Positions 1 through 64,000 of a DNA stretch of 64,000 nt are shown piece by piece. The stretch spans positions 1 through 64,000 of the forward strand of contig NZ_BONZ01000040.1 in assembly GCF_016862975.1 (NCBI RefSeq). The letters are read 5' to 3'. The position numbers and the translations under genes are program-made. The stretch comes from Rugosimonospora africana. GTDB taxonomy: Bacteria > Actinomycetota > Actinomycetes > Mycobacteriales > Micromonosporaceae. The number at the start of each line of letters is the position of its first letter. The stretch's first letter is position 1. Under the pieces are notes generated by a model, which did no database searches, was not told where the DNA came from, and saw only the letters and a list, made by a program, of their open reading frames with translations.

Positions 1-90
<90 letters not shown>

Positions 91-277
91 GGGACCGCGA
101 GTGACGCGTGATGGTTACGGCAGTGGGGTTGCCGGAGACGGTCATTGTCTGTTCCCAGCACGGTGAGGATCCGCTCGACGAGGCGAGCGCCCGGGCTAGG
201 ACAGGGGAGTGGTCGTACTCGGCCGGGCGACCGAGGAGCCCTCGGCCGGGGGCGATCAAGATGTGACGGGGCAGGAC

Positions 278-706
278 CTAGCAGTGGCCGTCACTGACTT
301 CTGTGGTGGGGAAGGCCGGATCGTCGCTGAGGAGGTCGACGTCGACAGACACGACCAGGCAGACCGGGTGGTCCCCGTGGGAGTTGGTGATTTCGTAGAG
401 GTCGCCACGGGAGTCCGTGCCCACGGACTTCACCCTGAGTTCCGACGCGTAGCTGCGGCCGCGGCTGTCGCGTGCGCTGGCCGACAGGGCCTGGTCGACG
501 TCGAAGATGTTGATGCCCAAGCCCTTGACCGGGGTCCGTTCGAGCTCATCCGCCGCCGAGTCCGCGGCATCCCGGACCTTGTCCTGGCCTGGGATCGTGG
601 CCCGGTAGGCGAGATAGCCGCCGAGCGCGAGCACGACGAGGATGATCAGCCCGCCGATCACGTGCCTGTTGGTACCGCGGCTCGACGGTGCGTGCTCGAC
701 GCTCAT
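278..706 (-). CDS. Small single-pass membrane protein, unknown function
   Basis: A protein of about 142 residues that I do not recognise. It has a short positively charged N-terminus, one membrane helix at about residues 16-34, and a soluble C-terminal domain of roughly 105 residues that probably lies outside the cell. The reading frame runs 18 codons further upstream, but the ATG at 704-706 is preceded on its own strand by an AGGAG stretch at good spacing, so that start is chosen. The gene is divergent from the oxidoreductase at 938, and the 231 bp between them hold TetR-type sites placed closer to the other gene. Cys and Ser/Asp content of the tail suggests a small secreted-side domain, but no family motif is visible. 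Confidence 0.7.
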   Translation of the reverse strand: MSVEHAPSSRGTNRHVIGGLIILVVLALGGYLAYRATIPGQDKVRDAADSAADELERTPVKGLGINIFDVDQALSASARDSRGRSYASELRVKSVGTDSRGDLYEITNSHGDHPVCLVVSVDVDLLSDDPAFPTTEVSDGHC

Positions 707-881
707 CGTTCTCCAGCTCCTGATTCGCCGATGACGCCATCGAAGGTAGTGGACACGCACAAGCCGGGCCGGAGCCGGGCTGCGGCTCGCGACGTGACCG
801 ATGTGAGCGAAGTGGCGAAGTGGCCTGAGCGGGCCCGACTCGGCCCGGCGTCCCGAGGCGCCGTCCGGGCTCGGGAAGGTC

Positions 882-897
882 TATGACAGTTGTCTTA
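882..897. promoter_or_regulatory. Distal TetR-type operator of the 938 gene
   Basis: TATGACAGTTGTCTTA is an imperfect copy of the palindrome found in front of the TetR gene at 1919-2530 (ATGAC-N4-GTCAT). Its centre lies 26 bp from that of the second copy at 909-922. The match is direct; binding by that TetR is inference. Confidence 0.65.
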
Positions 898-908
898 GCG
901 CCGATATC

Positions 909-922
909 ATGACGACTGTCAT
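909..922. promoter_or_regulatory. Proximal TetR-type operator of the 938 gene
   Basis: ATGACGACTGTCAT has the exact half-sites ATGAC and GTCAT with a four-base spacer. It ends 15 bp before the oxidoreductase ATG, where a bound repressor would block the promoter or early elongation. Confidence 0.7.
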
Positions 923-937
923 AACGCGGGAGGGCGC

Positions 938-1897
938 ATGGACGTCGGATTCATCGGGCTGGGGCTCATGGGAGAGCCGATGGCGCGCAACCTCGTCCGG
1001 GCCGGCACGCCGCTGGTGGTGTGGAACCGGACCGCCGCGAAGTGTGAGCGGCTCCGGGCGGCCGGGGCGCGGGTCGCGGCCGATCCGGCCGGGGTGTTCG
1101 CGGCGGCGGACGTCGTCCTGCTCATGCTGGCCGGGCCGGAGGCGATCGACGGGGTGCTGGGTCGCGATACGCCGGGGTTCGCCGCGAACGTCGCCGGGCA
1201 CACGATCGTCCACATGGGAACGACGACACCGTCGTACTCGCGCGGGCTGGAAATCGACGTGGTCGCGGCCGGCGGCCGGTACGTGGAGGCTCCGGTGTCC
1301 GGATCCCGTACCCCGGCCGAGGCCGGTGAACTCGTCGCGATGCTGGCCGGCGACCCGGCGGCGATCCGGGAGGTGCGGCCGCTGCTCGCGCCGATGTGCC
1401 GCGAGGCGGTCGACTGTGGACCGGTACCCAACGCGCTGCGCATGAAGCTCGCGGTCAACCTGTACCTCATCACGATGGTCACCGGCCTGGCGGAGGCGGT
1501 CCACTTCGCCGACCGGCACGGCCTGGACCTGCGCCAGTTCCTCGATGTCCTCGACGCCGGCCCGATGGCCAGCAGCGTCTCCCGGATCAAGGCGCACAAG
1601 CTTGTCGACCACGACTTCGCCGCGCAGGCCGCGGCGGCGGACGTCCTGATGAACAACCGCCTGGTCGCCGACGCCGCTCGCGAGTCCGGCCTGGCGTCGC
1701 CGCTGCTGGACGTCTGCCTGGAGCTGTTCACCGAGACGGTTGCCGCGGGGCACGGCGGCGCCGACATGATTGCCGTGGTCCGGGCGATCGAGGCGCGGAC
1801 CGCCGAGCGCGCCGCCGGCTCTGAAGGGCCGGCGATCGGGAGCGATGCCGGGCTGCCGGTCGGCATCGGGTTGGGAGCCGGGAGCGACGCGGGGTAG
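938..1897 (+). CDS. NAD(P)-dependent oxidoreductase, beta-hydroxyacid dehydrogenase family
   Basis: A cytoplasmic oxidoreductase of 319 residues resembling 3-hydroxyisobutyrate and glyoxylate/tartronate semialdehyde reductases; its substrate is unknown. The N-terminus carries the Rossmann dinucleotide motif GLGLMG at residues 7-12. The family's conserved lysine is at about residue 170 in RMKLAVN, followed by the helical C-terminal domain. The last 25 or so residues are a Gly/Ala/Ser/Asp tail written by a short DNA duplication that continues past the stop codon. GGAGGG just before the ATG supports the start. Two copies of the TetR operator lie immediately upstream, and the convergent TetR gene is next door, so this is the probable target of that repressor. 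Confidence 0.88.
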
Positions 1898-1918
1898 GGA
1901 GCCGGGAGCGGCGCCGGA
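1828..1918. repeat. Short duplications spanning the stop codon at 1895-1897
   Basis: Variants of GGGAGCCGGGAGCGACGC follow one another before and after the TAG stop. They write the Gly/Ala/Ser tail of the oxidoreductase and fill the 21-bp gap to the convergent TetR gene. It is one of a series of stop-codon-anchored duplications in this window. Confidence 0.7.
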
Positions 1919-2530
1919 TCAGTGGCCGGAAGCGACGCCGGGCCGGGTGCCGTGCGCGTCCAGTAGCGGCGACAACTGCGTGACCACGGTGTCGAGCACG
2001 CCGACATCGCGGTGGACACGCGTGAGCATGATGGCACCCTCCAGCGAGCTGAGCATCAGCGTCGCCAGGGAACGCGCCCGCCTCCGTGGCACGCGCATGC
2101 GGACCAGTTCGTCGACCACGGCCCGCTCCCACTCAGCGGCGGCGGCGCGCAACTGCTCGTTGACCGGGGAGTCCCCGCCGGCCAGGTCGGCGGCGGTCGC
2201 CATGACCGGGCACCCGCGTTCGTACCGGCGCGCGGTCAGGTCGTCCCGCCAGTAGGCCGCCAGGTGCGCGAACAGGCCGGCCGGGGACGGGTGCGCGGTG
2301 GTTCGTGGGTACCCGGCGACCCACTGCGCGGCGAACCGTCCCGACCACAGCAACGCCTCTCCGACGAGCTGGTCCTTGCCGCCGGGGAAGTAGTGCTGGA
2401 ACGAGCCGCGTGCCGCGTTCGCGTGCGTGACCACCTCACGGACGCCGGTCGCCGCGACTCCGTGCGCACGCACCAGCTGTGCCGCGCTGTAGACCATCCG
2501 CTCCCGCGGCGTTCTCGTGCTGCCGGACAT
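1919..2530 (-). CDS. TetR/AcrR-family transcriptional regulator (LmrA/YxaF-like)
   Basis: A 203-residue repressor. Residues about 10-55 form the TetR helix-turn-helix (GVREVVTHANAARGSFQHYF), and the rest is the ligand-binding helical domain. The segment YERGCPVMATAADL is typical of the LmrA/YxaF branch, which often controls efflux or detoxification genes. The start is set by a GGGAG box about six bases before the ATG. A perfect palindrome at 2545-2560 lies just upstream of that start, and two related sites stand before the oxidoreductase at 938, so it probably represses itself and that gene. The inducer is unknown. Confidence 0.9.
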   Translation of the reverse strand: MSGSTRTPRERMVYSAAQLVRAHGVAATGVREVVTHANAARGSFQHYFPGGKDQLVGEALLWSGRFAAQWVAGYPRTTAHPSPAGLFAHLAAYWRDDLTARRYERGCPVMATAADLAGGDSPVNEQLRAAAAEWERAVVDELVRMRVPRRRARSLATLMLSSLEGAIMLTRVHRDVGVLDTVVTQLSPLLDAHGTRPGVASGH

Positions 2531-2544
2531 GAGCTCCCACCCGT

Positions 2545-2560
2545 TATGACAATTGTCATA
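2545..2560. promoter_or_regulatory. TetR auto-operator
   Basis: TATGACAATTGTCATA is a perfect 16-bp palindrome 14 bp upstream of the TetR start codon. It is the best copy of the ATGAC-N4-GTCAT motif and also lies six bases downstream of the convergent-side kinase stop at 2566. Confidence 0.82.
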
Positions 2561-2565
2561 CCAGA

Positions 2566-3840
2566 CTACAGCTCGGGCGGCAGTTCCCAGCCGGCGGAGC
2601 GGGCGGCGTCGCGGACGCGGGCCGCGGTCAGGTCGGGGTCGATGGTGTGCCGGGACGTCACACTCACGCCGGAGACCACGGTGGCGTACCGGTTCGCCGC
2701 GGCCAGCGGTACCCCGTGCGCGGTCGCGACCACGAGCCCGGCGAGATGCGCGTCGCCCGCGCCGGCGGTGCCGGCGACCGACTCGACCGGCAGGGCGGGA
2801 GTGTGGCTGAGGTTGCGCCCGTCCCACGCCCAGCTACCCTGCCGACCGGCCGTCACGACGAGCGACATCGCCGGGTTGGTCGCCGCCAGCCGGCGCACCA
2901 CGGCCTCCACGACGGCGCCGGGCCCGCCGAGACCGCCGGCCGCGCCGAGACCGCCGTCTGCGCCGGCCGCGCCGAGACCGCCGGCCGCAGCGAGACCGCC
3001 GTCTGCGCCGGCCGCGCCGAGACCGCCGTCGCCGGGCCCGCCGAGACCGCCGAGACCGCCGGCCCCGCTCCCGGCCCCCACGGCACCGGCCTCCGCTGCG
3101 CGACCGGCGGACACGGCACCAGCGGACACAGTGCCGGCCGACACAGCGCCGGCTGACACACTGCCGGCGGACACCGTGCCAGCGGCTCCATCCGGGCCGC
3201 TCTCGAGCAGCGCCGTCGCCTCGTCGAGGTTCAGCGCCAGCAGGTCGACACGTCCCAACAGACCGTCGCGCAGCACCTGTTCCCACTCCTGCGACACGAA
3301 CGTCGCCACCCGAAAAGCCTCGGCCGCGGTCGCGAGGTCCAGCAGCGCGGCGCGCGCCGCCACCGGTACCTCCGGCAGGGCCAGCGCGATCGCCCGACCG
3401 CGGTGCGCGTCCAGGACCGGCGCGGCGCGCGCGATGTCGGCCGGTTCGACGCAGTCGCTGGCGGAGCCGGCCGTGGTGATGTTGCCGCCGTCGCCGTTCG
3501 GGTACTGGAAGCAGACCGAGAACAGGGTGGGGCGGGGCGCCATCGCGACCAGGGACATGTCCATGCCCTCGGCGCGCATGGCCGCCATGGCGTCGCGGCC
3601 CGGTGCGTCGTCGCCGACCTTCCCGACCGGTACCACGCGGACCGCCGGGCCGAGCAGCCGCCGTACGTAGTGGCACACGATGTGCAGCTTGCAGTAGTCG
3701 CGCTGGTCGAGCAGTGTGGCGGCCCGGCTCTCCTCACGGCCCAGGGTGCGGTTGCCGGTCAGGGCGAGGAACATCCCCGAGCCGATGCCACCGGTGCCCA
3801 CCACCACCTCGTACGCCGGCGCGTCGTGGCGGCCTGCCAT
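2566..3840 (-). CDS. PfkB-family carbohydrate kinase with a repeat-rich insertion
   Basis: A 424-residue sugar kinase of the ribokinase/PfkB fold that transfers phosphate from ATP to an unknown carbohydrate. The C-terminal signature GTAGAGDAHLAG is present with the catalytic aspartate at residue 363. The N-terminus has a Gly-rich strand-turn (VVVGTGGIGSGMF) and the core is otherwise normal. Between residues about 215 and 312 there is an Ala/Gly/Ser-rich insertion of SAG(T/A/S)V and GLGAAGADGG repeats that ordinary PfkB enzymes lack; without it the protein would have the usual length of about 320. It is the last gene of the seven-gene operon. The ATG at 3840 is chosen; a GTG at 3849 overlaps the upstream stop as GTGA and is equally possible. 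Confidence 0.85.
   Translation of the reverse strand: MAGRHDAPAYEVVVGTGGIGSGMFLALTGNRTLGREESRAATLLDQRDYCKLHIVCHYVRRLLGPAVRVVPVGKVGDDAPGRDAMAAMRAEGMDMSLVAMAPRPTLFSVCFQYPNGDGGNITTAGSASDCVEPADIARAAPVLDAHRGRAIALALPEVPVAARAALLDLATAAEAFRVATFVSQEWEQVLRDGLLGRVDLLALNLDEATALLESGPDGAAGTVSAGSVSAGAVSAGTVSAGAVSAGRAAEAGAVGAGSGAGGLGGLGGPGDGGLGAAGADGGLAAAGGLGAAGADGGLGAAGGLGGPGAVVEAVVRRLAATNPAMSLVVTAGRQGSWAWDGRNLSHTPALPVESVAGTAGAGDAHLAGLVVATAHGVPLAAANRYATVVSGVSVTSRHTIDPDLTAARVRDAARSAGWELPPEL
2905..3195 (-). repeat. Coding repeat array inside the kinase gene
   Basis: Two blocks of tandem codons, one of 15-bp SAG-type units and one of GCCGAGACCGCCG-type units, make up the low-complexity insertion. Reading frame is kept through all units. 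The array probably grew by slippage or unequal recombination. Confidence 0.85.
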
Positions 3841-3845
3841 GGCCG

Positions 3846-4745
3846 TCACCAGCCCACGCCGAGGTCCCACTCGGGATGCTCGCTGATCGGGTGCCGCGCG
3901 GTGTCCACGGTCGCGGTCAGCAGCGTGTCCGGGTGTTCCCGCAGCAGCGTCATCGGGTACTCCGCGGTGACCGGGCCGAACAGCGCCACCCGCAGCGCGG
4001 TCTGTTTCCACGCGCCGGTGTCGCTGAACAGCCGGATCCGTTTCGCCGCAAGGATCTCGGCGAGGCCGAGCGTCACCGACATCGGCGGGACGAACTGGTA
4101 CGCGCCGCCGAACGTGCGTTGGGCGAGCGCGATGACGGTGTCCGGGTTGTTGTCCTGTACCCGTGCGGTCGACGCGCGCAGCCGCGCCACAGACAACGGG
4201 CTGTACGGGTTGCGGCGCGCCTGGTTGTACGCGACGTGCCCGTCCTGCCCCCAGCCGCCGTACACGAGGTCAGCCGGTCGGGCGAGCAGGTCGGCGGAGA
4301 TGGCGGTGATGGTCCCCGGTTCCGGCCAGTGCCGGTGGTGTTCCGGCACGGCGAGCGCCGGGTCGACGGGTCCATAGAACTCGCGCTCCATGAATCCGCG
4401 GAAGCTGTACGGGTGGCTGCGCGGCAGCGGCTTGCCCTCCCAGTCCAGGCACTCGTCCATGTGGAACACCTCGACGTGGGTCAGGCTCATCCGTTCGGCG
4501 TTGACGAGCGCGGTGAACGGCTCGTACCAGCAACTCGGCCCGCACGGCAGGATCGTCCGCAGGGTACGCCCGGCGCGGCCGGCCGCCGCGATCTCGTCGA
4601 CCAGCTCGCGGGCCATGAGCCGGCCCATCTCGGCGCTGTCGCGGCAGATGCGCAGCGCCATCCGGCGGTCCGGGTGGTCGGCCAGCTCGCCGGCCGGAAT
4701 CCGGCACCAGCGCGCCAGATCCTCGGCGGGTATCGGGTCGGTCAT
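3846..4745 (-). CDS. NagB-like sugar-phosphate isomerase/deaminase
   Basis: A 299-residue cytoplasmic enzyme of the glucosamine-6-phosphate deaminase / 6-phosphogluconolactonase fold. The motif HMDECLDW holds the general-base aspartate (D97), and GGWGQDGHVAYN holds the active-site histidine (H170), as in NagB. It is longer than NagB (about 265) and the flanking sequence is divergent, so deamination of GlcN-6-P itself is not assured. Its ATG overlaps the stop of the GH4 gene upstream as ATGA, and the kinase follows directly. The neighbours suggest that it acts on the sugar released or oxidised by this operon. Confidence 0.82.
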   Translation of the reverse strand: MTDPIPAEDLARWCRIPAGELADHPDRRMALRICRDSAEMGRLMARELVDEIAAAGRAGRTLRTILPCGPSCWYEPFTALVNAERMSLTHVEVFHMDECLDWEGKPLPRSHPYSFRGFMEREFYGPVDPALAVPEHHRHWPEPGTITAISADLLARPADLVYGGWGQDGHVAYNQARRNPYSPLSVARLRASTARVQDNNPDTVIALAQRTFGGAYQFVPPMSVTLGLAEILAAKRIRLFSDTGAWKQTALRVALFGPVTAEYPMTLLREHPDTLLTATVDTARHPISEHPEWDLGVGW

Positions 4746-6064
4746 CAGCGCACCTCCGGCAGCCAACGCGATTGGGCGTCGATCATCTCGTCGCACATCC
4801 GCCGGATCTGGTCGAGGTCCAGCAGCGCGGAGGTGAGCCGGTCGAGCGCGACCGCCGAATAGATGAGGTCGCGTGAGCGCTGCAGGTAGGCGGCCACCAC
4901 CGTGTGCTGGTACCCGACGGAGGCGAGGTTGATGCCGGCGCACGGGGCGGGCAGCTCGCCGGCGTGGGTCGGCTGCACTCCGTTCGCGTCGACGAGGCAG
5001 GGCACCTCGACGCAGCAGCCGTCGGGCAGGTTGGTGATCAGTCCGGTGTTGGGCACGTTGCCGTAGATGACCCGCGGTGTGTTCGTGAGCACGGAGTCCA
5101 CGATCCGGGCGGCGTACTCCTCGCTGACCGTGAGCCTTCCGCCTGCGAAGTCCTCGGCGAGCCGTTCCAGCTCCGCCTCGTTGTTGCCCCGGGTGATGTC
5201 GAGGTAGTCCCATCGCTGCGGCAGCAGCGCCGAGACCTGGTCGGGGGTGCGGCGGAAATGCGGGTAGTACTCGGACGCGTGGTGGCTCGACTCGGTCTGG
5301 AAGTAGCCGGTGAGGTTCATGACGGCGGTGCGTACGCTTTCCCGGCCACCGGCGTACCACTCGTCGATCTCGCGCGCGGGCTTCCGGTCGCCCCGGTGGT
5401 AGGCATTGACTGCCTCCCGCAGCTCGGGCAGCGCGTCCCGGCCCCGGTGCTTGAACTCCAGCATCCACGCCTGGTGGTTGATGCCGGCCGCCCGGAACGA
5501 CCACTCGCCGGACTGGTAGCCGGCGATGCTCGCCAGTTCGTCGGCGGTGTGCTGAACCGAGTGGCACAGGCCGGTGACGTGCGCCCCGGCCTGGCCGGCG
5601 AACCAGCAGTTGATGGACATCGGGTTGGCGTAGTTGAGCAGCGGTGCGTCCGGGCACAGGTCGCTCATGTCGGCAATGATGTCGTCGAGCGCCTTCACCG
5701 ACCGCAGGCCCCGGAACACCCCGCCGGGGCCGAGGGTGTCGCCGACGGTCTGGTCCACGCCGTACCGCCGGGGGATCTCCATGTCCACCGCGTACGCGTC
5801 GCGCCCGCCGACCTGGAAGCACACCACCACGAAATCGGCGCCGCGCAGCGCGGTCCGGCGGTCCGTGGTCGGTTCGATCCGGGCCGGCAACCGGTGTGCC
5901 TCCACCAGCCGCCGGGCCAACCGCTCGGTGCGGCGCAGGGACTCCGGGTCGATGTCCATCAGCGCGTACGTCGCGTCCGCGGTGCTCTCGAAGGACAGGA
6001 AGTCGTTCATCAGCTGGAGCGGGAACTCGTACCCGCCCGCTCCGATGATGGCGATGCGGGTCAT
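4745..6064 (-). CDS. Glycoside hydrolase family 4 protein (first copy)
   Basis: A 439-residue NAD- and metal-dependent glycosidase of family GH4, which cleaves glycosides by transient oxidation at C3. Visible marks are the nucleotide-binding IIGAGG at residues 6-11, the metal and substrate motif NYANPM at 144-149, and GLCHS with C167 and H168, which ligate the metal in this family. The anomer and sugar cannot be told from sequence; alpha-glucosidase, alpha-galactosidase and alpha-galacturonidase branches all fit. It is coupled by ATGA overlaps to both neighbours. A second, clearly different GH4 is at 10929-12239. Confidence 0.92.
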   Translation of the reverse strand: MTRIAIIGAGGYEFPLQLMNDFLSFESTADATYALMDIDPESLRRTERLARRLVEAHRLPARIEPTTDRRTALRGADFVVVCFQVGGRDAYAVDMEIPRRYGVDQTVGDTLGPGGVFRGLRSVKALDDIIADMSDLCPDAPLLNYANPMSINCWFAGQAGAHVTGLCHSVQHTADELASIAGYQSGEWSFRAAGINHQAWMLEFKHRGRDALPELREAVNAYHRGDRKPAREIDEWYAGGRESVRTAVMNLTGYFQTESSHHASEYYPHFRRTPDQVSALLPQRWDYLDITRGNNEAELERLAEDFAGGRLTVSEEYAARIVDSVLTNTPRVIYGNVPNTGLITNLPDGCCVEVPCLVDANGVQPTHAGELPAPCAGINLASVGYQHTVVAAYLQRSRDLIYSAVALDRLTSALLDLDQIRRMCDEMIDAQSRWLPEVR

Positions 6065-7152
6065 GCGCTCTCGCTTTCCGATGGCTGGCCGCCGAGCCGC
6101 GGCACCAGCCGCCGGGCGTTGTCGCCGTACACCTTGCGCAGGACGTCATCCGGCAGGTCGAGCCCGGAGATGGTCCACCGGCCGAACAGCGGCGGATCAT
6201 CGTCGGTGTGCGCGAAGCACTCGTCGGCCGTCTCCAGGAACCGGAAGTGCGTCGGGTACGTCTCGCCGGTGTGCGGCACCTCGTCGGTGCCGAACAGCAC
6301 CCGGTCCGGGTGGCGCAGGCACAGCTGCCGTGCGGCGCGCGGCTGCCGGCCCAGCTGCGAGATGCGCGCGGCGATGTCGATGTTCAGGTTCGGGTACGTG
6401 GCCAGCATCCGGTCCACCCAGCCGAGGTTCTCCGCGTAGTTGCCGGCGTGCACCGCCACGAACGTGGTGTCCGGGTGCCCGGACACGACCGCCTCCATCG
6501 CCTCCATCAGCCGTTCGAAGGTGGGGAACCGCGGGCCGTGGAACGCCCAGTCGGGCCGGATGTTCAGCAACTCCAGGAACTCGTTGCGCTCGTCGACCGG
6601 GTCGAAGAACGCCTGCGGGTCGGCGGTGTGCCACCAGATCGGTACCCCCAGCTCCCCGGCGGCCGTCCACATCGGATCGAGCCGCGGGTCGTCGGGCAGC
6701 ACCAGCGTGCCGTCCGCGTCCTCGACCGCCAGGCCGAGGTCCTTCCACACCTTCACCCCGGCGGCCCCCGCCGCGACCGAGTCGGCGAGATTGTCCACCA
6801 GGGCCTGCGGGCCGTCCGGGATCAGTGACCAGTCCACGTGGCAGAATGTCGCGAACCGTCCCGGGTACCGGGCGTCGAACCGGTCGAGGTTGGCCCGCAA
6901 CTCCTCGCCCCACCGGCCGTCGAGGTTCACGAAGCCGTGGACGTTGTACGCCGCCATGGCGGCCAGGAACTCGTCGGCGTCCTCGACCAGGAAGCTGCCC
7001 TCGCGCCCCACCCACGCGGACAGCCAGCGACCCAGGTGGGTGTGCGCGTCGACCGCCGGGAACCGGGCGGACGACACGAAATGCTCGGGCAGCGTGAGAC
7101 GCTGACGGGGTCGGTACTCGCGCAGCGGGATGTCGGCCGCGACCATCTCCAT
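6061..7152 (-). CDS. Amidohydrolase_2-family metal-dependent hydrolase
   Basis: A 363-residue TIM-barrel hydrolase of the amidohydrolase-related family (PF04909 type), which includes sugar-lactone hydrolases and decarboxylases. The metal motif HTHLG is at residues 37-41. Further histidines in WWHTADP and VAVHAGN, and the late aspartate in LFGTDEVP, complete the expected ligand set. An AGGAGG box five bases before the ATG fixes the start. It overlaps the GH4 start downstream as ATGA. The gap to the SMP-30 gene is 29 bp and that gene is also a lactonase type, so the operon holds two candidate lactone hydrolases. Confidence 0.88.
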   Translation of the reverse strand: MEMVAADIPLREYRPRQRLTLPEHFVSSARFPAVDAHTHLGRWLSAWVGREGSFLVEDADEFLAAMAAYNVHGFVNLDGRWGEELRANLDRFDARYPGRFATFCHVDWSLIPDGPQALVDNLADSVAAGAAGVKVWKDLGLAVEDADGTLVLPDDPRLDPMWTAAGELGVPIWWHTADPQAFFDPVDERNEFLELLNIRPDWAFHGPRFPTFERLMEAMEAVVSGHPDTTFVAVHAGNYAENLGWVDRMLATYPNLNIDIAARISQLGRQPRAARQLCLRHPDRVLFGTDEVPHTGETYPTHFRFLETADECFAHTDDDPPLFGRWTISGLDLPDDVLRKVYGDNARRLVPRLGGQPSESESA

Positions 7153-7181
7153 GGACCTCCTGTCGTGGTACCGCCGGTGGA

Positions 7182-8063
7182 CTATCCGGCGAACGTGGCG
7201 GGCGGCAGTCCGGCCACCCCGGGCCGGTACCGGAACACCGATCCGGCCAGCGGTTGCCGGGCGCGCTGGTCGGCGGCCAGGCCCTCGGCGGCGGTGGTGA
7301 TGAACAGGTCGCCGAAGTCCGCGCCGCCGAAGGCCACGCTGGTGACCTGGCTGACCGGGAGCCGGAGCTCGCCGTCGAGCACCCCGCCGGGGGAGTAGCG
7401 GCGCACCCGGCCGCCGCCCCACAGGGCGACCCACAGGAAGCCGTCCCGGTCGATGGCCATCCCGTCCGGCGAGCCGTCCTGGGACGGGAACGCGACCAGC
7501 GTCCGCCGATCGGCGATCGTCCCATCCGTGGGGTCGAAGGCCATCCGGTCGATCGTCGCCTTGCCGGTGTCGACGTAGAACATCTCGATACCCGGCGCCG
7601 ACCAGGCCAGCCCGTTGGAGTTGGTGACGCCGGAGAGCATCTCCGTGACGGTACCGGCGGCGTCGAGCCGGTACAGCGCGCCCGTGCCCGGCGTACCGTC
7701 GTAGGCCAGGGTGCCGGCCCAGAACCGCCCGGCCGGGTCGCACCCGCCGTCGTTGAACCGGGTACCGTCCCGCTGCGCCGGTGCCGCCACGACCGGGCCG
7801 GCCGGGCGCCAGTCGTCGTCGTACGCCGCGAAGCCCCGCTCCACCGCGGCGATCCACCCGCCAGCGCGTCGTGGCGCCACCGCGCCGACCGGTACGCCCA
7901 ACTCCCAGGTGCGGCGCGCCCCACCCACCGGATCCACCGCGTGTACCCGGCCGGCGAGGATGTCCACGAAGTACAACCGCCCGGTACGGGTGTCCCAGCA
8001 CGGCCCCTCGCACAGCTCGCCGGCAGCGGGCACCAGGACGTCCGACTCATCGAGTGTCCTCAT
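7182..8063 (-). CDS. SMP-30/gluconolactonase-family lactonase
   Basis: A 293-residue six-bladed beta-propeller predicted to open a sugar lactone. The family metal ligands can be recognised: glutamate E19 in GELCEGPCW, asparagines in RFNDGGCDP and NSNGLAW, and the aspartate in SPDGMAID. No signal peptide is seen, so it is cytoplasmic. Its ATG overlaps the stop of the zinc dehydrogenase as ATGA, which fits a dehydrogenase making the lactone and this enzyme opening it. The sugar is not known. Confidence 0.9.
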   Translation of the reverse strand: MRTLDESDVLVPAAGELCEGPCWDTRTGRLYFVDILAGRVHAVDPVGGARRTWELGVPVGAVAPRRAGGWIAAVERGFAAYDDDWRPAGPVVAAPAQRDGTRFNDGGCDPAGRFWAGTLAYDGTPGTGALYRLDAAGTVTEMLSGVTNSNGLAWSAPGIEMFYVDTGKATIDRMAFDPTDGTIADRRTLVAFPSQDGSPDGMAIDRDGFLWVALWGGGRVRRYSPGGVLDGELRLPVSQVTSVAFGGADFGDLFITTAAEGLAADQRARQPLAGSVFRYRPGVAGLPPATFAG

Positions 8064-9013
8064 TGGACGATCACCGCCTTGACCGGTTCCATCGCCCCGC
8101 CGGCCAGCGCCAGGAAGACCTCCCGGGACTGCTCCAACCCGACCGGAGTCGTCCAGTCCAGGTCCAGCTCGGCCGCGAGCGCCAGAGCGGTCGCGAAGTC
8201 GTCGGGTGAGTACGCGAACGAACCCACCACCCGCTTCTCCTGGCGCACCAGGGCATTGCCGTCGAACCCTGGGTCCGGGTCCGCCAGGCCGAGCCACACG
8301 CAGGTGCCGCCTGGCCGTACCCGGTCGATCCCGGCCCGCCGGGTGACCGGCGAACCGACCGCGTCGATCACGGCGTCGAACTCGCCGGCCAGCTCCGGTT
8401 CGGTGGACGTGGCCCCGAGCCGCCGCGCCAGCTCCAGCCGCTGCGGCGACCGGTCGACCACGGTGACGTCGGCCAGGCCGTGCCGGCGCGCGACCAGCAG
8501 GCAGACCAGGCCGATGGTGCCGGCTCCGACGATCGCGACCCGGCCGGGGGCGGTGGCGTGAACCCCTCCGCGCGGGTCGAGCTGGTGCCACGCGTGCACC
8601 GCGTTGGCCAGCGGCTCGACCATCGCCGCCGTCTGCCATGACATCTCCGGCGGAAGCTCGTGCAGGGAGGTCGCCGGGACCACGACGGACTCCGCGAACC
8701 CGCCCGGCCGGTGCACGCCGAGCAGTTCCCGGTTCCGGCACAGTTGCGGGCGGCCGCTCCGGCACAGGTCGCACTGCCCGCAGCTGACGAGCGGGTTCAC
8801 CACGACCCGCCGGCCCTCCGGCGTGGTACCGGCGAACTCGTGCCCCATGACCAGCGGCGGCTTACGGAACCCGGGCTGGCGGAAGCCGTGCAGTTCGCTG
8901 CCGCAGATGCCGGCCGCGCGCACGTCGAGCAGCACGTCACCGGCGTCCGGCCGGGGCCGGTCGACGTCCTGGAGTTCGACCTCACCGGGGCCGGTGAACA
9001 CCAGTGCCCTCAT
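8060..9013 (-). CDS. Zinc-dependent medium-chain alcohol/polyol dehydrogenase
   Basis: A 317-residue MDR dehydrogenase like sorbitol, galactitol or threonine dehydrogenases. Catalytic zinc ligands are C37 and H58/E59 (GHE). The structural zinc lobe is C78, C81, C84 and C92. The NAD-binding motif GAGTIG follows in the second half. A GGGAG box eight bases before the ATG supports the start. It is the second gene of the operon, separated from the SDR by a tandem repeat, and is ATGA-coupled to the lactonase. Oxidation of a sugar or polyol hydroxyl is likely; the exact substrate is open. Confidence 0.92.
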   Translation of the reverse strand: MRALVFTGPGEVELQDVDRPRPDAGDVLLDVRAAGICGSELHGFRQPGFRKPPLVMGHEFAGTTPEGRRVVVNPLVSCGQCDLCRSGRPQLCRNRELLGVHRPGGFAESVVVPATSLHELPPEMSWQTAAMVEPLANAVHAWHQLDPRGGVHATAPGRVAIVGAGTIGLVCLLVARRHGLADVTVVDRSPQRLELARRLGATSTEPELAGEFDAVIDAVGSPVTRRAGIDRVRPGGTCVWLGLADPDPGFDGNALVRQEKRVVGSFAYSPDDFATALALAAELDLDWTTPVGLEQSREVFLALAGGAMEPVKAVIVQ

Positions 9014-9039
9014 GCGTGTTTCTCCCGTCGTGGTCTGAA

Positions 9040-9117
9040 GGGTTCGGGCATCACAGGGTCGGACATCACAGGGTCGGACATCACAGGGTCGGGCGTCACA
9101 GGGCGTCACAGGGCTCA
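9040..9117. repeat. 15-bp tandem repeat downstream of the SDR stop codon
   Basis: Units of GGGTCGGACATCACA (9056-9070, 9071-9085, a variant at 9086-9100, shorter copies on either side) fill the gap between two operon genes. Read on the coding strand each unit contains TGTGA, and the SDR's own stop codon is the first of these. The array therefore looks like duplication of the gene end. Confidence 0.92.
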
Positions 9118-9900
9118 CATCGCGGTCAGCTGCCCGCCGTCCACCACGATCGCCGTGCCGGTGATGAACGAGGCGTCGTCGGAGGCGAGGAACGCGTACG
9201 CGGCGGCGACCTCGTCGGGGCGGCCGGTGCGGCGCAGCGGGATCTTCTGCTCGGCGTACCCGGCGGCGAAACCGTCGTCCAGGTCGCTCGCGATCTGTGC
9301 GTTCAACGGCGTCTCGATGTACCCGGGACACAGCGCGTTGACCCGGATGCCGTACCGGCCCAACTCCACCGCCATCGTCGTCGTCAGGCCCAGCACCGCG
9401 GCCTTCGACGCGTTGTAGTGCGCGTAGTCCGCCTCGCCGGCGAGCCCGTTGATGGAGGACATGTTCACGATCGAGCCGCCGGTGCCCTGCGCCACCAGCA
9501 CCCGCGCGGTGTGTTGGGCGACCAGGAACATGCCGCGCAGGTTGACCGCCAGCAGCCGGTCCCAGTGGTGTGGCGCGATGTCGAGGAACGGCTCGCGCCA
9601 CGCTGTGCCGGCGTTGTTGGCGAGCACGTCGATGCCGCCGAGGGCAGCGGCGGCGTCGCGGACCAGCCGCCCCGCCTCCGCCTCGTCGCTGACGTCGGCC
9701 GCGGTACCGGCGAGGTCGGCCGCCGTGTCGGTGACACCGCCGACCTCAGCCAGCCGGGCGAGCGCCGCCGCGACCTCGCCGGGATCGAGACCGCCGATGA
9801 AGACCCGGGCGCCTTCCTCCAGGAAGCGCCGGGCCGCCGCCTCGCCGATGCCGCTGCTGCCGCCGCTGACCAGTACGCGCCTTCCGCGCAGCCCACGCAT
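9115..9900 (-). CDS. Short-chain dehydrogenase/reductase (SDR), first gene of the sugar operon
   Basis: A 261-residue classical SDR. The cofactor motif GGSSGIG is at residues 13-19, NNAG follows, and the catalytic serine (MSSINGL), Y162 and K166 (YNASK) are all present. The C-terminal end FITGTAIVVDGGQ is typical of glucose/sugar dehydrogenase-like SDRs. A GGGGAGAG stretch supports the ATG at 9900. It is the promoter-proximal gene of the operon that ends with the kinase at 2566, and is divergent from the IclR gene at 10087. With the zinc dehydrogenase it supplies two oxidation steps. Confidence 0.92.
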   Translation of the reverse strand: MRGLRGRRVLVSGGSSGIGEAAARRFLEEGARVFIGGLDPGEVAAALARLAEVGGVTDTAADLAGTAADVSDEAEAGRLVRDAAAALGGIDVLANNAGTAWREPFLDIAPHHWDRLLAVNLRGMFLVAQHTARVLVAQGTGGSIVNMSSINGLAGEADYAHYNASKAAVLGLTTTMAVELGRYGIRVNALCPGYIETPLNAQIASDLDDGFAAGYAEQKIPLRRTGRPDEVAAAYAFLASDDASFITGTAIVVDGGQLTAM

Positions 9901-9976
9901 GACTCTCCCCGCATGGCATTCCCGGGTTCTGGGCGCCGGGCCGTCCGACACTGCTGCGACGGTTCGCACGACCGTC

Positions 9977-10005
9977 CGATATACTGAACGCCATTCGCTA
10001 TTTCG
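9977..10005. promoter_or_regulatory. Candidate IclR operator and -10 box in the divergent promoter
   Basis: The gap between the SDR and IclR starts contains an imperfect inverted repeat, CGATATA at 9977-9983 and TATTTCG at 9999-10005. TATACT at 9980-9985 is a good -10 box for the IclR gene, so a protein bound to the repeat would cover it. Only one plausible site was found, so this is weak. Confidence 0.4.
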
Positions 10006-10086
10006 ACACCAAACCTAACGACGGGCTCTCGTCCTGTCAAAGGTCGCTCAACGCCTTCGTTCACCTGAGTTTCCCGGGGGTATGAG

Positions 10087-10860
10087 TTGCCGCGCAGCGT
10101 CCCCGCCGCGAGTCGGGCCCTGGACATCCTCGAACTGTTTCTGCAGCAGCCGCTGCTGTCCGCCGCCGAGGTGGTCAGCCGGGCCGGGCTCGCCCGGACG
10201 ACTGCGCACGAGCTGCTCGTCACGCTCGTGGACCGCCGGTACCTGGTCCCGGTGCCCGGGCAGCCCACCCGGTATCGGCTCGGCGTGCGCCTGTTCCAGC
10301 TCGGCAGCGTGTTCGCCGACCAGATCGACCTGGCCCGGGAGGCGCAACTGGCCGCGAACGACGTCGCCGCCGCGTGCGCCGAAACGGTGCACGTCGCCGT
10401 CCGGGAGGGCCGCGACGTCATCTACATCGCCCGGGTGGACAGCACCCATCCGGTACGCATGGTGTCGGCGGTCGGCCGTCACCTGCCGGCACACTGCACC
10501 GGCGTCGGCAAGATGCTGCTGTCCGGCCTCGCGGCGGAAGACTTCGACGCGCTGTACCCGCGGGGGCAGAAGCTGCCCGCGATGACGCGCGACAGCATCA
10601 CGTCGGTGACCCGGCTGAAGTCCGTCCTCAAGCGGATCCGGCAGGACGGGCTGGCCTTCGACGACGGCGAGTCCAGCGAGGACGTCCACTGTGTCGCGGC
10701 GGGCGTGCGCGACCAAACCGGCGCGATAGTCGCCTCGATGAGCGTGTCCGTGCCGACGTCCCGGTGGAACGACAAGACCCGGGCCCGGCTGTCGGACCTG
10801 GTGCGCGACGGCGCCGCGCGGCTGTCCGACAACCTGGGCCACCGGCCGGGAGAAGGCTAG
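10087..10860 (+). CDS. IclR-family transcriptional regulator
   Basis: A 257-residue regulator with an N-terminal winged helix (residues about 5-65, LSAAEVVSRAGLARTTAHEL) and a C-terminal IclR effector domain. The start is a TTG: an in-frame TGA at 10066-10068 excludes anything further upstream, and a CGGGGG stretch lies just before it. IclR proteins usually bind small carbon-source metabolites and control adjacent catabolic genes. This one faces away from the seven-gene sugar operon and is its likely regulator. Confidence 0.9.
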   Translation: MPRSVPAASRALDILELFLQQPLLSAAEVVSRAGLARTTAHELLVTLVDRRYLVPVPGQPTRYRLGVRLFQLGSVFADQIDLAREAQLAANDVAAACAETVHVAVREGRDVIYIARVDSTHPVRMVSAVGRHLPAHCTGVGKMLLSGLAAEDFDALYPRGQKLPAMTRDSITSVTRLKSVLKRIRQDGLAFDDGESSEDVHCVAAGVRDQTGAIVASMSVSVPTSRWNDKTRARLSDLVRDGAARLSDNLGHRPGEG

Positions 10861-10892
10861 CCGTCTCTTCGCCGGCAATCCGTCCGCCCGCG

Positions 10893-10909
10893 CCGCGGCC
10901 GTGCCGCGG
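10893..10909. terminator. Terminator-like hairpin between convergent genes
   Basis: CCGCGGC and GCCGCGG form a seven-pair stem around a three-base loop, between the IclR stop and the GH4 stop. There is no T-run, as usual at this GC content. Confidence 0.4.
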
Positions 10910-10928
10910 GTGTTCCCGGGGAAGGCGC

Positions 10929-12239
10929 TCACCGGACCGGCGCGCATGCCCGCAGCGGTTCGGGGATGAGGTCGCCGTGCGCCTTCATCATCGCGTCGCA
11001 CATGTCCCAGATGTCGTCGACCCGGAGCGTCGCCGACGCGTTCGGATCCATCATCACCGCCTGCCGTACCATCCGCGCATCGTCGGACAGCGCCGCCCGG
11101 ACGGTCAGCTCGCACACCGCGAGGAACGACGTGTTGAGCGCGGAACACTGCGGCGGCAGCGCGCCGACATGGTGCGGATGCAACCCGAGACCGTCCACTG
11201 TGGCCGGTACCTCGACCCCGGCGCCGTGCGGCAGGTTGGTGATGAGGTCGCGGTTGGCCACGTTCGCGTGGATGATCCGCGGCGTGCCGGTCACCATCGA
11301 GTGGATGACCTGCGGGGCGTACTCGGTGGCGCTGTGCTCCAGCGGTACCACCTCATCGGCGGCCAGCAGCGCCCGGGTCTGCTCGTACTCGGCCACGTTG
11401 CCTTCGCTGATGCCGAGGTACGTATCGACGGGGATGCGCAGCCGCTGCACCTCACGTTCGTCGTGCAGGTACCACGGCACGTACTCGGAGGAGTGTTCGC
11501 TGGTCTCGGTGGGGTAGTAGCCCAGCCGGCGGTACATGTCCACCCGTACCCGGCGGCGCAGCTCCGGGTCGGCGGCGATGCGCTCGTCCAGGCGCGGGTA
11601 CAGGCTCTCGCCCCGGTGCTCCCAGCGCAGCAGCCACGCCTGGTGGTTGACGCCGGCCGCCCGGTACTCGGTCTCCGCGAGCGGTGCACCGACCAGCTCG
11701 CAGAGCCCGGAGACCGTCCAGTACACGCTGTGGCACAGGCCGACCGCCTTCAGCCGCGGCGCGATCTCGGACAGCCACCACACGTTCATCGCCATCGGGT
11801 TGGTGTAGTTGAGCAGCCACGCTTCCGGGCACACCGCCATCATGTCCTCGGCGATCCCGCGCAGCACCGGGAACGTGCGCAGCGCCCGGAACACGCCGCC
11901 CACGCCGAGCGTGTCCGCGATCGTCTGGCGCACGCCGAACGACTTCGGCACCTCGAAGTCCACCCGGGTCGCGTCGATGCCGCCGACCTGAACCATGTTG
12001 ATGACGAAGTCGGCGCCCTCCAGCGCGGTACGCCGGTCGAGCGAGGCGGTGATGGTCGGGTTCACGTTCAGCTGGGCCGCGGCCTGCCGGGCGATGCCCT
12101 CCGCGGTCGCCAGCCGGTCGGGGTCGATGTCGTGCAGGGCGATGCGTACGTCGCCCAGTTCCGGGTAGCCGAAGATGTCCGCGAGCAGCTGCCGGGTGAA
12201 GACCACGCTTCCCGCGCCGACAAAGGTCACCGTCGTCAT
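10929..12239 (-). CDS. Glycoside hydrolase family 4 protein (second copy)
   Basis: A 436-residue GH4 glycosidase. It has the nucleotide motif FVGAGS at residues 6-11, NYTNP from residue 144 and GLCHSVYW with C169. Sequence near the N-terminus (ELGDVRIALHDIDPDRL) resembles alpha-galactosidase/alpha-glucosidase members. It differs throughout from the first GH4 at 4745-6064, so the two probably act on different linkages or residues of one substrate rather than being a recent duplication. It is the last gene of the ABC transporter operon. A GGAGGG box lies about 11 bases before the ATG. Confidence 0.93.
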   Translation of the reverse strand: MTTVTFVGAGSVVFTRQLLADIFGYPELGDVRIALHDIDPDRLATAEGIARQAAAQLNVNPTITASLDRRTALEGADFVINMVQVGGIDATRVDFEVPKSFGVRQTIADTLGVGGVFRALRTFPVLRGIAEDMMAVCPEAWLLNYTNPMAMNVWWLSEIAPRLKAVGLCHSVYWTVSGLCELVGAPLAETEYRAAGVNHQAWLLRWEHRGESLYPRLDERIAADPELRRRVRVDMYRRLGYYPTETSEHSSEYVPWYLHDEREVQRLRIPVDTYLGISEGNVAEYEQTRALLAADEVVPLEHSATEYAPQVIHSMVTGTPRIIHANVANRDLITNLPHGAGVEVPATVDGLGLHPHHVGALPPQCSALNTSFLAVCELTVRAALSDDARMVRQAVMMDPNASATLRVDDIWDMCDAMMKAHGDLIPEPLRACAPVR

Positions 12240-12259
12240 GTTGTTCCATTCCCTCCGGT

Positions 12260-12295
12260 GGTTGATGGGGCTCAGCCGGTTGATGGGGCTCAGCC
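12260..12295. repeat. 18-bp tandem duplication at the permease stop codon
   Basis: On the coding strand GGCTGAGCCCCATCAACC occurs twice in a row. The first copy contains the permease stop TGA (12292-12290), and the second reproduces it downstream. It fills most of the gap to the GH4 gene. Confidence 0.93.
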
Positions 12296-13135
12296 CTTCA
12301 CGGCGCTGGACGCGAGCGACCGGATGAACGTCCGCTGCGCGGCCAGGAACGCGATGAGCACGGGCAGTACCGCGATGAGGTTGCCGGCCATCACGGCCGA
12401 CCACTCGGTGCGGTGCTGTCCCTGGAAGGTGGCCAGTCCGAGCTGCAGGGTGTAGTTGTGGTCGTTGTTGATGGCGATCAGCGGCCAGGTGAGGTCGTTC
12501 CAGGTGGCCAGGAACGTCAGGACCGCCACGGTGCCCAGCGCCGGTCGCGCCATCGGCACCACGACGTGCCACAGCGTGCGCAGCCGCGAGCAGCCGTCCA
12601 TCCACGCGGCCTCCTCGACCTCGCGCGGCAGGGAGAGGAAGAACTGCCGGAACAGGAACACCGCGAGCGGGGTGACCAGGGACGGCACCATGAGGGCGCC
12701 GAGAGTGTCGACCAGCCCGAGGTCCTTCATGATGAGGAACGTCGGAATCATGGTGATCTGGAACGGGATCACCAGGGTGCCGAGCATCAACGCCAGCAGC
12801 GCCCGCGAGCCGCCGAACCTCAGCCGGGCGAACGCGTACCCGCCGAGGATCCCGAACACCAGGTTCCCGATGACGACCACCACCGCCACGATGGCGGAGT
12901 TGAGGAACCAGCGCGGGAACAGTGCGTTGTCCAGCACGTACCGGTAGCCGTCGAGGTGCAGCGAGTGCGGGATGATGGTCGGCGGGAACCGGTTGATCTG
13001 CGCGTTGCTCATGAACGAGCTGAGCACCAGCCACACCAGCGGCAGGCCGAACAGCAGCGACACCGGCGCCAGCACGAAGTGCCACGGGCTGAACGGCAGC
13101 CACCTGCGGCGCCTGTGGACCGGCAGTGTGGTCAT
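12290..13135 (-). CDS. Carbohydrate ABC transporter permease (MalG-like)
   Basis: A 281-residue inner-membrane subunit with six predicted helices. The cytoplasmic coupling loop EEAAWMDGCSRLRTLWHVVVP carries the EAA-type consensus of CUT1 sugar transporters. Its ATG overlaps the stop of the partner permease as ATGA. No ATPase gene is present in the locus, so a shared multi-sugar ATPase elsewhere (MsiK in other actinomycetes) is presumably used. Confidence 0.93.
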   Translation of the reverse strand: MTTLPVHRRRRWLPFSPWHFVLAPVSLLFGLPLVWLVLSSFMSNAQINRFPPTIIPHSLHLDGYRYVLDNALFPRWFLNSAIVAVVVVIGNLVFGILGGYAFARLRFGGSRALLALMLGTLVIPFQITMIPTFLIMKDLGLVDTLGALMVPSLVTPLAVFLFRQFFLSLPREVEEAAWMDGCSRLRTLWHVVVPMARPALGTVAVLTFLATWNDLTWPLIAINNDHNYTLQLGLATFQGQHRTEWSAVMAGNLIAVLPVLIAFLAAQRTFIRSLASSAVKG

Positions 13136-14082
13136 CGCCGGCTCACCTTCCTCTCGTCGCCCCGGCGGATCAGGCGGATGCCGATGCTGAGCACCAGGAG
13201 GCCGAACGCCAGGACGTAGGCACCCGCCGCGGCGTATCCGGCGTTGAACACCTCGAACGCCTGCTGCCACACGAAGAACACCACGACCGTGGTGGACTCC
13301 AGCGGTCCGCCGCGGGTCGTCACGAACACCATGTCGAAGACCTGCAACGATTGCAGCGTCTCCCAGATGAGCAGGAACACCGTCATCGGTCGCAGCGCGG
13401 GCCACACCACGAACCGGAAGGTGGCGCCGCGCCCCGCCCCGTCGATGGAGGCCGCCTCGACCAGTTCGGCGGGGATGTCCTGCAGCCCGGCGAGGTAGAC
13501 CACCACACAGAACCCGACGCCGCTCCACAACGCGATGAGCACCAGCAGGTACAGCGCCTGGCTCTTGTCCGCGAAGAAGCCCTGTGCCGGGATGTCGAAC
13601 CAGTGCAGCACCGCGTTGGCGAGCCCGAAGTGCGAGTCGAAGATGAACGAGAACAGCACGCCCTGCGCGGTCGCGGACACCACGAACGGCACGAACACCA
13701 GCGTCCGGTACAGGCCGATGAGGCGCACCTTGCGGTTGAGAAGCAGCGCCAGGCCGAGGCCGCCGGCGATGCTCAGCGGCACGAACAGGGCCGTGTAGAT
13801 GAGGGTGTGCCCGACGGCCGCGCGGAAGTTGGGATCGTGGCTGAGTGTTTCGTAGTTCTTCAGCCCCACCCACTGGGCGGGCGTGATCAGATCGCTGCTC
13901 TGCAACGAGAGCACCAGAGACCACACCATCGGCACGATGCCGAGCCCGAGAATGATGGCCACCGACGGCAGCACGTAGGACCAGGCGGTGCTCGCCTCGC
14001 CGTACCTGCGGCGCCGCAGTGACCGGGCCGGATCGCGCACCGGCTCCCGGTTCACCACGGCAACCCTGAACTGGGTCTTCAC
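13132..14082 (-). CDS. Carbohydrate ABC transporter permease (MalF-like)
   Basis: A permease of about 316 residues with six helices and an EAA loop (EAASIDGAGRGATFRFVVWP). It forms the transmembrane pair with the downstream permease. The start is uncertain. GTG at 14082, 11 bases after the binding-protein stop, gives the full N-terminus, but no strong ribosome site is visible and GTG codons slightly further in are possible. It lies between the solute-binding protein and the second permease, the usual CUT1 order. Confidence 0.9.
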   Translation of the reverse strand: MKTQFRVAVVNREPVRDPARSLRRRRYGEASTAWSYVLPSVAIILGLGIVPMVWSLVLSLQSSDLITPAQWVGLKNYETLSHDPNFRAAVGHTLIYTALFVPLSIAGGLGLALLLNRKVRLIGLYRTLVFVPFVVSATAQGVLFSFIFDSHFGLANAVLHWFDIPAQGFFADKSQALYLLVLIALWSGVGFCVVVYLAGLQDIPAELVEAASIDGAGRGATFRFVVWPALRPMTVFLLIWETLQSLQVFDMVFVTTRGGPLESTTVVVFFVWQQAFEVFNAGYAAAGAYVLAFGLLVLSIGIRLIRRGDERKVSRR

Positions 14083-14093
14083 GATCGCGGCCG

Positions 14094-15425
14094 CTACGGG
14101 GTGGCCAGCGCGGCGTTGGCGTTCTTGGCGAGTTCGCTCAGCGCGCCCTCCGGAGTGCCCTGGCCGAGCAGCATCTTGACGATCGCCTGCCCCAGCGGTT
14201 CGGAGATCTGCGGGTACTTGCGGATCGTCGGGCGGGTCTTCGCGTAGGCGAGCGCGTCGGAGAACGGTTTCAGGCCCACGGTCGTGTCGACGTGCTGTTT
14301 CCACTCGGCCAGGTTGGCGGTGCTCTTGCGCAGCGGGAGGCTGCCGGCCTCGGTGGCCCACTGCACGTCCTGGTCGCCGGACGTGAGGAACTTGAGGAAC
14401 TCCACGGCCGCCTTGACCTTCGCCTTCCCGTTGTCGAAGACCGTCCAGGTGTCCGGGCCGGCGATGGTGACCCGCTTCCCGCTGAATGTGGGCAGCGGAA
14501 CGACACCGTAGTCGGACTTGGCCTCGATGAACACCGGCAGCTCCCACGGCCCGGTCGGGATCATCGCCATCTTGCCGCTGGTGAACACCTGGTACATCTG
14601 GTCGCTGCCGGGCTTGGTGTCGGCGTACACCGACTTGTCCGCGCCGAGCTGGTGGACGACCTGGAGCGCCTTGAGGCCGGAGTCGTTGTCGAAACCGATC
14701 TTCTTGCCCGATCCGTCCACAATGGACCCACCAAGGTCCCAGATGAGCGGGTAGATGCGCCAGACGCAGTCCTCGTCGCCAGCGGCGGGCCAGCCGGTGC
14801 CGAAGGTGCCCTTGGCCGGGTCGGTCAGCCGTTTCGCGGTGGCGACGTACTCGTCCCAGGTCCAGTCGCCGGTCGGCTCGGGCACGCCGGCCGCGGCGAA
14901 GATCTTCTTGTTGTACGCGACGCACAGGTTGTCGATGAGCGCGGGGAAGCCCCGTACCTTCCCGTCGACGGTCACCGCGTCGCGGGCGGCGGGGTAGTAG
15001 TCGTCCCAGTTCACGTCGGGCTGCGTGATGAACGGCTGGAGGTTGGCCACCTTCGGGCTGCGCGCCACGTTGGCGATGTCCGGACCGAAGATGTACGCGA
15101 TGTCGGGGTACTTGCCCGAGGCCAGCGCGGTGGTGATTTTCTGGAGCATGCTGTCGGCCAGGACGCCGCCGCTGCTCGCGTTCACCTTGATTTTCGGGTT
15201 CTTGGCGTTGAACGCGGCGACGATTTTGTCGAGAGTGTCCTTGCCCTGGTTTTCCTGGCCGTGCCACATCGTGATGGTCACGGTGCCGTCGGCGCTCGCG
15301 CCGTCGTCGTCCGAGCCGCAGGCGCCCAGCAGCGGGCTCATGCCCGCCAGTGCGGCCAGGCCCAGACCGTTGCGGAGCAGTTCGCGCCGAGTCGGCATGC
15401 GTCCAGAGGGTTGTCGTACGGTCAC
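14094..15425 (-). CDS. Sugar ABC transporter solute-binding lipoprotein
   Basis: A 443-residue extracytoplasmic binding protein of the CUT1 class. The leader has twin arginines (TRRELLRNGL) followed by a hydrophobic stretch and the lipobox LLGAC, with the lipid-modified cysteine at residue 36. The mature part begins with an Asp/Gly linker, then VTITMWHGQENQ, typical of MalE-like proteins. A GTG start at 15425 is supported by GGGGAGG eight bases upstream. It is the first gene of the operon, 185 bp downstream of a consensus promoter. Its ligand is presumably the glycoside attacked by the GH4 enzymes. Confidence 0.92.
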   Translation of the reverse strand: MTVRQPSGRMPTRRELLRNGLGLAALAGMSPLLGACGSDDDGASADGTVTITMWHGQENQGKDTLDKIVAAFNAKNPKIKVNASSGGVLADSMLQKITTALASGKYPDIAYIFGPDIANVARSPKVANLQPFITQPDVNWDDYYPAARDAVTVDGKVRGFPALIDNLCVAYNKKIFAAAGVPEPTGDWTWDEYVATAKRLTDPAKGTFGTGWPAAGDEDCVWRIYPLIWDLGGSIVDGSGKKIGFDNDSGLKALQVVHQLGADKSVYADTKPGSDQMYQVFTSGKMAMIPTGPWELPVFIEAKSDYGVVPLPTFSGKRVTIAGPDTWTVFDNGKAKVKAAVEFLKFLTSGDQDVQWATEAGSLPLRKSTANLAEWKQHVDTTVGLKPFSDALAYAKTRPTIRKYPQISEPLGQAIVKMLLGQGTPEGALSELAKNANAALATP

Positions 15426-15617
15426 CTTCGGGCCTCCCCTTCTGAGGGCTGCGGGATAGCGGTCTGTCGTGGGAGCGGAAACCCTTCCTGCCCTGCCCGG
15501 CTCCGGTGGGGGATAGAGCGGGTTCGGGTCGCGGCGGCCGATGGGTGACGCCGCGACGGATCAATGAGGCGCAGCTGTGTTCGCCATGTCGAACAGCGTC
15601 CGAGTTGGCGTCATCGG

Positions 15618-15646
15618 AATCTAACTGGACGGTTTTCGAGTGTCAA
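15618..15646 (-). promoter_or_regulatory. Consensus promoter of the sugar transporter operon
   Basis: On the minus strand TTGACA (15646-15641), a 17-bp spacer and TAGATT (15623-15618) form a near-perfect housekeeping promoter. A TGCGCA-containing site at 15651-15660 abuts the -35 box. Transcription would begin near 15611, leaving a leader of about 185 nt before the binding-protein gene. Confidence 0.75.
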
Positions 15647-15650
15647 CGAT

Positions 15651-15660
15651 ATGTGCGCAT
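15651..15660. promoter_or_regulatory. TGCGCA operator next to the transporter promoter
   Basis: ATGTGCGCAT is a palindrome with one flaw and lies beside the -35 box of the transporter operon. The same core occurs at 15786-15795 and 16989-17018. Binding by the DeoR protein at 17080 is inferred. Confidence 0.5.
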
Positions 15661-15785
15661 CGAGTGCGGATACCGCGCAACCGCGCGCGGTCAAGCGGTC
15701 GATCCTCGTGGCACCGAGCGTCGCTGCGCACCCCGCTCGCTGTCACGCCTAGAAAGTGGACAACTTCGCGCGGCACTTGAGCATC

Positions 15786-15795
15786 TATGCGCATA
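15786..15795. promoter_or_regulatory. TATGCGCATA palindrome
   Basis: A perfect 10-bp palindrome 17 bp upstream of the GTG of the decayed kinase fragment. It shares its core with sites near the transporter and SIS promoters, and probably is a leftover operator of the lost kinase gene. Confidence 0.5.
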
Positions 15796-15811
15796 CTGCC
15801 ATGCTGAGTGC

Positions 15812-15935
15812 GTGCCCGACCAGCCCCGAATTCCCGCACCTTCCGCACGTGGCGAGGACCGGCCGCTGGATCTCCTCGTCGTCGGCGACGCCAACCCGGA
15901 TCTGATCCTCAGCGGCGGAGACGTGGTGCGGGTAC
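15812..15935 (+). pseudogene. Decayed 5' end of a PfkB/ribokinase-family kinase gene
   Basis: From a GTG at 15812 about 40 codons read into RPLDLLVVGDANPDLILSGG, which is the standard first strand and substrate motif of actinobacterial PfkB sugar kinases. Homology stops after GDVV, and the frame then runs through unrelated basic residues to a stop near 16057, with no ATP-site signature. A full kinase needs about 300 residues. The fragment is divergent from the transporter operon and convergent with the SIS gene, where a kinase gene would be expected. I read it as a remnant of a deletion. The rest of 15426-16025 holds only promoter and operator sequence. Confidence 0.7.
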
Positions 15936-16025
15936 ACCGAACGCCGGCACGCCCGAACACGCGCACGCCGAAACGCAAACGGTGGCGACAGCGGCCGGCA
16001 ACCCGGGGATCGCCGGCCGGCCGGA

Positions 16026-16916
16026 TCAGATCGTCAGTGCCACGTCGTCCAGGATGACCGCGCGGGTGAGGTTGTGCGGCGTGTCCGGGTCGAGTCCGCG
16101 CGACTCGGCGAGGGCCACCGCCGCGCGCTGGGCCACGACGAGCGAAGCCAGGGGATCGGTGCCCAGGTCGACCGCTGTGGCACCGACCGAGCGGACCTGC
16201 TCGGCCAGGGCCGGGTCGAGCGGACCGAGGGACCACACGACGGTACCGGGGCCGGACACGCTGATCGGCCCGTGCCGGTACTCCATGGCGGGGTACGCCT
16301 CGGTCCACGCCTGCGCCGCCTCGCGCAGCTTCAGCGCGGCCTCGCTGGCAAGCCCGACCGTCCACCCACGACCGACGAATGTCCACTGTGACGTCGCGGC
16401 GGGATCGACCGGCAGGTCAACGGTGAGCGCGCGCTCGGCGTCCACGATGGACGGCTCGATGTCGTCGCCGGCCGCGGCGCGCAGCAGCGTCAGGGCCGTG
16501 GTGGCGAACCGGGTCTGGACCACAGACCGCTCATCGGCGAACGGCAGCGGCACCACGGCGTCCGCCGCGGCGGCCACCGGCCCGTCGGGCACGGCGGTCA
16601 GCACCACGGTGCGCATGCCGGACGTCCGGCGCAGCAGTTCGGCGACCTCCGTCGTGGTGCCCGAGCGAGAGATTGCCACCAGCACGTCATACTGCCGCCG
16701 GGGCATCTCGGACGCCGCGAACGCGTCTGTCCGGCCGTGCCCGGCGTTCTCCCGCAGCGCGGCAGCCGCCTGCGCCATGTAGAGGGAGGTGCCACAGCCG
16801 ACGATGCAGACGTCGTCACCGGGCGCGGGCAGGATGCCGGAGACGTCATGGGCGAGGGCGGCGGCCCGTCGCCACGTGCTCGGCTGGGTAGCGATCTCGT
16901 CCGCAGTAATGCTCAT
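16026..16916 (-). CDS. SIS-domain sugar-phosphate isomerase/deaminase-like protein
   Basis: A protein of about 296 residues made of two SIS sugar-binding domains, like the isomerase half of GlmS and AgaS/FrlB-type deaminases. Visible marks are VGCGTSLYMAQ and AISRSGTTTEV, the phosphosugar loops of the first domain, and the second-domain segment PAMEYRHGPIS. No glutaminase domain is present. The ATG at 16916 is chosen over 16958 because a TTGACA -35 box (minus strand, 16952-16947) lies between them. Context suggests a ketose/aldose or amino-sugar phosphate step in the sugar locus. Confidence 0.88.
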   Translation of the reverse strand: MSITADEIATQPSTWRRAAALAHDVSGILPAPGDDVCIVGCGTSLYMAQAAAALRENAGHGRTDAFAASEMPRRQYDVLVAISRSGTTTEVAELLRRTSGMRTVVLTAVPDGPVAAAADAVVPLPFADERSVVQTRFATTALTLLRAAAGDDIEPSIVDAERALTVDLPVDPAATSQWTFVGRGWTVGLASEAALKLREAAQAWTEAYPAMEYRHGPISVSGPGTVVWSLGPLDPALAEQVRSVGATAVDLGTDPLASLVVAQRAAVALAESRGLDPDTPHNLTRAVILDDVALTI

Positions 16917-16988
16917 GACTGGATGCTCGCCCGCCGAATTTCGCGCTGTCAAGCGCATCGGGTCCCTTCATCGGCAAACCCGCGCAAC

Positions 16989-17018
16989 TATGCGCAGGTA
17001 CTTGCGTGTAAATGCGCG
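16989..17018. promoter_or_regulatory. Direct TGCGCA-type sites between the SIS and DeoR genes
   Basis: TATGCGCAGG at 16989-16998 and AAATGCGCGG at 17010-17019 are two half-related copies, with CTTGCGTG between them. DeoR proteins often bind repeated short boxes. The location suits control of both divergent genes. Confidence 0.5.
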
Positions 17019-17079
17019 GACTGGAATGCTGCGTGCTGTGCCTCGCTCCGTCAGGCCGACCGATGAGACCATCTCGTCC

Positions 17080-17895
17080 ATGGAACCGGTCCACAATCAC
17101 CGCGATCCCGCGGTCGCCCGCAACGCCGCGACCCGCCGCAGGCACCGAGCCGACCGGTTCGGCTGGATCCTGCGGGTGCTCGCGGAAAACGGCAGCGTCG
17201 ACGTCGCCGACCTCGCGGTCGATCTGGGCGTGAGCGAGGCGACGGTCCGGCGGGACCTGCGCTCGCTCGCCGACCAGCGGTTGCTCGAACGGGCGCACGG
17301 CGGCGCGGTTTTCCAGGGATCGGCCGAATTGCCGGTGCGCTACCGTGCCGGCCAGGCGCACGCGGAGAAGGTGCGGATCGCCCGGGCCGCGGCCGATCGG
17401 GTCGGTGACGGCGAGGTCATCGCGCTCACCGGGGGCACCACGACACTGGAGATAGCCCGGTTCCTCGCGCAGAGGGGCGAGGTGTCCGTGGTGACCAACG
17501 CGCTGAACATCGCGGCCGAACTCGCGGTGCGGCCCAACGTGAAGCTCATCGTGACCGGCGGGGTGGCGCGCGGTGTCTCGTACGAACTCGTCGGCCCGCT
17601 CGCGGACTCCACTCTCGGCAAGATAAACATCGATGTGGCATTCGTCGGCGTGGACGGGGTGGACCGGGACGCCGGCCTGACGACCCAGAACGAGACCGAG
17701 GCGGCGACGAACCGCGCACTCATCGAACGCAGCCGCCGAGCCATCGTGGTGGCGGACGCGAGCAAACTCGGTCGCGTGGTGTTCGCCGGGATCTGTCCGC
17801 TGTCGTCGGTCGCCGAACTCATCACTGACGACACCGCCGATCCCGAACAGGTGGACCGGCTGCGCACGGGCGGCCTGCGGGTGGCCGTCATCTAG
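17080..17895 (+). CDS. DeoR-family transcriptional regulator
   Basis: A 271-residue repressor. An N-terminal DeoR helix-turn-helix (SVDVADLAVDLGVSEATVRR, residues about 39-58) is followed by the ISOCOT-type sugar-phosphate sensor domain, with GGTTTLE and the VDGVDRDAGL segment. DeoR proteins typically respond to phosphorylated sugars made by the pathway they control. It is divergent from the SIS gene, and TGCGCA sites near both sugar promoters suggest that it controls the transporter operon too. The ATG at 17080 has no clear ribosome site. Confidence 0.9.
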   Translation: MEPVHNHRDPAVARNAATRRRHRADRFGWILRVLAENGSVDVADLAVDLGVSEATVRRDLRSLADQRLLERAHGGAVFQGSAELPVRYRAGQAHAEKVRIARAAADRVGDGEVIALTGGTTTLEIARFLAQRGEVSVVTNALNIAAELAVRPNVKLIVTGGVARGVSYELVGPLADSTLGKINIDVAFVGVDGVDRDAGLTTQNETEAATNRALIERSRRAIVVADASKLGRVVFAGICPLSSVAELITDDTADPEQVDRLRTGGLRVAVI

Positions 17896-17992
17896 TGCCC
17901 GCGCAGCCAGTGCTCTGGCCACGGACGCGCCCACATCCGTTGCGTCCTCCCACAACGGCGATTGTCCGAGGCGGGCGCAAGGAACCGTGATT

Positions 17993-18017
17993 GGCCCCCG
18001 GGCGTACGCCCCGGGGC
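17993..18017 (+). terminator. Terminator-like hairpin after the DeoR gene
   Basis: GCCCCCGGGCGT and ACGCCCCGGGGC pair with one mismatch about 100 bp after the DeoR stop. It is GC-rich and lacks a T-tract. Confidence 0.5.
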
Positions 18018-18079
18018 TACCCCACCCCTCCGGCGATTAGCTCCGGGGCCGACGACGTCGCCGCCGCCGACCGGCACGG

Positions 18080-18249
18080 TTAGGCCGTGTGTCGAAGTGC
18101 TCGGTCGAGCCGAGGCGGGGTCCGGGCGGCGATCCGGCAAGGCGGCGGTTCGTCCGGATACCGGTGTTGTATCCGGACGAGACGACAACGCCGCCGGTCG
18201 GTGTCTGGATCCGCCGCAGGCCGGCCAGGTACTTCGACACACGGCCTAA
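18080..18249. repeat. 170-bp imperfect palindrome, MITE-like
   Basis: The two ends are perfect inverted copies of TTAGGCCGTGTGTCGAAGT (18080-18098 and 18231-18249). The centre is a perfect stem, CGTCCGGATAC / GTATCCGGACG, around a seven-base loop (18151-18179). The arms between match only partly. Both ends include TA, the target of IS630/mariner-type elements, so a non-autonomous transposon remnant is the best reading. A long structured leader RNA for the hydrolase gene 26 bp downstream is the alternative. No coding sequence is supported in 17896-18275. Confidence 0.8.
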
Positions 18250-18275
18250 GGAACGTTGTCTCCACGGGAGGGCAC

Positions 18276-19571
18276 ATGGCAGAACCACATGCAGAACCGA
18301 ATGCAGAACCAGACACGGCGGGCGTCGACCGAGCACGACTGAGTCGCCGTCGCTTCCTCGGGGCCGGGCTGGCGGTCGCCGCGGCCGTGCCGGTCGGTGC
18401 CGCGATCGGCGGCTCGGTGGCTTCGGCCTCTCCGGGCCCGGCCGGTTCGAGTCGGACCGCTTCGGGTCGCACCGGTTCGGGTCAAAGCGTTCCAGTGCGG
18501 CCCAGGCTGCCCGCGCCGACCGGGCCGTACCCGGTTGGCACGGTGGACCTGCACCTGATCGACCCGTCCCGCCCCGACCCGGTAGCCGGTCCCGGGCACT
18601 ACCGCGAGTTGATGACCAGCGTCTGGTATCCCGCCCGGGACGTGTGGCGGTACCCGCGGGCGCCGTGGATGGCCCCCGCCGCCCTGCGCGCGTTCCTCCC
18701 GTCCGGCGGGTTCGACCCCGACTCGGTGCTGACACCGATCACGGCCGGCCACCAGGGTGCCCCGGTACGCCGGATGGGCCAGCGGTCGCCGGTCGTGATG
18801 TTCTCGCACGGAGCGCACGATCACCGCAGCGACACCACCATCGTGGTCCAGGAGTTGGCCAGCCACGGGTACGTGGTCGTCACGGTCGACCACACCTACG
18901 ATGCGTACAGCGAATTTCCCGGCGGCCGGCTCACCGTCCCGCAACTGGACGATCCGAGCACCGCGCTGGTCCCCCCGGACTTCGCGCGGGACATCCGGTT
19001 CGTCCTCGACCGCGTCGAGGATCTGGCCGCCGGACGCAACCCCGACACCGACCGCAAGCAGCTGCCGGCCGGCCTGGGCGACGCTGTCGACCTGGACCGC
19101 ATCGGCATGTTCGGCTGGTCGAAGGGAGCGACCGCGACCGCCCTCGTGTTGACCGAGGACCCACGGGTACGGGCCGGGCTGAGCTTCGACGGCCCGATGG
19201 AAACCAACCCGCCGCTGACCACCGACGTGGACCGCCCGTTCATGTTGATGACCGCGGTGTACCCGCGCGCCACGCAGCCCAGCGTCGCCGAGTTCTGGTC
19301 GCACCTGACCGGGTGGCGGCTCAACGTTCAGGCCGACGGTGCCGTTCACGGCTCGTACACCGACACCCAGGCGCTGATACCGCAACTGGTCGACGCGGTC
19401 GGGATGAGCGACGAGGAACTCCAGGCATGGATCGGCACCCTCGACCCGGCCCGAGCGGTACGCATCCAACAGGCGTACCCGCTCGCCTTCTTCGACCTTC
19501 ACCTGCGTCACCGCGGCCACCTGCTCGACGGCCCGAGCCCGGCGTTCCCGGAAGTGAAGTTCATTTCCTGA
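18276..19571 (+). CDS. Tat-exported alpha/beta hydrolase (PAF-acetylhydrolase/lipase-like)
   Basis: A 431-residue secreted hydrolase. The twin-arginine leader is LSRRRFLGAGLAVAAAVPVG at about residues 23-42, followed by an Ala/Ser/Gly-rich linker. The serine nucleophile is S282 in GWSKGAT, a variant of GxSxG. The oxyanion-side motif is FSHGAHD and the likely catalytic histidine is H358 in GAVHGSY. The segment order resembles platelet-activating-factor acetylhydrolase and bacterial secreted lipases. GGGAGG before the ATG supports the start. It stands alone behind the palindrome and ends at a strong hairpin shared with the convergent gene. Confidence 0.88.
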   Translation: MAEPHAEPNAEPDTAGVDRARLSRRRFLGAGLAVAAAVPVGAAIGGSVASASPGPAGSSRTASGRTGSGQSVPVRPRLPAPTGPYPVGTVDLHLIDPSRPDPVAGPGHYRELMTSVWYPARDVWRYPRAPWMAPAALRAFLPSGGFDPDSVLTPITAGHQGAPVRRMGQRSPVVMFSHGAHDHRSDTTIVVQELASHGYVVVTVDHTYDAYSEFPGGRLTVPQLDDPSTALVPPDFARDIRFVLDRVEDLAAGRNPDTDRKQLPAGLGDAVDLDRIGMFGWSKGATATALVLTEDPRVRAGLSFDGPMETNPPLTTDVDRPFMLMTAVYPRATQPSVAEFWSHLTGWRLNVQADGAVHGSYTDTQALIPQLVDAVGMSDEELQAWIGTLDPARAVRIQQAYPLAFFDLHLRHRGHLLDGPSPAFPEVKFIS

Positions 19572-19575
19572 CGCG

Positions 19576-19613
19576 AGGGGCCGCGGCGCTCACCTCCGGC
19601 GCCGCGGCCCTCA
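19576..19613. terminator. Bidirectional terminator hairpin
   Basis: GAGGGGCCGCGGCGC pairs with GCGCCGCGGCCCTC around a nine-base loop, between the convergent genes ending at 19571 and 19619. Confidence 0.75.
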
Positions 19614-19618
19614 CCGCG

Positions 19619-20497
19619 CTACCGGGCCAGCAGCGCGCGAAGCGCCTTCACCACCTCCGCGGGAGCCTCCTCGGCCATGAAGTGGCCGCACGAGACCGTG
19701 CGGTGCTCCAGGTCCGCGGCCCATGCCCGCCACAGCCCGGCCGCGTCGTACCCGAGCGCGGCGCCCCAGTCCTGTGCCAGGACGGTCACCGGCATGGCAA
19801 GCCGGTTGCCCGCCGCGCGGTCGGCCCGGTCGTGCTCCACGTCGATGCCGGCCGATGCCCGGTAGTCGGCCACGATGGACGTGACCGCGTCGCGGGACGC
19901 GGCGAGGTACGCGGCCCGTACCTCGGGCGGGATGGCGTCCCGGTCGCGGATCCACGCATCGAGGAAGTGCCCGAAGAAGTCGTCCGAGCTGGCGCTGATC
20001 ATCTTCTCGGGCAGGCCGGGCGGCTGGGCCATCAGGTAGAGGTGGAAGCCGACCGCGGCGGTGGTTCCGCGCATGACGTCCCACATGTCCGGAGTGGGCA
20101 GGACATCGAGGGCGGCCAGGTGGGTGACGGCGCCGGGGTGGTCGAGGCCGGCGCGGATCGCGACCAGAGCGCCGCGGTCGTGTCCCGCCAGGGCGAAGCG
20201 CTCGTGGCCGAGGGTACGGGCCAGGGCGACGATGTCGGCGGCCATGGTCCGCTTGGAGTACCGGGTCCCGTCGGTGTCGGCGGGCTTGTCGCTGGCGCCG
20301 TACCCGCGCAGGTCGGGGCAGATGACGGTGTGATCGGCGGCGAGGTCGGCGGCGACGTGCCGCCACATGAGGTGGGTCTGCGGGAAGCCGTGCAGCAGCA
20401 CGATCGGGCTGCCCGAACCGCCCACGGCGGTGGTGAGCGTCACGCCGTCGGCCACGGTGACGCGCCGGTAGTCGAATCCGGGGATGGTGAGGTTCAC
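19619..20497 (-). CDS. Alpha/beta hydrolase, haloacetate-dehalogenase/epoxide-hydrolase type
   Basis: A 292-residue cytoplasmic hydrolase. LLHGFPQTH provides the oxyanion loop, and the nucleophile is aspartate D107 in GHDRGA. That is the motif of haloacetate dehalogenases and epoxide hydrolases, rather than the serine of esterases. The catalytic histidine is in SCGHFMAEEAP near the C-terminus. True dehalogenation is not provable; many relatives act on other small substrates. The GTG start at 20497 follows a GGAAAGG stretch. The gene is alone in its direction. Confidence 0.87.
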   Translation of the reverse strand: MNLTIPGFDYRRVTVADGVTLTTAVGGSGSPIVLLHGFPQTHLMWRHVAADLAADHTVICPDLRGYGASDKPADTDGTRYSKRTMAADIVALARTLGHERFALAGHDRGALVAIRAGLDHPGAVTHLAALDVLPTPDMWDVMRGTTAAVGFHLYLMAQPPGLPEKMISASSDDFFGHFLDAWIRDRDAIPPEVRAAYLAASRDAVTSIVADYRASAGIDVEHDRADRAAGNRLAMPVTVLAQDWGAALGYDAAGLWRAWAADLEHRTVSCGHFMAEEAPAEVVKALRALLAR

Positions 20498-20564
20498 GGG
20501 ATGCCTTTCCGGGCGGGGTCTCGAAGGAGTACGGGTTCGAGCCTGCCCGGCACCGATGAGCGGC

Positions 20565-20637
20565 GGATCAGCATTGGATGAGCGGATCAGCGTTGGATGA
20601 GGGATCAGCGTTGGATGAGGGATCAGCGTTGGATGAG
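20565..20637. repeat. 18-bp tandem repeat upstream of the SARP gene
   Basis: GGATCAGCGTTGGATGAG occurs three times without interruption (20584-20637), with a diverged copy before it. It ends 58 bp before the -10 box of the SARP gene. It could offer repeated binding sites or be passive slippage. Confidence 0.95.
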
Positions 20638-20694
20638 TGGCCCCACCGGGCGAGCACAGTCTCGAGTAGGCGCTGCCAACCGATTCGGCCGATC

Positions 20695-20710
20695 TACATT
20701 GGGTGCCATG
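20695..20710 (+). promoter_or_regulatory. Leaderless promoter of the SARP gene
   Basis: TACATT is followed by seven bases and then the ATG, so the transcript would begin at or next to the start codon. There is no ribosome-binding site. Confidence 0.6.
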
Positions 20711-23700
20711 ACCAGGCAGGCAGTGGCCTTCGGGGTGCTCGGGCCCGTGGAGGCGGCCGGCGACCGAGGCCCGGTCCCGCTGCGGGGTTCCCGCCAGCGT
20801 GCGGTACTGGCCCGCCTGCTGATCGCCCAGGGCCGGGTCGTGCCGGTCGACCGGCTCGCCGACGACCTGTGGCGGGAGCCACCGGAGGGCGCGGTGGCGG
20901 CGATCCGTACCTTCGTCGCCGACCTGCGCCGAGCCCTGGAACCCGGCCGGGCGCCCAGGGAGCCGGCCCGGCTGCTGGTGACGGCACCGCCCGGGTACGC
21001 GCTGCGCGTCGAGCCGGACTCGGTGGACGCGTGGCGGTTCGAGGCGGCGGTGGTCGACGCGGGCCAGGCACTCACGGCCGGTCGGGTCGGACAGGCACTG
21101 GCTTCACTGGACGGTGCGCTGGGCCTGTGGCGGGGGCCGGCGTACTCCGAGTTCGCCGGGGAAGCCTGGGCCCGCGCGGAGATCGACCGGCTGGACGAGC
21201 TGCGGATGCTGGCCGTGGAACGCCGAGCCGCGGCGCTGCTGGGGCTGGGTCGTTCCGCTGAGGCGGTCTCCGATCTCCAGGCGCATGTCGCCGGGCACCC
21301 GCTGCGCGAGGATGCCTGGCAGCTGTTGGCCACCGCCCTGTACCGCTCGGGGCGCCAGGGCGATGCGCTGGCGGCCCTGCGCCGTGCCCGGGCGACGTTG
21401 GTGGCCGAACTCGGCGTGGACCCCGGCCCCGGCCTTCGGCGGCTGGAGTCCGACATCCTCGCCCAGGCGCCACACCTGACTCCGGGGGAAGCCGCGCCCG
21501 TCGTTCCCGTGCCGGTCGTTCCCGCGCCGGTCGTTCCTGCGACTGTCGCTCCCGTGCCGGTCGTGCCCGAGGAGGCCGGCCCCGGAACGGCCGCCCCCGG
21601 AACCGTCACCCCCGGGGAGCCGTCGCGGTCGCGGCGTGGCGCATTCGTCGGCCGGGGCGAGGAATTGACCACCCTGTACCGGCTCGCCGAGGGTGTTGTC
21701 CGGCATCGCGCGCCCGCGCTGGCCCTGATCTCCGGAGAGGCGGGCGCGGGCAAGACGGCGCTCGCCGAGGCGCTGACCCGGCAATTGTCGGCCGGTGGCT
21801 GGACCGCCGCGTGGGGCCGCATTCCGGAGTACGAGGGTGCGCCGGCGGCGTGGCCCTGGGGGCAGATCGCGGCCGCCCTGGAAGCGAGTGCCCCGGAAGC
21901 GGGTGCCCCGGAACCGGCGGGACTTGAAGCGGGCGCCCCGGAAACGGGTGCCCCGGAAGCGGGCACCGGCGAGGCACCGGGCGCCCCTGGCAGTCCCGGT
22001 GCGGACCCCGCCGCGGCGCGGTTCCACCTGCGCCGCGCCGCGGCGGTGCTGCTCACCGCGGCGGCGGGCCGGAGCCCGGTGCTGGTGGTGACCGACGACC
22101 TGCACCGGGCCGATGAAGACACCCTCGACCTGCTGACCGCCCTGTTCGCCGAGCCCGTCGCGGTCACCGGCCCGGTCCTGGTCGTCGGAACGTTCCGTGC
22201 CACCGAGGTCGGCCCGGAGCTGACCGGGGCGCTGGCGCGGTTCGCCCGGGCCGAGCCCGTGCGGGTCTACCTGAGCGGGCTGTCCGGGGAGGAGACCGGC
22301 GAACTCGCCCGCGCGGTGGCCGGAGCGGACCTCGACGAGCCGGCCGTACGGCTAATCCACCAGCGCAGCGGGGGAAACCCGTTCTTCGTCCGCGAGCTGG
22401 CCCGGCTGCTCGCCACCGAGGGTGGCGCGGCTCTGGGCGGCGCGGCTCTGGGCGGCGCGAGTCTGTTCAAGGTACCGCCGGGGGTACGCGACGTCATCCG
22501 GCACCGCCTCACGAGGCTGCCGGACGCGGCACAGACCGTGCTGCGGCAGGCATCCGTGCTCGGCCGGGACGTCGACCCGGACGTGCTGGCCGCCCTCGCC
22601 GGCGACGGGGCACCGCTGCTCGACGCCCTGGAGCACGCGCTGCGGGCCGGATTCCTGACCGAGTACGGCCCGGACGGCAGGCTCCGGTTCACCCACATCC
22701 TGGTGCGTGACACGCTGTACGCCGACCTGTCCGCCCTGCGCCGGGCACGCTGGCACGCCGCTGCCGGGGAGGCCCTCGAACGGCTGTACCCGCACGACGT
22801 CGCCACCCTCGCCCACCACTTCGTCGCGGCGGCGAGCCCGGGCACCGCCACCCGGGCCGCGCGCTACGCCGGGGCGGCCGCCGCACAGGCCGAACGCGTG
22901 AACCCGCACCAGTCGGCCCGCCTCTGGCGCCAGGCCGTCGAGGCCCACGACCGGGCCGGCGGCACAGACTCTCGCGGAAGGCTGGCCGCTGTCATGGGGC
23001 TGGGCCGTACCCTCGCCGTGACCGGCCATCTGGACGAGGCGCGCCGGTACCGGCTCGACGCGCTGGCCGCCGCCGAGAAGCTGGACGATCCGGCGCTGAC
23101 CGCGAGCGTCCTCGCCGCGTTCGAGGTACCGGCCAGCTGGACCCGCAACGACGACGAGCAGCTGTCCGGCCAGATCGTCCGCGCCGCAGAACGCATCCTG
23201 GACACCTCGACCGGCCGGCAGCCCGAGCAGCGCAGCCGCCTGCTGAGCACCCTCGCGCTGGAGTTGCGGGGCACCACCACGGACGGTGGGCGCCGGGCGG
23301 CGGCGGAGGCGGAAGCCCTGGCCCGGACTGCGGGCGATCCGGCCCTGCTGGCGTTCGCCCTCAACGCCCGCTTCATGCACACCTTCCACCGGACCGGTCT
23401 GGCCGCCGAGCGCGCCCGGATCGGCGCCGAACTGGTCGAGGTCGCGGCCCGGAGCGATCTGGTCACCTTCGAGGTGCTCGGCCACCTCGTCCTGCTGCAG
23501 GCGCACAGCGCGCTCGCCGACTTCGTGAGCGCCGACGCCCACGCCAGCGCCGCCGACCGCCTCGCCGACCGGTACGACCTGCCGCTGGTGAGCGTGTTCA
23601 CCGGTTGGTACGGCGGCCTGCGGCTGGCGGTGGGCGGCCGGACCGCCGAGGCGGAGGCCGCGTACCGGGCCGTGGCCGGGCGCCTGTCCGGCAGCGGGAT

Positions 23701-24127
23701 GCCTGGCATGGAACGGGGGCTGCCGGCGCTCGCGTTGTTGTCGGTGCGCCTGACCGGCGAGCGCCTGACCGGCGCGCCCCCGAACCCGCGGCGCGGACCG
23801 GCGCTCGGGGGCGACGGGTGGGCGGGCTGGGATTTCGGCCCGGAACAGCCCTGGGTACGCCCGCTGATCCTGCTGTCCGACGGCCGCGAGGACGACGCGG
23901 CGGCCGCGCTGCGCGGCCTTCCAGCCTCGCCGCACGATCTGCTCCGCGAGGCCCGCCTGTGCCTGGCCGCGCGGGCGGCCGTCGCCCTCGACGACCGTGC
24001 CACGATGCGGTACCTGCACGCCGAGCTGCTGCCGGCCGCCGGGGAACTGGCCGGCGCGGGCAGCGGGGTCCTCACCCTCGGCCCGGTCGCCGACCACCTC
24101 GACGCGCTGGCCGCCGCGCTCGGCTGA
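20708..24127 (+). CDS. SARP-type regulator with AAA ATPase domain (AfsR/LuxR-large type)
   Basis: A 1139-residue cytoplasmic regulator. Residues 1-95 are an OmpR-like DNA-binding domain and 95-250 the bacterial transcriptional activation (BTAD) domain, as in AfsR and DnrI. A Val/Pro/Ala-rich linker (about 258-305) leads to an AAA ATPase with Walker A GEAGAGKT (K349) and Walker B LVVTDDLHRAD. The C-terminal half is a TPR-like helical region. A second low-complexity stretch of APE/EAG repeats sits inside the ATPase after PWGQIAAALE. Such proteins usually activate secondary-metabolite genes. The next gene, an ABC-F protein with its own promoter, is a possible target. In-frame codons upstream come from the tandem repeat and are not taken as the start. 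Confidence 0.9.
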   Translation: MTRQAVAFGVLGPVEAAGDRGPVPLRGSRQRAVLARLLIAQGRVVPVDRLADDLWREPPEGAVAAIRTFVADLRRALEPGRAPREPARLLVTAPPGYALRVEPDSVDAWRFEAAVVDAGQALTAGRVGQALASLDGALGLWRGPAYSEFAGEAWARAEIDRLDELRMLAVERRAAALLGLGRSAEAVSDLQAHVAGHPLREDAWQLLATALYRSGRQGDALAALRRARATLVAELGVDPGPGLRRLESDILAQAPHLTPGEAAPVVPVPVVPAPVVPATVAPVPVVPEEAGPGTAAPGTVTPGEPSRSRRGAFVGRGEELTTLYRLAEGVVRHRAPALALISGEAGAGKTALAEALTRQLSAGGWTAAWGRIPEYEGAPAAWPWGQIAAALEASAPEAGAPEPAGLEAGAPETGAPEAGTGEAPGAPGSPGADPAAARFHLRRAAAVLLTAAAGRSPVLVVTDDLHRADEDTLDLLTALFAEPVAVTGPVLVVGTFRATEVGPELTGALARFARAEPVRVYLSGLSGEETGELARAVAGADLDEPAVRLIHQRSGGNPFFVRELARLLATEGGAALGGAALGGASLFKVPPGVRDVIRHRLTRLPDAAQTVLRQASVLGRDVDPDVLAALAGDGAPLLDALEHALRAGFLTEYGPDGRLRFTHILVRDTLYADLSALRRARWHAAAGEALERLYPHDVATLAHHFVAAASPGTATRAARYAGAAAAQAERVNPHQSARLWRQAVEAHDRAGGTDSRGRLAAVMGLGRTLAVTGHLDEARRYRLDALAAAEKLDDPALTASVLAAFEVPASWTRNDDEQLSGQIVRAAERILDTSTGRQPEQRSRLLSTLALELRGTTTDGGRRAAAEAEALARTAGDPALLAFALNARFMHTFHRTGLAAERARIGAELVEVAARSDLVTFEVLGHLVLLQAHSALADFVSADAHASAADRLADRYDLPLVSVFTGWYGGLRLAVGGRTAEAEAAYRAVAGRLSGSGMPGMERGLPALALLSVRLTGERLTGAPPNPRRGPALGGDGWAGWDFGPEQPWVRPLILLSDGREDDAAAALRGLPASPHDLLREARLCLAARAAVALDDRATMRYLHAELLPAAGELAGAGSGVLTLGPVADHLDALAAALG

Positions 24128-24225
24128 GTCAGCGGCGGTCGGGCGAGCGGGGTCGGGCCAGGGGCGGTCGAGCCGGCGGCGGTCGGGCCAGGGGCGGTCG
24201 GGCGAGCGGCGGTCGGGTCACGGGC
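24128..24225. repeat. Degenerate GGTCGGGC repeats between SARP and ABC-F genes
   Basis: GGTCGGGCGAGCGG and GGTCGGGCCAGGGGC units alternate about six times from the SARP stop to the ABC-F promoter. There is no hairpin of note. Confidence 0.75.
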
Positions 24226-24229
24226 TGGA

Positions 24230-24245
24230 TACCATCGTCACCGTG
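24230..24245 (+). promoter_or_regulatory. Leaderless promoter of the ABC-F gene
   Basis: TACCAT, seven bases, then the GTG start at 24243. The spacing is the same as at the SARP gene. Confidence 0.55.
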
Positions 24246-25883
24246 AGCGGCACGATGATCGTCAAGGGGTTGACCACGGGTCACGGCGGAGAGGAGCTGT
24301 TCTCCGGGCTGGACCTGGTGATCGCGCCGGGTGACGTCATCGGGCTGGTCGGGCCGAACGGCGCGGGTAAGTCCACGCTGCTGCGCACGCTCGCCGGACT
24401 GCACGACCCGGACGACGGGGCGATCGCCCTGAACCCGCCGACCGCCACCGTCGGCTACCTTCCGCAGGAGCCGGAGCGGCGCCCGGGGGAGTCGGTGGGG
24501 GAGTACCTGACCCGGCGCACCGGCGTGGCCGCCGCGCAGTCCAGCCTCGACGCCGCGACCGAGGCCCTGACGGCCGGCCAGCCCGGTGCGGACGACGCGT
24601 ACGCGGTCGCCCTGGAGCGCTGGCTCGACCTGGGCGGGGCGGACCTGGAGGCGCGTGCCGAAGCCGTCGCCGCCGACCTGGGGCTCGGCGTCACGCTCGG
24701 GCATCCGATGACCGGCCTGTCCGGCGGGCAGGCGGCCCGGGCCGGTCTCGCCGCGCTGCTGCTGTCCCGGTACGACATCTTCCTGCTCGACGAGCCGACC
24801 AACGACCTCGACCTGGACGGCCTGGCCCGGCTGGAGTCGTTCGTCACCGGCCTGCGCGCCGGCACCGTCGTGGTGAGCCACGACCGGGAGTTCCTGACCC
24901 GTACGGTCACCCGAATCCTCGAGCTGGACCGGCCGCAGCACCAGATCCGGCACTACGGCGGCGGGTACGAGTCGTACCTGGAGGAGCGCGAGGTGGCCCG
25001 CCGGCACGCCCGCGCCGACTACGAGGAGTACGCCCAGACGAAGACCGATCTGGAGGCACGGGCCCGCACCCAGCGCAACTGGATGGAGCAAGGCGTGCGC
25101 AACGCGCGCCGGAAAGCCACCGACAACGACAAGATCGGGCGCAAGCTGCGGGCCGAGGCGACCGAGAAGCAGGCGGCCAAGGCGCGCCAGACCGAGCGGC
25201 TCATCGAGCGGCTGGAGGTCGTCGAGGAGCCGCGCAAGGAGTGGCAGCTGCGCATGGAGATCGCCGCGGCGCCCCGCGCCGGGGCGGTGGTCGCGGCCCT
25301 GACCGGTGCGGTGGTCACCCGCGGCGCGTTCACCCTCGGCCCGGTGAACCTCCAGGTGGACTGGGCGGACCGGATCGCGATCACCGGACCGAACGGCGCC
25401 GGCAAGACCACGCTGCTCGGCGCGCTGCTGGGCCGGGTGCCTCTCGCGGCCGGCACGGCCATGCTCGGTCCCGGCGTGGTGGTCGGCGAGATCGACCAGG
25501 CTCGCCGGCTGCTGCTGGGCGACGAGTCGCTGCTCGACGCGTTCCGGGCGGCGGCCGGGGACTGGGCGCCCGGCGAGGCCCGCACGCTGCTGGCGAAGTT
25601 CGGGCTGCGCGGCGAGCACGTACTGCGGCAGGCCGCGACGCTGTCGCCGGGGGAGCGCACCCGCTCGGCTCTCGCCCTGCTCCAGGCGCGCGGCGTGAAC
25701 CTGCTGGTACTCGACGAGCCGACCAACCACCTCGACCTGCCGGCCATCGAGCAGCTCGAGTCGGCGCTGGACGGGTACCCGGGCACGCTGCTGCTGGTCA
25801 CTCACGACCGGCGGATGCTGGACGCGGTACGCGTCGACCGCCGGGTGCACGTCGAAGCGGGACGGGTGAGCGCGGGCGGGTAG
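24243..25883 (+). CDS. ABC-F family ATPase (ribosome-associated)
   Basis: A 546-residue soluble protein with two ABC domains and no membrane segment, so it belongs to the ABC-F class that acts on the ribosome. Some members displace antibiotics and others help stalled translation. Walker A motifs are GPNGAGKS (K43) and GPNGAGKT (K388). The signatures are LSGGQAARAG and LSPGERTRS, and the Walker B segments are LLDEPTNDLD and VLDEPTNHLD. A charged linker rich in Arg/Lys/Glu joins the halves. The start is the GTG behind a leaderless -10; an ATG four codons in is the alternative. Proximity to a SARP regulator hints at a self-resistance role but does not prove it. Confidence 0.92.
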   Translation: MSGTMIVKGLTTGHGGEELFSGLDLVIAPGDVIGLVGPNGAGKSTLLRTLAGLHDPDDGAIALNPPTATVGYLPQEPERRPGESVGEYLTRRTGVAAAQSSLDAATEALTAGQPGADDAYAVALERWLDLGGADLEARAEAVAADLGLGVTLGHPMTGLSGGQAARAGLAALLLSRYDIFLLDEPTNDLDLDGLARLESFVTGLRAGTVVVSHDREFLTRTVTRILELDRPQHQIRHYGGGYESYLEEREVARRHARADYEEYAQTKTDLEARARTQRNWMEQGVRNARRKATDNDKIGRKLRAEATEKQAAKARQTERLIERLEVVEEPRKEWQLRMEIAAAPRAGAVVAALTGAVVTRGAFTLGPVNLQVDWADRIAITGPNGAGKTTLLGALLGRVPLAAGTAMLGPGVVVGEIDQARRLLLGDESLLDAFRAAAGDWAPGEARTLLAKFGLRGEHVLRQAATLSPGERTRSALALLQARGVNLLVLDEPTNHLDLPAIEQLESALDGYPGTLLLVTHDRRMLDAVRVDRRVHVEAGRVSAGG

Positions 25884-26020
25884 CACTGTGTGAGTAGCGC
25901 GTGTCGGCACCGCGGTGTCCGCTGGGGGAGAACCCCGAGCCGGGTGTGCGAGATGATCAGGGTTTTCCGGAGGGACTTCCCGGATGGGCGGATCGCGCCC
26001 GCTCTCCGAGACTGAGCGTC

Positions 26021-26629
26021 ATGCGTTCTCCCCTACATCTCGTAGTGATTCAGGTCGTGGTGCTGGCCGGCCTGGCGTCGATCGCGGGCTGCTCGACGGG
26101 GTCGCCGCCCGCGGCTGCCACGTCGACGACCGCGATCCCGGCGGCGGCCGGTACGACCGCGGCGCTGACCACCGGCGGGAAAGTTCATCTGACCGCCTAC
26201 ACCGACAACGACGGCCCCACGGCCACCGTGATTCTCGCCGGAGCGGTCGGCGACTATGGCAAGGCTCAGAGTGTCAATCCCGACGGCTCGGTCAACACCG
26301 AGCACAGCAGCCAGTTCAACCTGGCGCTCACCCGCGGCTCGTTCCGGCTGGACATCGCCGCCCTCGACAAGGAGTTCGTCGCCGTCCTGGGCAACCTCGC
26401 GGTGAACACCACGACCTGCTCCGGTACGGCGAGCGTGCACGGGACCGTACCGGTCGTGGCGGGCTCGGGAACCGGCGCGTACCGGGGAATCGGCGGCACC
26501 TTCGACCTCACCTTCACGCTCGACGAGGTGTACCGGACGAACGCCTGCAGCGAATCGGGCGCGTACCTGTCGCAGAGCATCGTCATCGCCGGGCCGGGCA
26601 GCGTCTCGTTCGGCGCGACCGGCTCGTGA
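26021..26629 (+). CDS. Secreted lipoprotein with allene-oxide-cyclase/dirigent-like barrel
   Basis: A 202-residue lipoprotein. The leader ends in the lipobox LASIAGC with the modified cysteine at residue 24. A Thr/Ala-rich linker of about 30 residues follows. The mature domain ends with GSGTGAYRGIGGTFDLTFTL, a pattern shared with AOC/dirigent-type beta-barrels, where the Gly-rich strand recurs. No enzymatic residue set can be named. The start codon lacks a ribosome site. The gene stands alone and is followed by a strong hairpin. Confidence 0.72.
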   Translation: MRSPLHLVVIQVVVLAGLASIAGCSTGSPPAAATSTTAIPAAAGTTAALTTGGKVHLTAYTDNDGPTATVILAGAVGDYGKAQSVNPDGSVNTEHSSQFNLALTRGSFRLDIAALDKEFVAVLGNLAVNTTTCSGTASVHGTVPVVAGSGTGAYRGIGGTFDLTFTLDEVYRTNACSESGAYLSQSIVIAGPGSVSFGATGS

Positions 26630-26635
26630 CCGGCC

Positions 26636-26667
26636 TGCCGATGCTAGCCAGCGGGCTGGCATCGGCA
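26636..26667 (+). terminator. Terminator hairpin after the lipoprotein gene
   Basis: TGCCGATGCTAGCC pairs with GGCTGGCATCGGCA, 13 of 14 positions, around a four-base loop starting seven bases after the stop. Confidence 0.75.
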
Positions 26668-26686
26668 GGGGCGCGGTCCCTCACTG

Positions 26687-26864
26687 GGCTCTACTGCGTG
26701 GGCCTGTGCTCGCCTCCGCCACAACCCGGCTCCGGCTGCGCTCAGGCGAGGCTGCGTGCGCCTGTGCTCGCCTCCACCACAACCCGGCTCCGGCTGCGCT
26801 CAGGCGAGGCTGCGTGGGCCTGTGCTCGCCTCCGCCACAACCCGGCTCCGGCTGCGCTCAGGCG
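26687..26864 (-). repeat. 58-bp repeat, about three tandem copies, at the VOC gene end
   Basis: The unit includes GCCTGTGCTCGCCTCCGCC and CGGCTCCGGCTGCGCTCAGG and recurs at 58-bp intervals (26701, 26759, 26817). The stop codon of the minus-strand VOC gene at 26858-26860 is inside the last copy. The same unit with the same 58-bp period occurs at 45164-45245 behind the sigma-factor gene. In both places it has the same orientation relative to the gene it follows. Confidence 0.93.
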
Positions 26865-27367
26865 GATTGCGAATTCTGCTGCTCGGCCCACTCGGCGACC
26901 CGCTGGGCGCTCTCCTCCTCGGACAGGTCCTCCACCCGGGTCATGATCGACCACCGCACCCCGAACGGGTCGCGGATGCTGGCGAACCTGTCCCCGGACA
27001 CGAACGTGGACGGCGCCTCCCGGATGGTGGAGCCGGCGGCCTCCGCACGCGCGGTGATGCCGTCGACATCGGGGCAGTAGAGCCCCATCGAGTAGCAGTC
27101 GTCGTCACCCTCGGGCGCGGGCACCAGCCCGTACGCGGGCGACGGCTCCCCGAGTTGCAGCAGCCCGTGGCCGAAGTCGAGCACGGCGTGCGCGACGGTC
27201 CCGCCCATCTCGGTCACATCCACCACGCGCGCGCCGAACACGTCCCGGTAGAAATCGATCGCCCCGCGGGCGTCAGGGATGGCCAGGAACGGGGTCAGAC
27301 TCGTGGCGCCGTGCGGCGTGCCGTTGGTGGTGTGCTCGCCGTCGGCGGCGTGGATGGTGTCGGTCAT
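26858..27367 (-). CDS. VOC/glyoxalase-family protein (PhnB-like)
   Basis: A 169-residue protein of the vicinal-oxygen-chelate fold. After an acidic N-terminus, LTPFLAIPDARGAIDFYRDV begins the first beta-alpha-beta module. The second ends in RDPFGVRWSIMTRVEDL, the usual finish of PhnB-type members. These proteins include bleomycin-type binders and small dioxygenase-like enzymes; no function is assigned. The last two codons and the stop come from the 58-bp repeat. The gene is divergent from the AraC regulator, with 71 bp between starts. Confidence 0.88.
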   Translation of the reverse strand: MTDTIHAADGEHTTNGTPHGATSLTPFLAIPDARGAIDFYRDVFGARVVDVTEMGGTVAHAVLDFGHGLLQLGEPSPAYGLVPAPEGDDDCYSMGLYCPDVDGITARAEAAGSTIREAPSTFVSGDRFASIRDPFGVRWSIMTRVEDLSEEESAQRVAEWAEQQNSQSA

Positions 27368-27424
27368 GGGAAACGACGCTACGCAGGCTAGCGGCGGTCC
27401 GGCTTGAAGATTCGCGACACTCGG

Positions 27425-27441
27425 TAATCTCAAGAGCCGTG
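27425..27441 (+). promoter_or_regulatory. Leaderless promoter of the AraC gene
   Basis: TAATCT, eight bases, then the GTG start at 27439. Confidence 0.55.
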
Positions 27442-28239
27442 AGCAGGGTGTATCGAGGGGTGCTGTACCCGGCACGCCTACCGGCGTTCGACCGGATCCC
27501 GGCACCCGACCGGGTGGCTGGCCTGGTGCGGTGGTTCTGGATCCCGGAGTGGCAGCTTGCCCCGGGCAGGTCGTCGCGGCAGCACCTGATCGCCTTCCCC
27601 GCCGCCAACCTCGTCGTCGAGTCGGACACGGTCGGGTTCGCCGGCCCGACGACCCGCGCCTCGCATCGCGACCTGACCGGCACCGGATGGGCGGTCGGGG
27701 CTCTGCTGCGGCCGGCCGCGGTCCCGCTGTTCACCCGGGACCCCGGGGCGCTGCGCGACGCCTACCAGCCGGTAGACCTGCCCGCCCTGCACGAGCGGGT
27801 CTCGGCCGCGATGAACGGGTCCTCCGACCGGCCGGTGCGGCACCGCCTCGCCGTCGAGGCGTTCACGGACTGGCTCACCGGCGAATACCCCGACCCGACA
27901 CCGGAGGCACTGCTGGCCAACTCGATGGCGGAGCTGATCGACTCCGATCCGGCCATGCGGAGGGTCGAGGACGTGGCCGCGCGCCTGGGCGTGTCGGTCC
28001 GTACGCTCCAGCGGCTCGCCCGCCGCTACGTCGGGCTGCCGCCGCTGGCGATGATCCGCCGGCGCAGGCTCCAGGAGGCCGCCGAACGCGTGCGTACCGG
28101 TCAGGACACGAACCTGTCGGCGGTCGCCGCGGACCTGGGCTACGCCGACCACGCGCACCTGGCCAACGAGTTCCGGTCGGTGCTCGGGTTCACCCCCAGC
28201 GCCTACCGGCAGCGGGTGTCTCCGGGCGACTCGGACTGA
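27439..28239 (+). CDS. AraC-family transcriptional regulator
   Basis: A 266-residue regulator. The N-terminal two thirds resemble the DUF6597-type sensor region (LVRWFWIPEW). The C-terminal AraC DNA-binding pair of helix-turn-helices includes RVEDVAARLGVSVRTLQRLA and ends YADHAHLANEFRSVLGFTPS. It is divergent from the VOC protein gene, a common pairing in which the regulator controls its neighbour. The inducer is unknown. Confidence 0.9.
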   Translation: MSRVYRGVLYPARLPAFDRIPAPDRVAGLVRWFWIPEWQLAPGRSSRQHLIAFPAANLVVESDTVGFAGPTTRASHRDLTGTGWAVGALLRPAAVPLFTRDPGALRDAYQPVDLPALHERVSAAMNGSSDRPVRHRLAVEAFTDWLTGEYPDPTPEALLANSMAELIDSDPAMRRVEDVAARLGVSVRTLQRLARRYVGLPPLAMIRRRRLQEAAERVRTGQDTNLSAVAADLGYADHAHLANEFRSVLGFTPSAYRQRVSPGDSD

Positions 28240-28249
28240 ACCGGCCGGC

Positions 28250-28287
28250 CCGCCGCGACCGCCGGTACCAACCGGTGGCCGCGGCGG
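28250..28287. terminator. Bidirectional terminator hairpin
   Basis: A 17-base arm on each side of ACCA pairs at 15 positions, between the convergent AraC and phosphatase genes. Confidence 0.7.
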
Positions 28288-28315
28288 ATCCGCGCCTCAA
28301 ACACGCTTAACACGC

Positions 28316-29926
28316 TCAGCGGTGGCCGTCCGAGCGCTTGCGCTGCAAGGTGAAGGTCTCCAGCGGTACGACGGCGCCGGTCGGGACGATCACGTTGTAG
28401 TACGTGACGTAGATGCTCGTGGTCGAGCCCGGGCCCTTGCCGGGGTCCACGGTGAACGCGGCGAACCCGTACGGGTGCTCGGCGTCGCGTACCCCCTGCC
28501 ACGGGGTGTCCTCGAACACGTACACCGACCCGTGCTTGGCGCCGGCCGTGGGCGGCGGGGTGACCGCGGTGATGACCTTCGCCTTCCCGGGCGCGAAGAA
28601 GCTGCCGTTGGTCGTGCCGCTCACGCCACCACCGCCGAGCACCATGTGCGTGGTGCCCTTGCTGGAGTCGATCAGCGCGGTGTTGGTGGACGCCGGCTTC
28701 GGGGTCAGCGTCTCGCTGCCCGACACGACACCGCGTACCGGCAGCGACCGCTCGTAGTCGTGCTCGTGGCCGCACAGCACCAGGTCGACCTCGTACTTGT
28801 CGAACAGCGGACCCCAGGTCGCGCGGAGCCCGAGGTCGGCGCCGTTGGCGTCGGACGAGCTGATCATCACCTGGTGCATGCAGACGACGATCCAGTCGAT
28901 GTCCCGGGACGAGCGTGCCTTGGCCAGTTCCCTCTCCAGCCAGGCGCGCTGGGCGCCGCCGGAGTAGCCGTACACGTAGTTGTCGCCGCCGTCCTGCAGC
29001 GCCACGTCGTCGTTCTGCAGCACCACGACCCGTACCGAGCCGACGGTGAACGCGTACCAGAGGCCGGCCAACTCCACGTCGCTGCCGCTGGAGGGCAGCT
29101 TGAAGTACGTCTGGTAGGCGCCGTACCCGATCGGGCCGTTGCCCTTCTCGTCCTCGTGGTTGCCGGCGGCCGGCATCCAGGCGCGGTAGCGGGCCGAGCG
29201 GGTGTTGTTGGCGAAGAAGCCGTTCCAGGTGCGCACCCGGTCCGGGTCCAGGTTGGCGTAGCACAGGTCGCCGTTGACCAGATGGAACAGCGGGTCGACC
29301 TGCTCGATGCCGGAGACGATGTCGGCGTTGGCCGGAGTGTTGTTCGCGTTGAGCGCGACGGTGTATCCGCCCTTGCCGTCCGGCTGCCAGGTCACCTGCG
29401 GTACGGCCTGGTCGCCGAAGCTGGTGAAGGTGAACGGCGCCCGGCCGTGCGGCGCGGTGCTGAACGTACCCGCGTCCGGCCGGCCGCCGTCGTGCATCGC
29501 GGCGTACGTGTAGTAGCTGTCCGCGCGCAGCCCGCTGAGCGTGGCGTGGTGGGTGTAGACGGTCTTGCCGGACAGCCCGTCGACGTACGTGCGCGTCTCG
29601 GCCTGTACCGTGCGGCCGAAGCCGCCCTCCATCGTGCCGTAGCTGACCCGCGGGTGGGAGACCGACGTGTCGGTGGTCCAGGAGACCACCATCTGGCTGG
29701 TCGGGTCCGCGCCGAATGTCAGGTGCAGCCCCTCGACCGGCGGTGCGCCGAGCTTCTCGGGGCGGGACAGCAGCAGCGGCGACGACGCGGTGGGGGCAGG
29801 GGGCGTGGCGGCCTCGGCCGCGGTCCCGCCCAGCAGAGCGGCTCCGGTGGCCGCGGCGCCAGTGGTACCCAGGGCGATCAGCGCGGACCGCCGGCTCAGT
29901 GTGGTCTTGTTCTCGTCCTCGTGCAT
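28316..29926 (-). CDS. Tat-exported purple acid phosphatase-like metallophosphoesterase
   Basis: A 536-residue secreted phosphatase. The leader is twin-arginine (TLSRRSALIALGTTGAAATG). An N-terminal fibronectin-like domain precedes the metallophosphoesterase core. The binuclear metal motifs appear in order: SFGDQAV, NGDLCYAN, AAGNHEDE, VCMHQVM and CGHEHDYERS. This matches the purple acid phosphatase class, which releases phosphate from organic esters outside the cell. On its strand TACCGT lies eight bases before the ATG, so the transcript may be leaderless. The gene is not in an operon. Confidence 0.92.
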   Translation of the reverse strand: MHEDENKTTLSRRSALIALGTTGAAATGAALLGGTAAEAATPPAPTASSPLLLSRPEKLGAPPVEGLHLTFGADPTSQMVVSWTTDTSVSHPRVSYGTMEGGFGRTVQAETRTYVDGLSGKTVYTHHATLSGLRADSYYTYAAMHDGGRPDAGTFSTAPHGRAPFTFTSFGDQAVPQVTWQPDGKGGYTVALNANNTPANADIVSGIEQVDPLFHLVNGDLCYANLDPDRVRTWNGFFANNTRSARYRAWMPAAGNHEDEKGNGPIGYGAYQTYFKLPSSGSDVELAGLWYAFTVGSVRVVVLQNDDVALQDGGDNYVYGYSGGAQRAWLERELAKARSSRDIDWIVVCMHQVMISSSDANGADLGLRATWGPLFDKYEVDLVLCGHEHDYERSLPVRGVVSGSETLTPKPASTNTALIDSSKGTTHMVLGGGGVSGTTNGSFFAPGKAKVITAVTPPPTAGAKHGSVYVFEDTPWQGVRDAEHPYGFAAFTVDPGKGPGSTTSIYVTYYNVIVPTGAVVPLETFTLQRKRSDGHR

Positions 29927-29934
29927 GGTCGAAG

Positions 29935-29940
29935 ACGGTA
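29935..29940 (-). promoter_or_regulatory. Leaderless -10 box of the phosphatase gene
   Basis: TACCGT on the minus strand, eight bases before the ATG, with no ribosome site. Confidence 0.45.
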
Positions 29941-30009
29941 AGAGCGTGGCCTTTACATATGCGATACGGCGCATGAACGACTCGTGCCGCGCGAGACGAA
30001 CATCAGGCT

Positions 30010-30058
30010 CGCGCGGGCGCCTAACTGCCTAAGCGGCTAACTGCCTGACCGCCTAACC
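30010..30058 (-). repeat. Short repeats beginning at the LtrA stop codon
   Basis: On the coding strand the stop is GGCGGTTAG, and near copies GCAGTTAG, GCTTAG and GCAGTTAG follow within 40 bases. It is another stop-anchored duplication. Confidence 0.65.
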
Positions 30059-31258
30059 GCCCAGCCGGCGCACGGGATGCTGGTGCTGGCCCGGCTGCGC
30101 CGGGCGGTGTGCCCGTCCGCGCACGGCGTCCGTGACGGCCACGCCGAGCAGGATCGCGGCGACGATGACCGCGGCGGTCGACGGTGCCACCAGCACCATC
30201 GCGGGTGAGACCCCGAGCAGTACCCCGATCCAGAACAACCGCGACCAGGAGATCCGGTCGAACACCTCGTACTCGAACACGCTCCGCCCGATCATGAACA
30301 GCGCCGGCCCGCCGAACATCGCGGCGGCCCAGTGGTACGGCATCGGCGCGGTCGGCGCGAGGATGGCCCGTTCGGAGCCGGCCGCCGCGGCCACGATCCC
30401 GAAGATCATGATGAAGTGCGTGTACGGCGCCCAGCGCAGGATCCTGCCCGGCTTGCCCCTGGGCAGGTTCCGCAGCAGCGAGCCGGCCCGGTACACGTAG
30501 ATCTGCCAGAGCAGCATGGTGGTGGCGAACGTGGCCACGAACGCCGTGGTGTGTCCCGCGCCCAGGCCCGCCCGGGTGTACCGCAGCGCGGCGACCAGGA
30601 TGAGGTCGCCGAAGGCCAGGATCATGAACTGCTGGTACCGCTCGCCGATGTGCTCCTGCGCCTTGTCGTACTGGTCCCGGGGAACCGGGCCCAGCCACGG
30701 CGTCGGGTACCGGAAGGCGGCTATGACGTAGTCCAGCACCAGCGCGGCCGCCCAGGCGATGCCGCGGACGACGGCTGAGGGCATGAACGCGCCGACGATC
30801 CACCCGACCGCCGACACCGTGAACCAGAACAGGAATCGCGCGGCCCGCTTGCCGGGGAGTGTGTTGTGGCGCAGCAGGGCGACCAGGAAGATCCCGCGTC
30901 CGAGGTGGATGGCCACGTTCGTGGTCGCGAAGATCATGCCCTGTGACCCGAACGCCTGCGGCAGCGTGACCGCCATGATGATGCTGCCGAACATGACGAC
31001 GCCGATGAGCGCCTGGATCGGCAGCCGCTCCGGGTTGTAGAAGTCGGTGGCCAGCGTGGTGATCGCCCAGACCCACCACAGGGCCATCAGCGGGAGCAGC
31101 GCCTGGACGGCTCCCGCCCAGTTGAGGTGCCGCGCGAGGTTCATCGAGGTCAGTGCCAGGGCGGCGACGTACACCAGGTCGAAGAACAGTTCCAGAAGCG
31201 TGGCCCGCTGGGACCCGCCGGGGCTGCGCACCAGCGTCGCCGGATCGTTGCGCGTCAT
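30053..31258 (-). CDS. ltrA: LtrA family membrane protein (low temperature requirement A)
   Basis: A 401-residue integral membrane protein with about ten helices. The family signature TLLELFFDLVYVAAL is near the N-terminus (about residues 20-34). DQYDKAQEHIGERYQQFMIL and the acidic helix SVFEYEVFDRI are also characteristic. LtrA was named from a Listeria mutant, and its biochemical role is unknown. The gene is alone; a CTAACGTTAG palindrome lies 58 bp before its start. The C-terminus ends in a short Pro/Gln/His-rich tail. Confidence 0.93.
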   Translation of the reverse strand: MTRNDPATLVRSPGGSQRATLLELFFDLVYVAALALTSMNLARHLNWAGAVQALLPLMALWWVWAITTLATDFYNPERLPIQALIGVVMFGSIIMAVTLPQAFGSQGMIFATTNVAIHLGRGIFLVALLRHNTLPGKRAARFLFWFTVSAVGWIVGAFMPSAVVRGIAWAAALVLDYVIAAFRYPTPWLGPVPRDQYDKAQEHIGERYQQFMILAFGDLILVAALRYTRAGLGAGHTTAFVATFATTMLLWQIYVYRAGSLLRNLPRGKPGRILRWAPYTHFIMIFGIVAAAAGSERAILAPTAPMPYHWAAAMFGGPALFMIGRSVFEYEVFDRISWSRLFWIGVLLGVSPAMVLVAPSTAAVIVAAILLGVAVTDAVRGRAHRPAQPGQHQHPVRRLGG

Positions 31259-31315
31259 GGTCCGACCAACGCGCGCGGTGCCCGATCAGGCAAGGGAAGG
31301 CCGGCCCACACCCTT

Positions 31316-31325
31316 CTAACGTTAG
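31316..31325. promoter_or_regulatory. CTAACGTTAG palindrome upstream of ltrA
   Basis: A perfect AT-containing 10-bp palindrome in otherwise GC-rich DNA between ltrA and the divergent membrane-protein gene. It may be an operator. Nothing else is supported in the 31259-31668 gap. Confidence 0.4.
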
Positions 31326-31668
31326 GCAACCGGCGTCGCCGGTACCGGAGAACGCCGCTGATCGGCCGGTCAGTTGATCGATGCCGGTCGCGATGTGGAT
31401 GCCGGCCTCCAGGAAGTCGCTCGCGTCGGCAGCATGTCCTCCGGCAGCATGCGCCACGGCGTTGTCGCGCCGCATCGTCGTAGCACTGCGCAGTCGGCCC
31501 AACACGCTGTCGCGGCGGATGCCACGCCGACGTGCGCATCCATAGACAACCGCCCACCCGCCCCCAAGAATGTGACGGCGGATGCGAGACTTCACCGGGC
31601 GGCGGTACCCGGACGCTACTCACCGGTCCGCACCACACCGAGCAGCGGCACACGATGACGGCGGTTGA

Positions 31669-33480
31669 ATGACCTACGAGGACGAGCGCGGCGTTCCCGG
31701 CCGGCTCGCGGCAGACGACGAGTACGGTACGCCACCGGAAAGCTACGGTGTGCAGCAGTACGAGCCGGTGGCGCCGGACAGGCAGGGCGAGTCCGGGCAG
31801 GATTGGCAGGGTGCGCCGGCCTCGGAGACACCGGGCGTGCCGGAGCCGGGGGAGTTTGAATACTGGCCGTCCGCCGAGCAGCGCCCCGGCGTCGCCGCGC
31901 CCGGCGTTCCATCGGCGGGCCGCCCACCGGCCGAGGTCGCGGCCGCGCTCGACTACGGGACGGGCACCGCCGGCCGGCCGCGCCCCGGCGGGATGCACGC
32001 TCCGCTGCCGGCCGGGGAAAACGCGTACGTCGACTGGATCAAGGGACTCGGCACCGCGGACGCCGGCCAGGAGGAGTGGGCCACCGCCGACCCGCACGGC
32101 TTCGACTCCGACGACGAGGCTTCGGCCGAGGACTGGCCGGACGGCGATGGGACGGATCTAGTCACCGGCGATGAGGCCGGCGTGCCGGCCCGGGACTGGG
32201 CACCCTCGCCCGAGCGGGCCGCGGAGCCGGGCAGCGGGCCGGGTTCTGGACCGGAATCCGGGCCGGGTGCCGTCGACGAGGAGAACTGGTTCGAGCCGAA
32301 GCAGCGGCCGGACGACGACGGGTACGGCGGCGGCGAGCAGTTCACGAGCGCCCCACCGGCCGAGAGCGTGGCGTCGCCGGGAGAGGACAACTGGTTCGAG
32401 CCCAAGCCGCGCTCCGACGGCCCGGACTACTCGCGCCCTGCCATCGCGGCGCAGAGCGCGGCTCCGTTCGGTGCGCCGGAGAGCGCGGCCCCGTTCGGTG
32501 CGCCACCGCCCTATCCGGGCGGGACGGACTGGCCGCGCTCGGCCGAAGAGCTCGACTTCGTCACGCCCGAGCAGGCCGGCAACGCGGGGTTCGGAGCCGT
32601 CGAGTTCCGGGGCGGCGACTACCGCTCCGCGGACGCTCCGGCCGAGTACCGGAGTGGCGGGTTCGACGGTGGCGGGTTCGACAGTGGCGGGTTCGACAGC
32701 GGCGGTTCCGACGGCGGCGGGTTCGACAGCGGCGGGTTCGACGGTCGCGGGTTCGACAGCGGCGGGTTCGACGGTCGCGGGTTCGACGGTCGCGGGTTCG
32801 AGAGCGGCGGGTTCGACCGCGACGGCTACAACGTGGGCGGGTACGCCAACCCCGACGAGTCGGACCCCGGCTACCCGGGTCCGGGCCACCCCGGCGAGTA
32901 CGGCGACGACCGCGCAGGCGACTACGCCGCCGGCTACCAGGGCTCGTACGACGGGTCACCCGACGACCGGTCGGACCTGAACCTCGGCGACTTCGGCGAC
33001 AACGCGGAGACCACGACACTGATGCTGGGCGGTGCCCGGAAGTCGTCCCCGGACCAGCGCCGCAAGACCCGCTCGTACCGTCCGTTCGCGATCGCCGCGG
33101 GCGTGGTCGTCGCCGCGACGATCGGGGTGGCCGGCGTGGCCCTGCACGACAGCTCGGCTCAGTCGGCCAACCCCGGCCCGCCGGCCAGCACCACCAACCC
33201 GGCCGACGCGCCGACCGACACCGGTTCGCCGGACGCCCTGCTGCCGCCGCCGGTCGACTCGCTCACGGCGTCGCCGCCGCCGTCCATGCCGACGATGGCA
33301 CCCACGACGGCCGCCAGGCCGACCCGGACGACCGCGGGGCCGCACCCGACGCAGACGCACCACAACCCGCCTCCTCCGCCGCCGACGACGCACCCGCAGA
33401 CGCCGCCGACCCACAAGCCGTCCCCATCGGTGTCGCCGCCGTCCCCGACGCCGGACTCGCCGTCGCCGACCACCGAGTAG
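31669..33480 (+). CDS. Repeat-rich single-pass membrane protein with ENWFEPK motifs
   Basis: A 603-residue protein of unknown function. The first 460 residues are cytoplasmic, acidic and disordered-looking. They contain EENWFEPKQRPDDD and EDNWFEPKPRSDG, two copies of a WFEPK motif, and a run of Gly-Gly-Phe-Asp-(Ser/Gly) pentapeptides between about 325 and 385. One membrane helix (RPFAIAAGVVVAATIGVAGV, about 468-487) leads to a Pro/Thr-rich external tail. The topology and acidic disorder suggest a cell-envelope or division-associated scaffold; this is only a guess. The ATG has no clear ribosome site. Confidence 0.8.
   Translation: MTYEDERGVPGRLAADDEYGTPPESYGVQQYEPVAPDRQGESGQDWQGAPASETPGVPEPGEFEYWPSAEQRPGVAAPGVPSAGRPPAEVAAALDYGTGTAGRPRPGGMHAPLPAGENAYVDWIKGLGTADAGQEEWATADPHGFDSDDEASAEDWPDGDGTDLVTGDEAGVPARDWAPSPERAAEPGSGPGSGPESGPGAVDEENWFEPKQRPDDDGYGGGEQFTSAPPAESVASPGEDNWFEPKPRSDGPDYSRPAIAAQSAAPFGAPESAAPFGAPPPYPGGTDWPRSAEELDFVTPEQAGNAGFGAVEFRGGDYRSADAPAEYRSGGFDGGGFDSGGFDSGGSDGGGFDSGGFDGRGFDSGGFDGRGFDGRGFESGGFDRDGYNVGGYANPDESDPGYPGPGHPGEYGDDRAGDYAAGYQGSYDGSPDDRSDLNLGDFGDNAETTTLMLGGARKSSPDQRRKTRSYRPFAIAAGVVVAATIGVAGVALHDSSAQSANPGPPASTTNPADAPTDTGSPDALLPPPVDSLTASPPPSMPTMAPTTAARPTRTTAGPHPTQTHHNPPPPPPTTHPQTPPTHKPSPSVSPPSPTPDSPSPTTE
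32655..32825 (+). repeat. 15-bp coding repeats (Gly-Phe-Asp-Ser-Gly)
   Basis: About eleven near copies of GGCGGGTTCGACAGC stay in frame and encode GGFDS or RGFDG units. Variation is mostly between AGC, GGT and CGC codons. Confidence 0.9.
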
Positions 33481-33589
33481 GGTCCGGCGCGCTGGCCCGC
33501 ACCCGGAACCTGACCGGGCCACGAGTGCGGGTGTGGTCGATGGCCCGCCGGGCGTGTCATGCTGCGATGACCACGTGGAAGGAGCGGCA

Positions 33590-34771
33590 GTGTCGGCTGG
33601 CGAGGCGGTACAGGCGGCACCCGCGAGGCGGTCCCTGCGACCGGTCGCGATCGGCGCCGTACTCAGCGCGATCCTGGTGCTTCTGTTCGGCGTGCCGTGG
33701 TGGTCGCTGACCCTGGCCCACGCCCGGTGGCCGGGCCCGGTCGTCGCCGTGGGCACGGTCGTGTTCGCCGCCGCGCTCGTCGCGTTCCCCGTTCTCATGT
33801 ATCTCGGACACGGCCGGCGGGGCTGGGACCGGGCGGCCGTCGCCGGGGACACCATCCTCGGCGTGATCTGGGTGCTGTTCTCCTGGGCGGTGCTCGGCAA
33901 CGTGCTGCGGGTGGCGCTCGCGGTCGGTGGCGTCGCCGACCCGGTCCGGTCCCGGGTCGTGGCGGCCGGGATCGCCGGCGTCTCGGTGCTGCTCGTCGCC
34001 TGGGGGTACGTCGAGGCGATGCGCGTGCCCCGGGTGCGGCGGGCGGCGGTCACGATTCCCCGCCTGGGGGCCGGCCTGCACGGCCTGCGGGTCGTGCTGC
34101 TGACCGACACCCACTACGGTCCGATCGACCGGGCCCGCTGGTCCGCCAGCGTGGTCGCGGCGGTCAACCGGCTCGACGCCGACATCGTGTGCCACACCGG
34201 AGACATCGCCGACGGCACGGTGGCCCGGCGGCGGGAGCAGGCCGCGCCGCTCGGTGACGTACGCGCACGGTTGGCCCGCGCATACGTCACCGGCAACCAC
34301 GAGTACTTCGGGGAGGCCGAGGGCTGGCTCGACCATATGCGGGCACTCGGCTGGGAACCGCTGCACAACCGGCACATTGTCGTGGAGCGCGACGGCAGCC
34401 GGCTCGTCCTGGCCGGAGTCGACGACGCGACCGCCGCGTCCTCGGGACGCCCCGGCCACCGCGCCGACCACACCGCCGCACTCGCCGGGGCGGATCCGGA
34501 TCTGCCCGTACTGCTGCTCGCCCACCAGCCGAAGCAGATCGGCGCGGCCGTGGCGGCCGGCGTCGACCTGCAGCTCTCCGGCCACACCCACGGCGGTCAG
34601 ATCTGGCCGTTCCACCTGTTGGTGCGCACCGATCAGCCGGCCGTGCAGGGCCTGAGCCGCCACGGCGAGCGGACCCAGCTCTACACGAGCCGGGGCACCG
34701 GCTTCTGGGGACCGCCGCTGCGCGTCTTCGCGCCGAGCGAGATCACGCTGATCACCCTGCTCGCCGGCTGA
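33590..34771 (+). CDS. Membrane-anchored metallophosphoesterase (YkuE-like)
   Basis: A 393-residue protein with four N-terminal membrane helices (about residues 15-145) and a calcineurin-like phosphoesterase domain. Metal motifs in order are LLTDTHYG, HTGDIAD, VTGNHEYF, LLAHQP and SGHTHGGQ. Relatives of this layout include YkuE/YaeI-type hydrolases acting on membrane-linked phosphates. The GTG start at 33590 follows AAGGAG at ideal spacing. The active site is predicted to be cytoplasmic or external depending on helix count, which I cannot settle. Confidence 0.9.
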   Translation: MSAGEAVQAAPARRSLRPVAIGAVLSAILVLLFGVPWWSLTLAHARWPGPVVAVGTVVFAAALVAFPVLMYLGHGRRGWDRAAVAGDTILGVIWVLFSWAVLGNVLRVALAVGGVADPVRSRVVAAGIAGVSVLLVAWGYVEAMRVPRVRRAAVTIPRLGAGLHGLRVVLLTDTHYGPIDRARWSASVVAAVNRLDADIVCHTGDIADGTVARRREQAAPLGDVRARLARAYVTGNHEYFGEAEGWLDHMRALGWEPLHNRHIVVERDGSRLVLAGVDDATAASSGRPGHRADHTAALAGADPDLPVLLLAHQPKQIGAAVAAGVDLQLSGHTHGGQIWPFHLLVRTDQPAVQGLSRHGERTQLYTSRGTGFWGPPLRVFAPSEITLITLLAG

Positions 34772-34794
34772 CTCGGCGCGAGCGCCCGCGCGGG

Positions 34795-35775
34795 TCAGTC
34801 CGTGACGAGGCGCCGGCGCGTACGGCTGACACCCCAGGCGAACGCCGCGGTGACGGCGGCGACCGGCAGCATCCAGCCACCGTAGGCCCCGAACGCCGCC
34901 CGGACGAGCAACTCCGGTACCAGCGCACCGGCGACCAGGCCGGTGGCCGCCCAGGCGAGGCGCGCCGGAAGGCGCCGCCGCCGGGTCGCCACGAGCGCGA
35001 CGGCGACGCCGGCGCTGGCCGCGGCCCAGAGCACGGCCGGGTTCAGCGCCGGATAGACGATCCCGTGCCGCCCCCACACTCCGATGAGCCACCAGAGCAG
35101 CACCCCGAGCGGGAGCGTGGCCAGCACCGTGCCGCGCGGTCGCCGCACCGGCCACCGCCAGCGCGTCGCGACGGCCATGGCGGCGAGGACCGGCAACTGG
35201 TACACGGGGCCCGTCACCGCGGCGACCGGCGGCAGGAACGACGAGAGAACCTGGTACGCGACCAGCGCGGTGTAGCCGGCGAGCGCGGTGCGGCGGGCGC
35301 CGAGCACCCAGGCCACCGTCACGCCCAGCCACGCCAACGGGAAGCCCAGCAGCGACAGCAGGTCGTGATGCAGCAGGTGTGACACCGAGGGGGACATGGC
35401 CACCACCCCGGGCGGGGGGAACAGCAGGTTGGTCAGCGCCATCACCTGGTCAGTGGCGAGCGCGACGAGAAGCGCGGTCACCACCAGCGACCCGAGACCG
35501 GACAGGCGCGCCAGGCGCAGGCGGACCGCCAGCCCGAGCACGCCGGACGCCTGCCGGAAGCTGGGGCGGCCGCGGCCGTCGTCGAGGTCGAGCAGCATGC
35601 CGAGCAGTTCCTCGCCGCGCGCGGCGCGGTGGTCGGCGGGCAGCAACCCGATCAGGCGGCGGTAGCGCCGCTCCAGCGCGCTCATGCGGTCATCGCGTGT
35701 CTCCGGCGGGTTCGTGCGGCCATCGCGCGGCTCTGGCGCGCTCGTGCGGCCATCGCGCGGATCCGGCGCGCTCAT
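34795..35775 (-). CDS. Polytopic membrane protein paired with PadR
   Basis: A 326-residue membrane protein with about seven or eight helices. The N-terminus holds three 11-residue Asp/Pro/Arg/Thr repeats (DGRTSAPEPR type). YRRLIGLLPADHRAARGEEL follows, a segment common in proteins encoded next to PadR in actinomycetes. The start overlaps the PadR stop as ATGA, so the two are co-translated. It is not an ABC permease by any motif I see. A stress or efflux role under PadR control is plausible. Confidence 0.8.
   Translation of the reverse strand: MSAPDPRDGRTSAPEPRDGRTNPPETRDDRMSALERRYRRLIGLLPADHRAARGEELLGMLLDLDDGRGRPSFRQASGVLGLAVRLRLARLSGLGSLVVTALLVALATDQVMALTNLLFPPPGVVAMSPSVSHLLHHDLLSLLGFPLAWLGVTVAWVLGARRTALAGYTALVAYQVLSSFLPPVAAVTGPVYQLPVLAAMAVATRWRWPVRRPRGTVLATLPLGVLLWWLIGVWGRHGIVYPALNPAVLWAAASAGVAVALVATRRRRLPARLAWAATGLVAGALVPELLVRAAFGAYGGWMLPVAAVTAAFAWGVSRTRRRLVTD
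35693..35775 (-). repeat. 33-bp coding repeats at the start of the membrane protein
   Basis: Three near-identical 33-bp units containing CATCGCGCGG encode the N-terminal 11-residue repeats. The outermost unit includes the start codon shared with the PadR stop. Confidence 0.85.
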
Positions 35776-36119
35776 CCTGTCACCCCGAGCCGGCGCGCCT
35801 GCTGGTCGCGGCGGGCCAGGCGCTTTCGGGCTGCGCGGGCCTGGGCGGCCATCCGCTCGGTCTCGGCGGTCACCGCCGCCGCTCCGGCATCGGTCAACCG
35901 GTAGTACCGGCGCAGCCGGCCGCTCTCCACCTCGTCCCGGTCGGGCGCCACGAGGCCCCGTCCGGTGAGGCGCTCCAGGGCCGCGTACAGGGTGCTCGCG
36001 CGGAGCTTCACCCGCCCCCCGGACATGGTCTCCACCTCGGTCACCAGCCCGTACCCGTGCCGGGGCTGATCGGCCAGCGCGGCGAGTATCAGAAACGACT
36101 GTTCGCTGAGTCCATCCAC
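35772..36119 (-). CDS. PadR-family transcriptional regulator
   Basis: A 115-residue repressor of the small PadR type. The winged helix includes SFLILAALADQPRHGYGLVT and RASTLYAALERLTGRGLVAP, and a basic dimerisation helix ends the protein. The GTG at 36119 follows a TATATG -10 box by eight bases, so the message is probably leaderless. A perfect 13-bp inverted repeat covers that box. It forms an ATGA-coupled operon with the membrane protein downstream, so autorepression would control both. Confidence 0.92.
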   Translation of the reverse strand: MDGLSEQSFLILAALADQPRHGYGLVTEVETMSGGRVKLRASTLYAALERLTGRGLVAPDRDEVESGRLRRYYRLTDAGAAAVTAETERMAAQARAARKRLARRDQQARRLGVTG

Positions 36120-36123
36120 GGCC

Positions 36124-36154
36124 GGAGCATATACCGCGCGACGGTATATGCTCC
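36124..36154. promoter_or_regulatory. PadR operator overlapping the -10 box
   Basis: GGAGCATATACCG and CGGTATATGCTCC are perfect 13-bp inverted arms with a five-base spacer. On the minus strand TATATG (36133-36128) is the -10 of the padR gene, so a bound dimer would block RNA polymerase. ATATAC/GTATAT cores fit known PadR sites. Confidence 0.82.
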
Positions 36155-36303
36155 ACCCGGTGGGAGCGGGCCGGGACAACCGCGCCCGAGCGACCCCGAC
36201 GCCTACCGTCGGGCATCGGGCGCGGCATGATGGGCATTGCCGCCGCGCCCCGGTCTACCCCGGGGGTACCAGCCCGGCGGCGCTCACCTGACAGGAGAAC
36301 TTC

Positions 36304-37095
36304 ATGGCTACCCTTGCCGACCAGACCATCGCCGCCCTGCGTTCGGGCCACGACAGCCTCGCCGCCCTCGTCGCCGGGCTGTCGCCGGACGACCTGACCC
36401 GCCCATCGGCGGCCAGCGAGTGGCAGGTGTCCCAGGTGCTCAGCCACCTGGGCAGCGGGGCCGAGATCGGGCTGGCCGGGCTGACCGCCGCGCTGACCGA
36501 TGCTCCCGGGCCGGACGGCGACTTCAACCGGAAGGTCTGGGCGCGCTGGGACGCCATGGCGCCGGCCGAGCACGCCGCAGGGTTCCTGGAGGCCAACCAG
36601 CGGCTCGTCGAGGCGTACGAGGCGCTGGACGCGTCGACCCGGGCCGAGCTGCGAATCAATCTCGGCTTCCTGCCCGAGCCGGTGGACGTGGCCACCGCGG
36701 CCCGGTTCCGGCTCAGCGAGTTCGCGCTGCACCGGTGGGACGTGGAGGTCGCCTTCGACCCGGCGGCGACGGTGGCGCCGGAGGCGGTGGCGCTGCTGCT
36801 CGCCCAGATCGCGCTCATGCTGGCCTGGACCGCCCGGACCGACGAACTCGGCGGGCGGCAGGCCACGCTCGCGCTGCGGCTGTCGGAGCCCGACGCGTCG
36901 TACGGGCTGCGGCTGGCCGAGCGGGTCGAGCTCACCGACGTACCCGAGGCGCCGGACGGCGAACTGGAGGCACCGGCCGAGGCGTGGCTGCGGCTGACCG
37001 TCGGACGGCTAGGCCCGCGGTACACGCCGGAGAGCGTGCGGGTCACCGGCCCGGTGAGCCTGGACGACCTGCGGAAGCTGTTCCCTGGCTTCTGA
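36304..37095 (+). CDS. DinB/mycothiol-dependent maleylpyruvate isomerase-like protein
   Basis: A 263-residue cytoplasmic protein. The N-terminal helical bundle with SEWQVSQVLSHLGSGAEIG and LSEFALHRWDVEVA matches the metal-binding maleylpyruvate isomerase N domain. The two histidines are the expected metal ligands. Proteins of this type use mycothiol or related thiols; the actual reaction is unknown. AGGAG before the ATG supports the start. It is monocistronic and convergent with the LysR gene. Confidence 0.88.
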   Translation: MATLADQTIAALRSGHDSLAALVAGLSPDDLTRPSAASEWQVSQVLSHLGSGAEIGLAGLTAALTDAPGPDGDFNRKVWARWDAMAPAEHAAGFLEANQRLVEAYEALDASTRAELRINLGFLPEPVDVATAARFRLSEFALHRWDVEVAFDPAATVAPEAVALLLAQIALMLAWTARTDELGGRQATLALRLSEPDASYGLRLAERVELTDVPEAPDGELEAPAEAWLRLTVGRLGPRYTPESVRVTGPVSLDDLRKLFPGF

Positions 37096-37102
37096 GCCCG
37101 TC

Positions 37103-37140
37103 CGCGGTGGGGCTCCGGCGGCTACCGGGGCTCCACCGCG
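37103..37140. terminator. Terminator-like hairpin between convergent genes
   Basis: CGCGGTGG and CCACCGCG pair over a 22-base interval that itself contains CTCCGG/CCGGGG. The right arm lies inside the last codons of the LysR gene. Confidence 0.4.
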
Positions 37141-38033
37141 TCGGCCGTCGCCCGCAGCGCCTCCTGGACGATCCGCGGCGCGACCGAGCGCCGGCCCGGA
37201 AGCCGGGCCACCAGCACCCGGCGGGTCTCCCGGGGACCGCCGCGCACCGGGAGTACCCGGATCCCCTCCGGCATGGCGGGCAGCATCGACAGCGGGACCG
37301 TCGTGATGCCGCAGCCGGCCGCGACCAGCTGGAGCTTGGCCAGCCAGTCCCGGGTGCTGTGCGCGACCCGGGGCCGGCCGCCGAGCCCCGGCCACACGCC
37401 GAGCAGCACCTCACCGGCGCCCGACGGGCTGGCGATCCAGCGCTGGCCGCGCAGGCTCTCCACGTCGATGACGTCGTCGAGGGCGAGCGGGTGGTTCGCC
37501 GGTACCGCGACGTGCAGGTCCGACTCGGAGATGACCTCGACGACCAGCTCCGGGGTCTCCGTGTCGGGAGCCCGGAACGGCGGCGCCGAGGCCAGTACGG
37601 CGAGATCGAGGGAGCCGGCCCGCACGGCCCGGACGAGCGCCGGGGTGCTCGCCTCGCGGGTACTCACCTCGATCTCCGGGTGAGTCCGGCGCAGCGCGGC
37701 CAGCGCCCGGGGGAGCAGTACGGCTCCGGCGCTCGGGTACGCCCCCAGCCGCACGGTCTGCCCGGCCGGTGCCCGTCCCCGGACCGCGCGCACGGCCGCG
37801 TCGATCTCGTCCAGCGCCACCGTGGCGTGGCGCAACACGGCCCGCCCGGCCGGGGTGAGCCGCACGCCGGTGCGCTGGCGCTCGAACACTCCGACGCCCA
37901 ACGCCGACTCCAGGGCTGCGATCTGCCGGGAGACCGCCGACTGGGTGTAGCCCAGCGCCGATGCCGCGGCGGTGAACGAGCCCCGCTCGGCCACTTCGCG
38001 CAGTACCCGCATGCCGGCCACCGACAGATCCAT
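37122..38033 (-). CDS. LysR-family transcriptional regulator
   Basis: A 303-residue regulator with the LysR winged helix at residues about 3-62 (GSFTAAASALGYTQSAVSRQ) and a periplasmic-binding-like effector domain. It is divergent from the SDR at 38103, with 69 bp between the starts. An inverted repeat of LysR-box shape lies in that gap. Such pairs usually mean that the regulator controls the neighbouring gene. The ATG at 38033 has no ribosome site, so a leaderless start is possible. Confidence 0.92.
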   Translation of the reverse strand: MDLSVAGMRVLREVAERGSFTAAASALGYTQSAVSRQIAALESALGVGVFERQRTGVRLTPAGRAVLRHATVALDEIDAAVRAVRGRAPAGQTVRLGAYPSAGAVLLPRALAALRRTHPEIEVSTREASTPALVRAVRAGSLDLAVLASAPPFRAPDTETPELVVEVISESDLHVAVPANHPLALDDVIDVESLRGQRWIASPSGAGEVLLGVWPGLGGRPRVAHSTRDWLAKLQLVAAGCGITTVPLSMLPAMPEGIRVLPVRGGPRETRRVLVARLPGRRSVAPRIVQEALRATADAVEPR

Positions 38034-38040
38034 GAGTAAT

Positions 38041-38059
38041 ACGCATACCACATGTGCGT
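38041..38059. promoter_or_regulatory. Candidate LysR box
   Basis: ACGCATACCACATGTGCGT has inverted arms ACGCA and TGCGT with nine bases between, inside the divergent LysR/SDR promoter gap. Confidence 0.55.
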
Positions 38060-38090
38060 GATCCTCGTTTGTGGCATGGCTCGGGCGACC

Positions 38091-38105
38091 TACGTTGGAC
38101 TCATG
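38091..38105 (+). promoter_or_regulatory. Leaderless -10 of the SDR gene
   Basis: TACGTT, six bases, then the ATG at 38103; no ribosome site is visible. Confidence 0.45.
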
Positions 38106-38990
38106 GCAGGTACACGGATAGCACTGGTGACGGGCGCGACGCAGGGGTTGGGGCTGGCTCTGGTCGAGGGTCTGGCCGCGCGGATGGCTGGTGGGGACCA
38201 CGTCTTCCTGACCGGGCGCGACCCGGCCCGGGTGGAGGCGGAGGTCGGCGTGGTGGCCGGCCGGCTGACCGGCGCCGGCGCGGAGGTACACGGTCGCGTC
38301 GTCGACGTGACGTCCACCGCGTCGGTACAGGCGGCGGCGGACGCGATCGCCGCGGAGTACGGCGGCATCGACATCGTCTTCTCCAACGCCGGTTCGCGGA
38401 TGAGCCCCGACCGCGCCCCGGCCGAGGAGGTCGATCAGGTAGCGGAGACGTACAACCACGGCGCGCTGCGGATGCTGCGCTCGTTCGGCCCGCTGCTGCG
38501 CCCGGGCGGCCGGTTCTTCGTCGTGGCCAGCGCGCTGGGTACGCTCGGCCAACTCGATCCGCGGGTCCGCGCGCCGTTTGAGCGGGCGCGCTCGCTGGAC
38601 GACATCGAGCGGATCGTCGAGTCGTGGCGCCGCGCCGTGCACGACGGTTCGGCCACGGAGCTCGGGTGGCCCGGTTGGCTGAACCTCCCGTCGAAAGTGG
38701 CGCAGGTGGCCGCGGTACGGGTCGCCGCCGCGCAGCGACGGGAACGGGATCTGGCCGATGGCACGCTGATCGCGGCGGTGTGTCCGGGCCTGATTGACAC
38801 GGCGGCGTCGCGGCCCTGGTTCACCGACATGAGCCGGGCCCAGACGCCGGAGGAGGCGGCCCGCGCCCTGCTCGATCTCGGCCTGGCTCCGTCGGTGGAT
38901 CCGAAGTACTACGGGGAACTCGTCCAGTTCGGCGCGGTGCTCCCGTGGGAGGGTGTGGCAACCACGCCCGAGGTGGTGTCAACCACGTGA
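38103..38990 (+). CDS. SDR-family protein lacking the usual catalytic tyrosine
   Basis: A 295-residue short-chain dehydrogenase-like protein. The cofactor motif VTGATQGLG and the later SNAGSR are present, with serine in VVASALG. The lysine of the YxxxK motif is K198 in LNLPSK, but the position four residues before it is Asn194, not Tyr. The same region is WPGWLNLPSK, which looks like an ordered active-site variant rather than decay. The protein may use another acid or be non-catalytic. It is divergent from LysR. The last codons are part of a tandem repeat that spans the stop. Confidence 0.85.
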   Translation: MAGTRIALVTGATQGLGLALVEGLAARMAGGDHVFLTGRDPARVEAEVGVVAGRLTGAGAEVHGRVVDVTSTASVQAAADAIAAEYGGIDIVFSNAGSRMSPDRAPAEEVDQVAETYNHGALRMLRSFGPLLRPGGRFFVVASALGTLGQLDPRVRAPFERARSLDDIERIVESWRRAVHDGSATELGWPGWLNLPSKVAQVAAVRVAAAQRRERDLADGTLIAAVCPGLIDTAASRPWFTDMSRAQTPEEAARALLDLGLAPSVDPKYYGELVQFGAVLPWEGVATTPEVVSTT

Positions 38991-39042
38991 GAGAGGTCGT
39001 GTCGACCACGTGAGAGAGGTCGTGTCGACCACGTGAGAGTGG
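38978..39042 (+). repeat. 23-bp tandem repeat spanning the SDR stop codon
   Basis: The 23-bp unit containing GACCACGTGAGAGAGGTCGT recurs at 38978, 39001 and 39024. The TGA stop at 38988-38990 is in the first unit and is duplicated in the others. Each unit contains a CACGTG palindrome. Confidence 0.94.
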
Positions 39043-39073
39043 TGGTGGCCCCGGCGTGAGCCGGGGCCACCAC
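39042..39073. terminator. Strong bidirectional terminator
   Basis: GTGGTGGCCCCGGC and GCCGGGGCCACCAC are perfect 14-bp arms with a GTGA loop, between the convergent SDR and EF-G genes. Confidence 0.88.
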
Positions 39074-39088
39074 TGCTGCGGGCCACCG

Positions 39089-41140
39089 CTACCGGGGCGC
39101 CACCGCGTCGGGTACCGGGGCGTAGCCGACCGGCCGGGTGGTGAACGTGCCCCGGCCCTGGGTTCGGCTGCGCAACCGGGTCGCGTAGCCGAACAGTTCG
39201 GCCAGCGGCACCGTCCCGGTCACCACGACCGTGCCGGCCCGCGCGGTCGAGTCCGTGATCCGGCCGCGCCGCGCGGTCAGGTCGCCGAGCACCGAGCCGA
39301 CGCAGTCCTCGGGTACCGTCACGGTCACCTCCACCACCGGTTCCAGCAGCGTCATCACGCTGGCCCGCAACGCTTCCCGCAGGCCGAGCCGGCCGGCCGT
39401 GCGGAACGCCAGCTCGGAGGAGTCCTTCGAGTGTGTGGCGCCGTCGGTCAGCGTCACGCGCACGCCGGTCACCGGATGTCCGCGCAGCGGCCCTTCCTCC
39501 AGCGCGTCCCGGCACCCGGCCTCCACCGCCCGGATGTACTCGCGGGGCACCCGCCCACCGGTCACGGTGGACGCGAACGCGAACCCGGTGCCGCCGTCCG
39601 GCTCGTCCAGCGGCTGCACGTCGAGCATCACGTGTGCGTACTGGCCCGCACCGCCGTCCTGCTTGACGTGCCGGTACAGCAGCCCGGACACTCCGGTCAC
39701 GACCGTCTCCCGGTACGCCACCTGGGGCCGGCCGGTGCGCGGTTCCAGCCCGTACCCGCGCCGGATCCTCTCCACCGCCACCTCCAGGTGCAGTTCGCCC
39801 ATGCCGGACAGCACGGTCTGCCCGGTCTCCGGATCGGTGCGTACGGCCAGCGAGGGGTCTTCCTCCACCAGCCGGGCCAGCGCCGTGGCCAGCCGGTCGG
39901 AGTCCGCGCCGGTACGCGCCTCGACCGCCACCGAGATGACCGGGCGGGTCGCGCCCGGCGGTTCGAGCAGCACCGGAGCGCCGGGCGTGCACAGGGTGGC
40001 GCCGGTACCCGCGGCCTTCAGCCCGACCACCGCGACGATGTCGCCGGCCACCGCCTGCGGCACCTCGGTGTGCCGGTCGGCCTGTACCCGCAGGATCCGG
40101 CCGATCCGCTCGGTGCGCCCGGCGCCGGTGTCCAGCACAGTGTCTCCCTTGTGGACAGTCCCCGAGTACACCCGCAGGTACGTCAGCCGGCCGGTCGCGG
40201 TCAGGCTCACCTTGAACGCCAGTGCCGCGAACGGCGCCGCCGGGTCGGCCGGCCGTTCCTGGCCCACGCCGCCGTGGGTACCGGCGACCGGCGGTACGGA
40301 CAGCGGCGACGGCAGGTACCCGACGACCGCGTCCAGCAACGGTTCGATGCCCCGGTTGCGGTACGCCGATCCGCACAGCACCACGACACCCTCACCAGTA
40401 CCGGTCAGGTCGCGTAGCGCGGCGGCGAGCACCGGCGTGGAAACGGCTCCCCGCGCACAGAACTCCTCCAGTGCCGCCGGGTGCCGTTCGGCCACCGCCT
40501 CCTCCAGGAGCCGGCGGCGTCGCCGCGCCTCGTCGCGCAGCGGCTCGGGTACCGGCTCCTCCCGGGCGAAGTCCTGGCCCTCGACCCAGACCAGCGACCG
40601 CATGCGCAGCAGGTCCACCACGCCGCGGAAGCCCTCCTCCCGGCCGATCGGAAGCTGCACCACGAGCGGGCTCACGCCCAGCCGCCGGCGCATCGACGCG
40701 ACCGCGGTGTCGAGGTCGGCCCCGGCGCGGTCGAGCTTGTTGACGAACGCGATCCGCGGCACCCGGTACCGGTCGGCCTGCCGCCACACCGATTCGCTCT
40801 GCGGCTGCACACCGGCCACCCCGTCGAACACCGCGATGGCGCCGTCGAGCACCCGCAGCGAGCGCTCGACCTCGTCGGCGAAGTCGACGTGGCCCGGAGT
40901 GTCGATGAGGTTGACCCGGTGGCCGTCCCACACGCAGCTGACGGCGGCGGAGAAGATGGTGATTCCCCGGTCGCGTTCCTGGGAGTCGAAGTCGGTGACG
41001 GTGGTTCCGTCGTGAACCTCGCCGCGCTTGTAGGTGGTGCCGGTCGTGTAGAGGATGCGTTCGGTGACGGTGGTCTTCCCGGCGTCCACGTGGGCGAGGA
41101 TGCCGATGTTGCGAACGTTGGTCAGCGGTTCGGTGCGCAT
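39089..41140 (-). CDS. Elongation factor G paralogue
   Basis: A 683-residue translational GTPase. The G1 motif AHVDAGKT (K22), the effector region [17 protein letters not shown] and NKLD are intact, and the EF-G domains II-V follow. The segment [20 protein letters not shown] differs from housekeeping EF-G and resembles the second EF-G copy found in many Streptomyces and relatives. The usual fusA neighbours (rpsL, rpsG, tuf) are absent, which supports a paralogue. It may act in translocation, ribosome recycling or antibiotic tolerance. An MFS exporter in the same direction lies upstream. Confidence 0.92.
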
Positions 41141-41607
41141 GGCTGGGAAGCCTTTCGAGGGTGATCCGGACAGGAGGGAACTGTCGGACGAAGAGCCCCG
41201 GGGCACGGCACGAGGCGCGCGGGACCGGCGCCGCGGCGTTAAGAAGCGCGCGGGATCGGCGCCGCCGGTCACCGAGACGCGAAGATGGCGCGCACCGGCG
41301 ACCGGGGCGTGGGAAAGAGGCGCTTCGGTGTGCCGGGCGGGCACGCTCGCGCCGTCGTCAGTCCATCGTGGACAGACGGCGCCCTCGGGGATTCGTCACG
41401 GACGTCCGGCGCGGGTCGGGTGGCCGGCACCGGACGGCGACGGAGACGCCAGGATCACCCTGTGCTGCGACTGGGGGACAGGCACCGCGGTGCGGTAGCG
41501 CACGGCCGGCTCCCCTCCATCGTCGCGGCGCGCGCCCTGCCGTGGAACGGTCGGGCGCGCCGGGTTCGCGGTCAGGCTACCGGCCGCCGTCCGGGCCGGA
41601 AACCGCT
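41141..41607. other. 467-bp gap upstream of the EF-G paralogue
   Basis: No gene is supported. GCGCGCGGGACCGGCGCCGC at 41215-41234 is repeated with one change at 41246-41265. A promoter and leader for the EF-G gene must lie here, but no clear -35/-10 pair was found. GC is as high as in genes, and apparent reading frames look like shadows. Confidence 0.6.
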
Positions 41608-41700
41608 TTATCGCCCGGGTGCGCGCTGTCGCCCGGGACGGCTGTCGCTCGGGAGCCCACTGTCGTCCGGGTGCTCGCTGTCGTCCGGAGTCCGCTGTCG
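41608..41700 (-). repeat. 18-bp degenerate repeats at the MFS gene end
   Basis: On the coding strand units like GACGACAGCGAGCACCCG recur four to five times and run into the stop, GGGCGATAA. They share the GACAG core with the repeats at both window edges. Confidence 0.75.
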
Positions 41701-43032
41701 CCAGGGATCGCCGCTACCGGCGGGATCGCCGCCCGCGTGCTCCGGGCCCGCGTGCTTTCCGCCCGCGTGCTCCGGGTGGCGCTGCCGGATCGGCGTGGCG
41801 ATCGCGACGGCGGCGACCAGCGCGCAGCCGGCCCCGGCGGACAGGAACACGGCGGTGACGCCGAAGCGTCCCGCCGCCCAGGTCAGCAGCGCGGCACCGA
41901 TCGGTCCCAGGGAGAAGTGCATGGTCCAGAACGCCGACGTGACGCGGCCGAGCAGGTGGTTCGGTGTGACCTGCTGACGCAGCGACATCGAGCAGGTACC
42001 GGCGATGCCGGCGCAGCACAAATACACGGCGGCGAGGACGGCGATGACCGGCACGGTGCGGGTGAGCCCGAGTCCGGCGATGGCCAGCCCGCACACCGCC
42101 TGACCGCCGATCCACGTGTACCCGAATCCGATGTGCCGGCGTAGCCACGCGACGAGCAGCGCACCGGTGAGGGTGCCGATCGTGGCCGGCCCGAGCACCG
42201 CGCCGACCGTGGCGTCGGTGTGACCGAGGGTGTGCCTGATGTCGTAGATGAGCACGTCGGTCAGGCCGTACGTGAGGAAGACGACGAAGGACAGCAACGC
42301 GGTCAGCGCGCGCAGCGTCGGGTGACGCCAGAGGAAGCGGGCACCGGCGAACAGTTGCGCGAGCGGCCGTCCGCCAGCCTCCGCGGGGTCCTGAATATCC
42401 GGCGCGTCGTGGGTAACCGGCGCGTCGCGGCTCCGCAGCCGGATCAGTGCCACGCCGGCGGCCGACAGCGCGAAGCTGGCCGCGTTGACGGCCACCGCCG
42501 CGGCCGGCCCGAGCCACCCGGAGACCACGCCGGCCAGCAGCGGGCCGACCACCCCGGCGGCGGCACCGGTGGCGTACAGGCGGCCGTTGGCCTCGGTGAT
42601 CCGCTCGGTGCCGACCAGGTTGCGTACGGCGGTGACGTACCCGACCTGGAACACCATGCCGAGCGCCTCGCAGGCGGGCAGCACGACATACAGCAGCCAG
42701 ACCTGCGGCCCGAACGACCAGGCGATCGGGATCGCCGCGTACAGCACCATCCGGGCCAGGTCGCACGCGATGAGCAGGCGCCGCCGGTCCAGCCGGTCGA
42801 CCAGGATCCCGGCGAAGAGGCCGGCGACGATCGAGGCGACGCCGGCCGCACCGGTCAGCAGCCCCATCTGCGCGGCCGAACCGGTGGCGTGCAGAACGAG
42901 CAGCGGAATGGCGATGTACGCGAAGGAGTCGCCGGCGACCGACAGCGTCTGCGAGCCCCAGAAGAGGCTGAAGTCGCGATCGCGCCACAGCGGCCGGACC
43001 GGCACGGCGACCGTGGCGGGCGATGCCGTCAC
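41608..43032 (-). CDS. MFS transporter with low-complexity C-terminal tail
   Basis: A 474-residue major-facilitator exporter with twelve predicted helices. DRLDRRRLLIACDLAR is the conserved loop 2-3 motif of the enterobactin-exporter/MFS_3 type. The last 60 residues are hydrophilic (His/Gly/Pro, then Asp/Ser/Arg) and are encoded by near-repeats that cross the stop codon. The GTG at 43032 has GGGAGG six bases upstream. Two direct copies of TCGACAGGTAGC lie 50-80 bp before the start. The substrate is unknown. Confidence 0.9.
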   Translation of the reverse strand: MTASPATVAVPVRPLWRDRDFSLFWGSQTLSVAGDSFAYIAIPLLVLHATGSAAQMGLLTGAAGVASIVAGLFAGILVDRLDRRRLLIACDLARMVLYAAIPIAWSFGPQVWLLYVVLPACEALGMVFQVGYVTAVRNLVGTERITEANGRLYATGAAAGVVGPLLAGVVSGWLGPAAAVAVNAASFALSAAGVALIRLRSRDAPVTHDAPDIQDPAEAGGRPLAQLFAGARFLWRHPTLRALTALLSFVVFLTYGLTDVLIYDIRHTLGHTDATVGAVLGPATIGTLTGALLVAWLRRHIGFGYTWIGGQAVCGLAIAGLGLTRTVPVIAVLAAVYLCCAGIAGTCSMSLRQQVTPNHLLGRVTSAFWTMHFSLGPIGAALLTWAAGRFGVTAVFLSAGAGCALVAAVAIATPIRQRHPEHAGGKHAGPEHAGGDPAGSGDPWRQRTPDDSEHPDDSGLPSDSRPGRQRAPGR

Positions 43033-43082
43033 GACGTACCTCCCAGTTTCGCCGTGCCCTTCCCGCCGGTCGAGCGTACCTT

Positions 43083-43112
43083 TCGACAGGTAGCGGAAAC
43101 TCGACAGGTAGC
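43083..43112. promoter_or_regulatory. Direct repeats between the MFS and MBL genes
   Basis: TCGACAGGTAGC occurs at 43083-43094 and 43101-43112, 18 bp apart, in the divergent promoter region. It may be a two-box operator for either gene. Confidence 0.5.
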
Positions 43113-43144
43113 CCAGACGCGGCATGTGGTGAAGGAGCGACCGG

Positions 43145-43948
43145 ATGCAGATCGGAGACGTCCGCCTCGACCTGGTGGCCGACGGCACGTTCGTCGCGCG
43201 ACCCAGGTACTTCGGCGAGGACGTGCCCCCGGAGACACACCCGGAACTCTTCGGCCGTCACCAGACCGCGTTCCTGCCGATCGGCTGCTTCCTCGTCCGC
43301 ACCGGCGACCGGCTCGTCCTGGTCGACGCCGGCCTCGGCCCGGAACAGCAGGATCTGCCGCACGGCATGCACCTGGTCGGCGGCCAGCTGCTGACCGGAC
43401 TCCGGGCGCTCGGCGTCGCCACCGGAGACATCACCGATGTCGTCTGCAGCCACCTGCACGCCGACCATGTCGGCTGGCTCTTCGACCGCGACGCCCGCCC
43501 GGTCTTCCGGAACGCGACGGTCTGGTACGGCGCCGCCGACGGGGACCGCTTCGTCACCGGGCCCGGCTCGATGGCGGCGCACATCCGGGAAGGGTTCCGC
43601 GACCCCGCGCACGCGTCCCGGCTTCGGCCGATCGATCGGGACACCACCGTCGCGCCCGGCATCACCGCGCTGCCCGCGCCCGGGCACACTCCGGGGCACC
43701 TCTGTCTGGTCATCTCGTCCGGGCAGCGGCGCGCTCTGCTCCTCGGTGACGCGGTCACCTGTCCGGTACAGCTCGACGAATCGACCTGGCACTCGATGAG
43801 CGACGTGGATCCGGCGCTGGCGGCCCGGACGCGGGAGCGCCTCTGGCGCGAGCTCGAGGACGGGAACACGGTCGGCGCCGGCGCGCATTTCCCGGAACTC
43901 CAGTTCGGGCGGGTCCTGGCCGGCACGGCCCGGCGCTGGCTGACCTGA
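43145..43948 (+). CDS. MBL-fold metallo-hydrolase
   Basis: A 267-residue metallo-beta-lactamase-fold hydrolase. HLHADH (H103, H105, D107, H108), the later histidine in PAPGHTPGH, the aspartate in LLLGDAV and a final GAHFPELQFG complete a binuclear zinc site. The family covers quorum-signal lactonases, glyoxalase II-like enzymes and others; the substrate is not evident. AAGGAG precedes the ATG by eight bases. The stop is inside a 10-bp direct repeat, GCTGACCTGA. Confidence 0.9.
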   Translation: MQIGDVRLDLVADGTFVARPRYFGEDVPPETHPELFGRHQTAFLPIGCFLVRTGDRLVLVDAGLGPEQQDLPHGMHLVGGQLLTGLRALGVATGDITDVVCSHLHADHVGWLFDRDARPVFRNATVWYGAADGDRFVTGPGSMAAHIREGFRDPAHASRLRPIDRDTTVAPGITALPAPGHTPGHLCLVISSGQRRALLLGDAVTCPVQLDESTWHSMSDVDPALAARTRERLWRELEDGNTVGAGAHFPELQFGRVLAGTARRWLT

Positions 43949-43957
43949 GCTGACCTG
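43937..43957 (+). repeat. 10-bp direct repeat at the MBL stop codon
   Basis: GCTGACCTGA is followed at once by GCTGACCTGC. The TGA stop is in the first copy. It is a small but clean stop-anchored duplication. Confidence 0.8.
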
Positions 43958-44029
43958 CCGTAGGGTCGGCTTCCGGAGGGCCGACTGCCGCGGCGACGGG
44001 TGGGGCGCCGCCGGAGAGGGGAGCCCGCG

Positions 44030-45184
44030 ATGAGCACCGCGCCGTCCGGCCACGAGAAGAACCCGGCCGCTGCGGCTCGGGAGGCGGCGACTCGGGACCC
44101 TGCGATCCCGGCCGCGCCGACCCCCGATGAGGAGTTGGACGCGGTGCGAGCCGGCGACGAGCCGTCGTTCGCGGCGGTGGTCGAGCGCCACCGGACGGAG
44201 CTGCGGGTGCACTGCTACCGGATGCTCGGCTCGCTGGAGGACGCGGAGGACCTGGTCCAGGAGACGTTCCTGCGCGCCTGGAAGAACCTCGGCACCTTCG
44301 AGGGGCGCTCGACGCTGCGCGCCTGGCTGTACCGGATCGCGACGAACGCCTGCCTCGACGCGCTGGACGGCCGGGCCCGCCGGGTACTCCCGCAGCACCT
44401 GGAACCGCCCTCGGCGCCGGACGCGCCGCGGCCGCCGCGCACCGACATCGCGTGGCTGCAGCCCCTTCCCGACCGGCTCGCCGAACCCGACGCCGGCTGG
44501 GAGCCGGTCGCCGACAGCGACGCGGAGCCGGACGCGGCGGTGGTCGCGCGGGAGACGATCGAACTGGCGTTCCTGGCCGCGATCCAGCACCTGCCGGCCC
44601 GGCAGCGGGCCGTGCTGATCCTGCGCGACGTGGTCGGCTGGCCGGCCAGCGACACCGCGGCGGCGCTGTCGGGCAGCGTGGCGTCGGTCAACAGCGCGCT
44701 GCAACGGGCCCGCGCGACCCTGCGGGAGCACCTGCCGCGACGCCGGCTGGACTGGGCGCCGTCGGCCGCGCCCACCGAGGCGGAGCGGGCGGTACTCCGG
44801 CGGTACCTGGAGGCGGTGGAGCGCACCGACCTCGCCGCGCTGGCCTGCCTGCTGGCCGAGGACGTGCGGACGGCCATGCCGCCGTACCCGCACTGGTTCC
44901 TCGGCCGGGACGCCGTGCTCGCGGCGCTCGCGGCCAGCTGGGACCCGGATTCGCCGCACTGGGCGGGACGGTTCCGGATGGTGGAGACATCGGCCAACCG
45001 CCAGCCGGCCGCGGCGGCGTACGTGCGGGGGCGCGGGGACACCGCGTACCGGGCCTTCGGGATCGGCGTACTGCGGGTCGAGGACGGCCGCATCGCGGAG
45101 CTGACCGCGTTCCACGACCCCGGCCTGTTCCCGGCGTTCGGCCTGCCGGTGGCGTTGCCGCCCGAGCACAGGCCCGCGTGGTAG
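44030..45184 (+). CDS. ECF sigma factor with C-terminal SnoaL-like domain
   Basis: A 384-residue extracytoplasmic-function sigma factor. Region 2 (residues about 45-115) includes HCYRMLGSLEDAEDLVQETF. Region 4 (about 180-235) includes LPARQRAVLILRDVVGWPAS and QRARATLREHL. The last 130 residues are an NTF2/SnoaL-like domain (YLEAVERTDLAALACLLAED), which in such sigma factors replaces an anti-sigma factor as an internal regulator. GGGGAG eight bases before the ATG supports the start. The next gene is a DHFR-family protein, a pairing seen in other actinomycetes. The final residues and stop are supplied by the 58-bp repeat. Confidence 0.92.
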   Translation: MSTAPSGHEKNPAAAAREAATRDPAIPAAPTPDEELDAVRAGDEPSFAAVVERHRTELRVHCYRMLGSLEDAEDLVQETFLRAWKNLGTFEGRSTLRAWLYRIATNACLDALDGRARRVLPQHLEPPSAPDAPRPPRTDIAWLQPLPDRLAEPDAGWEPVADSDAEPDAAVVARETIELAFLAAIQHLPARQRAVLILRDVVGWPASDTAAALSGSVASVNSALQRARATLREHLPRRRLDWAPSAAPTEAERAVLRRYLEAVERTDLAALACLLAEDVRTAMPPYPHWFLGRDAVLAALAASWDPDSPHWAGRFRMVETSANRQPAAAAYVRGRGDTAYRAFGIGVLRVEDGRIAELTAFHDPGLFPAFGLPVALPPEHRPAW

Positions 45185-45245
45185 AGCCTGAGCGGAGCCG
45201 GAGCCGGTTTGTGGCGGAGGCGAGCACAGGCCCGCGTGGTAGAGC
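45164..45245 (+). repeat. 58-bp repeat at the sigma-factor gene end
   Basis: The 24-bp stretch beginning GAGCACAGGCCCGCGTGG occurs at 45164 and again at 45222, exactly 58 bp apart. The segment between them is the reverse complement of the unit at 26687-26864. The sigma gene's last codons and TAG stop are in the first copy. Confidence 0.93.
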
Positions 45246-45313
45246 GATGAGTTTTTCCGGGTACCGCCGTCTCAACCAGGGTCGACAACACACGACCCCG
45301 ACGGAGGCACATC

Positions 45314-45856
45314 ATGGCTACGCTGATCTACTCGGCCACCATGTCGCTGGACGGCTTCATCGCCGGCCCGGGAGGCGACATGTCCTGGCTGACCGCTCAC
45401 ATCGGCCCCGACCCCGCGGTGGAGGACCTGATCCCGCGCATCGGCGCGCTGCTCGTCGGCCGGCGCACGTTCGGCGGTGACGATCCCCACCGCGGTACGG
45501 AGAAGGAGGGCAAACCGTTCGGCGGCGGCTGGAGCGGCCCGCAGTTCGTCCTCACGCACCACGCCCCGGACGTCGAGTACCCGGACGTGACATTCGTCGG
45601 TGACCTGAACACGGCGGTCGCCGCGGCGAAGGCGGCGGCCGGCGACAAGTACGTGAACGTCCTCGGTGCCAGCGTCGCCGCGCAGTGCCTGGACGCGGGC
45701 GTGCTCGACGAGATCTTCGTGGGGATCGCCCCGGTCATGCTCGGCGACGGCGTCCGGCTGTTCAACCACCCGGGCGGGAAGAGTGTCGCGCTGGAGCGCT
45801 TTGCCCTGACCTACACGGCGAACGTGACGAACCTTCGGCTGCGGGTGGCCGGATAA
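45314..45856 (+). CDS. Dihydrofolate-reductase-family protein (RibD C-terminal-like)
   Basis: A 180-residue protein of the DHFR/RibD reductase fold, beginning LIYSATMSLDGFIAGPGGDM and ending LFNHPGGKSVALERFALTYT. Members are NADPH-binding proteins rarely shown to reduce folate. GGAGG before the ATG fixes the start. It lies 129 bp after the sigma-factor gene and may be read through from it or belong to its regulon. Confidence 0.9.
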   Translation: MATLIYSATMSLDGFIAGPGGDMSWLTAHIGPDPAVEDLIPRIGALLVGRRTFGGDDPHRGTEKEGKPFGGGWSGPQFVLTHHAPDVEYPDVTFVGDLNTAVAAAKAAAGDKYVNVLGASVAAQCLDAGVLDEIFVGIAPVMLGDGVRLFNHPGGKSVALERFALTYTANVTNLRLRVAG

Positions 45857-46013
45857 GCGCACGGGGCCCCAGACGGGATGTACCGCGCCGGGCCGTTCCG
45901 GCGTGGTACGCCCGGTTCCGGGCAGCGGGGGCTTAGAGCGGCGGGCGGGAGGGCTGCAACTGCCCATTCCTCCGTCCGCAGACGTATGAATCCGTCGGTG
46001 TTAGTGTCGTTTT

Positions 46014-46573
46014 GTGCAGCTGGCCGAGCGGGCGCGCCATGATGGTGTACATCCACAGACCGCGTATCGCTGGTTTCGTGGGGGACGATACCGGTGCCCG
46101 TTCGGCGTGTTTCGTCGCGCACGATCATGGTGGGGGTGGCTGACGCAGCGCGGCAGGGTCAGGTCGTCGTCTACGCCCGGGTGTGGTCGGTCGATCAGCG
46201 AGCTGACTTGGATCGGCAGGTCGCTCGGGTGACGCAAGGGTGACCTGGCAGGACCTGGCAGTTTCGCGGTGGTGACCGAGGTCGGATCCGCGGTGAACGG
46301 GCGGTGCAAGAAGATTCTCGGGCTGTTGCGCGAGGGGAACGTGACGACGGTCGTGATCGAGCGTCGGGATCGGTTCGCGGGGTTCGGCGTCGAGTATGTT
46401 GAGGCGGTGTTGGCCGGGTCGGGGTGGTCGATCCAGCCGAGGCCGACGACGACCTCGTGCGGAATGTCACGGAGATCCTCACTGGTCTCTGCGTCCGACT
46501 GTATGGCCGCCGGGCAGCGGTGAACCGGGCCAGCCGCGCGGTGGTCGCCGCTACCGCCAGGGACGTTCCGTGA
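46014..46573 (+). pseudogene. tnpA: IS607 serine recombinase TnpA, frameshifted
   Basis: Pieces of one IS607 resolvase are spread over several frames. The MerR-like head is LAERARHDGVHPQTAYRWF (from 46014). A second frame from about 46082 reads VVVYARVWSVDQRADLDRQV and stops at 46243. A short third frame gives WQDLAVSR. VVTEVGSAVNG then continues from 46269, and the tail DDDLVRNVTEILTGLCVRLY is in the frame that ends at 46573. At least four frameshifts are needed. The usual catalytic serine in YARVSS is a tryptophan here. The gene cannot make active transposase. Confidence 0.88.
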
Positions 46574-47997
46574 AGCGGTACGAGCCGCCAGAGGGCTGGG
46601 TCGTGCAGGCGTACCGGTTTGCCCTCGACCCGAGTGACGTTCAGGTTCTGGGTCTACGCCGTAACAGCGGTGCGGCCCGGTTCGTCTACAACTACATGCT
46701 GGGGCGGGTCAGCGCGGTGAAGGCACAGCGTGCTGCCGAGGCCAGCTATGGAGTAGCCGAGGCGGACCTGACGCCGTGGCAGGGCTGGTCCCTGCCGGAG
46801 CTGCGGCGGACCTGGAACGAGATCAAGCAGTGGGTGGCGCCGTGGTGGGCACAGTGTTCCAAGGAGGCGTTCAACACCGGTCTGGCGAACCTGTCCGCCG
46901 CACTGGGCAACTGGCACGCTTCACGCGCCGGCGCCCGCAAGGGCCGTCGGATGGGCTTTCCCCGCGTGAAGAAGAAACAGGGTCGTAGGTCGGTCCGGTT
47001 CACCACCGGCGCGATCCGGGTCGAGGCTGATTATCGGCATGTGGTGCTGCCCCGGCTGGGTCGCATCCGCACCCATGAGTCGACCCGCAAACTGGCCCGC
47101 CGGGTACGGGCGGGCACCGCGACGATCCTGTCCGCCACGGTTACCGAGACCGCTGGCAGGTGGTTCTGCTCGTTCCAGGTCGCGGTTGGGCGCACGGTCG
47201 GCCGGCCGGCGCACGCGCCGAAAGCCGGCCTAGTCGTCGGCGTGGACGCTGGGATCAGGCACTTGGCGGTGCTGTGTACCGGCGAGATGGTGCCGAACCC
47301 GGCGCCGTTGAAGGCCGCGTTGAACAAACTGGGTAAGGCTCAACGCCGGGCCGCCCGCAGGGTGGGGCCATACGACCCGGCCACCGGCCGCAAGCAGGCC
47401 CCGTCGCACCGGTGGCAGCGGGCACAGCACGCGGTGGCCCGACTGCACGCCACCGTCTGCGCCGTCCGCGCCGACTCATGGCACCAACTCACCACCCGCC
47501 TGGCCCAACAGTTCACCACGATCGTGGTCGAGGACCTCCACGTGGCCGGCATGATGCGCAACCGCAAGCTCGCCAGATCCCTGACCGACGCCGCACCGGC
47601 GACCCTGCGCCGGCACCTCGGCTACAAGACCGGCTGGTACGGCAGCACGCTATACGTCGCCGACCGGTGGTACCCCAGCTCCAAGACGTGCTCCGCCTGC
47701 CAGACCGTGAAACCCAAGCTGTCGCTGGCCGAGCGCATGTTCCACTGCACCATGTGCGGACTGTCCCTGGACCGGGACGTCAACGCCGCACGTAATCTTG
47801 CCGCGCTCGTGCGGCACGTCGACCTGGAGTTGCCGGGCGACGCGAAAACAGGACGTGGAGCCTACGTAAGACCCGCAAGACCTGCATCCGCAGGCGGGGC
47901 GGCGGGCCGTGAAGCGTCTAGACCGGTCCAACCGGTCAACGTCGCCCGGCAACAGGCGACTGCCAATCATGAGTCACGTTTACTCACTGAGAGGTAA
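46570..47997 (+). CDS. tnpB: TnpB, RNA-guided RuvC nuclease of IS607
   Basis: A 475-residue TnpB (OrfB_IS605 family), the ancestor type of Cas12 nucleases. The RuvC catalytic residues are all present: D226 in VGVDAGIRHLA, E321 in VVEDLHV and D403 in DRDVNAARN. The zinc ribbon CSACQ/CTMCG is also complete. The GTG start overlaps the tnpA stop. The reading frame is open throughout, in contrast to the ruined tnpA. The C-terminal 60 residues are Ala/Arg-rich, where the guide RNA is expected to overlap. It could still cut DNA at the empty donor site or have been kept for another role. Confidence 0.93.
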   Translation: MKRYEPPEGWVVQAYRFALDPSDVQVLGLRRNSGAARFVYNYMLGRVSAVKAQRAAEASYGVAEADLTPWQGWSLPELRRTWNEIKQWVAPWWAQCSKEAFNTGLANLSAALGNWHASRAGARKGRRMGFPRVKKKQGRRSVRFTTGAIRVEADYRHVVLPRLGRIRTHESTRKLARRVRAGTATILSATVTETAGRWFCSFQVAVGRTVGRPAHAPKAGLVVGVDAGIRHLAVLCTGEMVPNPAPLKAALNKLGKAQRRAARRVGPYDPATGRKQAPSHRWQRAQHAVARLHATVCAVRADSWHQLTTRLAQQFTTIVVEDLHVAGMMRNRKLARSLTDAAPATLRRHLGYKTGWYGSTLYVADRWYPSSKTCSACQTVKPKLSLAERMFHCTMCGLSLDRDVNAARNLAALVRHVDLELPGDAKTGRGAYVRPARPASAGGAAGREASRPVQPVNVARQQATANHESRLLTER

Positions 47998-48054
47998 CGG
48001 TAATACACCGAGGTCAGGCGTGATCGGATCATCGCAGCACCCGCAGGAGTACCC

Positions 48055-49083
48055 GTGTCTCACCATCTCGACTCGCCGCTGTCCCTCCAGGACACCCGGC
48101 TCAACCTGACCGACCAGTTCGTGTTTCCCGGCGAGAGCGGAACCGTCTTCATCATGGATGTGAACAGTTCGGCGGCGGGATCCGACGCGAAGCCCGGTTT
48201 CCACCCGGAAGGCCGCTATGAGTTCAAGATCCATCGGAACGCCTCGGAGGTCGAGGACCTCACCTACCGGGTGAGTTTCGAGGAGGCCGACGGGGACGGC
48301 GAGCAGGCTCTCCGGCTCACGATGCTGACCGGGTCGGACGCGTCCGACGACGGCGCCGACGGCGAGACGATCGCCGAGGGGCGGACGAACGCGCCGGTCG
48401 ACGGCGTGTCGGGGATGCGCGCCTGGGCGGGGCGGGTGGTCGACCCGTTCTACATCGACCTGAACCAGCTGGCCACGATCGAGGACGCGGTCAAGAACGG
48501 GAAGCGGATCGATTCGGGTGACTGGCGGCCGGACGCCGCGAAGAACAGCTTCAACGACGCGACGGTCCACTCGATCGTCCTGGAGGTACCCGATGACGAC
48601 CCGAACCTGGGTTCGGGCACGGACATCGCGTGTTGGATCTCGACCCAACTGGCCACCGACGCGGGCGGCTGGCGGCAGATCAACCGGGAGGGTCACCCGA
48701 TGGTGTGGCCGATCTTCCGGCAGCTCAACGACGACTGGGCGACCAACGCGAACACCCGCCACCCGGACAGCGACGCGGGCGAGGAGGGTTCGCACATCGC
48801 GGAGCTGATCGCGGGCGTGGTCGCGGCGAACGGTACCTGCGACGACCCGGCCGCGTACGGCAGGGCGGTGGCCCGGCGCCTGCTGCCGGACGTGATGCCG
48901 TACCGGATCGGTACTCCGGCGAGTTACGGGTTCCTCGGGTTCAACGGCCGCGCGCTGTCCGACAACGCGCCCGAGGCGATGTTCTCGCTGGTGATGAACG
49001 CCGCCATCACCACCGGCCTGTCGCCCGCGCAGTTCAGCTCCACCCGGTCCGAGCTGTTCCCCTACGTGGTCTCGGCGCACTGA
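48055..49083 (+). CDS. DUF4331-family protein
   Basis: A 342-residue protein of the DUF4331 family, recognised by the start SHHLDSPLSLQDTRLNLTDQ and the beta-rich core. No signal peptide is seen, although many relatives are secreted. Function is unknown. AGGAG six bases before the GTG fixes the start. It begins 58 bp after tnpB ends, so the IS may have inserted into its upstream region. GC-rich near-repeats with GGCGCGCCGAGCC follow its stop. Confidence 0.85.
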   Translation: MSHHLDSPLSLQDTRLNLTDQFVFPGESGTVFIMDVNSSAAGSDAKPGFHPEGRYEFKIHRNASEVEDLTYRVSFEEADGDGEQALRLTMLTGSDASDDGADGETIAEGRTNAPVDGVSGMRAWAGRVVDPFYIDLNQLATIEDAVKNGKRIDSGDWRPDAAKNSFNDATVHSIVLEVPDDDPNLGSGTDIACWISTQLATDAGGWRQINREGHPMVWPIFRQLNDDWATNANTRHPDSDAGEEGSHIAELIAGVVAANGTCDDPAAYGRAVARRLLPDVMPYRIGTPASYGFLGFNGRALSDNAPEAMFSLVMNAAITTGLSPAQFSSTRSELFPYVVSAH

Positions 49084-49223
49084 GCCGGCGCGCCGAGCCG
49101 GCCGGCTCCAGGGGCGCGCCGAGCCAGCCGGCACCGCCCGCCGGTCCCGGTGCTGGCACAAGGGGGCCACCGGGTCGGATTTGACATCGACCGTGCTGCG
49201 TACGACTGGCTAAGCTGTGCGCC

Positions 49224-50099
49224 ATGCGTACTCTCCGGCCCCGCCCGCTGGTGCTGCTCGGCGCGGTGGCGTTGCTCGCGACCGCGGCCTGCGCCCCCGA
49301 GGACGACACCGGTGGCGGGGCCGCGGCGGCCAGCTCGTCGGCGTCCACCTGCAGCCCGGCGACCATGACGACACGCACCCCGGGGAAGTTCACCGTCGGC
49401 ACCGACGATCCGGTATACGAGCCGTGGTTCGTCGACAACAAGCCGGACAGCGGGCAGGGCTTCGAGTCCGCGGTGGCGTACGCGGTGGCCACGAAGCTCG
49501 GATACGGCAAGGACGCGGTGGTCTGGACGCGGGTGACGTTCAACAACGCGATCGCGCCCGGCGTCAAGCCGTACGACGTCGACATCAACGAGTTCTCCAT
49601 CACCGAGGACCGGAAGAAGGCGGTCGACTTCTCCTCGCCGTACTACGACGTGACCCAGGCCGTCATCGCGCTGAAGAGTTCGAAGATCGCCGGTGCGAAG
49701 AGCCTGTCGGACCTGAGGGTCGCCAAGCTCGGCGCACAGGTCGGCAGCACCAGCTACCGGGCGATCACCGAGGTGGTGAAGCCGGCAGCGCAGCCGGCCG
49801 TGTTCAACACCAACGACGATGCCAAGACCGCGCTGCAGAACGGCCAGATCGACGGGCTCGTGGTGGACCTGCCGACGGCGTTCTACATGACCTCCGCGGA
49901 GATCGACAATTCGCTGATCATCGGCCAGTTGCCGCAGCCGAGCGGGGCGCCCGAGCAGTTCGGCCTGGTGCTGGACAAGGGTTCCCGGTTGACCGCGTGC
50001 GTCAGCCAGGCGGTGGACGCGCTGCGGTCCGACGGCACGCTCGCCAATCTCCAGAAGCAGTGGCTCGCCCAGGTGGCCGGCGCGCCCGAGCTGAAGTGA
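49224..50099 (+). CDS. Amino-acid ABC transporter substrate-binding lipoprotein
   Basis: A 291-residue binding protein of the polar amino-acid type. The leader ends in the lipobox LLATAAC with the lipid cysteine at residue 23. The core has GKFTVGTDDPVYEPWFVDN and VDINEFSITEDRKKAVDFSS, the usual ligand-pocket strands. The ligand is not predictable. TAAGCT seven bases before the ATG suggests a leaderless message. It is the first gene of a three-gene operon. Confidence 0.92.
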   Translation: MRTLRPRPLVLLGAVALLATAACAPEDDTGGGAAAASSSASTCSPATMTTRTPGKFTVGTDDPVYEPWFVDNKPDSGQGFESAVAYAVATKLGYGKDAVVWTRVTFNNAIAPGVKPYDVDINEFSITEDRKKAVDFSSPYYDVTQAVIALKSSKIAGAKSLSDLRVAKLGAQVGSTSYRAITEVVKPAAQPAVFNTNDDAKTALQNGQIDGLVVDLPTAFYMTSAEIDNSLIIGQLPQPSGAPEQFGLVLDKGSRLTACVSQAVDALRSDGTLANLQKQWLAQVAGAPELK

Positions 50100-50962
50100 C
50101 CGTGGCCGCGCCGGCCACCGGGTACGAGCCCAGTGCGCTGCAGCGTGACCGGGTGGCGTACCGGCGGCGGCAGACCGTGCGCTCGGTGCTCGTCGCCGCC
50201 GCGTCCACGCTCGTGCTCGGCGTGCTGCTGCTCGTCGCGGTGACCGGGGCGCCGGGTTGGGAACGGGTGCGGTCGTCGTTCTTCGACCCGGGCGTGGCCT
50301 GGCGGGCGCTGCCGGACGTGCTGCGCGGGCTCTGGCTCAACGTGCAGCTGCTGGTGTTCTGCGCGACCGGGGCGCTGGCCGTCGGCTTGGTCGCCGCGAT
50401 CCTGCGTACGCTGCGCCCGGCCATCTTCTTCCCGCTGCGCGCACTGGCGACCTCGTACACGTACGTGTTCCGGGGCGCTCCCCTGATCATCGTGCTGTAC
50501 CTGTTCACGTTCGGGGTGCCCGGGTTGCGCCTGACCGGTACGCCGCCGGTACTCGTGTTGGGGGGAGCCGCACTGGTGATCGTTTACGGCGCCTATCTCG
50601 CGGAGGTCTTCCGGGCCGGTATCGAGTCGGTGCACCCGTCCCAGCGCGCGGCGGCCCGTTCGCTCGGCCTGACGTACCGGCAGACCATGCGGCACGTGGT
50701 GCTGCCGCAGGCCGCCCGGCGGGTGGCGCCGCCGATCCTGAACGACCTCGTCGCGCTGCAGAAGGACGTCGGCCTCATCTCGCTGGCCGGTCCGATCGAC
50801 GCGATCCGGGCGGCCCAGATCCAGACCGCGCAGACCTACAACTACACGCCGTACGTGCTGGCCGGCGTGCTGTTCGTGCTGCTCGCGCTGCCGCTGATCG
50901 CGGTGACCGACTGGGTCACGCTGCGCGCCGCCCGCCGCCAGTCGGCCGAGCACGCGGCATGA
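50096..50962 (+). CDS. Amino-acid ABC transporter permease
   Basis: A 288-residue permease of the HisM/GltJ type with five or six helices. RGAPLIIVLYLFTFGVPGL and the EAA-like loop QRAAARSLGLTYRQTMRHVV are typical. The first codon GTG overlaps the binding-protein stop as GTGA; a GTG two codons on is an alternative. It is coupled to the ATPase downstream by ATGA. Confidence 0.93.
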   Translation: MTVAAPATGYEPSALQRDRVAYRRRQTVRSVLVAAASTLVLGVLLLVAVTGAPGWERVRSSFFDPGVAWRALPDVLRGLWLNVQLLVFCATGALAVGLVAAILRTLRPAIFFPLRALATSYTYVFRGAPLIIVLYLFTFGVPGLRLTGTPPVLVLGGAALVIVYGAYLAEVFRAGIESVHPSQRAAARSLGLTYRQTMRHVVLPQAARRVAPPILNDLVALQKDVGLISLAGPIDAIRAAQIQTAQTYNYTPYVLAGVLFVLLALPLIAVTDWVTLRAARRQSAEHAA

Positions 50963-51720
50963 GCGAGCCGGTTCTGTCGGTGCGGGCCGTGCGCAAGGTG
51001 TTCCGCGCGGGCCGGGGGACCAACGTCGTGCTCGACGACCTGTCGCTGGACGTCACCGAGCACGAGGTGGTGGTGCTGGTCGGCGCCTCCGGCTCCGGCA
51101 AGTCGACGCTGCTGCGTTGCGTCAACCTGTTGGAGACCATCGACGACGGCGCCATCTACCTGGAGGGGCGGCACATCACCGATCCGCGGGTGAAGCCCGA
51201 CCCGGTACGGCAGCGCATCGGCATCGTGTTCCAGTCGTTCAACCTGTTCCCGCACCTGACCGTGCTGGACAACGTCACCCTGGCGCCGCGGCGGGTGCAC
51301 CGCCTGACCTCCGGGCAGGCCCGGTCCCGGGCACTGGCGCTGCTGGACCGGGTGGGGCTGGCGGACAAGGCCGCCGAATACCCCGACCGGCTGTCCGGCG
51401 GCCAGCAGCAACGGGTGGCGATCGTCCGGGCCCTGGTCAACGCGCCCCGGCTGATGCTGCTCGACGAGGTGACCTCGGCGCTGGACCCGGAGCTGGTGGG
51501 GGAGGTGCTGGCCCTGATCCGCGACGTGAAGGAGCAGGGCATGACGATGCTCATCGCCACGCACGAGATGGCCTTCGCCCGCCAGGTGGCCGACCGGGTC
51601 TGCTTCCTCGACCGCGGCCGGATCCTGGAGGAGGGTACCCCCGAGCAGGTCCTCGGCGCGCCGCGCGAGCCCCGTACCCGCCAGTTCCTGCAGCGCATCG
51701 TCGAGGCCGGCAAGCTCTGA
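50959..51720 (+). CDS. Amino-acid ABC transporter ATPase
   Basis: A 253-residue ATP-binding subunit of the GlnQ/HisP type. It has Walker A GASGSGKST (K48), Q-loop FQSFNLFPH, signature LSGGQQQR, Walker B LMLLDEVTSALD and H-loop ATHEM. With the two preceding genes it forms a complete importer. The PucR regulator is convergent just beyond it and may or may not control it. Confidence 0.95.
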   Translation: MSEPVLSVRAVRKVFRAGRGTNVVLDDLSLDVTEHEVVVLVGASGSGKSTLLRCVNLLETIDDGAIYLEGRHITDPRVKPDPVRQRIGIVFQSFNLFPHLTVLDNVTLAPRRVHRLTSGQARSRALALLDRVGLADKAAEYPDRLSGGQQQRVAIVRALVNAPRLMLLDEVTSALDPELVGEVLALIRDVKEQGMTMLIATHEMAFARQVADRVCFLDRGRILEEGTPEQVLGAPREPRTRQFLQRIVEAGKL

Positions 51721-51746
51721 CAACGGGGCGGCGCGCCGGCCGTCGG

Positions 51747-53018
51747 TCAGGCGCTGTGCTGGCTCGGCCGGGGCGCGGGGCGCGACGCCGGGGTCGGCGG
51801 GTGCCGGCCGGCCAGCCGGGCGAGTTTCAGCGCCAGGTGCAGCGAGAGGCGTTCGTTCCCGTCCTTGAGGTCGGTGCCGGCGAGCTGTTCCACCCGCTGG
51901 AGCCGGTAGTACAGCGAGGTGCGGTGCAGGTTCATCCGGTCGGCGGTGGCGTGCGCGTTGCCGGCCAGGTCGAGGTAGGTCTCCAGGGTGTCCAGCAGCG
52001 GGACGTTGGCCGGGTCGTCGAGCAGCCGCTCCAGCCCGGGGTGCACGCTGGCGCTGCGCACGACGTCGGCGGTCAGCTGGGACAGTACCCGGTAGATCCC
52101 CAGCTGCGACCAGCACGCCACCGGGCCGACCGCGGGCAGTTGGGTGGCGACCCGGGCGGCCGACGCCGCCTCGTCGTACGAGTCGCGGACCTCCGGCAGC
52201 GCCACCCGCGCCTGGCCGACGCCGACCACCACGCTGGCCACCGAGGGCAGCCCGCGTACCGCGGCGGACAGCGCCTCGTGCAGGTGGTCGGCCACCGCCC
52301 GGGGGTCCTGCCGGCCCCGCCGCACGCGGCCGTGGACCAGCAGCACCCCGTGGTCGTAGCGCACCAGGTGTACCGCCTGGCGCGGTCCGACCCACCGCCG
52401 GCTGGCCAGCAGCCCCTGCTCGAGCGCGATGCGGGCCAGGTCGTCCAGCCGCGCGGTCGTCGAGGACACGAGCCGGGCGACCACGGCCGTGGTCGGCCCG
52501 TCCTCGACCAGGACGCCGTCCTCGATCAGCGTCGCCGCGCCGTGCGCCCGCGCCTCGTGCTCGTCGGCCAGCAGCAGCCGCACCGCCTCGGTCTCCCGCT
52601 GCGAGGCCAGCTCACCGGCCAGGTTCTCCCGGTACAGCGCCAGTGCGAGGTCGGTGGTGGTGGCCGAGACCGCGGCGATCTGCTCGTCGGTCATCGACTG
52701 GTCGGCGTCGACGAACCACAGGAAGCCGAGCAGCAGGTCGTTGTGCCAGATCGGCACGCAGACCCTGGGCAGCATCCGCAGGTTGGTGCAGGCCGGGGTG
52801 CGGATCGGCTCCCGGGAGCGGGTCACTCCGGCCTGCCGGAAGAACGCGATGACCTCCGGCGTGGTCTGCCGGCGCAGGATCGACAGCCGCCGTACCTCGT
52901 CCATCGGCTCGGTCTGCTCGCTGTAGACCACGACGCGCTGCCGGCGGTCTTCGATCAGCGCGGGCCGGCCGGCCCGGCTCGCCATCGAATCCACGATCCG
53001 CTGAAGCTCCGAAACCAT
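51747..53018 (-). CDS. PucR/CdaR-type transcriptional regulator
   Basis: A 423-residue regulator with an N-terminal GAF-like sensor (about residues 1-140), a GGDEF-like middle region and the C-terminal PucR helix-turn-helix (TADRMNLHRTSLYYRLQRVE, about 355-375). PucR proteins commonly control purine, amino-acid or proline catabolism. It is divergent from the protease gene that opens the peptide/hydroxyproline locus, so it is the best candidate for its regulator. An AGGGG stretch precedes the ATG. Confidence 0.9.
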   Translation of the reverse strand: MVSELQRIVDSMASRAGRPALIEDRRQRVVVYSEQTEPMDEVRRLSILRRQTTPEVIAFFRQAGVTRSREPIRTPACTNLRMLPRVCVPIWHNDLLLGFLWFVDADQSMTDEQIAAVSATTTDLALALYRENLAGELASQRETEAVRLLLADEHEARAHGAATLIEDGVLVEDGPTTAVVARLVSSTTARLDDLARIALEQGLLASRRWVGPRQAVHLVRYDHGVLLVHGRVRRGRQDPRAVADHLHEALSAAVRGLPSVASVVVGVGQARVALPEVRDSYDEAASAARVATQLPAVGPVACWSQLGIYRVLSQLTADVVRSASVHPGLERLLDDPANVPLLDTLETYLDLAGNAHATADRMNLHRTSLYYRLQRVEQLAGTDLKDGNERLSLHLALKLARLAGRHPPTPASRPAPRPSQHSA

Positions 53019-53192
53019 GGCCCCTGCTTCCGACGGGTGTAGTACCGATTGATCGCGCCCCTAACTCTTTGTCGAATGGCAGCCGCAGCGCAAGCCCCCG
53101 GAAGTCCGGCCGTCGATGAGCCACTTCCTACATCTGAACGATGACCACGGCGCGCGGGCGCTCCTAGGGTCGGGCACGGTAGCGACGTGTCA

Positions 53193-53205
53193 GATGTCAG
53201 ACATC
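53193..53205. promoter_or_regulatory. GATGTCAGACATC palindrome before the protease gene
   Basis: Six-base inverted arms around a single A, 20 bp before the protease start and inside the divergent PucR/protease gap. It may be an operator. Confidence 0.4.
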
Positions 53206-53224
53206 GATAAAGATGGAGGCCGCG

Positions 53225-55525
53225 GTGCCCCGGATACGCAGGAGCAGGCCGCTTCATCGCCGTTTACGTTCACTTCGGGCGCTGACCGTGCTCGGCGTCG
53301 CCATCCTCGGGTTCGCCCTGAGCGGCGGGGTTCCCGGGCAGGCGGCCGCGGCGGTCGCGCCCCCGATGCAGCCGATCGATCCGCAGCACGTCCAGGACCA
53401 GCAGGACATGACCTGGAACGACTATCACGCGATCCCGGGCATGAGCTGGTCGACAAGCGGTGCGAAGCCGACCCAGCGGGCGCTGCGGGTGGCGCTGGTC
53501 GCGGTCGACTTCCCGAACCAGCCGTTCGTGGTCACCGAGCCGAAGCAGTCCGACCCGTTCGGCAACCCGCAGATCGACCCGGTGTCCCGCAACCAGGTGC
53601 CGCAGTTCTACGCGGACTTCTTCAACAAGCCGAGCGCGGTGAACCACAACCAGACCATCAACGGGTACTGGATGGAGCAGAGCGGCGGCAAGGTCGGCAT
53701 CTCGTCGGTGACCGCGTACGGCCCGTACCGGATGCCGAAGAATTCCTACCAGTACGGGCTCAACGACATCGGCCAGACCCCGCCGAACGGCTGCCCGGGC
53801 CAGAGTACGGTCAGCGGCGCCCAGTCGGCCACGACCACCATCACGGTCGGCTCGACGACCTACTTCTACCCCGGTGACGTGGTCACCATCTCGGGTGTCT
53901 CCGGTACCCGTACGGTGGCCGCGGTCCCCGACGCGACCCACCTCACGCTGAACTCGGCGGTGACGGCCGCCTCCGGCGCCGGGGTCAACGACTGCTCCGG
54001 CACCAGGCTGGAGTCCGACACCGACGCGTTGTGGCACGCGGCCGCCGGCTGCACCGGCAACTGCGGCTACGACGTGGTGCTGCGCATCTACGCCGGGTAC
54101 GACGAGACGTCGGTGTGGCAGGAATTCGGTGAGATGAAGTTCCAGGACCAGAACTCGGTGCCCAAGGCGGTGTGGGGCAACCCGAACCCGGCGCTGCCTT
54201 CCACGGTACCGAGCCGGTACGTGCCGTGGACCTCGTGGCTGGCCGGCTCCCAACTGTGGGGGCAGTCCACGGTACGGCAGGGGGAGAGCTCCGGCACGAT
54301 CACCCATGAGCTGAGCCACTTCTTCTTCAGCATCGGCGACAACAACAACAATCCGTACGCGGCGCCGTATCACCGGGCCGGCTCCGGCCCCTGGGACATG
54401 ATGGACCGCGGTTCGTTCAACGGGCCGGGCGGCCCACACAACCGCTGGGAGGTACCGGCGCAGGACGGTGCCTCGATGGGCGCCGAGCACGACCTGCGCA
54501 ACAAGATCGGCATGGGCTTCGTGCCGTACGCCTCGGTGCTGCGCCTCAACCGCAACGGGCTGGCCGCGTCCGGCCTGGCGGTGGCGGACGTCATCGCCCG
54601 GGCGGTCAACGCCGACCCGCTGCCCTCCGGGTCGCTTGCCGGGGTACAGGTGTCCCTCGACGGCACCAGCCCGGTGGACCGCGAACCGGCCTGCGACGTG
54701 AACACCAGCCCGGTGTGCGACGGTGGCGGACCGGCCGGCAACTGGAGCAACTACACGCTGGAGACGGTGCAGCGCGTCGGGTACGGCTCGTTCGAGCCGG
54801 ACAGCGGGGTGCTCGTCGCGAAGAACAAGGCATACCCGGCCGGCGGCCGGTCGACCGAGGGCTCGACCTGCGGATACAACTGCTTCACCTGGGTCGAGGA
54901 CGCCCACCCGGAGAACATCAACCAGGTCGACTTCACCCGGCCGGACGGCACCCCGGTGATGCGCACCATGGGCGACTACCGCCAGCTCAACGACGCGCTG
55001 TTCCACGCCGGTACCAATTCGGGCTCCTCCAACGAGTACGTCGACACGGCCAACAACCTGCACTTCTACATCCTCAGCAAGTACACCGACGCCAACGGCC
55101 TGCTGCACTACATCCTCGGCGTCCAGAACCCGACCGGTGCCGGGCCGCAGAAGCACAACGTGGCGGTCTCCGCCGGTACCGTCTCCACGCAGACCCCGGT
55201 GGGCTCGGCGAACTGCAACTTCCCGGTGGCCAACACCGGCGTCGACGCGGTCACCGACCCGAGGCTGCACCCGCAGGACGAGCGGGCCTACCTGCACAAC
55301 GACATCTACCGGCTGTCCGCCGCCGTCACCGGCGCCGGCTGGGGCGCCCAGCTGTACAACAACCTCACCACCGCGCCGTTCGGCGGCAGCGCGAGCGTCC
55401 CGGTCTACGTGACCGCGGGCAGCGCCGCCTCGGCGACCGTGACGCTGACCGCGACGTCGGTCAGCGACCCGACCAAGAAGGCGACCGCCACCTGCGTGGT
55501 CACCGCCCAGAACACGACGCGCTGA
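53225..55525 (+). CDS. Secreted M6-like zinc metalloprotease
   Basis: A 766-residue secreted protease. A basic leader with a hydrophobic core (RALTVLGVAILGFALSGGV) ends near AQAAAA. The zinc-binding HELSH motif is at residues 361-365, with a downstream WDMMDRGSF that serves as the met-turn region of M6 (immune-inhibitor-A-like) peptidases. A beta-rich insertion and C-terminal sandwich domain follow. GGAGG four to five bases before the GTG at 53225 favours it over an ATG four codons upstream. As the first gene before the peptide transporter it would generate peptides from extracellular protein, perhaps collagen-like. Confidence 0.85.
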   Translation: MPRIRRSRPLHRRLRSLRALTVLGVAILGFALSGGVPGQAAAAVAPPMQPIDPQHVQDQQDMTWNDYHAIPGMSWSTSGAKPTQRALRVALVAVDFPNQPFVVTEPKQSDPFGNPQIDPVSRNQVPQFYADFFNKPSAVNHNQTINGYWMEQSGGKVGISSVTAYGPYRMPKNSYQYGLNDIGQTPPNGCPGQSTVSGAQSATTTITVGSTTYFYPGDVVTISGVSGTRTVAAVPDATHLTLNSAVTAASGAGVNDCSGTRLESDTDALWHAAAGCTGNCGYDVVLRIYAGYDETSVWQEFGEMKFQDQNSVPKAVWGNPNPALPSTVPSRYVPWTSWLAGSQLWGQSTVRQGESSGTITHELSHFFFSIGDNNNNPYAAPYHRAGSGPWDMMDRGSFNGPGGPHNRWEVPAQDGASMGAEHDLRNKIGMGFVPYASVLRLNRNGLAASGLAVADVIARAVNADPLPSGSLAGVQVSLDGTSPVDREPACDVNTSPVCDGGGPAGNWSNYTLETVQRVGYGSFEPDSGVLVAKNKAYPAGGRSTEGSTCGYNCFTWVEDAHPENINQVDFTRPDGTPVMRTMGDYRQLNDALFHAGTNSGSSNEYVDTANNLHFYILSKYTDANGLLHYILGVQNPTGAGPQKHNVAVSAGTVSTQTPVGSANCNFPVANTGVDAVTDPRLHPQDERAYLHNDIYRLSAAVTGAGWGAQLYNNLTTAPFGGSASVPVYVTAGSAASATVTLTATSVSDPTKKATATCVVTAQNTTR

Positions 55526-55600
55526 GCCACCAGACGCACAGCCGAGACACGTACAGCCGGAAAACGACAGCCGAGAAACACACGGCCCCGCCCCCCTGGG
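55526..55600 (+). repeat. Degenerate ACAGCCGAGA repeats after the protease stop
   Basis: ACAGCCGAGACACGT, ACAGCCGGAAAACG and ACAGCCGAGAAACAC follow the stop in a row. Each is 14-15 bp. Confidence 0.7.
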
Positions 55601-55607
55601 GCCACCC

Positions 55608-55637
55608 GGCCGCCGGTTCCCACGGGAGCCGGCGGCC
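55608..55637 (+). terminator. Terminator hairpin after the protease gene
   Basis: GGCCGCCGGTTCC pairs with GGAGCCGGCGGCC, with one G-T pair, around a four-base loop. Confidence 0.72.
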
Positions 55638-55737
55638 CTCGGCGTGCCCATCAGTTGTCGGGCCAGGTCCGGCCGCCGACGCCCGGCGCGTCCGTCTCCT
55701 GTCGAAAGGATTGCCGCTACCTGCCGACACCTGAACG

Positions 55738-55777
55738 GTGACCATCTCTTCGATCATTTCTAATGTGCTGTCGCATG
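55738..55777 (+). promoter_or_regulatory. Promoter of the peptide transporter operon
   Basis: GTGACC (55738-55743), a 17-bp spacer and TAATGT (55761-55766) precede the ATG at 55775 by eight bases. The mRNA would be leaderless. Confidence 0.7.
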
Positions 55778-57352
55778 CGACGCATCCCGCGCTCCGCCAT
55801 ACCCGCACTGTGCATCGCCCTCGTGGCGGCACTGACCGCGGCCTGCAGCGACAACAAGGGATCCGGTTCGGGCACGGCCTCGGCCGGCGTGGTACTGGGT
55901 ACCACCGACAAGCCCACCAGCCTCGATCCGGCCGGCGCCTACGACCTGCCGTCCTGGACGCTGATCTACAACATCTACCAGAACCTGCTCAAGATAGCGC
56001 CGGGCAAGACCACGCCGGTGCCGGACGCCGCCAAAGAGTGCTCCTTCACCGCGCCGACGACGTACCAGTGCACCCTCACCGATGGGCTGACGTTCTCCAA
56101 CGGCGACCCGATGACGGCGAAGGACGTGAAGGCGTCCTTCGAGCGGGTACTGAAGATCAATGACCCGGCGGGTCCGCCCTCGCTGTTCGCGAACATGAAG
56201 TCGATCGAGGCGCCGGACGACAAGACCGTCGTGATGACCCTCGACCACCCGGACGCCACCTGGCCGTTCGTGCTGACCACCGGTGCCGGCGCGATCGTCG
56301 ACAGCAAGGTCTTCCCGGCCGACGCGAAGCTGCCCAACGAGAAGGTCATCGGGTCCGGGCCGTACAAGCTGACCAAGTACAGCGCCGGGCAGTCGGCGGC
56401 CCTGGAACGCAACGACAAGTACACCGGCGACGACAAGCTGGCCAACAGCAAGTTCATCGTCCAGTACTACGACCAGGCGTCCGCGCTGAAGCTCGCCGTC
56501 GAGCAGGGCGACGTGGACGTGGCCTACCGCAACCTGAGCCCGACCGACCTGACCGCGCTGGGCCAGGAGTCCAACCGGGGCGTGAAGATCGTCGAAGGCG
56601 CCGGTGCCGAGATCCGGTACATGGTCTTCCAGCTGAAGCAGAAGCCGTTCGACAATCCGGCCGTACGCAAGGCCATCGCGCTGACCGTCGACCGGGCCGC
56701 GATCGCCAAGGACGTGTACGACGGCACCGTCGACCCGCTGTACTCGATGGTCCCGGTGGGTCTGGAGGGGCACACCGACGCGTTCAAGGACGCGTTCGGC
56801 GCGGCACCCGATGTCGCCAAGGCCAAGACGACGTTGCAGCAGGCCGGCGTGGCGACCCCGGTGGACATGACGCTGTGGTGGACGCCCAGCCACTACGGCC
56901 CGAACTCCGCCGACGAGTACGCGGAGATCAAGCGGCAGCTGGAGGCCAGCGGCCTGTTCAAGGTGACGCTGAAGAGCACCGAGTGGACGCAGTACCAGTC
57001 GGACTTCAAGTCCGGCATCTACCCGGCGTGGCAGCTCGGCTGGTTCCCGGACTTCCCGGACCCGGACGACTACTCGGCACCGTTCCTGGACGGCAAGGGT
57101 GGCTACTTCCACAACGGGTACATCAACCCGGCCCTGACCACGCTGGTGGCGCAGGAAGAGGGCTCGACCGACACGAACGTACGGGATCAGGCGTTGGCCG
57201 CGATCCAGAAGGCGACCGCGACCGACGTGCCGATGCTGCCGCTGTGGCAGGGTAAGCAGGTCGCCGCGATCCGGACCGGCGTGACCGGGGTCGAGGACAC
57301 CTTCGATCCGTCGTTCACCTTCCGGTTCTGGCTCATCGGCAAGAACGGCTGA
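55775..57352 (+). CDS. Peptide/nickel-type ABC transporter substrate-binding lipoprotein
   Basis: A 525-residue family-5 binding protein. The leader ends in the lipobox ALTAAC with the lipid cysteine at residue 24. LDPAGAYDLPSWTLIYNIYQ and LTFSNGDPMTAKDVKASFER are hallmark segments of DppA/OppA. The ATG at 55775 is chosen because the promoter places the transcript start there; an ATG at 55763 falls inside the -10. It is the first of at least seven genes in tight succession. Peptides freed by the protease are the probable ligand. Confidence 0.93.
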   Translation: MRRIPRSAIPALCIALVAALTAACSDNKGSGSGTASAGVVLGTTDKPTSLDPAGAYDLPSWTLIYNIYQNLLKIAPGKTTPVPDAAKECSFTAPTTYQCTLTDGLTFSNGDPMTAKDVKASFERVLKINDPAGPPSLFANMKSIEAPDDKTVVMTLDHPDATWPFVLTTGAGAIVDSKVFPADAKLPNEKVIGSGPYKLTKYSAGQSAALERNDKYTGDDKLANSKFIVQYYDQASALKLAVEQGDVDVAYRNLSPTDLTALGQESNRGVKIVEGAGAEIRYMVFQLKQKPFDNPAVRKAIALTVDRAAIAKDVYDGTVDPLYSMVPVGLEGHTDAFKDAFGAAPDVAKAKTTLQQAGVATPVDMTLWWTPSHYGPNSADEYAEIKRQLEASGLFKVTLKSTEWTQYQSDFKSGIYPAWQLGWFPDFPDPDDYSAPFLDGKGGYFHNGYINPALTTLVAQEEGSTDTNVRDQALAAIQKATATDVPMLPLWQGKQVAAIRTGVTGVEDTFDPSFTFRFWLIGKNG

Positions 57353-57354
57353 CG

Positions 57355-58383
57355 GTGGCCCGGTCGTCGCGATCGCTGGGGCTGTTCATCGTCGCCAGGC
57401 TCATCCTGGCGGTACCGATGGTGCTGATCCTGTTGACCGTGGTGTTCCTGCTCATGCGGGTGGCACCCGGTGACCCGGTCAGTGCCGCGCTGGGCGCCCA
57501 CCTGTCGGAGGCTCAGTTGGAGCAGCGGCGGGCAGCGGCCGGTTTCGACCGGCCGCTGATCGTCCAGTACGGTGACTACCTCGGCGGCGTGGCGACCGGC
57601 GACTTCGGGCGCACGATCACCGACAACCGTTCGATCACACAGATCCTGGTCGACAACGGCGGCGCGACCCTCACCCTGACGGTGGCCGCGCTGCTGGTCG
57701 CGGTGATCCTCGGGCTGCCGCTCGGGCTGTGGGCGGCCCGCCGCAGGGACAAGTGGGACGACCTGGTGATCCGGCTGTTCGGGATCGTCACGTTCGCCGC
57801 CCCGGTCTTCTTCGTCGGGTTGCTGCTGCAGTTGTTGTTCGGCAAGACCCTGGGCTGGTTGCCCACCTCCGGGCAGGCCGCGCCGATCGTGGCGCCGACC
57901 GTGCCGGAGAAGACCCACATCCTGCTGCTGGACGCGGCCCTGTCCGGTGACTGGTCGGCCTTCGACGACGTGTTCCGGCATCTGATCCTGCCGGCCGTCA
58001 GCCTGGGCCTGCTGGTTACCGGGGTGCTGATCCGGCTGTCCCGGGTGAACGTCATCCAGACCATGCGCAGCGACTACGTGGAAGCGGCCCGGGCGCGGGG
58101 GATCCGGGAGGGCGCCGTGGTCGTGCGGCACGCGTTGCGCAACGCGCTGGTACCGGTGATCACCGTGACCGGGCTGCAGGTCGCGCTGCTGCTCGGCGGC
58201 GCGGTGCTGACCGAGGAGACGTTCAACTGGCCGGGCGTGGGCAACCAGCTCGTGTCCTACCTCAACGGTCGCGACTACACCGCCGTGCAGGGGCTGATCA
58301 CCGTGTTCGCGCTGGTGGTCGTCGTGGTCAGCCTGCTCATCGACATCGTCAACGCGCTCGTCGACCCGAGGATCCGGTACTGA
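57355..58383 (+). CDS. Peptide ABC transporter permease (DppB-like)
   Basis: A 342-residue inner-membrane permease with six helices. The N-terminal FIVARLILAVPMVLILLTVV and the loop EAARARGIREGAVVVRHALR match DppB. The GTG start follows the binding-protein stop by two bases. Confidence 0.95.
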   Translation: MARSSRSLGLFIVARLILAVPMVLILLTVVFLLMRVAPGDPVSAALGAHLSEAQLEQRRAAAGFDRPLIVQYGDYLGGVATGDFGRTITDNRSITQILVDNGGATLTLTVAALLVAVILGLPLGLWAARRRDKWDDLVIRLFGIVTFAAPVFFVGLLLQLLFGKTLGWLPTSGQAAPIVAPTVPEKTHILLLDAALSGDWSAFDDVFRHLILPAVSLGLLVTGVLIRLSRVNVIQTMRSDYVEAARARGIREGAVVVRHALRNALVPVITVTGLQVALLLGGAVLTEETFNWPGVGNQLVSYLNGRDYTAVQGLITVFALVVVVVSLLIDIVNALVDPRIRY

Positions 58384-59393
58384 TGTCCGCCATCCCGGCC
58401 GCCGAGGCGGCCCCCACCCGAGGCGCCGGACCCAATCCGCCGCCGGACGCTCGGCGCACCGGCCGGCGCTTCGCGGCGCTGCGCTCGGCCCGCGGCGTGC
58501 CACGGGCGCTGCTGCTGGTCGGCACCGTGATGACCGCGGTGTTCGTGGTACTGGCGGTGTTCGCGCCGCTGATCGCGCCGTACGGCTTCGACCAGTACAC
58601 CGATGGCGGGCACCGCTTCGCCAAGCTGGCTGGGCCGTCGGCGCAGCACCTGTTCGGCACCACCGTGCAGTCCGTGGACGTGCTGTCCCGGGTCGTGTTC
58701 GGCGCGCGTACCGCGCTGGAGGTGGTCGTCCTCGCGGTGGTCTTCTCGGTGCTCATCGGCGTGCCGCTCGGCCTGCTGTCCGGGTACTTCGGCGGGCTGC
58801 TGGACCGGTTCCTGGTCCTGGTGATGGACGCGCTGTTCGCGTTCCCGTACCTGCTGCTGGCCATCGTCATCGCGTTCCTGCTGTCCAACGTCGTCATCGG
58901 CGGCGGCGTGGTCACCACCGCGCTGGCCATCACCGTGATCTACGTGCCGCAGTACTTCCGGGTGGTACGCGCCAGCACGCTGTCCGCCCGGGAGGCGACG
59001 TACGTGGAGGCGGCCCGCGCGATGGGGGCCCCGGCCCGTACCGTGATCAGCAGGTACCTGTTCGTCAACGTGGTGCACAGCGTCCCGGTGATCGCGACGC
59101 TCAACGCCGCCGACGCCATCCTCACCCTGGCCGGGCTCGGTTTCCTCGGGTACGGCATCCAGCCGACCGAGGCCGCGGAGTGGGGGTACGACCTGCAACG
59201 GGCGATCGCCGACGCGGGCGCCGGCATCTGGTGGACGGCACTGTACCCGGGCCTGGCGATCACCCTGCTGGTCATCGCGCTGACCCTGGTCGGCGAGGGA
59301 CTGAACGAGGTCGTCAACCCGGCACTGCGACGCTCCCGGTCCAGGCCGGTGCGGCTGCCTGCCCGCCCCGAACGGAAGGCGGCCGACCGATGA
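58383..59393 (+). CDS. Peptide ABC transporter permease (DppC-like)
   Basis: A 336-residue permease with a longer cytoplasmic N-terminus, five or six helices and the EAA loop EAARAMGAPARTVISRYLFV. Its ATG overlaps the last base of the DppB stop (TGATG), so translation is coupled. Confidence 0.95.
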   Translation: MSAIPAAEAAPTRGAGPNPPPDARRTGRRFAALRSARGVPRALLLVGTVMTAVFVVLAVFAPLIAPYGFDQYTDGGHRFAKLAGPSAQHLFGTTVQSVDVLSRVVFGARTALEVVVLAVVFSVLIGVPLGLLSGYFGGLLDRFLVLVMDALFAFPYLLLAIVIAFLLSNVVIGGGVVTTALAITVIYVPQYFRVVRASTLSAREATYVEAARAMGAPARTVISRYLFVNVVHSVPVIATLNAADAILTLAGLGFLGYGIQPTEAAEWGYDLQRAIADAGAGIWWTALYPGLAITLLVIALTLVGEGLNEVVNPALRRSRSRPVRLPARPERKAADR

Positions 59394-60448
59394 CCACTCC
59401 GAGCCCGGTCAGCACCGCGGTGCCGACCGGCGAGCCCCGAGTCCGGGTGCGTGACCTGCGCATCTGGTACGGCACGTCGGGCGCGCCGGTGCGCGCGGTC
59501 GACGGCGTCGACCTGACCATCCACGCCGGCCAGATCGTGGCGCTGGTCGGCGAGTCCGGCTGCGGGAAGACCACCCTGGGACGGGGCATCCTCGGCCTGC
59601 TCCCGCCGGCCGCCGCGACCGACGGCGAGGTGGTGGTCGACGGCACCGACCTGCTGCGGCTGCCGGCCAGGCGGCTGCGCGCGATGCGCGGCGACAAGCT
59701 CGGCCTGGTGTTCCAGGAGCCGATGACCCGGCTGGACCCGCTGATGCGGGTGGGCGACCACTTCGACGAACTGCTGCGCACGCACCGGCCCCGGCTGTCC
59801 CGGGCGGAACGCGAACGGCAGGCGGTGGACATCCTGCGCGCGATGGGCATCCCGGCCTCGCGGCTGCGCCAGTACCCGCACGAGTTCTCCGGCGGCATGC
59901 GCCAACGGATCATGATCGCGCTGACCCTCGTGCTGCGCCCGGCGCTGGTTGTCGCCGACGAACCGACCACCGCCCTGGACGTGCTGGTCGAGGCGCAGAT
60001 CCTGAAGATTCTCGCCGAGCTGCGCTCGTCGGTCGACTGCGGCATGCTGCTGATCACCCACAACCTGGGCATCGTGCTGGAGGCGGCCGACCGGGTCGCG
60101 GTGATGTACGCCGGCCGGATCGTCGAGGAGGGTGACGTCCGGCAGGTGTTCGCCCACCCGGCCCACCCGTACACGCGGGAACTGCTGCGCTCGACCATCT
60201 CGCTGACCACGACCGAGCTGCACCACATCCCCGGCTCGCCGCCCGATCTGGCCGACCCGCCGCCCGGTTGCCGGTTCCATCCGCGCTGCCCGGACGCGAT
60301 GCGGATCTGCCCGAACTCTGACCCCGGGGACGTCGACACGGCGGGCGGTCAGCGCGTCGCCTGCTGGCTGCACCGGCTCGACGAGGTCGCGCCGGCCGAC
60401 CGGGAACCGTTGCCGGACAGGGAGATCAGCGTTGCCGACGAAGCCTGA
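59390..60448 (+). CDS. Peptide ABC transporter ATPase (DppD-like)
   Basis: A 352-residue ATPase. It has Walker A GESGCGKTT (K60), signature EFSGGMRQR, Walker B LVVADEPTTALD, and the oligopeptide C-terminal zone with CRFHPRCPDAMRIC, a cysteine-rich motif that can bind an iron-sulfur cluster in this family. The ATG overlaps the DppC stop as ATGA. Confidence 0.95.
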   Translation: MTTPSPVSTAVPTGEPRVRVRDLRIWYGTSGAPVRAVDGVDLTIHAGQIVALVGESGCGKTTLGRGILGLLPPAAATDGEVVVDGTDLLRLPARRLRAMRGDKLGLVFQEPMTRLDPLMRVGDHFDELLRTHRPRLSRAERERQAVDILRAMGIPASRLRQYPHEFSGGMRQRIMIALTLVLRPALVVADEPTTALDVLVEAQILKILAELRSSVDCGMLLITHNLGIVLEAADRVAVMYAGRIVEEGDVRQVFAHPAHPYTRELLRSTISLTTTELHHIPGSPPDLADPPPGCRFHPRCPDAMRICPNSDPGDVDTAGGQRVACWLHRLDEVAPADREPLPDREISVADEA

Positions 60449-61757
60449 GCAGGGCGCCGAGCAGGCGCTGATCGACGTGTCCGGCCTGCACGTCAGGTAC
60501 GCGCTGCGGCGCGGCCCGCTCGCCCGGATCACCGGTGGTGGCGGGGTCATCAGGGCGGTGGACGGGGTCTCGTTCCAGTTGCGCCGCGGCGAGGTACTCG
60601 GGCTGGTCGGGGAGTCCGGCAGCGGCAAGAGCACGCTCGGCCGGGCGCTGCTCGGCCTGGTACCGGCCAGTTCCGGCAGCATCCGGTACGCGGGTACCGA
60701 ACTGGTCGGCCGGTCCGAACGCCGGATGCGGCCGTTGCGTCGCCGGCTGCAGATGGTCTTCCAGGACCCGCACGCCTCGCTGAACCCGGCCATGGACGTG
60801 GGCACCGCGGTCGGCCATCCGCTGCGGATCCACGGCGTGGCCGGCAAGGACGTGCGGGACCGGGTGGTCGAGGCGCTGGAGCTGGTTGGGCTGTCGCCGG
60901 CGCACCGGTACCTGTCGTTGCGCCCGGGCGACCTGTCCGGCGGCCAGAAGCAGCGGGTGGTGATCGCCCGGGCCACGATCCTGGGTCCGGAGCTGCTGGT
61001 CGCCGACGAGCCGGTGTCGATGCTGGACATGAGCGTACGGGCGAAGATCCTGCGGCTGATGCTGGACCTGAGGCAGCAGCTGAACCTCACGTACCTCTAC
61101 ATCACCCACGACCTGGCCACCGCGAAGCTGTTCTGCGACCGGGTCGCCATCATGTACCTGGGCCGGATCGTGGAGATCGGCCGTACCGACGAGGTGTTCG
61201 CCGACCCGAAGCACCCGTACACCCGGGCGTTGCTGGCGGCCATTCCCGACCTGCGACCCGAGCACGCCGGCCCGCGTGACGTCCCGGCCGGGGAGATCCC
61301 GGACGCGGCGCGGCCACCGGCCGGCTGCTCGTACCACCCGCGTTGCCCGCACGCGTTCGCGCCGTGCGGGTTCGAGGGCCGGGACCTGCGGGCGCTGCTG
61401 GAGGCGCGGTGGGGCCGCGACGAGCCCGGCACCGCCGCCGGCTCGACCGCCGACCTCGCGGCGGAGAGCGCGCGGTTCGCGGACCTCGACGACTTCCTGG
61501 TTCACAGCGAGCGGATCCGGATCCGGCCGGCGCGCGGGCACACCGCGGCGGACGTACTCCAGACGTTGTCGGCGGCCCGCACGGACGCGCCCGACGAACC
61601 GGTCTGGCGTGGGGTGCGCGCGATGGCGGTCGAGGACCACGCGGCCGTCGTGGAGTTCGAGCCGGCCACCGATCCGGGCCTGCTCGACACCGGCACGGCA
61701 CGGGTCGCGTGCCACCTGTTCGATCCGCGCTTCGCCCCGGCTGAACAGGTGTCGTAA
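60432..61757 (+). CDS. Peptide ABC transporter ATPase (DppF-like) with C-terminal extension
   Basis: A 441-residue ATPase. It has Walker A GESGSGKST (K66), signature DLSGGQKQR, DEPVSMLD in place of the usual DEPTSALD, and CSYHPRCPHAFAPC in the C-terminal zone. A TTG start behind GGGAG lies inside the DppD gene, a 17-bp overlap. About 100 residues follow the normal end, rich in Ala/Asp, with VWRGVRAMAVEDHAAVVEFE. That tail is not part of DppF proteins I know; it could be a regulatory addition. Confidence 0.93.
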   Translation: MPTKPEQGAEQALIDVSGLHVRYALRRGPLARITGGGGVIRAVDGVSFQLRRGEVLGLVGESGSGKSTLGRALLGLVPASSGSIRYAGTELVGRSERRMRPLRRRLQMVFQDPHASLNPAMDVGTAVGHPLRIHGVAGKDVRDRVVEALELVGLSPAHRYLSLRPGDLSGGQKQRVVIARATILGPELLVADEPVSMLDMSVRAKILRLMLDLRQQLNLTYLYITHDLATAKLFCDRVAIMYLGRIVEIGRTDEVFADPKHPYTRALLAAIPDLRPEHAGPRDVPAGEIPDAARPPAGCSYHPRCPHAFAPCGFEGRDLRALLEARWGRDEPGTAAGSTADLAAESARFADLDDFLVHSERIRIRPARGHTAADVLQTLSAARTDAPDEPVWRGVRAMAVEDHAAVVEFEPATDPGLLDTGTARVACHLFDPRFAPAEQVS

Positions 61758-61868
61758 CGGGCGGCCGGACTGTGCGGTGAATGTCGGTGGAGCGGGCGGC
61801 CGGGCTTCCCTAGTTTCAAGTCGGCGCCGCTGGAAAATCGTCGCCCGATCGTGGAGGGAAATCGTCCG

Positions 61869-62774
61869 GTGCAGAATCTCGAATCGCAGGGCCGGTTCTC
61901 CGGCGTGTTCGCGGCGACCACCACGCCGTTCTCGCCCGACGGAAGGCGGGTGGACGCCGACCGGTACGCGGAGCACTGCGCGTGGCTGGTGGACTCCGGG
62001 GTCCAGGGCATCGTGCCCAACGGGTCGCTCGGCGAGTACGAGACGCTGACCGAGGCGGAGCGGCGCGAGGTCTTCGCGACCGCGCAGGCCGCGGTCGGCA
62101 CGCGGGTGCCGGTGGTACCCGGCGTCTCCGGCAAGGGCGCGGCCGAGGCGGTGCGGTGGACCGAGGAGGCGGCCGAGGCCGGAGCCCCCGCGGTCATGTG
62201 CCTGCCGCCGACCTCGCACGCGCCGACGCCGGACGAGGCAGTGGCGCACTTCGCGGCCGTCGCGGCGGTCGGGCTGCCGGTCATCGTGTACAACAACCCG
62301 TTCTCCACCCGGATCGACCTGACGCCGCCGCTGCTGGCCCGGATCGCCGAGATCGAGAACATCGCCGCGGTCAAGGAGTTCTCCCAGGACGTGCGGCGCA
62401 TCGCCCGGATCCGTGAGCTGGCCCCGTCCCTGGAGGTGCTGGTCGGCTGCGACGACCTGCTGGCCGAGGGCGTGCTGATGGGCGCGACCGGGTGGATCGC
62501 CGGATTCGTCAACGCGCTGCCGGCCTCGTCGGTGAGCCTGTTCGACCTGTGCGCGCAGGGCAAGTGGAGCGAGGCGCTGCCGCTGTACCGGGCGCTGCTG
62601 CCGGTACTGCGCTACGACGCCGAGCCGACCTTCGTCCAGGCCATCAAGCTCGGCCAGGACGAGGCCGGCCGGTACGGGGGGCCGGCCCGGCTGCCCAGGT
62701 TGCCGCTGCCCGAGGACGACCAGGCGGTGGTGCGGACCCGGGTCCGGGAGGCGATCGAGGCCGCCGAGCGATGA
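61869..62774 (+). CDS. DapA-family enzyme, probable pyrroline-4-hydroxy-2-carboxylate deaminase
   Basis: A 301-residue TIM-barrel lyase of the DHDPS/NAL family. The Schiff-base lysine is K169 in AAVKEFSQ, the assisting tyrosine is Y141 in VIVYNNPF, and NGSLGEYETL is the GxxGE motif near the N-terminus. Beside a proline-racemase-family epimerase and an FAD oxidoreductase the best reading is the deaminase of hydroxyproline catabolism, which forms alpha-ketoglutarate semialdehyde. A dihydrodipicolinate synthase role is less likely. GGAGG lies 11 bases before the chosen GTG; an earlier GTG at 61851 would add six residues. Confidence 0.85.
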   Translation: MQNLESQGRFSGVFAATTTPFSPDGRRVDADRYAEHCAWLVDSGVQGIVPNGSLGEYETLTEAERREVFATAQAAVGTRVPVVPGVSGKGAAEAVRWTEEAAEAGAPAVMCLPPTSHAPTPDEAVAHFAAVAAVGLPVIVYNNPFSTRIDLTPPLLARIAEIENIAAVKEFSQDVRRIARIRELAPSLEVLVGCDDLLAEGVLMGATGWIAGFVNALPASSVSLFDLCAQGKWSEALPLYRALLPVLRYDAEPTFVQAIKLGQDEAGRYGGPARLPRLPLPEDDQAVVRTRVREAIEAAER

Positions 62775-63784
62775 GGGCCTCGGTGATGTTCAACGCGGTG
62801 GACAGCCACACCGAGGGGATGCCCACCCGGGTCATCACGTCCGGGGTCGGTCCGCTGCCCGGCGCGACGATGGCCGACCGGCGCCGGTACCTGATGAACG
62901 AGCGCGACGACCTGCGCACCCTGCTGGTGAACGAGCCGCGCGGCCACTCCGCGATGTCCGGCGCGATTCTCCAGCCGCCGACCCGGCCCGACGCCGACGT
63001 GGGCGTGCTGTTCATCGAGGTGTCAGGGTGCCTGCCGATGTGCGGGCACGGCACGATCGGGTTCGCCACGGTACTGGTGGAGACCGGCATCGTCCCGGTC
63101 AAGGAACCGGTCACCACGATCCGCATCGACACCCCGGCCGGCCTCGTGGTGGCCTCGGTGGCGGTTGAGGACGGCCGCGCCCGCGCGGTGACCTTCCGCA
63201 ACGTGCCGGCGTACCTGCACCTGCGCGACGCCGTCGTCGAGGTGGACGGCATCGGGCCGGTACGGCTGGACCTGGCCTGGGGTGGGAACTTCTACGCGAT
63301 CCTGCCGGCCGCCGACGCCGGGCTGCGGGTCCGGCCGGAGTACCACGACGAGTTGGTGGACGCCGGCATGGCCATCATGCGGGCGGTCAACGAGCAGTTG
63401 GATTTCGCCCATCCGGAGCAGCCGGACGTGGCCGACTGCCGGCACGTCATCCTGACCGGGCCCGGCGACGCGGGCGCCGATTCCCGGTCCGCGGTGGCGA
63501 TCCACCCGGGCTGGGTCGACCGGTCGCCGTGCGGCACCGGTACGTCGGCCCGGATGGCGGCACTGGCCACCCGGGGAGCGCTCGAGCTGCACACCGACTT
63601 CGTGCACCAGTCGCTGATCGGGTCGCGGTTCACCGGTCAGCTCGTCGAGCGCACCTCGGTCGGCCCGTACCCGGCGTTCGTACCCACGATCACCGGGCGC
63701 GCCTGGATCACCGGTCTCGCCACGTACCTGCTCGATCCCGAGGATCCATTCCCGGCCGGCTTCCGCATCCGCCAGCAGCCGTGA
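62771..63784 (+). CDS. Proline-racemase-family protein, probable 4-hydroxyproline 2-epimerase
   Basis: A 337-residue cofactor-free enzyme. Both catalytic cysteines are present, C91 in LPMCGHGTIG and C254 in RSPCGTGTSA. That marks an epimerase or racemase and excludes the trans-3-hydroxyproline dehydratase branch, which lacks one of them. Conversion of trans-4-hydroxy-L-proline to cis-4-hydroxy-D-proline is favoured by the neighbours, but plain proline racemase cannot be ruled out. The ATG overlaps the DapA-family stop as ATGA. Confidence 0.9.
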   Translation: MRASVMFNAVDSHTEGMPTRVITSGVGPLPGATMADRRRYLMNERDDLRTLLVNEPRGHSAMSGAILQPPTRPDADVGVLFIEVSGCLPMCGHGTIGFATVLVETGIVPVKEPVTTIRIDTPAGLVVASVAVEDGRARAVTFRNVPAYLHLRDAVVEVDGIGPVRLDLAWGGNFYAILPAADAGLRVRPEYHDELVDAGMAIMRAVNEQLDFAHPEQPDVADCRHVILTGPGDAGADSRSAVAIHPGWVDRSPCGTGTSARMAALATRGALELHTDFVHQSLIGSRFTGQLVERTSVGPYPAFVPTITGRAWITGLATYLLDPEDPFPAGFRIRQQP

Positions 63785-63890
63785 CCGCTCCCGCCGCTGT
63801 CGTTCGCGTGGCTGTCGTTCGCGTCGTCGTCGTTCCCGCTGTCGTCGACTCCGCCGCTGTCGTTCGCGTGGCCTTCGATCCCGGCTCAGC
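63785..63890 (+). repeat. Degenerate GCTGTCGTTCGCG repeats
   Basis: Copies of GCTGTCGTTCGCGTGGC alternate with shorter GTCGTCGTTCC units between the epimerase stop and the next gene. A short open frame (GTG at 63781, stop near 63918) crosses it and reads Val/Ala/Arg repeats, but is not taken as a gene. Confidence 0.75.
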
Positions 63891-63908
63891 CGACCGCGCT
63901 GGCGCACA

Positions 63909-64000
63909 ATGCGCCTGATCGGCGACGAGCTGCCGGCCACGGCCGACGTCGTCGTGGTCGGGGCCGGGATCGTCGGCGCCGCCTGCGCCCGTGCCCTGGC
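63909..64000 (+). CDS. FAD-dependent oxidoreductase, 5' end only
   Basis: Thirty codons from an ATG at 63909 to the window edge read MRLIGDELPATADVVVVGAG and continue IVGAACARAL, the FAD-binding GxGxxG start of the DAO (D-amino-acid oxidase) family. In this position it would be the D-hydroxyproline dehydrogenase/oxidase that oxidises the epimerase product. No ribosome site is visible. Only the nucleotide-binding strand is seen, so the substrate is inferred from context alone. Confidence 0.75.
   Translation, partial: MRLIGDELPATADVVVVGAGIVGAACARAL

Follow-up and report, generated by a model that had tools for sequence, protein, structure and literature searches.

A NagB-like/PfkB gene pair conserved across phyla and a candidate locus for galactosaminide catabolism in Rugosimonospora africana

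Introduction

In Escherichia coli galactosamine and N-acetylgalactosamine (GalNAc) are catabolized by the Aga/Gam pathway (AgaS, KbaYZ, PTS). A different entry into amino sugar metabolism is the ong oxidative chitin pathway of Pseudoalteromonas, in which the PLP enzyme OngC deaminates 2-amino-2-deoxygluconate (PMC9537276). The GH36 galactosaminidase FpGalNase of Flavonifractor plautii takes off galactosamine once GalNAc has been deacetylated (PMC10981661), and GatZ interconverts tagatose-6-phosphate and fructose-6-phosphate (PMC11907403). Here we compare these systems with a gene cluster of Rugosimonospora africana that lies in a stretch of 64,000 nucleotides (contig NZ_BONZ01000040.1, positions 1 to 64,000), referred to as the window. 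Neither a literature search nor the curated family models yielded a described pathway that combines these genes, which agrees with the first-pass annotation, where the genes had been said to fit no standard route.

Results

All seven genes that had been proposed to form an operon were found by family-model matches, all on the minus strand from 9900 down to 2566. The first gene encodes an aldose-1-dehydrogenase-like SDR (9115..9900; Pfam adh_short_C2, 2e-66), which scores above the cut-off of the NCBIfam glucose 1-dehydrogenase subfamily model and in the family-model search also matches the L-rhamnose 1-dehydrogenase Lra1. It is followed by genes for a zinc-dependent medium-chain dehydrogenase (ZnDH, 8060..9013; ADH_N, ADH_zinc_N and Glu_dehyd_C), which reached no equivalog cut-off among the curated family models searched, a lactonase of the SMP-30/gluconolactonase family (7182..8063; SGL 9.5e-79, 264.9 bits and thus above the gathering score of 26.3), an Amidohydro_2 metallohydrolase (AmH, 6061..7152; PF04909, 1.2e-22), an alpha-galactosidase-like GH4 glycosidase with a GLCHSV motif (GH4 b, 4745..6064; Glyco_hydro_4, 3e-48, and Glyco_hydro_4C, 1.2e-50), a NagB-like putative sugar-phosphate deaminase/isomerase (3846..4745) and a PfkB-family sugar kinase with a GAGD motif (2566..3849; PF00294, 1.6e-21). 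A lineage-specific Ala/Gly-rich repeat insert of about 90 amino acids (2915-3185) is present in the kinase gene but not in its relatives. Repeated ATGA overlaps had been described for the whole run. Literally this holds for two junctions (ZnDH/SMP-30 and AmH/GH4) and loosely for four of the six, including GH4/NagB-like (TGATG) and NagB-like/PfkB (GTGA), but SDR and ZnDH are separated by about 100 nt containing a 15-bp tandem repeat and SMP-30 and AmH by about 29 nt.

A search of genomes for the same gene order, as proposed in the first-pass annotation, found all seven genes in Micromonospora globispora (75-87% identity), and a member of the same family (G087) keeps the order SDR-ZnDH-AmH-GH4-NagB-PfkB with 71-82% identity, without SMP-30. 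Because both relatives keep the order, it is not due to chance. The functional locus is larger than the seven genes, and the limits of the operon had been drawn too narrowly: genes between 9974 and 16958 are conserved alongside in G087, which retains every gene of the wider locus except SMP-30. These are a divergent IclR-family regulator (10087..10860, plus strand; IclR_C, 1.6e-42), which is collinear in M. globispora as well, and on the minus strand a second alpha-galactosidase-like GH4 enzyme (GH4 a, 10929..12239; 85% identity), carbohydrate ABC transporter permease 2 (12290..13135; family read from the sequence, 85% identity) and permease 1 (13132..14060, 5′ end approximate), a solute-binding lipoprotein (14094..15425; 76% identity) and a SIS-domain sugar-phosphate isomerase/deaminase-like protein (16026..16958; SIS, 2.3e-11). 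The latter gave weak GlmS, GlmD and NagB-II matches and matched agaS_fam only with 2.2e-5. Between SDR and the regulator gene lies an operator-like palindrome, GTTCAGTATAtCGgAC (9974..9989, minus strand), which is the only match within the window (0.15 expected) and recurs 5′ of SDR in G087 with one mismatch and in M. globispora with none. A second conserved box, TGTCGAAATnnCGAA (9994..10008, minus strand), is present in G087 too and has the counterpart TTTCGAAATTACGAA in M. globispora. The IclR-type protein may control the locus.

The recurrent part of the locus is much smaller. Antisense ORF clusters in high-GC loci were left out on overlap. The NagB-like and PfkB genes stood together in 71 of 85 neighbourhoods, with 55-82% identity, in Actinomycetota, Armatimonadota, Chloroflexota, Acidobacteriota, Bacteroidota, Bacillota, Spirochaetota and other phyla, while SDR/ZnDH occurred in only a handful. 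Thus, the NagB-like and PfkB genes are the conserved core, and SDR, ZnDH and SMP-30 are accessory. Sampling the class to which the genome of locus L132 belongs revealed the NagB-like protein in 2 of 291 genomes and no new context. Most genomes with the pair also carry canonical NagB (11/19), GalK (14/18) and AraA (13/19), and the module therefore probably serves a sugar other than those of these enzymes. As GalK and AraA are present in most genomes, absence of either was rejected as a sign of the substrate.

The AlphaFold2 model of the NagB-like protein (pLDDT 94) is best matched by GlcN6P deaminases (TM about 0.8), 6-phosphogluconolactonases being clearly poorer matches, so that in the model it resembles sugar-phosphate deaminases and not lactonases. 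Nevertheless, it stays below every curated family cut-off tested, far below in the case of TIGR00502 (nagB; 1e-18, 67.6 bits versus 236.9). In 35 close sequences D97, D168, H170, R210 and K247, the equivalents of Asp72, Asp141, His143, Arg172 and Lys208 of NagB, are invariant. Glu148 of the ring-opening relay of NagB is replaced by Gln175 in every one of them, and the phosphate loop PTGGTP is changed to PCGPSC, the residue after PCGP being S, A, K, T or M across the set. The Gln exchange and the altered loop set the protein apart from the known deaminases.

Both GH4 proteins exceed the cut-off of the alpha-galactosidase model NF011657 (486 bits; GH4 b 509 bits, GH4 a 564 bits), and MelA-type alpha-galactoside hydrolysis is predicted for both. 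We know of no GH4 enzyme active on amino sugars. These scores would suit a non-PTS tagatose-6-phosphate route for D-galactose, in which GH4 frees galactose, PfkB forms galactose-6-phosphate and the NagB-like protein isomerizes it without deamination, for which the Gln exchange might be suitable. Neighbouring genes for aldose 1-epimerase, GH36 and AraD/GatZ-like proteins are compatible with such a route, and four MAGs with the gene pair have no GalK above the cut-off; no Leloir GalK, GalT or GalE is found among the locus genes. However, every cultured genome tested has GalK, and such a route would explain neither why GH36 proteins resemble an enzyme specific for galactosamine nor why amino-sugar-type genes lie nearby. 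To our knowledge, no NagB-fold galactose-6-phosphate isomerase has been described, and we regard catabolism of galactose as unlikely.

The genes next to the pair in other genomes point to galacto-configured amino sugars. In L080 and L115 the pair is adjoined by GH36 proteins with FpGalNase as the sole close solved relative (7e-72; the next one for the L080 protein at 6e-14), and GH36 proteins of six loci are only distantly similar to FpGalNase. Aga-type genes adjoin the module in L077, L093, L097 and L112, gatZ lies immediately 3′ of the kinase gene in L062 and L070, an AraD-like gene is present in about 15 loci and an aldose 1-epimerase gene in 11. A C4-epimerase and a PLP enzyme are found in neither the window locus nor the G087 locus. 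The AraD-like neighbours score within the L-ribulose-5-phosphate 4-epimerase subfamily, and the minimal operons of Rhodococcus and Mycobacterium, in which an amino-acid-type permease is present, contain aldose epimerase, NagB-like, PfkB and AraD-like genes. This would fit an L-arabinose-type route from a pentose-5-phosphate formed by PfkB via L-ribulose-5-phosphate formed by the NagB-like protein, with the AraD-like epimerase acting last. Against it, 13 of 19 genomes with the pair have canonical AraA, that of the window among them (sole araA match at G000:C86, none in the locus), and GatZ and Aga-type neighbours suit hexoses, not pentoses. A pentose is the least probable of the substrates considered.

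Further candidates were rejected. Fungal galactosaminogalactan was dropped because no more than 7 of 24 genomes have GH114 and that of the window has none, and a secreted 735-aa protein of L080 was dropped as GalNAc deacetylase because it has no solved relative. The PIG-L match of a 280-aa protein in Paenibacillus loci is below threshold (8e-4), and the L103 member of this cluster has no Pfam match. An orphan 103-aa protein stayed a weak candidate for an alternative mutarotase: it never occurs together with the aldose epimerase in 68 loci (23 versus 11, Fisher p = 0.012, ignoring phylogeny and multiple tests), but the model of the protein is similar to NIPSNAP/ABM dimeric barrels in general.

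The SDR and ZnDH genes recur with GH4 in the window, G087, M. globispora, L035 and L066. Chance does not account for the oxidative side, because relatives exchange the lactonase type (a UlaG-like hydrolase instead of SMP-30), add an FAH-type hydrolase (L035 and L056; no match in the window), or add a gene of the PLP-dependent D-Ser dehydratase family (L066, L035 and L091), the amino-acid/amino-aldonate deaminase class to which OngC belongs. It had been proposed that the operon oxidizes a rare sugar via a lactone to an open acid, the substrate for phosphorylation and isomerization by the PfkB and NagB-like proteins. The lactonase swap and the FAH-type hydrolase, as in non-phosphorylative L-fucose/L-rhamnose routes, favour such an oxidative function, but the oxidative genes are not part of the core: most loci with the pair have no SDR/ZnDH, and G087 has no SMP-30. 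Moreover, a Pfam search of the operon revealed no sugar-acid dehydratase, aldose phosphates are the substrates of NagB-fold deaminases, and the neighbours favour a route of the aldose-to-ketose-phosphate type that starts from a galacto-type amino sugar. A primarily oxidative operon is accordingly improbable. Two candidate lactone hydrolases had also been proposed, which is doubtful for the second one: AmH keeps its metal ligands across phyla (invariant DxHxH, K134, H175, H235 and D290), has no close characterized or solved relative, its best weak matches being ACMS decarboxylases, and on this ground was dropped as lactonase or deacetylase.

Discussion

We tentatively favour IclR-controlled catabolism of an alpha-linked glycoside of a galacto-configured amino sugar, most likely a galactosaminide, as the function of the locus. 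The ABC transporter would import the alpha-galactosaminide, one or both GH4 enzymes would free the amino sugar, PfkB would phosphorylate it, and the NagB-like enzyme would open the ring and deaminate and isomerize the product to a ketose phosphate. This would most likely be tagatose-6-phosphate, and in relatives an AraD-like or GatZ-like C4-epimerase could convert it to fructose-6-phosphate. SDR, ZnDH and SMP-30 may form an optional oxidative branch from the amino sugar via the lactone to the amino-aldonate, which some relatives would lengthen by the PLP-dependent deaminase-class enzyme and the FAH-type hydrolase. We infer the substrate from gene neighbours, and likewise the order of kinase and deaminase, the product, the role of AmH and the IclR control. 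No single neighbour is diagnostic, and galactose would be just as compatible with the aldose epimerase, the C4-epimerases and the alpha-galactosidase-like GH4 proteins.

With somewhat more reserve, the NagB-like/PfkB pair can be regarded as an undescribed cross-phylum module, in which the PfkB kinase would form an amino-sugar 6-phosphate (galactosamine-6-phosphate), a new NagB-fold deaminase would convert this to tagatose-6-phosphate and an AraD-like or GatZ-like epimerase would lead to glycolysis. Some actinobacteria and Chloroflexota would combine the module with a redox (GH4) galactosaminidase and with an oxidative branch to the amino-aldonate that runs in parallel. The orthologous pair in many phyla, for which we found no described function, implies a widespread overlooked step of sugar catabolism. 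Should galactosamine be the substrate, bacteria living free in soil and sediment would have a PTS-independent route to a common amino sugar, GH4 would gain an amino-sugar specificity, and many ‘glucosamine-6-phosphate deaminase’ annotations would need correcting.

The ong pathway shares with the proposed oxidative branch the oxidized amino sugar and with three related loci the fold-III PLP deaminase family, but has no aldose oxidation enzymes, lactonase, GH4 or NagB-like/PfkB pair, all of which are found in this locus or its relatives. Route II for L-rhamnose/L-fucose (LRA1-LRA6) likewise combines an SDR aldose dehydrogenase, a lactonase and a second dehydrogenase, and its FAH-type hydrolase is found in relatives; in contrast to the operon it includes a sugar-acid dehydratase, and GH4 and the NagB-like/PfkB pair are absent from it. 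FpGalNase is the nearest solved relative of two neighbouring GH36 proteins, whereas the window encodes GH4 enzymes. With NagB the NagB-like protein has in common the fold, the catalytic Asp and His and the Arg and Lys equivalents; it differs by an identity of only about 25%, the Gln exchange, the altered loop, a conserved QARR motif, the regular PfkB partner and its coexistence with true NagB. The Aga/Gam pathway would share the expected conversion of galactosamine-6-phosphate to tagatose-6-phosphate and NH3, and Aga-type SIS and aldolase-family genes adjoin the module in several phyla. Instead of a galactosamine PTS, or a permease with an AgaS-family deaminase, the locus in the window has an ABC transporter and the NagB-like enzyme. 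Across the module, uptake is by ABC or amino-acid-type permease, PfkB is the proposed amino-sugar kinase, the NagB-fold enzyme stands outside the AgaI and AgaS families, and the exit would be by C4-epimerase and not by kinase and aldolase.

Operon structure and close relatives

Gene and domain reading confirmed all seven genes of the operon on the minus strand (9900 down to 2566), encoding an SDR, a zinc-dependent dehydrogenase, an SMP-30 protein, an Amidohydro_2 metallohydrolase, a GH4 protein, a NagB-like protein and a PfkB kinase. The repeated ATGA overlaps of the first-pass annotation were found in the sequence at the zinc dehydrogenase/SMP-30 and amidohydrolase/GH4 junctions, but the other junctions differ: GH4/NagB-like is a TGATG overlap, NagB-like/PfkB a GTGA overlap, and gaps of about 100 nt and 29 nt lie between SDR and zinc dehydrogenase and between SMP-30 and amidohydrolase, respectively. 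The SDR/zinc dehydrogenase gap is filled by a 15-bp unit repeated about four times (9039–9103). The PfkB protein has an insert of about 90 residues rich in Ala and Gly (2915–3185), which is absent from its relatives and is encoded by in-frame tandem repeats with units of 15, 27, 30 and 45 bp; the GAGD motif of the protein is intact. At the start of the window (1–90), the hexamer TGTCGC is repeated 15 times without mismatch.

Upstream of the operon are an iclR gene in divergent orientation, another GH4 gene and genes for two permeases, a solute-binding protein and a SIS protein. A HIBADH-type dehydrogenase (938–1897) and a TetR-like regulator (1919–2559), both read by eye, flank it and are not conserved with it. 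A second Micromonosporaceae genome, G087, keeps the gene order of the entire SIS-to-PfkB stretch (57–85% identity), except that SMP-30 is absent. All seven genes are present in Micromonospora globispora, together with a downstream aldose epimerase and FAH-type hydrolase and an upstream AraD-like gene. In these three genomes a 16-bp palindrome and an adjoining TCGAAAT-nn-CGAA box are conserved before the SDR gene. The operon is rare in the family: 5 of 151 genomes have a NagB-like relative, two besides the window with ≥75% identity.

A conserved kinase and NagB-fold core

One genome per species was scanned with a NagB-like alignment, and the best 80 of 140 confirmed relatives were studied; they come from at least 10 phyla and are 58–82% identical in the matched part (55% in a further locus, L036). 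PfkB travels with the NagB-like gene in 71 of 85 loci, mostly directly downstream. SDR and zinc dehydrogenase accompany GH4 in only five loci (the window, G087, M. globispora, L035 and L066) and SMP-30 is limited to the window and M. globispora. The core is therefore the kinase and the NagB-fold enzyme, and the oxidative genes are accessory, so that oxidation as the core of the pathway, as proposed initially, was not borne out. Conservation of the amidohydrolase spans actinobacteria, Clostridia and Spirochaetes. Because the neighbourhoods share ancestry, co-occurrence counts and Fisher tests serve as description only; open reading frames in high-GC loci were called mechanically, and truncated contigs conceal neighbours in some loci.

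A 103-aa orphan protein without Pfam match, whose model is a dimeric barrel of the NIPSNAP/ABM type, is encoded after PfkB in many loci (L058, L063, L080, L096 and others; cluster in 26), never together with an aldose 1-epimerase.

Properties of the NagB-like protein

The NagB-like protein scores far under every curated NagB model. Its AF2 model (pLDDT 94) matches glucosamine-6-phosphate deaminases best (TM about 0.8), 6-phosphogluconolactonases clearly less well. Asp72, Asp141, His143, Arg172 and Lys208 of E. coli NagB are retained and invariant in 35 aligned sequences, Glu148 is replaced by Gln, and the phosphate loop is changed compared to E. coli NagB, with an invariant Q-x-R-R motif. In E. 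coli NagB, Arg172 and Lys208 are phosphate-binding residues. We infer an anionic, probably phosphorylated, aldose as substrate and a deaminase/isomerase chemistry.

More distant relatives, e.g. in small actinobacterial genomes, form a subfamily of their own in which Arg172 and Lys208 are partly lost; those in L037–L045 have an LPVGP loop and occur in two copies in some genomes. A distant relative on a Vibrio nigripulchritudo plasmid (L053, 13944–14840) is surrounded by nucleoside hydrolase, adenosine deaminase, ribokinase and NupC genes, with those for transketolase and transaldolase in the vicinity. Haloarcula plasmids (L054, L055) have two matches to the NagB-like protein each, adjoining genes for an aldolase, GlpR and an ABC transporter.

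Neighbouring genes and the putative substrate

GH36 proteins adjoin the core pair in L080 and L115, and their sole close solved relative is FpGalNase, the Flavonifractor plautii galactosaminidase, which removes galactosamine once GalNAc is deacetylated (PMC10981661); 8x1b has nearly the same sequence as FpGalNase. About 15 loci contain AraD-like class II aldolase-family genes, among them the minimal operons of Rhodococcus and Mycobacterium (amino-acid-type permease, NagB-like, PfkB, aldose epimerase, AraD-like), and GatZ directly follows PfkB in L062 and L070. Such genes, counting weaker links in L035, L119 and L072, occur in 16 of 84 neighbourhoods (p would be about 2e-6 even at 12 such genes per 5 Mb, uncorrected for phylogeny). 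GatZ interconverts tagatose-6-phosphate and fructose-6-phosphate by a retro-aldol C4 epimerisation of the type that AraD also uses (PMC11907403). In L077, L093, L097 and L112 the module is bordered by Aga-type SIS, GatZ-like, kinase and aldolase genes. Besides GH20 and GH42-like genes, one Paenibacillus locus encodes a protein that matches PIG-L below threshold. A 1253-aa protein beside a Paenibacillus module (L096, 13288–17049) has weak GH42 and lacto-N-biose phosphorylase-like domains.

L066, L035 and, by similarity only, L091 encode PLP enzymes belonging to the D-serine dehydratase family; OngC, of this class, deaminates 2-amino-2-deoxygluconate (PMC9537276). L035 also encodes a UlaG-like hydrolase and, as assigned from its sequence, an FAH-type hydrolase.

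Proposed pathway and comparison with known sugar routes

In the best-supported reading, for which we infer the substrate, an alpha-galactosaminide would be imported by the ABC transporter and cleaved by GH4, PfkB would phosphorylate, and the NagB-like enzyme would deaminate to tagatose-6-phosphate. A C4 epimerisation would follow; the locus in the window has no C4-epimerase gene, and AraD-like genes are present elsewhere in the genome at C86 (beside araA) and C34. The oxidative branch would convert part of the amino sugar to an amino-aldonate; the genome has one distant PLP-enzyme homologue (37%), outside the locus. Since GalK (14/18), AraA (13/19) and canonical NagB above cut-off (11/19) mostly coexist with the module in the genomes that carry it, galactose, arabinose and glucosamine are made less likely as its main substrate, although paralogous routes are possible.

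What the first reader, a model, noticed from the sequence alone, without database searches (positions are those of the whole stretch)
46005..48005. Intact TnpB beside a ruined TnpA
The recombinase has at least four frameshifts and Trp in place of its catalytic Ser, while TnpB keeps an open frame, D226/E321/D403 and the zinc ribbon. TnpB may be under selection for a non-transposition role, or be young enough not to have decayed. The 3' end should carry a guide RNA whose guide is the DNA just after the element, the DUF4331 promoter.
Basis: partly seen in the sequence, partly recalled or inferred. Interest (0 to 1): 0.62.

Follow-up and report, generated by a model that had tools for sequence, protein, structure and literature searches.

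The report
Stranded transposon nuclease with guide RNA
A small jumping gene in this bacterial genome has lost the enzyme that moves it, but its RNA-guided DNA-cutting enzyme and matching guide RNA still look intact; this is a known kind of leftover, made interesting by signs that the cutter kept being preserved after the mover died.

Summary
Window 45954-48000 is an IS607-family element. Its serine recombinase TnpA has four frame-breaking deletions and Trp for the catalytic Ser. TnpB (46570-47997, 475 aa) is open, with D226/E321/D403 and the zinc ribbon. Fourteen close relatives from nine genomes fix the ends. A covariation-supported guide-RNA scaffold (47909-48000) stops exactly at the right end, so the guide is 48001-48020. 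The left flank ends GAGGG, a published IS607 TnpB target motif. No identical copy and no intact IS607 TnpA was found in the assembled genome, though one contig ends inside another such element. On the window branch tnpA changes are mostly amino-acid-altering (24:5), tnpB changes are not (21:26); a second lineage (Dactylosporangium sucinum) repeats this. A codon-likelihood test does not by itself exclude simultaneous recent release (p 0.08). Best reading: a stranded TnpB-guide RNA homing module aimed at its own empty site. Dead TnpA beside live TnpB is already published as common in IS607, so this is a new member of a known kind. Unexpected: the catalytic Arg or Ser of TnpA is lost in 10 of 59 otherwise open relatives.

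The parts
45949..45953 (+). GAGGG, host DNA just left of the element: presumed target-adjacent motif of the empty site
   Evidence: same motif measured for 4 of 22 IS607 strains in PMC11061315 (passage); left flanks of 14 of 15 close elements finish in GGG, the other (L073) has no readable left end; GGG is at 2.4% of positions
45954..48000 (+). whole IS607-family element, left end CTGCAACTG to right end GAGAGGTAACGG
   Evidence: alignment with relatives; exact empty site of relative L078
46014..46573 (+). ruined tnpA (serine recombinase with N-terminal HTH): four frame-breaking deletions
46184..46186 (+). TGG (Trp) where relatives have the catalytic Ser codon
46570..47997 (+). tnpB, 475 aa, RuvC D226/E321/D403 and zinc ribbon intact
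47909..48000 (+). 3' scaffold of the guide (omega/re) RNA: three hairpin regions, overlaps the end of tnpB
48001..48020 (+). guide segment (flanking host DNA): TAATACACCGAGGTCAGGCG
   Evidence: unique in the own genome within 3 mismatches
48055..49083 (+). DUF4331 gene downstream of the insertion

Best explanation
This is an IS607-family insertion whose recombinase has died, leaving a stranded but apparently complete TnpB plus guide RNA module. The tnpB mRNA 3' end carries the scaffold (shown by covariation); TnpB should process it (inferred from other TnpBs) into a guide RNA whose last 16-20 nt copy the host DNA at 48001-48020. In the inserted allele that sequence is preceded by AACGG instead of the target motif, so the cell does not cut itself (inferred). 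An allele without the element would read GAGGG-TAATACACCGAGG and would be cut, and repair from an element-bearing copy would put the element back (inferred, as published for TnpB homing and drive). This needs no TnpA, which can explain why tnpB stayed under purifying selection while tnpA decayed.
For: Intact TnpB and catalytic residues. Guide RNA scaffold found in 79 of 82 other loci searched, 22 of 24 pairs with compensatory changes, 134 cells against 31.3 in shuffles. Right end finishes in AACGG and flank follows. In relative L078 the insertion point equals the empty site of four of four relatives checked, CCCCGAYGGGG|TGAAG, no bases gained or lost. Window-unique changes: tnpA N24:S5, tnpB N21:S26 (Fisher p 0.0016); D. 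sucinum N25:S6 against N23:S26 (p 0.0045); the other 13 elements show no difference, 41:33 against 84:62, p 0.78. ML omega of tnpB on the window branch 0.113 against 0.079 background, not raised (p 0.13), while tnpA is raised, 0.27 against 0.12, p 0.005. Four indels in tnpA (576 nt) and none in tnpB (1428 nt): 0.024 given the first.
Against: A model in which both genes were released at the same recent time is not rejected: 2dL 2.99 for the window, 1.80 for D. sucinum. ML still finds tnpA omega well below 1 on this branch, so TnpA death covers only its last part. No expression data; no sigma70-like promoter in 45850-48200; the normal translational coupling of tnpA and tnpB (GTGA overlap) is broken upstream by the frameshifts. 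No empty allele of this very site was found; nearest DUF4331 homologues are 64-67% identical and their upstream DNA gave no match to the joined flanks. Scaffold pair 40-47 is broken in the window although 38-49 is gained.
Confidence: 0.58

Rival explanations
1. Dead but young: TnpA was lost recently, the whole element is now neutral, and TnpB merely has not had time to decay.
For: Shared-release model fits with about the last 6% of the branch neutral in both genes and is not significantly worse (2dL 2.99). One relative (L077) has both genes broken, as expected of neutral decay.
Against: Four frame-breaking indels plus many missense changes in 560 nt of tnpA against no indel in 1428 nt of tnpB; the shared-release and indel p values combined give about 0.014. 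Same pattern independently in D. sucinum L075.
Confidence: 0.3
2. Trans-mobilised passenger: TnpB is kept because an intact IS607 TnpA elsewhere in the genome still moves the element, as for non-autonomous transposons.
For: One contig of the own genome (C50) ends inside the guide-RNA scaffold of a third IS607 element, so the assembly hides at least part of another element. G220 carries four close copies, some with damaged TnpA.
Against: Search of the own genome with an intact TnpA finds only the ruined copies of the window and C61. Only one copy of the window's element was found.
Confidence: 0.08
3. Host exaptation: TnpB with this guide regulates or protects something useful, for instance the DUF4331 gene next door, as TldR proteins do.
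For: Guide lies in the leader of DUF4331.
Against: RuvC residues are intact, unlike nuclease-dead TldR (nuclease-dead character recalled, TldR as RNA-guided transcription factor from the abstract listed). The guide has no second match in the own genome within 3 mismatches and none (first 16 nt, exact) in viral contigs.
Confidence: 0.04

Closest known systems
IS607-family elements with TnpA(Ser) and TnpB (annotated 'IS607 family element RNA-guided endonuclease TnpB')
   Same: Gene order, overlapping tnpA-tnpB, serine recombinase remnant, GG insertion point without duplication in a relative, guide RNA at the right end
   Different: TnpA dead in this copy
IS607 TnpBs with RAGATH-18-derived reRNA (PMC11061315, passages seen)
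   Same: RuvC TnpB, target motif AGGAG or GAGGG, and 30% of TnpAs pseudo because of a frameshift or stop
   Different: No RAGATH-18 match here; here the scaffold overlaps the tnpB reading frame, there it is separate
TnpB as TnpA-independent gene drive of insertion sequences (PMC11870625, passages seen)
   Same: Would explain retention of TnpB without TnpA
   Different: Shown there on plasmids, not for this element or on a chromosome
ISDra2 TnpB (PMC8612924, passages seen; structures 8h1j, 8bf8)
   Same: Sequence family, catalytic triad, guide from the right flank, proposed homing into the empty allele
   Different: IS200/IS605 element with a Y1 transposase and TTGAT motif

Membership tests
IS607 family | serine recombinase TnpA with N-terminal HTH upstream of TnpB | tested here: met
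   As a remnant: pieces 58% and 45% identical to the intact M. globispora TnpA; intact in relatives
IS607 family | functional TnpA | tested here: not met
   Four frame-breaking deletions, Ser to Trp; autonomy is lost, family origin stands
IS607 family | insertion at GG, no target duplication | tested here: inconclusive
   Met for relative L078 by exact empty sites in 4 of 4 genomes checked; for the window's own site no empty allele was found
OMEGA TnpB nuclease | RuvC D-E-D and zinc ribbon | tested here: met
OMEGA TnpB nuclease | structured guide RNA ending at the right end | tested here: met
   Covariation with shuffles and slid controls; the RNA itself not observed
OMEGA TnpB nuclease | RNA-guided cleavage next to a target motif | not testable with these tools
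   Needs a cleavage assay; motif inferred from left flanks
RAGATH-18 IS607 clade | RAGATH-18 RNA downstream of tnpB | tested here: not met
   No RAGATH-18 match among Rfam hits up to E 5 in 45800-48300
TldR (nuclease-dead TnpB repressors) | inactivated RuvC | tested here: not met
   D226, E321, D403 present; the definition is recalled

The most novel reading that the evidence does not exclude
In this actinobacterial family IS607 elements are repeatedly and perhaps selectively immobilised: TnpA is disarmed at its catalytic Arg or Ser, often in an otherwise conserved open frame, while TnpB and its guide RNA are preserved, giving long-lived static homing cassettes that no longer transpose but defend their own insertion site.
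Probability: 0.15. Interest if true: 0.62.

Novelty: new member of a known kind. Interest (0 to 1): 0.38.

Why it matters
What keeps TnpB genes alive when their transposase is dead is an open question. A pair in which decay can be compared, dead tnpA beside constrained tnpB in the same element and repeated in a second lineage, separates selection on TnpB from selection on transposition, and the predicted 20-nt target makes the homing explanation directly testable.

Tried and rejected
Identical or near copy in the own genome: none; best other is 66% at C61. Rfam family for the guide RNA: none above threshold. Guide target elsewhere: none in the own genome within 3 mismatches, none for its first 16 nt in viral contigs. 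Empty allele of the window's site: not found; the closest DUF4331 homologues are too diverged, and in the listing six of seven loci were printed on the wrong strand, so only L093's upstream could be read there. The M. globispora LtrA insertion (L067) could not give an exact empty site because its host flank has lost about 14 bp. Simple counts of unique changes overstate N because only columns conserved at 70% or more in the others are counted; I therefore use them only to compare genes and lineages that share the filter, and report the ML values beside them.

The first census counts and the first per-column table used a motif- or word-based ORF finder that also picked up tnpB frames in loci without TnpA; I replaced them by the aligned counts. 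The TnpB-anchored census is biased to open TnpB because rows were ranked by TnpB score; the TnpA-anchored one is the control, and gave 4 loci with dead TnpA and open TnpB against 1 of the reverse. The count '9 of 10 frame-disrupting indels in tnpA' (p 1e-4) leaves out two insertion events (+4 in L070; +1 shared by L076, L078, L079, L080) in the last codons of tnpB, inside the guide-RNA overlap; with them it is 9 of 12 and weaker, so I do not rest on it.

Sequencing error as the cause of the frameshifts was considered: unlikely given four lesions, a catalytic substitution and none in the adjacent 1.4 kb, but reads were not available. Structure prediction was not run; sequence matches to solved TnpBs were strong enough.

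Full report
Observation. TnpB is an open frame of 475 aa at 46570-47997. It matches OrfB_IS605, Cas12f1-like_TNB and HTH_OrfB_IS605 and solved TnpB structures. The region upstream, read in three frames, is a serine recombinase. A scan of the GTDB genome contigs with TnpB found five loci, 76-90% identical, in Micromonospora and Dactylosporangium. A search of 354 genomes of the same family gave fourteen places at 77% identity or more besides the window, in nine genomes; all fourteen regions were taken. Aligned to them, the window's tnpA lacks 1, 1, 1 and 13 bases at four places while its tnpB has no indel. Trp stands for the catalytic Ser. The names 'catalytic Ser' and neighbouring catalytic Arg rest on recalled knowledge of serine recombinases.

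Ends. The alignment with relatives puts the left end at 45954, after GGCGGGAGGG, and the right end at 48000, GAGAGGTAACGG. In relative L078 the joined flanks match four of four other genomes inspected (of twelve loci fetched) without gain or loss at CCCCGAYGGGG|TGAAG, so the element sits between GGGG and the right flank. Left flanks of 14 of the 15 close elements finish in GGG; L073 has no readable left end. GGG occurs at 2.4% of positions in these loci. GAGGG, the window's left flank, is the measured target motif of 4 of 22 IS607 strains in PMC11061315 (passage seen).

Guide RNA. The last 92 nt before the right end fold into three hairpin regions in the window and its relatives. On twelve sequences 96.2% of cells pair. 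A covariance model built from them finds the same scaffold in 79 of 82 other loci, mostly with TnpBs near 60% identity; the three misses are L090 (tnpB truncated), L127 (tnpB with stops) and L163 (contig end). On that alignment 22 of 24 pairs show changes on both sides, 134 cells against 31.3 in shuffles; slid controls reach at most 36. The alignment was fitted to the structure, which favours it. The window's GAGAGG, where its closest relatives have GAAAGG, is common in the wider family. Flanking DNA starts at once after the conserved end in the 42 wider-family loci printed (42 of the 79 were given) and in 12 of the 13 close elements readable there, the thirteenth being at a contig end. The guide is therefore 48001-48020. 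It lies 35-54 nt before the DUF4331 start codon; a promoter is not shown.

Is TnpB still constrained? Changes unique to the window: tnpA 24 amino-acid changing and 5 silent, tnpB 21 and 26; D. sucinum L075, also with a ruined tnpA, 25 and 6 against 23 and 26. Fisher p 0.0016 and 0.0045; the other 13 elements pooled show no such contrast, 41:33 against 84:62, p 0.78. For D. sucinum tnpB is 0.070 and tnpA 0.198 against 0.128 (p 0.17). But if both genes were released together for a last fraction of the branch, the fit is only 2dL 2.99 (window) and 1.80 (L075) worse: p 0.084 and 0.18. Indels add p 0.024 for the window after discounting the first lesion. I judge retained constraint more likely than youth, not proven.

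Trans supply. The own genome (219 contigs, 97.3% complete) holds no other close copy; the best is 66% at C61. TnpA is found only at the window and C61, both broken. C61 also keeps an open TnpB and the guide scaffold. A third scaffold lies at the very end of contig C50, so an unassembled element, with unknown TnpA, exists.

How common. Of the next 40 TnpB places in rank order (the own C61 copy skipped; fetched), 9 have a TnpA covering at least 170 of 191 residues with Arg and Ser, 13 a damaged TnpA, 18 none detectable within 1 kb; tnpB is free of stops in 39. Anchored on TnpA instead, 40 loci: 32 with both genes apparently alive, 4 with dead TnpA and open TnpB (L166, L167, L176, L182), 1 the reverse (L144), 2 with both dead (L156, L180), 1 cut by a contig end (L163). 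L090 is a further reverse case outside that sample. Loss of catalytic Arg is counted as dead here, which is an inference. PMC11061315 already reports that 80% of its IS607 loci have both genes and 30% of those TnpAs are pseudo (passage). So the pairing is not new.

Unexpected. Among 59 distinct open-frame TnpAs, Arg56 is replaced in 8 of 58 (Cys 5, Gly 2, Trp 1) and Ser58 in 2 of 59 (Cys, Pro), while Arg19, 68, 121, 139 and 167 never vary. The losses are scattered over the tree, about nine events, one apparently shared by L167 and L176. Most of these proteins are otherwise conserved (mean 1.9 departures at 87 strict columns against 0.96, permutation p 0.06, where L117, with a gap at the Arg, is counted among the lost). 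A C-to-T hot spot could contribute: Arg72, another Ala-Arg, shows Cys twice and Gly once, but the usual Arg56 codon is CGG, which would give Trp, seen once. The window's Ser58Trp fits this pattern.

Mechanism. TnpB homing into the empty allele is proposed in PMC8612924 (passages); PMC11870625 reports that the plasmid advantage of the element is kept with catalytically inactive TnpA and lost with inactive TnpB (passages). That suffices for TnpB to be retained here. Steps shown: gene, active-site residues, scaffold, guide position, site structure in a relative. Steps inferred: transcription, processing, cleavage, repair, selection. Prior reports were sought in the paper library; of PMC10711439 passages were seen, and nothing there bears on dead TnpA.

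Noticed in passing
L071, L080, L112, L140, L166, L167, L176, L180 (Arg56); L036, L135 (Ser58): Catalytic Arg or Ser of the IS607 TnpA is lost in 10 of 59 distinct open-frame relatives, in about nine events, while five other invariant arginines never vary. Selection for immobile elements or a mutational hot spot; unresolved.
   Followed up: partly
L089 (own genome C61:122500-129500): A second IS607 element in the same genome with ruined TnpA, open 460-aa TnpB and the same guide-RNA scaffold at 4326-4427, next DNA TCTCCTTCCCTGGAGCCACC.
   Followed up: partly
L222 3961-4066 (own genome C50:184960-185065, minus strand): Guide-RNA scaffold cut off from its TnpB by the contig end: a third element hidden by the assembly.
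   Followed up: partly
own genome, 18 places: The genome holds 17 TnpB-type TNB domain matches over the Pfam cut-off; in the twelve further stretches fetched no close IS607 TnpA was seen (one weak match in L218).
   Followed up: partly
L075 (Dactylosporangium sucinum copy): Independent case of heavily decayed tnpA (-1, +1, -94, -3, -21) beside open tnpB and a conserved scaffold.
   Followed up: yes
L067/L032 2743-2800: M. globispora copy interrupts an LtrA-like gene (name recalled); about 14 bp of the gene beside the left end are missing compared with intact genes of relatives.
   Followed up: no
window 46558-46573: tnpA stop and tnpB start overlap (GTGA) with an AGGGA ribosome-binding-like stretch just upstream, kept although the tnpA frame now closes far upstream.
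   Followed up: no
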